Below are positions 1-17,360 of a stretch of DNA of 17,360 bases, one piece after another; the stretch's first letter is position 1; each line of letters opens with the position of its first letter. The stretch is taken from NCBI GenBank assembly GCA_029932675.1, contig JAOZPP010000075.1, positions 1-17,360 on the forward strand, in the 5' to 3' direction. The position numbers and the translations under genes are program-made. The stretch comes from a bacterium (GTDB taxonomy: Bacteria > SM23-81 > DAOVCL01). The notes beneath the pieces were generated by a model, which made no database searches, was not told the origin of the DNA, and was given only the letters and a program-made list of their open reading frames with translations.

Positions 1-2
1 TC

Positions 3-299
3 ATCTTCTTGGGAACACCCGTTTGGGCTCTAAAGCCCACTCCAGCAATTAATGCGTTCATTCAGCAGGCCGATTTCAAGGGTAAGGAGGTCGTCCTCTT
101 TGCCACAATGGGTAGCTTTGGGGGAGAGAGCACGAATAGGATAATGGCGGAGAGGATAAGGGGAAAGGGGGGCAATGTCCTTGGTTCGTTTAGCATCAAG
201 ACCGGTGGGGTAAGGGCCGAGAGGATAGCTGAACAAGGAGAGGAGATTGGGCGGATATATAGGGATAGACAAGGCTATCTCCGTCCTGATAATCACTGA
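3..299 (+). CDS. Flavodoxin-like protein, 3' end only
   Basis: This is the C-terminal part of a gene whose start lies before the window; the frame is open from base 3 and stops with TGA at 297-299. The visible segment reads IFLGTPVWALKPTPAINAFI, then a hydrophobic strand (VVLFATMGSFGG), and ends about 70 residues later. A strand ending in GTPVW, then KPTPAINAF, then a second strand with a glycine-rich turn is the pattern of the second half of FMN-binding flavodoxins, where the W/GTP loop covers the flavin. A TTG at base 9 could act as a start, but a real flavodoxin needs the N-terminal phosphate-binding loop, so this is a truncated view and not a short gene. The next gene, 23 bp downstream, encodes a nitroreductase-family flavoprotein, which fits a small redox group. 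The family call is fairly secure; the partner is unknown. Confidence 0.75.
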   Translation: MFLGTPVWALKPTPAINAFIQQADFKGKEVVLFATMGSFGGESTNRIMAERIRGKGGNVLGSFSIKTGGVRAERIAEQGEEIGRIYRDRQGYLRPDNH

Positions 300-322
300 G
301 CAAGTTTGGAAAAGGAGCGGCT

Positions 323-1084
323 ATGTTGAGTAACCAGGTAATTGAAACGATGCTGGAGCGGAAGTCGATTCGTCAGTATAAGGATGAATCACCCTCTGAT
401 GAGGTGGTAAAGACCATCGTTCGAGCAGGCCAACAGGCTCCATTTGCCTCACAACTTTGTAGCCTGTTGCTCTCCCGCAGCAGGGAGAAGAACCCATTGG
501 GGGCCCCGCTCCTATTCACTCTCTGTGTCGACTTCCACAAGTTGGAACTTATTATGGCCCGCAGGAATTGGAAGATGGTTACAAATGACCTCTCCCTGTT
601 GATCTTTGGCATTCAAGATGCCTCCCTGATGGCCGAGAATATGGTCATTGCCGGGGAGAGCTTGGGATTGGGGAGTTGTTTCTTGGGGGATGCCCCTTAC
701 AAGGCGGCGCAGATCGCCAGGGAGTATAAGTTGCCCAAGAGGGTCTTCCCTTTGGTGCAGTTGGCGATGGGATATCCCGCGGAGAGCCCACCTCCTCGGC
801 CGCGCTATCCGATGGAATTTGTCCTTTTTGAAGGTGAGTACCCTAAATTCAGCGAGGAGACGATCAAAGAAGCGATGAGGCAGATGGACGATGGGTATTT
901 GGCTCAGGATTACTACCGTAAAGCGGACTATATGATCCCCTTGGAGGGAGGTCGCCCAGAGGAGTTTACCTTTGATAATTATGGGTGGACCGAACACATC
1001 TCTCGGAAGTGGGGGCAATGGTTTCCCTCGCCGCAGGACCTGTTGAAGCAGTTAGCGGAGTGCGGTTTCCGTATAGGAAGTTAG
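323..1084 (+). CDS. Nitroreductase-family FMN flavoprotein
   Basis: A 253-residue protein of the nitroreductase fold, which binds FMN and uses NAD(P)H to reduce nitro compounds, quinones or flavins. The N-terminal ERKSIRQYKDE (residues 12-22) is the usual R-R-S-x-R-x-F/Y phosphate-binding segment, followed by the helix with AGQQAPFASQ (35-44). Residues 97-125 (IQDASLMAENMVIAGESLGLGSCFLG) match the family's central helix and glycine turn, and LVQLAMGYPAE (144-154) is the typical late motif. About 90 residues follow that motif, longer than in minimal nitroreductases; this tail is rich in acidic and aromatic residues and has no motif I know. The ATG has a good Shine-Dalgarno, AAAGGAG at 311-317, five bases upstream. 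The preceding flavodoxin-like gene suggests a shared redox role. The natural substrate cannot be read from the sequence. Confidence 0.88.
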   Translation: MLSNQVIETMLERKSIRQYKDESPSDEVVKTIVRAGQQAPFASQLCSLLLSRSREKNPLGAPLLFTLCVDFHKLELIMARRNWKMVTNDLSLLIFGIQDASLMAENMVIAGESLGLGSCFLGDAPYKAAQIAREYKLPKRVFPLVQLAMGYPAESPPPRPRYPMEFVLFEGEYPKFSEETIKEAMRQMDDGYLAQDYYRKADYMIPLEGGRPEEFTFDNYGWTEHISRKWGQWFPSPQDLLKQLAECGFRIGS

Positions 1085-1104
1085 CCGCCTGCGGCGGGGT
1101 TTTT
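1085..1104 (+). terminator. Possible weak terminator or attenuator
   Basis: Directly after the nitroreductase stop, CCGCC (1085-1089) and GGCGG (1093-1097) form a 5-bp all-GC stem with loop TGC, followed by GG and five T (1100-1104). The shape is that of a short intrinsic terminator, but the stem is short and the next gene starts 16 bp later, so partial termination is the most that can be claimed. Confidence 0.3.
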
Positions 1105-1120
1105 GAAGGACAGGGTAAAA

Positions 1121-2329
1121 ATGGTAAATGCATTGGGGTTGATTTTTATCCTCCTGGCCAGGCTCTGGGTGATTACCCCTGATACCAGGCTCCAGGCGGT
1201 AATCGACAGCGCTCAAGCCGGGGATACGCTTCTCCTTAAGCCAGGTAGGTATGAAGCGGTTCCCAAACCCTACCGAGAGCCCATCTGCGGCAACTGTGTT
1301 GGACCACTTACCGAAGTGGATGCCACCGTTGGCTTCCATATCAAGGGGAAGCCCCTTGTGATCATCGGTGAAGATCGAGATAGCACCGTGCTCGCCACCA
1401 AGGGAGGCTATGGAATCCTCTTTGAAGAAAGTTATGGCTCGTATATCGGAAACCTCACGGTGACCGAGGGCATCCGGGACCCCGACGGTAAGGCAACTGA
1501 TGCCGCTCTGGTGGTAAAGAAGGGTCGGGTGACAGTAGAGAACCTTACCATTATTGATAACACCAGCAGGGTTGATACAGTGGTCGTAGGCATCGGTGGT
1601 ATATTCGGTAGGGAAGGGGCGGAGTTGTTCATCTTTAACAACCTTATCAGGAACAATGGATGGGATGGTGTAGCCCTTTACCGGGGGGCGTGCGCGGTGA
1701 TTGCCGATAACCTGATCGAAGGCGGTCGGGGGGCAGGCATTGGTATAACCTGGGATGCCACTGCCATCGTCTATCGGAACAGGATCTCCGGATACTGGAA
1801 GGGGATTGGGGCTTTCGGGGACTCCAGGGTAGTGGTGAGAAACAATGCCGTCTTTGATAATCTGGGTTGGGGCATCATTTGTACTGGCCATGCCTATATG
1901 GAGGTGGTCAACAACGTGATTTACCACAACGGCAACTGTGGGTTCGCTGGCTGGGAGGAGGCAGTGAGGGGAATTCTCAAAAACAACATCATCGCCCAGA
2001 ATGGTTGGAAGGAGGAATGGGTATGTCCCGGGGTGGGCGTGTGGATGAACGTCCCTTTAAGAGATTTCCCGGTTGAGTACAACGATGTCTGGGGGAACAA
2101 CGCAGGCAATTATGAGGGAATTGCGGATCAGACTGGGGTGAAGGGTAATATCTCCCGGGATCCCTCGTTTAAAGGTGATGGGACCTTTGGGTTGAAGTCT
2201 GGATCACCTTGCATAGATGCCGGGGACCCTAAAATCATCGACCCCAATGGGACCCGTTCAGATATGGGTTGGATTGGTGGCCCTCTTGCCGGGTGGCAAT
2301 CCAAGGGAACCAAACGATCTCAGAGGTGA
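1121..2329 (+). CDS. Exported right-handed beta-helix repeat protein
   Basis: A 402-residue protein when read from the ATG at 1121. A TTG at 1103 in the same frame adds six residues, but AAGGA at 1106-1110 sits at ribosome-binding distance from the ATG and would lie inside the longer version. The N-terminus (MVNALGLIFILLARLWVI) is a hydrophobic export signal. RLQAVIDSAQAGDTLLLKPG (23-42) is the classic entry to a pectate-lyase-like parallel beta-helix, and residues 75-330 are short repeats with regular asparagines (NNLIRNNGWDGVAL, NNAVFDNLGWGI, NNVIYHNGNCGF, NNIIAQNG). SPCIDAGDP (362-370) and RSDMGWIGGP (379-388) are the closing motifs common in this family. Such proteins bind or cleave polysaccharides, but no catalytic set could be identified. 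There is no type IX sorting tail, unlike the large protein at the other end of the window. Confidence 0.85.
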   Translation: MVNALGLIFILLARLWVITPDTRLQAVIDSAQAGDTLLLKPGRYEAVPKPYREPICGNCVGPLTEVDATVGFHIKGKPLVIIGEDRDSTVLATKGGYGILFEESYGSYIGNLTVTEGIRDPDGKATDAALVVKKGRVTVENLTIIDNTSRVDTVVVGIGGIFGREGAELFIFNNLIRNNGWDGVALYRGACAVIADNLIEGGRGAGIGITWDATAIVYRNRISGYWKGIGAFGDSRVVVRNNAVFDNLGWGIICTGHAYMEVVNNVIYHNGNCGFAGWEEAVRGILKNNIIAQNGWKEEWVCPGVGVWMNVPLRDFPVEYNDVWGNNAGNYEGIADQTGVKGNISRDPSFKGDGTFGLKSGSPCIDAGDPKIIDPNGTRSDMGWIGGPLAGWQSKGTKRSQR

Positions 2330-2355
2330 ATTTGAGTAAAAAAAGGAAGATAGGT

Positions 2356-4503
2356 ATGGGGAAGCCGAGAGGTAGGAAAAGCATAGGACTAAAGGTGGCG
2401 ATATCCCTCCTTGTTTCGGTTCTTTTGGAAAGTGGGGGGATTGTTCAAATCACACTCGCCAGGAAGGGGATCTCATATCCGGTAACAAAGAAAGTAACCC
2501 TCGTCGATACCCTGCATGGTGTGGTGGTCGAGGACCCCTTTCGTTGGCTGGAAAGGGATGAGGCACCAGAGGTAAGGGAGTGGGAGGATGCTCAGGAGGA
2601 ACTCACCCGCTCCATATTGGACTCCCTACCCGCCCACGCGGAGATATTGGCCCGGCTTAAGCAGTTGTGGACATATCCTAATCAGGGGGTGCCAGAAAGG
2701 TATGGCAACCGGTATTTCTTCTGGAGAACCGATGGGGTTCAAGACCACTGGGTTTTCTGTGTGCAGGAAAGCTTAGGGGGAAAGTCTAAGGTGCTCATCG
2801 ATCCGAATGGCTTGAGCAAAGAGAAATCCCTTTCCCTTGATTATGCCCAACCATCAGAGGATGGCGAGTTGGTGGCCTATGGACTGTCGGAGGAGGGGCG
2901 GGAGAACCCCGTTCTCCGGGTCCTCAAGGTGAAGACAGGGGAGGTTCTGCCAGATAGCCTGGGAGGTTGGCGACAAGGTGGGGTCTCCTGGACCCACGAT
3001 AACAAGGGGTTCTTTTACAGCAGAAATCCCATGCCGGGAAGTGTGCCTCAGGGTGATGAGGTCTACTATCGTCAGGTCTATTATCACCGGTTAGGTGCTC
3101 GGCCCAGTGAGGACTTGCTTATATTCTCCTACCCGGAGAAGAAGGAGGTCTGGTGTGGGGTTAGCGTCTCCGAAGATGGGCGCTACCTGCTGGCCTATGC
3201 CGCTTTTGGCAAGGGAAATGAGCTCTGGGTAAAGGATCTCCTGCAAGGCGGGGACTTTCTTCCCATTGCCACTGGTTTCGAGAATAGCTACACAGGCTCC
3301 ATAATAGAGGGCAAGCTCATCTTACAGACCGATTGGAAGGCACCTCACGGCAGGGTCTTCTTGGTAGACCTCACCAATCGGGCAAGGGAGAACTGGAAGG
3401 AGATCATCCCAGAGCAGGATGATGTGCTTGAGGACTGTGAGCCGATTGCTGGAAAGTTATATGTTCTCTACACCCATAATACCTACACGAGGTTGCAGAT
3501 CTTTACCTTAGAGGGGGAGTTTAAAAGGGAGATAAAACTCCCTACCCTTGGATCGGCGAGAGTTTACGGAAGATGGAAGGGTAAGGAGGTTTTTGTTACC
3601 TTCTCCTCTTTTGCCTTCCCCCCGGTGATCTATCGATACGACTTCGACCGGGATACCCTTGAAGAGTTCTACCGTGCTCCCATAAAGGCGGATGTTTCCG
3701 ATGTCGTTGTAAAACAGGTTTGGTATAAATCCAAGGATGGCACGCAGATTCCAATGTATATTCTTTACAAAAAGGATATAGTGCTGGATGATAAAAACCC
3801 AACCTTGTTGGTTGGATACGGTGGGTTTCGGATAAGTATGAAACCGTATTTCTCCTCTAATTTGATCCTTTGGCTGGAGAGGGGTGGAGTTTATGCTCTT
3901 CCAGCAATCCGTGGTGGTGGTGAATTTGGTGAGCAGTGGCATAGGGCGGGAATGTTGGGGAATAAGCAAAATGTATTTGATGACTTTATTGCCGCTGCGG
4001 AGTGGTTGATCAGAAATCACTACACGGCTCCGGAGAGATTGGCCATCAGGGGGGGCAGCAATGGTGGCCTCTTGGTGGGGGCTGTGGAGGTGCAACGCCC
4101 AGAGCTATTTAAAGCGGTTATCTGTCAGGTGCCCCTTTTGGATATGTTGCGCTACCATCTCTTTTCGATAGCCCGCTACTGGATTGCTGAATATGGATGT
4201 GCAGAAAACCCAGAGCAGTTTAAATACCTCCTGGCCTATTCACCCTATCATAATGTGAGGGAGGGGGTAGGGTATCCAGCCACCTTAATTGTGGCTGGGG
4301 CTAAAGATGCGCGGGTCGACCCAATGCACGCCAGGAAGATGACTGCCAGGCTCCAAGAGGCAACATCAGGTGATGGCCCTATACTTCTTTCCATCCGCCG
4401 AAAGTCGGGCCATGGAGTGGAGATGGCTAAAAGTAGGGCAATGAAGGAGGAGGCGGACATCTGGACATTTCTGATGTGGCAGTTAGGTATGTTAGAGAAT
4501 TGA
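2356..4503 (+). CDS. Prolyl oligopeptidase, S9A family, exported
   Basis: A 715-residue serine peptidase that cuts short peptides after proline. The N-terminal propeller opens with YPVTKKVTLVDTLHGVVVEDPFRWLE (41-66), a hallmark of S9A. The C-terminal alpha/beta-hydrolase domain holds the triad: Ser568 in GGSNGG, Asp651 in AKDARVDP (with Arg653 matching the substrate-binding Arg of porcine POP), and His686 in SGHG. The size matches the family (about 700). The start is set at ATG 2356: a purine-rich AGGA lies about 10 bases upstream and a basic, then hydrophobic signal follows (KPRGRKSIGLKVAISLLVSVLL), with possible cleavage after TLA35. The open frame reaches back to TTG 2269 inside the beta-helix gene, which I reject as start. 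The signal places the enzyme in the periplasm or outside. The gap to the gene before is 26 bp; the next gene overlaps. Confidence 0.95.
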   Translation: MGKPRGRKSIGLKVAISLLVSVLLESGGIVQITLARKGISYPVTKKVTLVDTLHGVVVEDPFRWLERDEAPEVREWEDAQEELTRSILDSLPAHAEILARLKQLWTYPNQGVPERYGNRYFFWRTDGVQDHWVFCVQESLGGKSKVLIDPNGLSKEKSLSLDYAQPSEDGELVAYGLSEEGRENPVLRVLKVKTGEVLPDSLGGWRQGGVSWTHDNKGFFYSRNPMPGSVPQGDEVYYRQVYYHRLGARPSEDLLIFSYPEKKEVWCGVSVSEDGRYLLAYAAFGKGNELWVKDLLQGGDFLPIATGFENSYTGSIIEGKLILQTDWKAPHGRVFLVDLTNRARENWKEIIPEQDDVLEDCEPIAGKLYVLYTHNTYTRLQIFTLEGEFKREIKLPTLGSARVYGRWKGKEVFVTFSSFAFPPVIYRYDFDRDTLEEFYRAPIKADVSDVVVKQVWYKSKDGTQIPMYILYKKDIVLDDKNPTLLVGYGGFRISMKPYFSSNLILWLERGGVYALPAIRGGGEFGEQWHRAGMLGNKQNVFDDFIAAAEWLIRNHYTAPERLAIRGGSNGGLLVGAVEVQRPELFKAVICQVPLLDMLRYHLFSIARYWIAEYGCAENPEQFKYLLAYSPYHNVREGVGYPATLIVAGAKDARVDPMHARKMTARLQEATSGDGPILLSIRRKSGHGVEMAKSRAMKEEADIWTFLMWQLGMLEN

Positions 4504-5135
4504 GAGGAAAACTTTGGTTGCTAATGGGGTTCGGTTCCCTCCTCCTTGGCTTGATGGCAGACGGCTGTTTTACCAACTTTCAGACGGCGAGGACGGTGGA
4601 GGGGACAAGCATCACCCTGGGTTGGCAGAGGTTTCTCCAGCGAGAAGGCCATTGGGTGGATTACTACTTGCTGATGTCCAGGTTTGGCCGGGCAGCAAGA
4701 AGGGGTAGGTTCGGATATGATGTGGGGATGAGGGCTGTGCTCATCTACAATCCGTGGAAGAAAGGGAACCCCTTTGGTCCCACCATGTTGGAGGACTTCA
4801 AGCTACAGTTTCCCGCAAACAGGGTTGTGGACTTTGCAGTTGATGCGGAGTTCTGGGGGATCTTCCCGATGAATCTCTCCATCCTGGTCAGCAAGGATCT
4901 ATGGCATAGGGTAAGTCCCTATTGTGAGTTTGAGGCTAAGGGAATACTATTGAACCTTCAATGGGAGGAAGATTGGACGATCTATATGCCCAGCCTAATC
5001 TATGGACTGGAGGTGAGGCTCTCTAAGGGTTCATTCATCTATTTAGAGGGGGAAAGATGGTTAGGAAAAGGGCTGAAGGAAAATTACCTCTTTGGAATTG
5101 CCTATAGACATCATCTCCATAGAAGGCGCCGATAA
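4500..5135 (+). CDS. Small lipoprotein or beta-barrel-like protein, unknown
   Basis: I do not recognise a named family. The start is uncertain. TTG 4500 overlaps the peptidase stop as TTGA and gives 211 residues with a short basic end, a hydrophobic core and a cysteine (RGKLWLLMGFGSLLLGLMADGC), a plausible though imperfect lipobox. GTG at 4476 would add eight residues inside the peptidase gene, and ATG 4524 is a shorter option; none has a strong ribosome-binding site. After the cysteine the chain alternates polar and hydrophobic residues with many aromatics (for example FAVDAEFWGIFPMNLSILVS, LLNLQWEEDWTIYM, GSFIYLEGERWLGKG, YLFGIAYRH). This is typical of outer-membrane beta-strands, but the protein ends in a basic HHLHRRRR run and not in an aromatic residue. 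An outer-membrane-associated structural role is an inference. Confidence 0.6.
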   Translation: MRGKLWLLMGFGSLLLGLMADGCFTNFQTARTVEGTSITLGWQRFLQREGHWVDYYLLMSRFGRAARRGRFGYDVGMRAVLIYNPWKKGNPFGPTMLEDFKLQFPANRVVDFAVDAEFWGIFPMNLSILVSKDLWHRVSPYCEFEAKGILLNLQWEEDWTIYMPSLIYGLEVRLSKGSFIYLEGERWLGKGLKENYLFGIAYRHHLHRRRR

Positions 5136-5146
5136 AAGGAGGTTTT

Positions 5147-5677
5147 ATGAAGGTTGGAGTCTTGAGTGACAGCCATGGGGAGTTAGGTAACTTGAGGAAG
5201 GCGGCCAAGATATTGGCCAACCAAACCGATCTCATTGTGCACCTTGGGGATGATTGGGATGACTGCCGGGTGCTTGAGGAGAGGGGTTCGAAATTCATCA
5301 GGGTTCCTGGGGTCTTCAGCAGTTACTATCAGGACCCTCAGATCCCCAACCGAAGGATAGAGGATTTCGAGGGCTGGAGGGTTCTCCTTACCCATTCCCC
5401 TTCCAGCCATAAGAATGACCTCCCTCAAGATGAGGACCCGGAGGATATCGTCGCTGCAGAAAGGGTTGATGTTGTCCTTTATGGCCATACCCACATCCCC
5501 AAAATTGAGGAATTGCATGGGACTTTGTGGGTAAACCCAGGCCATCTGAAATCTGAGGACAAGAAGGGACATCCCCCCAGCTACGCCCTCTTAGACTTTC
5601 ATCCCGAGGGGGTGCAGGCTAAAATAATCGGCCTGGAGGAAGGGGGGATCCTTCTCACCAGGTCCTTTCACAGATGA
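5147..5677 (+). CDS. YfcE/MJ0936-like metallophosphoesterase
   Basis: A 176-residue calcineurin-like phosphoesterase of the small YfcE type, which hydrolyses phosphodiesters with two metal ions. Visible metal-site motifs are SDSHG (Asp8, His10), GDDWD (Asp35, Asp38), LLTHSPS (His83) and YGHTHIP (His114, His116), with NPGH further on. The usual GN(H/C)(D/E) block is absent: the expected place reads VPGVFSSYYQD (53-63), so the asparagine ligand of metal 2 is missing. The enzyme may use a different ligand or substrate. The start is secure: AGGAGG at 5137-5142 lies four bases before the ATG. The stop overlaps the next start as ATGA (5674-5677), so the two genes are probably translated together. 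The protein has no signal peptide and should be cytoplasmic. The physiological substrate is unknown. Confidence 0.87.
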   Translation: MKVGVLSDSHGELGNLRKAAKILANQTDLIVHLGDDWDDCRVLEERGSKFIRVPGVFSSYYQDPQIPNRRIEDFEGWRVLLTHSPSSHKNDLPQDEDPEDIVAAERVDVVLYGHTHIPKIEELHGTLWVNPGHLKSEDKKGHPPSYALLDFHPEGVQAKIIGLEEGGILLTRSFHR

Positions 5678-6813
5678 AGACCCTCACGCTAAAGGAGCTT
5701 AACCGAATCACCCTTTCCAAGCACTATCTAATCTCCAAATCGGACGAGGTCTTAGAGGTAATCTCCCGTATCTGTGGGCTTAATGCCCAGGTAGCACCCT
5801 CCCCTTATCTCTCCCTCTGGAACAGGGTCTCCGGTTTTGCGAAGGTTGCCTTGGAGAAGGAGCTGTATGGGACAAAAAGGACTATCAAGTCCTGGTTTAT
5901 GCGCGGGACGGTACATATCATTCCCACCGATGAGTATCCCATCTACCGCAATGCCCTCAAGCGGAGTATGCTCAGGGATTGGAATCGCACCCTGGAAAGG
6001 GTCGGCGGACCCTCTCCACCAGAGGTTGCCGAGCTTATCAAGGGGATACTTGAAGCCTTGGAGGAAGATCCACTTACCAAGAGGGAAGTGGGGGAGAAGA
6101 TGGGAGAGCTCCTAGCTCGCTATGAGGAAAGGGAGGGGAGGAGGCTGCTGAGCAGGACGATCAGGGGGCTAAGCTACCAAGGGCTTCTCTGTCATGCCCA
6201 GCCCACCGGGCCTTGGTATCACTTTAGGGAGAACCGCTTTGCCCGCATCGATAGGTGGTTCCACCCTTTAAAGGAGATTGATGAAAACCAGGCCAAAAGG
6301 GAACTCCTCCTGAGGTACTTCCGGGGGTATGGGCCGGCCACCGTCCAGGATTTCGCCTATTGGGCAGGATTAAGGGTCTCTGAAGCCAGGGGAGCATTAG
6401 CACTGGCTCGTGATGAATTAGTGGAAGTCGAGGTTGAGGGCGCCCAGGGGCAGTTCTGGAGTTTAGAAGAGGATTTAGATGGAGGCCAATTCGATGAACC
6501 CCCTCCTCACCTCCTCCCTGCCTTTGATCCTCTTCTTATGGGCCATAAGGATAAGTCCCGCATCCTCAATCCTGGTTATAAATCGAGAGTCTTTCTCCCC
6601 TTGGCCGATGTGGCCCCGGTAATTTTGGTAGGGGGGATGGTGGTCGGGACCTGGAGCCATAAGAAAGGGAAGGACCACCTGATAATGGAGATCTGCCCGT
6701 TCAATGGGATCGGGGGTGAGCAGCTAAGCCAGGTAAGGGCGGAAGCAGAAGCCCTATCCGCCTTTATGGGGTTTGGACCACTGAGCTTGGAGGTTAAATT
6801 AAAAACCCCCTAA
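5674..6813 (+). CDS. Winged-helix HTH_42 protein, AlkZ/AlkX-like DNA glycosylase family
   Basis: A 379-residue member of the HTH_42 superfamily, whose studied members (Streptomyces AlkZ, E. coli AlkX/YcaQ) remove alkylated bases or unhook DNA crosslinks using winged-helix domains. Family marks seen are the N-terminal RICGLNAQVAPSPYLSLW (32-49), SWFMRGTVHII (73-83), FRGYGPATVQDFAYWAG (216-232), PAFDPLLMGHKDKSRIL (282-298) and the late GTW (325-327). AlkZ uses a Q-x-Q pair (Gln37, Gln39) and AlkX a Q-x-D pair; this protein has Asn37-Ala-Gln39, so the first catalytic position differs. Activity therefore cannot be assumed. The start ATG overlaps the preceding stop as ATGA. It is the last gene of the plus-strand run, which ends in the hairpin at 6960-6996. 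Many genomes label this family only as winged helix DNA-binding domain-containing protein. Confidence 0.85.
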   Translation: MKTLTLKELNRITLSKHYLISKSDEVLEVISRICGLNAQVAPSPYLSLWNRVSGFAKVALEKELYGTKRTIKSWFMRGTVHIIPTDEYPIYRNALKRSMLRDWNRTLERVGGPSPPEVAELIKGILEALEEDPLTKREVGEKMGELLARYEEREGRRLLSRTIRGLSYQGLLCHAQPTGPWYHFRENRFARIDRWFHPLKEIDENQAKRELLLRYFRGYGPATVQDFAYWAGLRVSEARGALALARDELVEVEVEGAQGQFWSLEEDLDGGQFDEPPPHLLPAFDPLLMGHKDKSRILNPGYKSRVFLPLADVAPVILVGGMVVGTWSHKKGKDHLIMEICPFNGIGGEQLSQVRAEAEALSAFMGFGPLSLEVKLKTP

Positions 6814-6842
6814 ACCGCATGGACGAATCTGTGGAGGACTAA

Positions 6843-6950
6843 AACCGGGCGAAGCAATCCGAGCAGGCGGAGGATTGCGGAGCGCCGTAGGGCCGGTGAG
6901 GCCCTCTGGAGAAGTTAGCGACCGTAAGGGAGCTAAGTTCGTTTTCGGTT
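6843..6950. repeat. Palindrome-rich stretch, possible structured RNA or dispersed repeat
   Basis: No gene fits between 6814 and 7003, but this part holds several complementary arms in a row. GCAATCC (6854-6860) pairs with GGATTGC (6872-6878), and GGCG (6848-6851) with CGCC (6883-6886) can extend that stem. AGGGCC (6889-6894) pairs with GGCCCT (6900-6905). GAAGTTAGC (6911-6919) pairs with GCTAAGTTC (6932-6940) with one G-G mismatch. The outer AACCG (6843-6847) and CGGTT (6946-6950) could close the whole as a multi-branched fold. On the plus strand it would be the 3' untranslated end of the HTH_42 gene. It could equally be a dispersed intergenic palindromic repeat; I match it to no known RNA family. 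Confidence 0.4.
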
Positions 6951-6959
6951 GTAATAACC

Positions 6960-6996
6960 AACCAAAAGGGGAGCCAAAGGGGCTCCCCTTTTGGTT
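6960..6996. terminator. Bidirectional terminator hairpin
   Basis: AACCAAAAGGGGAGCC (6960-6975) and its exact complement (6981-6996) form a 16-bp stem with a five-base loop, AAAGG. The hairpin lies between two convergent genes, the HTH_42 gene ending at 6813 and the acetate kinase gene ending at 7004. T-rich arm ends are present in both directions, though there is no long T run. It probably ends transcripts from both sides. Confidence 0.8.
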
Positions 6997-7003
6997 TCCA
7001 CGG

Positions 7004-8416
7004 CTACCTTCTCGTGGGTATTTTGGCTACCAATCTCCTCAGCTCCTCATTTCTTTCTGCCTCCTTTAAGAAGGCCTTCCTGGCAACAGGGGCCATAATA
7101 TCGAAGAGCCTGGGGTTTTCCTGACATTCCTTGGCAAACTCCAAGTTCCTCAAGGTGTTGGTGTAGTCTGGGCTCTGAAACCTATAGGTGAAGTTTGTAT
7201 GGATGTCATACTTCCCCTCCACCAGGGCTACCACATCCTCGGCAAACACCCTCTCCTCATCAGTGGGGATGACGAATATCCTCACCTTTGAACCTTGGCC
7301 AGTAATCTCCAGTTCTGCATGCCGGGTGCGCGCCAAGCGATTCTTCTCCTCATCATACCTGATCCCTAAGTGGTGCAAGCCATCGAGGGATTTGGCCCTG
7401 ATGGTATCTGATAGCTCCCCTACCCCGGCAGTGAAGACGATGGCGTCGATCCTACCGAGGGCAAATGTATAGGCCCCAATATACTTCTTAATCCTGTAGC
7501 TCTCTATCTCTATGGCCAACTCTGCCCTCTTCTCTCCCCTCCTTGCTGCCTCCACTACATCCCTCCTATCCGTATACTTTCCAGTGATCCCTAAGATCCC
7601 CGATCTCTTGTTCAGAATGGAATTCATCTCCTTTGGAGTTCTCGCCTCCTTCTGCATAATGTAGAAATCGATGGCTGCATCGTGGTCCCCCGCCCTCGTT
7701 CCCATCACCATACCCTCCAAGGGAGTAAAGCCCATCGATGTGTCATAGGAGACCCCATTCTTCACTGCGTTAAGGGATACCCCATTGCCTATATGACAGG
7801 TAACCAGATTGCATTCAAATGGATCTTTCTCTAAGAGCACGGCAGCCCTTTTGGCCACATAGAGGAGGGATGTCCCGTGGAACCCATACCTCCGTATCCC
7901 GTACCTTTCATACCACTCATAGGGAAGGGCATAGATATAGGCATGGGAGGGCATCGTCTGATGCCAGGCTGTGTCCATGATGGCCACATGGGGGACGGCT
8001 GGTATTAGCTCTTGGGCGGCCTCGATACCCAAGACGTTAGGAGGATTGTGCAGGGGGGCCAGATCGTAGAGCTTTTTAAAGGCGGCGATTACCTCCTCGG
8101 TGATCATCACGGACTTGGCGAACCTTTCCCCCCCATGAACGACTCGGTGCCCTACTGCGGAGATGGTGGATAGGTCGCTGATCACTCCATAGTCTGGATG
8201 CTGCAGCACCTCCAGCACCAGCTTTATCGCTTCCCGATGGTCTGGACAATCGTGCTCGATCTTTACCGGCTCCCTTCCAGGAACCTCATGAGTACAGAGG
8301 GAATCCCCGATGGTTACCCTCTCCACCACTCCGGTGGTTAGGGTTGCCTTGCGATCCCAATCGTAGAGCCTATATTTGACTGAGGAGCTCCCACAGTTGA
8401 GGGAGAGGACGAGCAT
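7004..8416 (-). CDS. ackA: Acetate kinase with C-terminal extension
   Basis: Acetate kinase interconverts acetate plus ATP and acetyl-phosphate plus ADP in the cytoplasm. The first 400 residues carry the whole family pattern: LSLNCGSSSVKYRLY (4-18), GHRVVHGGE with Arg91, MDTAWHQTMP with Asp148, GFHGTSL with His180, CHIGNGVSLNAVKNG (207-221), DTSMGFTPLEGMVMGTRAGD with Arg241, and VIPTDEE (382-388). These functional residues fall at the same numbers as in the Methanosarcina enzyme. Usual length is about 400; this one has 470. The extra tail from about residue 403 (IHTNFTYRFQSPDYTN onward) is mostly helical and charged and has no motif I recognise. The ATG shares one base with the isocitrate dehydrogenase stop (TAATG, 8418-8414), so translation is probably coupled. 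No phosphotransacetylase gene is visible in the window. Confidence 0.95.
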   Translation of the reverse strand: MLVLSLNCGSSSVKYRLYDWDRKATLTTGVVERVTIGDSLCTHEVPGREPVKIEHDCPDHREAIKLVLEVLQHPDYGVISDLSTISAVGHRVVHGGERFAKSVMITEEVIAAFKKLYDLAPLHNPPNVLGIEAAQELIPAVPHVAIMDTAWHQTMPSHAYIYALPYEWYERYGIRRYGFHGTSLLYVAKRAAVLLEKDPFECNLVTCHIGNGVSLNAVKNGVSYDTSMGFTPLEGMVMGTRAGDHDAAIDFYIMQKEARTPKEMNSILNKRSGILGITGKYTDRRDVVEAARRGEKRAELAIEIESYRIKKYIGAYTFALGRIDAIVFTAGVGELSDTIRAKSLDGLHHLGIRYDEEKNRLARTRHAELEITGQGSKVRIFVIPTDEERVFAEDVVALVEGKYDIHTNFTYRFQSPDYTNTLRNLEFAKECQENPRLFDIMAPVARKAFLKEAERNEELRRLVAKIPTRR

Positions 8417-9705
8417 TAGCTATCCATCCTCCTGACTATCTCTTGACCAAATTCTGATGTCTTAATCGGGCTCACCCCTTCCATCTGCCGGGCAAGATCA
8501 TAGGTGACCTTCCTGTCCATAATCGTTTTCTCTAAGGCCACTTCGATGAGCTGAGCAGCCTCTACCCATCCAAGGTAGCGGAGCATCATAACTCCGGAGA
8601 GGATGAGGGAGGAGGGGTTTACCTTATCCATCCCCCTATACTTGGGGGCCGAGCCGTGGGTGGGCTCGAAGAGGGCTACCCAGTCACCTATATTCGCCCC
8701 AGGAGCAATGCCCAGTCCGCCCACCTGAGCGGCACAGGCGTCGGAGAGGTAATCACCATTTAGGTTGGGTAAGGCGATGACATCATATTCATTGGGCCTG
8801 GTGAGCACTTGCTGGAACATCTGGTCCGCTATCCTGTCCTTCACCACGATCCTTTCCCCGGGGTTGCCCGCCTCTTTTCCACCGCGCAGATGGGCGAAAG
8901 CGCCAGGTTTGGTCATCGGGGTTACCCCATCAGGGCCTTTTACTTGATCCCAGAGCTCATCCTCAGTGATCACCTTATCCCTGAACTCCTTCAGTGCCAA
9001 CTCATATCCCCACTCCTTGAATGCCCCCTCGGTGAACTTCATAATGTTTCCCTTGTGCACAAAGGTAACGCTTTTCCTTCCGTTATCAGCAGCATATCTG
9101 ATCGCCTTGCGCACCAACCTCTGGGTGGCAAACCGGGAGATGGGTTTTATCCCGATCCCCGAATCTTTCCTCACCTTCGCCCCTAATTGGTCCTCTAAGA
9201 AACCCCTTAATTTGGCCACCTCCTCGCTACCTTCTTTGTATTCGATCCCGGCATAGACATCTTCTGTATTCTCACGGAAGATGACGATATTTAGCTTCTC
9301 CGGGTGCCTTACTGGCGAAGGGACCCCCTGGAAATACCTTACTGGTCTTACGCAAGCATAGAGGTCCAGGATCTTGCGCATGGAGACATTTAGGCTTCTA
9401 TAACCACCTGCTACTGGGGTGGTGAGGGGGCCTTTGATGGCTACTATATATTCTTTGATCGCATCGATGGTCTCCTGAGGGAGGGGTTGGCCAAGTTGGG
9501 CAGTAGCCTTCTCTCCCGCCAGGATCTCCTTCCAGCTAATCTTTCGCTTTCCCCCATAAGCCCTTTCCACTGCTGCATTCCAAACCATCATTGAGGCCCT
9601 CATAATGTCCGGTCCTATCCCATCCCCCTCGATATAGGGGATGATCGGTTCATCGGGCACAATTAGCCTCTCCTCTTCTACCCTGATCTTCTCTCCGCTG
9701 CTCAT
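8416..9705 (-). CDS. icd: Isocitrate dehydrogenase, NADP-type
   Basis: This 429-residue enzyme oxidises isocitrate to 2-oxoglutarate and CO2 and is close in length to E. coli Icd (416). Substrate-site motifs are [11 protein letters not shown] (24-34), [16 protein letters not shown] (95-110), [13 protein letters not shown] (143-155) and [17 protein letters not shown] (314-330). NADP use is indicated by [13 protein letters not shown] with Lys355, Tyr356 and Val362, plus Tyr402 and Arg406; all sit 11 positions after the E. coli NADP-binding residues Lys344, Tyr345, Val351, Tyr391 and Arg395. Ser104 matches the serine that enteric bacteria phosphorylate, but no such kinase gene is near. The start overlaps the preceding LeuD-type gene as ATGA (9705-9702) and the stop overlaps ackA, placing it firmly inside the operon. 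Confidence 0.96.
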
Positions 9706-10205
9706 GGTTCTATCCTTATCTCCTTGTGTTTTCTGATATGGGCGGAAAGACCTCCCTCCTGCAGGATCCTGAGCATAAAACCAGGGATGGGAGCAAAGGT
9801 TAGCTCCTCTCCCTTGGTAAGGTTCTTGATCCGCCCTTCCTCTAAGTAGACCTCTAATTGATCCCCCTCATCGATCTTGCCTGTATCGCATTCGATGACT
9901 GGGAGGCCAACATTTATGGCATTACGGTAGAATATGCGGGCAAAGGTCTGGGCGAGCACAGCGCCCACCCCAGAGAGCTTGATCACCCGCGGGGCATGTT
10001 CCCTGGAAGAGCCCAGGCCAAAGTTCTTCCCCCCAACCACAAAGTCTCCGGGCTCAACCTTCTTCACAAAATTAGGGTCTGCATCCTCCAGGGTATGCTT
10101 GGCCAATTCCTTTAGGTTGCTGCGCAGATGGAAATACCTGCCCGGAGCGATGTGGTCGGTGGAGATATCATCTCCAAATTTTATCGCCTTTCCCTTTAAG
10201 ACCAA
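9702..10205 (-). CDS. Aconitase-family small subunit, LeuD-type (swivel domain)
   Basis: This 167-residue protein is the swivel subunit of a split aconitase-superfamily hydratase; it works with the large subunit encoded just upstream. Visible marks are [17 protein letters not shown] (9-25), [21 protein letters not shown] (59-79, with the anion-binding GSSRE) and [19 protein letters not shown] (88-106). The length is typical for the family. The substrate loop reads [11 protein letters not shown] (24-34); residues here separate isopropylmalate, homoaconitate and other substrates, but I cannot assign the substrate from it alone. The start is TTG at 10205, supported by AAGGAGG at 10216-10210, and no ATG or GTG lies close. 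Its position between the large subunit and isocitrate dehydrogenase, downstream of citrate synthase, favours aconitase activity over leucine synthesis. That is inference. Confidence 0.9.
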
Positions 10206-10216
10206 ATCTCCTCCTT
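10206..10216 (-). promoter_or_regulatory. Ribosome-binding site setting a TTG start
   Basis: Read on the minus strand, AAGGAGG (10216-10210) lies four bases before the TTG at 10205. It is the only strong Shine-Dalgarno in the 62-bp gap between the two aconitase-family genes, so it decides the unusual TTG start of the small subunit. Confidence 0.75.
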
Positions 10217-10267
10217 GTTTGAAGGGACTACGATATATCGACGGTTATTTCTGCGGAATAGCCGGGG

Positions 10268-11521
10268 TCAATGGATGAACTCCCGGGGATCGATGATCTC
10301 TCCCCTTATCGCTGAGGCAGCCACGGTAGCCGGTGAAGCAAGGTAGATGAAGCCCTGGGGATTACCCATTCTCCCCTTAAAGTTTCGGTTCTGGGTGGAG
10401 AGGCAAACCTCCCCATCGCCCAAGGCCCCCTCATGCACTCCCACACAGGGCCCACATCCAGGGGCAAGGACAGATCCTCCGGCCTCCACAAATGTGGTCA
10501 ACAGTCCTTCTTGGAGGGCCTGAAGGTAAGTTTTGCGGGAAGCAGGGATGACCAAGAGCCTAACCCCCTTGGCTACCTTTCTCCCTTTGAGTATCCGGGC
10601 CGCTATGCGCAGATCCTCGATCCTCCCGTTGGTGCAGGTGCCGATAAAAGCTTGGTCTATCTTTATCCCCTTAGCCTCCTTAGCCGGCTTGGTGTTATCC
10701 ACTGTGTGGGGGAAGGAGACCGTGGGTTCGATCCGGGAGAGGTCAAATTCCATCTCTTTTTCGTAGCTGGCGTCAGGATCAGGGGTTATCTCTCTAAAAT
10801 CCTCCTCCCTTCCCTGTTCTCTTAGGTATTCTCTGGTTAGCTCATCGGAAGGGAAGAGCCCCGCCTTAGCTCCTGCCTCCACCGCCATATTGGAGATGGT
10901 AAACCGCTCATCCATTCGTAGATTGGCTATCTCCCCGGAGAACTCTAATGCCTTATAGGTGGCCCCATCTGCCCCGATCTGGCCGATAAAGCTGAGGATG
11001 AAGTCCTTGGCATAGACCCCGGGCTGTAGTTTTCCCTGGAGAACAATGCGGAAACTTCTGGGCACCCGCAGCCAGACCTTCCCCAAGGCGATGGCATAGG
11101 CTACATCTGTGGAGCCCATACCGGTGGAGAAAGCCCCCAATGCCCCATAGGTGCAGGTATGGGAGTCTGCTCCCACGATGAGATCTCCCGGCCTGGCCCA
11201 ATCCTCTATCATCCTCTGGTGGCAGACCCCTTCACCCACCTCGGAAAGGATGGCCCCGGTTTTCTGGGAAAACTCCCTCATCTGGCGATGGCCATTGGAG
11301 AGCTCCTTGCGCGGGGAGGGAGCGGCATGGTCGATGAAGAGCACGGTCCTTTCCGGAACCTTTGCCTGAACCAATCCAGCTTCCTCCAACTCACTGATGG
11401 AAAGAGGACCTGTCCCATCCTGGACCAACGCCCCATCTACCCGAGCTACGACAAGCTCATCCGCCTCTACCTTTTTTCCTGTATGTTCTGAAATGATCTT
11501 CTCGGCTATGGTAAACCCCAT
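10268..11521 (-). CDS. Aconitase-family large subunit, LeuC-type (probable aconitase)
   Basis: This 417-residue protein is the iron-sulfur subunit of a split hydratase of the aconitase/isopropylmalate/homoaconitase group, which moves a hydroxyl group between neighbouring carbons. The 4Fe-4S ligands are Cys296 in GTCTNGR and Cys356 and Cys359 in PGCGPCVG. Other marks are FIDHAAPSP (62-70), VGADSHTCTYGALGAFSTGMGSTDVA (116-141) and the closing RNFKGRMGNP (379-388). The length fits the LeuC type and not the roughly 650-900 residues of fused aconitases. The start ATG at 11521 is preceded by AAGGGAGGAGGG, which overlaps the citrate synthase stop, so the spacing to that gene is only 18 bp. Its neighbours are citrate synthase and isocitrate dehydrogenase, with no leuA or leuB beside it, so I infer that it isomerises citrate to isocitrate. 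Automated labels may say 3-isopropylmalate dehydratase. Confidence 0.92.
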   Translation of the reverse strand: MGFTIAEKIISEHTGKKVEADELVVARVDGALVQDGTGPLSISELEEAGLVQAKVPERTVLFIDHAAPSPRKELSNGHRQMREFSQKTGAILSEVGEGVCHQRMIEDWARPGDLIVGADSHTCTYGALGAFSTGMGSTDVAYAIALGKVWLRVPRSFRIVLQGKLQPGVYAKDFILSFIGQIGADGATYKALEFSGEIANLRMDERFTISNMAVEAGAKAGLFPSDELTREYLREQGREEDFREITPDPDASYEKEMEFDLSRIEPTVSFPHTVDNTKPAKEAKGIKIDQAFIGTCTNGRIEDLRIAARILKGRKVAKGVRLLVIPASRKTYLQALQEGLLTTFVEAGGSVLAPGCGPCVGVHEGALGDGEVCLSTQNRNFKGRMGNPQGFIYLASPATVAASAIRGEIIDPREFIH

Positions 11522-11539
11522 ATCTCATCCCTCCTCCCT

Positions 11540-12835
11540 TTAGGCCTCTTCCTCGATCCACTTCGTGGTCACTGATTTGGGCCTTTCAATGGGGAGCATC
11601 AGGGCCCTATCCCAGACGAGCTCTGCTGTAATCCCCAAAGCCCGGCCTATGCCGAAAAGGACCGTGTAGAAGTCAAACTCCTTCACCCCATAATGGTATT
11701 GGAGACATCCGGAGTGGGCATCGACATTTGGCCAGGGGTTCTTGGCCTTTCCATGCTTCTGTAGGATCCCTGGCACTACCTCATATACCCTGGTCACAGT
11801 CTGCACGATTGGGTCATCTGGGCAGTGTTTCAAGGCAAATTCATGTTGGGCCACAAATCTGGGATCGGTTTTTCGGAGGACGGCATGGCCATAACCAGGG
11901 ATGACCTGCCCGCTGTTCAAAGTATCCCATGCATACTTCTCTATCTGCTCCTTGGTAGGAGTGCCTCCCAATTTCTCCATCATCTCCATTATCCATTTTA
12001 GACACATCTGGTTAGCAAGGCCATGGAGTGGGCCAGCCAGTCCATCTAAGGCAGCGGAGAGGGAATAGTAGACATCGGATAGTGCAGAGGCCACCAGATG
12101 GCCGGTGTGGGCACTGACATTCCCGCTCTCATGGTCCGAATGGAGGAAGAAGTAGAGCCTCATCAAATCCTTATATTCCGGCTTCTCTACCCCCATCATA
12201 TGGGCGAAATTGCCCCCCCAATCGAGGTTAGGGTCAGGTTCGAGATAAATGCCGCCCTTATATTTCAGCCTATAGATGCGCGCACCGATCTGGGGGAGTT
12301 TGGCCAGAAGGTTTAGGCAATCTTCATACATGGGGTCCCAAAAGTCTTCTTTCTTCATCCCCTCGTTATATCCTTTGGCGAAAAGGGATTCACTCTGTAA
12401 GGATAGGATAGCAGCGGAAAACATAGTCATCGGATGGGCATCTTCTGGCATAGCATCCAAAATATCCCAAATATATTGAGGGACTGCCATCCTTTCTTTG
12501 ATCTCTTCCTGGAGGTTTTCCACTTGGGTTTGGTTAGGGATTTCCCCGGTGAGCAACAGCCACCAGTGGGCCTCAGGGAGTGGCGCTTCATTCCCTGGGG
12601 ATTTAGGAAGTTTCTCCATCAGTTGGGGGATCGTATAACCGCGGAAACTTATCCCCTCCATTGGGTCGAGGGAAGAGGTATCACAGACCAAGCACTTCAC
12701 CCCTCTCATTCCGCCGTATGCCTGTTTTACCGTTACCTGAGAGATTACCTTATCCCCCTTCTCGGTGACAATCTTCCTTACCCTTTCCCTCTCCCTGGGG
12801 ATGATCTCTTGCAGCTTTTCTTTCAGTTGACTCAT
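11540..12835 (-). CDS. Citrate synthase, eukaryote-like type I
   Basis: This 431-residue enzyme condenses acetyl-CoA with oxaloacetate to give citrate. The catalytic residues are His271 in GPLHGLANQ, His317 in VIPGYGHAVLRKTDPR and Asp372 in NVDAHSG, each three positions before the pig mitochondrial residues His274, His320 and Asp375. The segment SDHESGNVSAHTGHLVASALSD is also close to the mitochondrial form, unlike the shorter bacterial type, so it belongs to the eukaryote-like branch found in some bacteria. I chose ATG 12835 because AAGGAGGAG lies just upstream with five bases of spacing. The frame is open further: an in-frame ATG at 12889 directly abuts an AAGGAG with no spacing, and a TTG at 12937 is part of the promoter. 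It is the first gene of the five-gene operon. Confidence 0.95.
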   Translation of the reverse strand: MSQLKEKLQEIIPRERERVRKIVTEKGDKVISQVTVKQAYGGMRGVKCLVCDTSSLDPMEGISFRGYTIPQLMEKLPKSPGNEAPLPEAHWWLLLTGEIPNQTQVENLQEEIKERMAVPQYIWDILDAMPEDAHPMTMFSAAILSLQSESLFAKGYNEGMKKEDFWDPMYEDCLNLLAKLPQIGARIYRLKYKGGIYLEPDPNLDWGGNFAHMMGVEKPEYKDLMRLYFFLHSDHESGNVSAHTGHLVASALSDVYYSLSAALDGLAGPLHGLANQMCLKWIMEMMEKLGGTPTKEQIEKYAWDTLNSGQVIPGYGHAVLRKTDPRFVAQHEFALKHCPDDPIVQTVTRVYEVVPGILQKHGKAKNPWPNVDAHSGCLQYHYGVKEFDFYTVLFGIGRALGITAELVWDRALMLPIERPKSVTTKWIEEEA

Positions 12836-12847
12836 CGTCTCCTCCTT
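12836..12847 (-). promoter_or_regulatory. Ribosome-binding site of citrate synthase
   Basis: On the minus strand, AAGGAGG (12847-12841) followed by AGACG precedes ATG 12835. This strong, well-spaced site decides between three in-frame starts of the citrate synthase gene. Confidence 0.85.
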
Positions 12848-12909
12848 TTTTGAACGTAAGCCAATAATTTCTAATGAATGTCGGTCCATCTCCTTGTTAC
12901 TCTTTTCAC

Positions 12910-12937
12910 ATAATATAAATGCAGCCCCCCTTGTCAA
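12910..12937 (-). promoter_or_regulatory. Sigma70-like promoter of the citrate synthase operon
   Basis: Read on the minus strand, a perfect TTGACA (12937-12932) is followed by a 16-bp spacer holding six G, then TATTAT (12915-12910), five of six bases of the -10 consensus. Transcription would begin near 12903 and leave a leader of about 70 nt before the ATG. No obvious operator or riboswitch was seen in the leader. Confidence 0.7.
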
Positions 12938-12985
12938 GGGAAAAGTGAAAATGTAGGATGACCTTAATCAAAGTCCTGTTAACAC

Positions 12986-13023
12986 AAACCTCCCGCAGAT
13001 CCTAAAGGATCTGCGGGAGGTTT
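12986..13023 (-). terminator. Strong hairpin, probable terminator of the protease locus
   Basis: AAACCTCCCGCAGATCC (12986-13002) pairs perfectly with 13007-13023 around loop TAAA, giving 17 bp. On the minus strand the stem ends in GGTTTGTGTT, a weak T-rich tail. It lies after the large surface protein gene and its decayed tail, and before the citrate synthase promoter, so it would insulate the two units. No gene was seen in 12938-13083. Confidence 0.65.
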
Positions 13024-13040
13024 GGTTCATTCTACTGCTA

Positions 13041-13068
13041 TGCTGTCAGGGCAGTGGCCCTGACAGCA
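13041..13068 (-). terminator. Second perfect hairpin beside the terminator
   Basis: TGCTGTCAGGGC (13041-13052) pairs perfectly with GCCCTGACAGCA (13057-13068) around loop AGTG, giving 12 bp. It has no T run of its own, lies 17 bp from the larger hairpin and comes first for transcripts on the minus strand. It may assist termination or protect RNA ends. Confidence 0.5.
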
Positions 13069-13083
13069 CAATTACATCTCCTT

Positions 13084-13360
13084 TTACCTTATTAACAGCA
13101 TCTCCTTAGGTATCCGAAAAATCGTTTGTCTGGATCCGGTAGAAATAGATGCCAGTGGAAACACCCTTGCCATTGCTATTCCTGCCATCCCAAAAAGCCT
13201 TGTGGTAGCCAGCTTTCTCTTCCTCATTCACTAATGTCGCCACTCTTTGCCCCATTGGGTTGTAGACCGTCAGCAGAACATAGCCGCTGTGGGGCAAAGC
13301 ATATTCAATCTCAGTTTCTGGGTTGAAGGGGTTGGGATAGTTCTGGGAGAGATAGTAACT
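13084..13360 (-). pseudogene. Decayed second type IX-style sorting domain
   Basis: On the minus strand, right behind the stop of the large surface protein and in the same frame, the sequence reads SYYLSQNYPNPFNPETEIEY and continues through YNPMGQRVATLVNEEEKAG and STGIYFYRIQTNDFSDT. This is a complete sorting domain of the kind that ends the neighbouring protein. It is cut off in front by stops TAG (13378-13376), TAA (13372-13370) and TAA (13363-13361). At the end, TAA at 13108-13106 stops it early; removing the T at 13108 restores KEMLLIR and a stop at 13086-13084, the normal end of such a domain. It therefore looks like the relic of a lost neighbour. A GTG- or TTG-started 63-residue peptide (13106-13297) can be read from it but is unlikely to be a gene. 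Confidence 0.75.
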
Positions 13361-13375
13361 TTACGGCAGTTAGGG

Positions 13376-16300
13376 CTACTTGAGCACTACCATCTTCCTT
13401 GCCTTGGTAAAATCCCCAGCCTTAATTCTGTAGAAGTAGATTCCACTGGAGAAAGCACTTGCATCCCACCTGGCTGTCTTGTAACCAGCCTTCTGCTTCC
13501 CATCAACCAGGGTTACAACCTTTTGACCCAAAATGTTGTAAATCTCTAACTTCACCCTACAATCCACAGGCAAGCTATACCTGATCTGGGTGACTGGGTT
13601 GAAGGGATTGGGGTAGTTCTGGGAGAGCTCAAAGCTCTTGGGTAACTTTCCATCTTGATCCGGATGATCAGAGCCAAACTTGAGGCCATAGCCTGAGCCA
13701 TACAACCCCGTCCTGCGCAAGTCATGATGAAAGGTCGGCCATACCATGCCTTCCTGACTATAGGTGCCAGAAAGGTCCCAGCAGAAGACCTTGTTATGAG
13801 AAGCGAAGACTACCTCCACATCCCCATCTCCGTCAAGATCACTTATGGCTGGAGTTGAGGCGAGATACCACTCAGCCACTACCGGCCATCCCAGAACCTG
13901 GCTACCATCTGAATTCCAGGCATATAACCTCTCGTCTGCCGAGGCGGCCAAAACCTCAATATCCCCGTCTCCATCTATGTCTCCCAGAATAGGGGAGGAT
14001 TGCACGGCGATGACCGAGTTCGCCCGCTCCACCGGCCAGCCAGCCAATGGCTGCCCTTGCCAATTCCAGGCATAGACATTGTCCCTTATGGCACAGACAA
14101 CATCCAACTGTCCATCACCATCAACATCCCCAATTGCCGGGGAGCCTGGGATATCATCTATCCAACCTAGAGAGCTACTTACCGGCCAGCCAGAGGCCCC
14201 AGTGCCGTCCTTGTGTAGGACATAAACCGTGTGATCATCGGTCATCACTATTATCTCCAAGCCTGAATAATCAGGATCCAGATCAGCTAAGGCCGGAGAC
14301 GCCGAGATCCAGTCACCTCGAGAGTCTCCAATACTCACCGGAAACTCGGGCAGCTCATTCGCATACCCCTTGGAACCTTTATCGTCATGAATCTCTGGCT
14401 CTTTCCCATCTCCATCCCAGGCATGAACCTTGCCATCCCTTCCCCCTACCACCACCTCCAGATCTCCATCCCCATCCAGATCGCCTATGGCCGGTGTGGA
14501 ATAGTTATACTTTCCCCCGATGAGGGCAAAGCTACCATCTGAGTTCATCACCCCACTCCCGTCTGGATGCCAGGCATAGACTATGCCATCCTTTGCACAG
14601 ACCACCACCTCTAAATCACCATCTCCATCAAGATCACCCAAGGCAGGCGAGGAGAGCATAGAGCTTGAATCTATCTGAACAGGCCAGTTTGAGAGTGGGA
14701 CTCCGTTTCTATCCCAGGCATAGACCTTTCGGTCAGGGCCTGCAGAGGCAATTACCACATCCAAGGTGTCATCCCCGTCAATATCCCCTACAGCAGGGGA
14801 GGCCCAGAAGCCCGCCGAGTCATCCCCTAAGGCGAAGATGCCATCGTTGCCTGGTATGTAGGAACTTCCATCCCACCTGAAGCAGTAGAGTTTGTTGCTC
14901 AGGCTGGCTATCAATACCTCTTTCTTCCCATCACCATCCAAATCTACTATAGCCGGCGATGAGAAGATAAGCTTATCATCCAAGGTAACCGGCCAACCTG
15001 ATTGATATTTTGGATTTGTGGCCGCAGTTAGGGTATCAGACCACCTACTCTGATTACCCGAAGAGTCTACCGCAGCAATCAGGTAGTCGTAGGTTTTACC
15101 AATTTCCAGATCCGTATCGTGGAAGTAGGATGTTCCCTCAATTAAATCCCTGTTTACCTTCTGGTAACTTCCTCCCCCATCCCTGCGATAGATATTATAA
15201 CCAGCGAGATCGGGATCTGAGGGCTTCTCCCAGAAAAGCTCAATGCCTGTTGAATCAGGCAGATAACTTATACCCTCAGGTGAAGAGGGAGGGGAGAGCT
15301 CAAAGTCCTGGCTCCAGATCAATCCACGACTATCAGTGATGGTGAGGGTGAAGAGATAGGGTGGAGTTGTATTAAAATAGATTTCATCAAAAGCATCTAA
15401 AACCCAAATACTGGTGTCAGGAGGGATTTGACCAACATACTCCGTGCTGTCGGTGAAGGGGATACCGGACATAGCAGTAGAAAGATAGACCCAGACCCCT
15501 TCGGCTGAACCATGACCTGAGTTTTTCAACAAGACAGATAGTTTCACCAGTTCGCCTGGTTCTGCAACTCCGTTCCCATTGTTATTCCACAAGTACTCAG
15601 GATCATCATCAACAATATGCCCGATGTGGGCAACATTGGGGGCATAGGCCTTGAGGATAAGCTGATCATCCCAGGACTCAAGAGGATTTGTGGTGGTGAA
15701 GGACCATACAGAGGACCAGCCGCTGGCACAGCTTCCCGCCTTGTAGGCCTTCACCCTCCACCAATACTTGGTCCCATTTGCCAGATCCACTGTATCCTGG
15801 GTTCCCTGGATGCCGCCCCGGTTATACTCCGGACTGGAGAAGTTTGAGTTATTGTCCACCTGCAACCTGTAATAGCTTGCCCCAGAGGAGCTGTTCCAGT
15901 CCAAGGTGATGTTATTCCAGCCCAGTCCAGTGGCGCCATTAGAAGGGGAGCTCAGGCTAGGGGTAGATGGAGGATCGCAGGGGTCTGGGTCATCTGGCAG
16001 ATCGGGAATAGGAATGCTGGGAATATCAAGGGGAGCAGTACTGGACTTGCCTTCCTCTTCCTCTACCATATTTAACTTAAAATTTAGCTTGTGCTCGTCC
16101 GGACAATCGGAAGCCACCTCCAATGTATATGGCAGGGCAATGCTTTGGCCGGGATCAATGTTCCTGTAGTGATTGTAATAAGTCAAAATATCCACCCACT
16201 CATCATCGCAGCTTAATGTAGCCCCCACATTACAGGCCCTTCCCTTACCACTGTTTTTCAGGGTGAGATAGAGATCGACCTTCTCTCCAGCCTCCAGAAT

Positions 16301-17360
16301 ACCATTGCCATTGCCCCAAGTTCCATCATCAATGCTGTAATCGGAGATGTAGAGGCTGGGTGATTGAGGATTTGAGTTTACCTGGATCGTCTTCTCCTCA
16401 GGGAAGAAGTTGTGCTTGCTGACCACCAGACTTGCCTCCCCAGGGGTCTCCGGAGAAAACTGAAAGGTCACATCTCCACTGCTATTTGTGGTATCAACAG
16501 CATAGTATTCATCTCCCTTCATCAGGCAGACCACAGCCCCGGGCACAACAGGGTTGGGGTCGCCCTTGCCAGTAGGGTCGCTATTTACACTTTCCACATG
16601 AACAGTAAAACTTGAAGTCCCCGTATTCACCACCGAAGGGCAACTGACAGAAAAAGCCTTAGGCGTATCAGTCCAGATCTCCATCTGCGGATCACCAAGG
16701 AGAAGATAGGAAAATACCATTAATCTGTTAGTTCCATCAAACATTTTGGCCCATTTGATAAAAGGAATTTTTGACAAGGCATTTGCGCGCCCAATTTGGT
16801 GGATCCCGTCGCCAAAAACTTGTTTAAAGAATTCTCTATTGATCCTTCTATAGAACCTATAGGTGTAATTCAAACTTGTACTGCCTATGTAACCAACTCC
16901 TCCTCCAGTTGGATTCAACACGAAATGTTTGGAAAAACAATCATGGTCAATGGCATTAGCCCAACAGGTTGATGAATACATAACGGAATAGCGGTCGGTA
17001 TTAGAAAGTTCATCCATATCCTGATTACAAATATACTCTCGAGGACTATTTCTGACATCTATCTTGTCGTAGCTGCCATGACTAAAGTTCACTATTAGGT
17101 TATATCCTTCATTCATTGCTGTCAGGACATCTTCTCTATTCTCTGTTCCTAAGGTATCATCATATAATTTCGTTTTAGTAAAATAGCTGGGAACATAAGA
17201 GGCCAGCGTATCACAGTACTCTCCTCCATCACCATCCCAGAATATTTCCTCCCCCAGAAGAAGCATTTTAATACGATAATCTGGATATGTGGTATCCCTT
17301 TCATAGTTATTACTCGGAGCACTAAATAGTTTACATCTCACGTTGCTGCATATTGAACAT
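13376..17360 (-). CDS. Gingipain-like C25 peptidase with FG-GAP propeller and sorting domain, 5' partial
   Basis: The frame is open to the window edge (CSICSNV before the GTG at 17341), so the signal peptide and N-terminus are missing and that GTG is not the start. Counting from it, 1321 residues are visible. The C25 cysteine-peptidase part covers about 1-225, with His88 in VNFSHGS and Cys126 in YSSTCWANAID, then the typical KHFVLNPTGGGVGYIGST and LLLGDPQMEIW. An Ig-like module follows (228-325), then a CARDB-like one (327-440), an Fn3-like one (458-552), a second CARDB-like one (560-680), a second Fn3 (684-777) and an FG-GAP propeller (780-1205). It ends in a sorting domain (1236-1321: LSQNYPNPFNP to KMVVLK). 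This layout fits a secreted, surface-attached protease exported by a type IX-like system. Substrate and specificity are unknown. Confidence 0.9.
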   Translation of the reverse strand, partial: CSICSNVRCKLFSAPSNNYERDTTYPDYRIKMLLLGEEIFWDGDGGEYCDTLASYVPSYFTKTKLYDDTLGTENREDVLTAMNEGYNLIVNFSHGSYDKIDVRNSPREYICNQDMDELSNTDRYSVMYSSTCWANAIDHDCFSKHFVLNPTGGGVGYIGSTSLNYTYRFYRRINREFFKQVFGDGIHQIGRANALSKIPFIKWAKMFDGTNRLMVFSYLLLGDPQMEIWTDTPKAFSVSCPSVVNTGTSSFTVHVESVNSDPTGKGDPNPVVPGAVVCLMKGDEYYAVDTTNSSGDVTFQFSPETPGEASLVVSKHNFFPEEKTIQVNSNPQSPSLYISDYSIDDGTWGNGNGILEAGEKVDLYLTLKNSGKGRACNVGATLSCDDEWVDILTYYNHYRNIDPGQSIALPYTLEVASDCPDEHKLNFKLNMVEEEEGKSSTAPLDIPSIPIPDLPDDPDPCDPPSTPSLSSPSNGATGLGWNNITLDWNSSSGASYYRLQVDNNSNFSSPEYNRGGIQGTQDTVDLANGTKYWWRVKAYKAGSCASGWSSVWSFTTTNPLESWDDQLILKAYAPNVAHIGHIVDDDPEYLWNNNGNGVAEPGELVKLSVLLKNSGHGSAEGVWVYLSTAMSGIPFTDSTEYVGQIPPDTSIWVLDAFDEIYFNTTPPYLFTLTITDSRGLIWSQDFELSPPSSPEGISYLPDSTGIELFWEKPSDPDLAGYNIYRRDGGGSYQKVNRDLIEGTSYFHDTDLEIGKTYDYLIAAVDSSGNQSRWSDTLTAATNPKYQSGWPVTLDDKLIFSSPAIVDLDGDGKKEVLIASLSNKLYCFRWDGSSYIPGNDGIFALGDDSAGFWASPAVGDIDGDDTLDVVIASAGPDRKVYAWDRNGVPLSNWPVQIDSSSMLSSPALGDLDGDGDLEVVVCAKDGIVYAWHPDGSGVMNSDGSFALIGGKYNYSTPAIGDLDGDGDLEVVVGGRDGKVHAWDGDGKEPEIHDDKGSKGYANELPEFPVSIGDSRGDWISASPALADLDPDYSGLEIIVMTDDHTVYVLHKDGTGASGWPVSSSLGWIDDIPGSPAIGDVDGDGQLDVVCAIRDNVYAWNWQGQPLAGWPVERANSVIAVQSSPILGDIDGDGDIEVLAASADERLYAWNSDGSQVLGWPVVAEWYLASTPAISDLDGDGDVEVVFASHNKVFCWDLSGTYSQEGMVWPTFHHDLRRTGLYGSGYGLKFGSDHPDQDGKLPKSFELSQNYPNPFNPVTQIRYSLPVDCRVKLEIYNILGQKVVTLVDGKQKAGYKTARWDASAFSSGIYFYRIKAGDFTKARKMVVLK
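13727..15007 (-). repeat. Eight FG-GAP/VCBS repeat units
   Basis: Within the large surface protein, eight units about 47-66 residues apart each carry a strand, then a calcium-loop motif such as SSPAIVDLDGDGKKEVLIAS, and often GWPV and VYAW. The acidic motifs start at residues 800, 853, 903, 954, 1020, 1072, 1121 and 1168 (counted from the GTG at 17341). In the DNA they show as recurrent TCNCCATC-type blocks. The units would fold as a beta-propeller that binds calcium. The fifth unit (DLDPDYSGLE) lacks the usual DGDG. Confidence 0.85.

Follow-up and report, generated by a model that had tools for sequence, protein, structure and literature searches.

The protease locus

The analysed window, that is, the whole stretch of DNA under study, is an entire contig of 17,360 bases (C68) from a genome of 3.03 Mb in 116 contigs (G000). 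The features that matter for the following analysis are:

11540..12838, minus strand: citrate synthase, the next gene, on the same strand as the protease (domain matches)
12910..12937, minus strand: promoter-like site TTGACA-N16-TATTAT (11/12) for citrate synthase (sequence)
12985..13024, no strand assigned: hairpin with an 18-bp stem, a probable (bidirectional) terminator (sequence)
13041..13068, minus strand: palindrome CTGTCAGGGCCACTGCCCTGACAG from a dispersed family with about 18 sites in the genome (sequence search)
13084..13107, minus strand: terminal residues of CTD2, KEMLLIR-stop, an out-of-frame remnant (sequence)
13109..13369, minus strand: CTD2, a stranded sorting domain with the leader LP-stop-S (TAA 13363-13361), running from NYPNPFNP to NDFSDT and closed by TAA 13108-13106 (sequence and profile matches)
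13370..13375, minus strand: spacer of 6 nt (CCC TAA) that separates the CTD2 leader from the stop of the protease and holds the first downstream in-frame stop (sequence)
13376..13645, minus strand: CTD1, the live sorting domain of the protease (LPKSFELSQNYPNPFNP...KARKMVVLK-stop; domain matches; dS to the nearest relatives at least 1.09)
13376..17359, minus strand: gene of a C25 (gingipain-type) protease that carries FG-GAP repeats and, at its C-terminus, a type A sorting domain, the N-terminus being lost at the contig end (Peptidase_C25 4.3e-30, FG-GAP_3 1.5e-31, Por_Secre_tail 1.9e-10)

The protease ends on the minus strand with ...KARKMVVLK-TAG (stop 13378-13376), and its sorting domain reaches 47.3 bits against TIGR04183 (cut-off 23). 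A profile search for the SprA and PorV families found SprA and several PorV-family proteins above cut-off in the genome, so that its sorting domains (CTDs) have a translocon of the type IX secretion system (T9SS) to serve. The citrate synthase at 11540-12838 is of the eukaryote-like type (PRK09569 668 bits; TIGR01793 616 bits, the latter slightly below cut-off). It is followed on the same strand by genes for apparent aconitase-type large and small subunits, an isocitrate dehydrogenase and a member of the acetate kinase family.

A second sorting domain behind the protease stop

In the assembled sequence, the frame of the protease continues after the TAG on the minus strand with CCC-TAA (13372-13370)-CTG-CCG-TAA (13363-13361), followed by SYYLSQNYPNPFNPETEIEYALPHSGYVLLTVYNPMGQRVATLVNEEEKAGYHKAFWDGRNSNGKGVSTGIYFYRIQTNDFSDT and TAA (13108-13106). 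Translated from six bases past the TAG, this gives LP-stop-SYYLSQNYPNPFNP...GIYFYRIQTNDFSDT-stop. The initial annotation had described a second, diverged sorting domain in the protease frame past two further stops, with the frame broken just before the last residues. Both descriptions are confirmed, coordinates included, and the residues KEMLLIR-stop are indeed found in the next frame (13107-13084). The second in-frame TAA falls within the leader of CTD2, where LP-stop-SYYLSQN aligns to LPKSFELSQN of CTD1. Since it replaces a residue of the leader, it is a lesion of CTD2 and more than part of a mere spacer.

CTD2 scores 121.7 bits (iE 7.7e-37) in a profile scan of the regions downstream of CTD gene ends, which rules out a chance resemblance. 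Against TIGR04183 it reaches 30.6 bits (cut-off 23), and an 83-residue piece of it 32.6 bits. The CTD profile was built from 72 seed sequences from CTD loci, and with 125 bits CTD2 lies close to the median of 122 bits that 132 near-complete CTDs from its genome reach. It shares with the T9SS type A sorting domain (TIGR04183 / PF18962 Por_Secre_tail) NYPNPFNP at the start, a YN..GQ.V..LV core and a GIYFYR strand near the end, but it differs from such domains in the missing cargo body, the stop in the leader and the C-terminal motif that is out of frame. Judged by its sequence, CTD2 is therefore a T9SS type A sorting domain, though not by the functional definitions.

CTD1 and CTD2 have 47 of 89 aligned residues in common, with saturation at synonymous sites (pS 0.79). 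A fresh tandem duplication in place, which the initial annotation had already ruled out, can thus be rejected. Nevertheless, CTD2 agrees with 19 of the 21 columns whose identity is 85% or more, and departs from them only by one exchange of S to T and by the out-of-frame C-terminus. By a rough estimate rather than a formal test, about four changes in twenty conserved codons would be expected at one substitution per ten sites, while about one is seen. The conserved columns and the mid-range score together place the loss of CTD2 recently in relation to its divergence from CTD1, and selection evidently still acted on CTD2 as a real tail until recently.

Expression of CTD2 and its 3' flank

No single open frame runs from an exported cargo protein into CTD2 as its C-terminus: the domain occupies an open frame of 84 residues with three stops before it, and among the reading frames of the locus neither a body nor a signal peptide was found in frame upstream. 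Its C-terminal motif (the last residues with the conserved lysine) lies in another frame. In Porphyromonas gingivalis this motif is required for export, and removal of two residues from the C-terminus of RgpB or replacement of the last six residues of PorU blocks it (PMC11285876).

The region between CTD2 and citrate synthase holds the hairpin with the 18-bp stem. Related copies of this hairpin occur elsewhere in the genome, two of them about 55-85 bp past other CTD genes. The strong promoter-like site ahead of citrate synthase would make this gene independent of readthrough. Taken together, the stops, the absent body and signal peptide, the lost C-terminal motif, the hairpins and the separate promoter-like site indicate that CTD2 is most likely untranslated, most likely as 3' untranslated DNA of the protease transcript, and all of these features speak against its expression as a working tail. 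Homologous to a functional part of a gene, carrying disabling mutations and lacking an intact reading frame, CTD2 fits the definition of a pseudogene. The relic is mainly a warning to annotators not to enter it as a gene or as a second tail.

The palindrome at 13041-13068 belongs to a family of the form CTGTCAGGGC...GCCCTGACAG with about 17 other sites in the genome, several of them at the loci L166-L180. Five copies lie about 25-80 bases past CTD genes (on contigs C21, C56, C76, C84 and C95), which, judged by eye, is above expectation.

Search for further stranded domains

Only at this locus, out of 211 CTD gene ends scanned in several genomes, does a CTD follow on the same strand within 700 bases downstream, and the remaining CTD matches behind these ends belong to convergent neighbours. 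A junction query bridging two successive CTDs (last part of the first, first part of the second) was run on 290 genomes and returned no case besides this locus (102.8 bits here, 65.6 bits for the next best). This result applies to junctions in the same frame, to genus-like sequences and to 21 scored candidates per genome. Of 143 CTD records from the genome itself, collected from stretches around its CTDs, all end a body in one frame except CTD2, a cargo gene on contig C29 with a frame break, and fragments lying where a contig or one of these stretches ends. Five further orphan candidates with short frames (C28, C74, C85, C95 and C108) were dismissed, as all of them lie at contig ends. In the gene on C29 (L121, positions about 5340-5415), a whole cargo gene, body and CTD stand in different frames, either by damage or by a sequencing error. 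The CTD matches listed for the genome are free of internal stops under the standard code.

Exchange of tails between cargo genes

The comparison of all CTDs of the genome with their bodies (of which mostly about 350 residues were compared) resulted in 13 pairs with a pS below 0.45 but with bodies lacking detectable homology. In 7 of the 13 both genes lie on one contig, compared with 1.6% of all such pairs; under label shuffles the mean number of same-contig pairs was 0.23, and none of 10,000 shuffles reached 7.

The clearest example is provided by two neighbours on contig C98 (29286-32613, L273), whose CTDs are 94.7% identical over 283 bases. The bodies of C98:29627 and C98:31253 are unrelated, with 27-45% identity in aligned windows, which is chance level. 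The CTDs show 87-100% per window (pS 0.11), and identity drops to chance just past the stop. C76:13211, which has a body paralogous to that of C98:29627, is 85-100% identical to that gene in most windows, but only as far as 120 nt into the CTD, after which identity is 52-60%. Since the identity of the paralogs ends inside the CTD, the distal part of the domain was replaced in one of these two genes, most simply from the neighbour, and the replaced part is probably a gene-conversion tract.

The second example concerns C61:47938 and C89:1327 (C61:47597-49274, L233; C89:242-1919, L253), which share a tract of 310 bases at 99% identity next to different bodies. The tract begins about 10 bases into the CTD, spans the stop and ends with a terminator-like hairpin. 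The bodies share just one stretch further upstream (42% over 141 residues), and the tract has the appearance of a cassette of tail plus terminator.

Near-identical tails on non-homologous bodies and paralogous bodies with different tails thus both occur in this genome, and we conclude from these alignments that tails are exchanged between its genes, mostly between neighbours. The suggestion of the initial annotation that such bacteria exchange secretion tails is supported by these genes; in a partial sample of 39 CTDs from G003, a relative of another family, exchange was not evident. The exchanges replace tails in place and do not by themselves explain CTD2.

Origin of CTD2

We consider it probable that CTD2 is the untranslated relic of a T9SS cargo gene that followed the protease and whose body was removed by a recent deletion. 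The deletion as an event, the order of its steps and its recency are what we infer from the present arrangement. The cargo gene would originally have been located downstream of the protease on the same strand, ending in CTD2 and its own hairpins. The deletion would have reached from just past the stop of the protease to the beginning of the neighbor's sorting domain, taking away the neighbor's promoter, signal peptide and body. The remaining tail would then have decayed, acquiring the nonsense codon in the leader and the frame break at the C-terminus.

The main argument comes from the distances of both domains to all others. In comparisons with the dozen CTDs of lowest dN, the lowest dS to the nearest relatives is 1.09 for CTD1, and 1.81 or saturated for CTD2, and no recent donor for either was found among the CTDs compared. 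Both are diverged from all of these, therefore neither was recently copied in, and they look like the two native tails of neighboring genes. Lacking a close donor for either domain, the deletion of a tandem cargo body is the best reading. Further observations count for it: runs of cargo genes on the same strand are common in the genome (C116, C56, C3, C14 and C76), CTD2 keeps 3' hairpins resembling those behind other CTD genes, its sequence is well conserved although body and signal peptide are absent in frame, and SprA and PorV families are present. Its weak point is that the deletion has to end almost exactly at the start of the neighbor's CTD, for which we estimate a chance of about 1 in 100 for a typical gene. 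That no trace of the neighbor's body is left at the locus also counts against it.

Nor did the comparison with relatives reveal an intact neighbor gene. The sole species of the same genus compared (G001) has neither a match to the citrate synthase nor a close ortholog of the protease, and a scan of named genomes with the citrate synthase yielded nothing nearer than 67% identity and thus no near relative. An orthologous locus of the interval between protease and citrate synthase was not found in the genomes compared. The CTDs of the best protease homologs (40-46%) are about equidistant from CTD1 and CTD2 and favor neither of the two as the native tail.

The end of a lost cargo gene, as proposed in the initial annotation, is accordingly the best-supported reading of CTD2, but not its proposed cause, recombination between sorting domains. 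Crossing-over between two CTDs is rejected on logic, as it would delete the gene between them and leave a single hybrid domain, whereas here both domains are complete and diverged.

It is also possible, although rather unlikely in our view, that CTD2 is the original tail of the protease and was stranded, together with its terminator, when recombination or template switching between CTDs placed a second tail, CTD1 including its stop, ahead of it. Tracts from the start of the domain to the stop do move between unrelated genes of this genome, the junction matches both domain borders as an inserted tract would, and CTD1 has no hairpin of its own. However, the best dS of CTD1 offers no near donor although the loss of CTD2 looks recent, and the documented exchanges swap the tail in place without leaving a relic, none being found behind the other CTD gene ends scanned.

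A more far-reaching idea, that stranded tails like CTD2 are footprints of an active movement of tail cassettes (sorting domain, stop and terminator) among neighboring cargo genes and perhaps serve as silent donors, appears improbable to us. A fault of sequencing, assembly or binning that joined two contigs at their CTDs is very unlikely. The assembly is fragmented and CTDs are dispersed repeats, but the CTDs of the genome are mostly less than 80% identical to each other at the DNA level. Moreover, no match in the genome spans the junction (matches end at the stop of CTD1 and resume inside CTD2), so that there is no shared word to misjoin on, and a misjoin leaves the nonsense codon in the leader and the terminal frame break unexplained.

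We give very little credit to the view that CTD2 is kept untranslated as a silent donor, in order to overwrite expressed tails by gene conversion. Other genes of the genome do show conversion of their CTDs, and an expressed CTD lies right next to CTD2, but the latter is single-copy, no expressed tail is recently like it, and with its damaged C-terminus a full conversion would yield a dead tail. The related proposal of the initial annotation, a tail cassette that could be swapped onto the protease, is not supported for this copy: the leader is nonsense-mutated, the C-terminal motif is out of frame and there is no recent copy among the CTDs compared (dS at least 1.81 or saturated). Finally, an in-frame array in which the stops are read through or recoded, sometimes giving the protease a second tail, is hardly credible despite the shared frame, given the consecutive TAG, TAA and TAA, the frame break ahead of the C-terminal motif, the stop-free CTD matches listed for the genome and the lack of a second case in the 290 genomes queried.

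Relation to known systems

As the most likely remains of a deleted cargo gene, CTD2 appears to be a recently stranded, dead sorting domain and in itself ordinary gene debris of low novelty. Like the truncated pseudogenes that arise by deletion in tandem arrays, it is a 3' gene fragment that follows an intact neighbor and carries nonsense and frame lesions; unlike them, it corresponds to one domain. Orphan C-terminal tips are known from rhs and cdiA genes, where they are toxin modules with immunity genes and often still usable for recombination. CTD2 shares with them the position of a displaced C-terminal module behind a live one in the same orientation, whereas it is a single damaged export signal; we regard this likeness as a lead only and claim no membership. 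A limited literature search found no papers on stranded CTDs, on local homogenization of CTDs or on recombination of sorting domains.

The main interest lies in the exchange of tails as a side result: among about 145 sorting domains, local recombination keeps the tails of unrelated secreted proteins similar, and the borders of its tracts fall at the domain and, in one case, at the terminator. The KLIKK proteases of Tannerella forsythia belong to unrelated catalytic families but carry nearly identical CTDs, and their authors propose a fusion of existing or acquired proteases to shared terminal sequences (PMC4404884, PMC5445135). Near-identical CTDs on unrelated bodies are likewise found here (C98, C61/C89 and C14). 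In contrast to the KLIKK proteases, the tract is a single CTD (once with terminator), the examined cargo is mostly non-protease and the exchange is concentrated among neighbors. Such an exchange would help to explain the spread of one export signal over many unrelated proteins, a question that was raised but not answered for the KLIKK proteases.

A further peculiarity of several CTDs of this genome and of G001 is a short in-frame insertion in the same loop, which connects the strand following NYPNPFNP with the VYN strand (L033, L034, L089, L097, L115 and L123). It is built of short repeats such as LSAVRGRPSAV, LSAVSSQQSAV and PAVSDQRSAV, as if it were a small repeat element.
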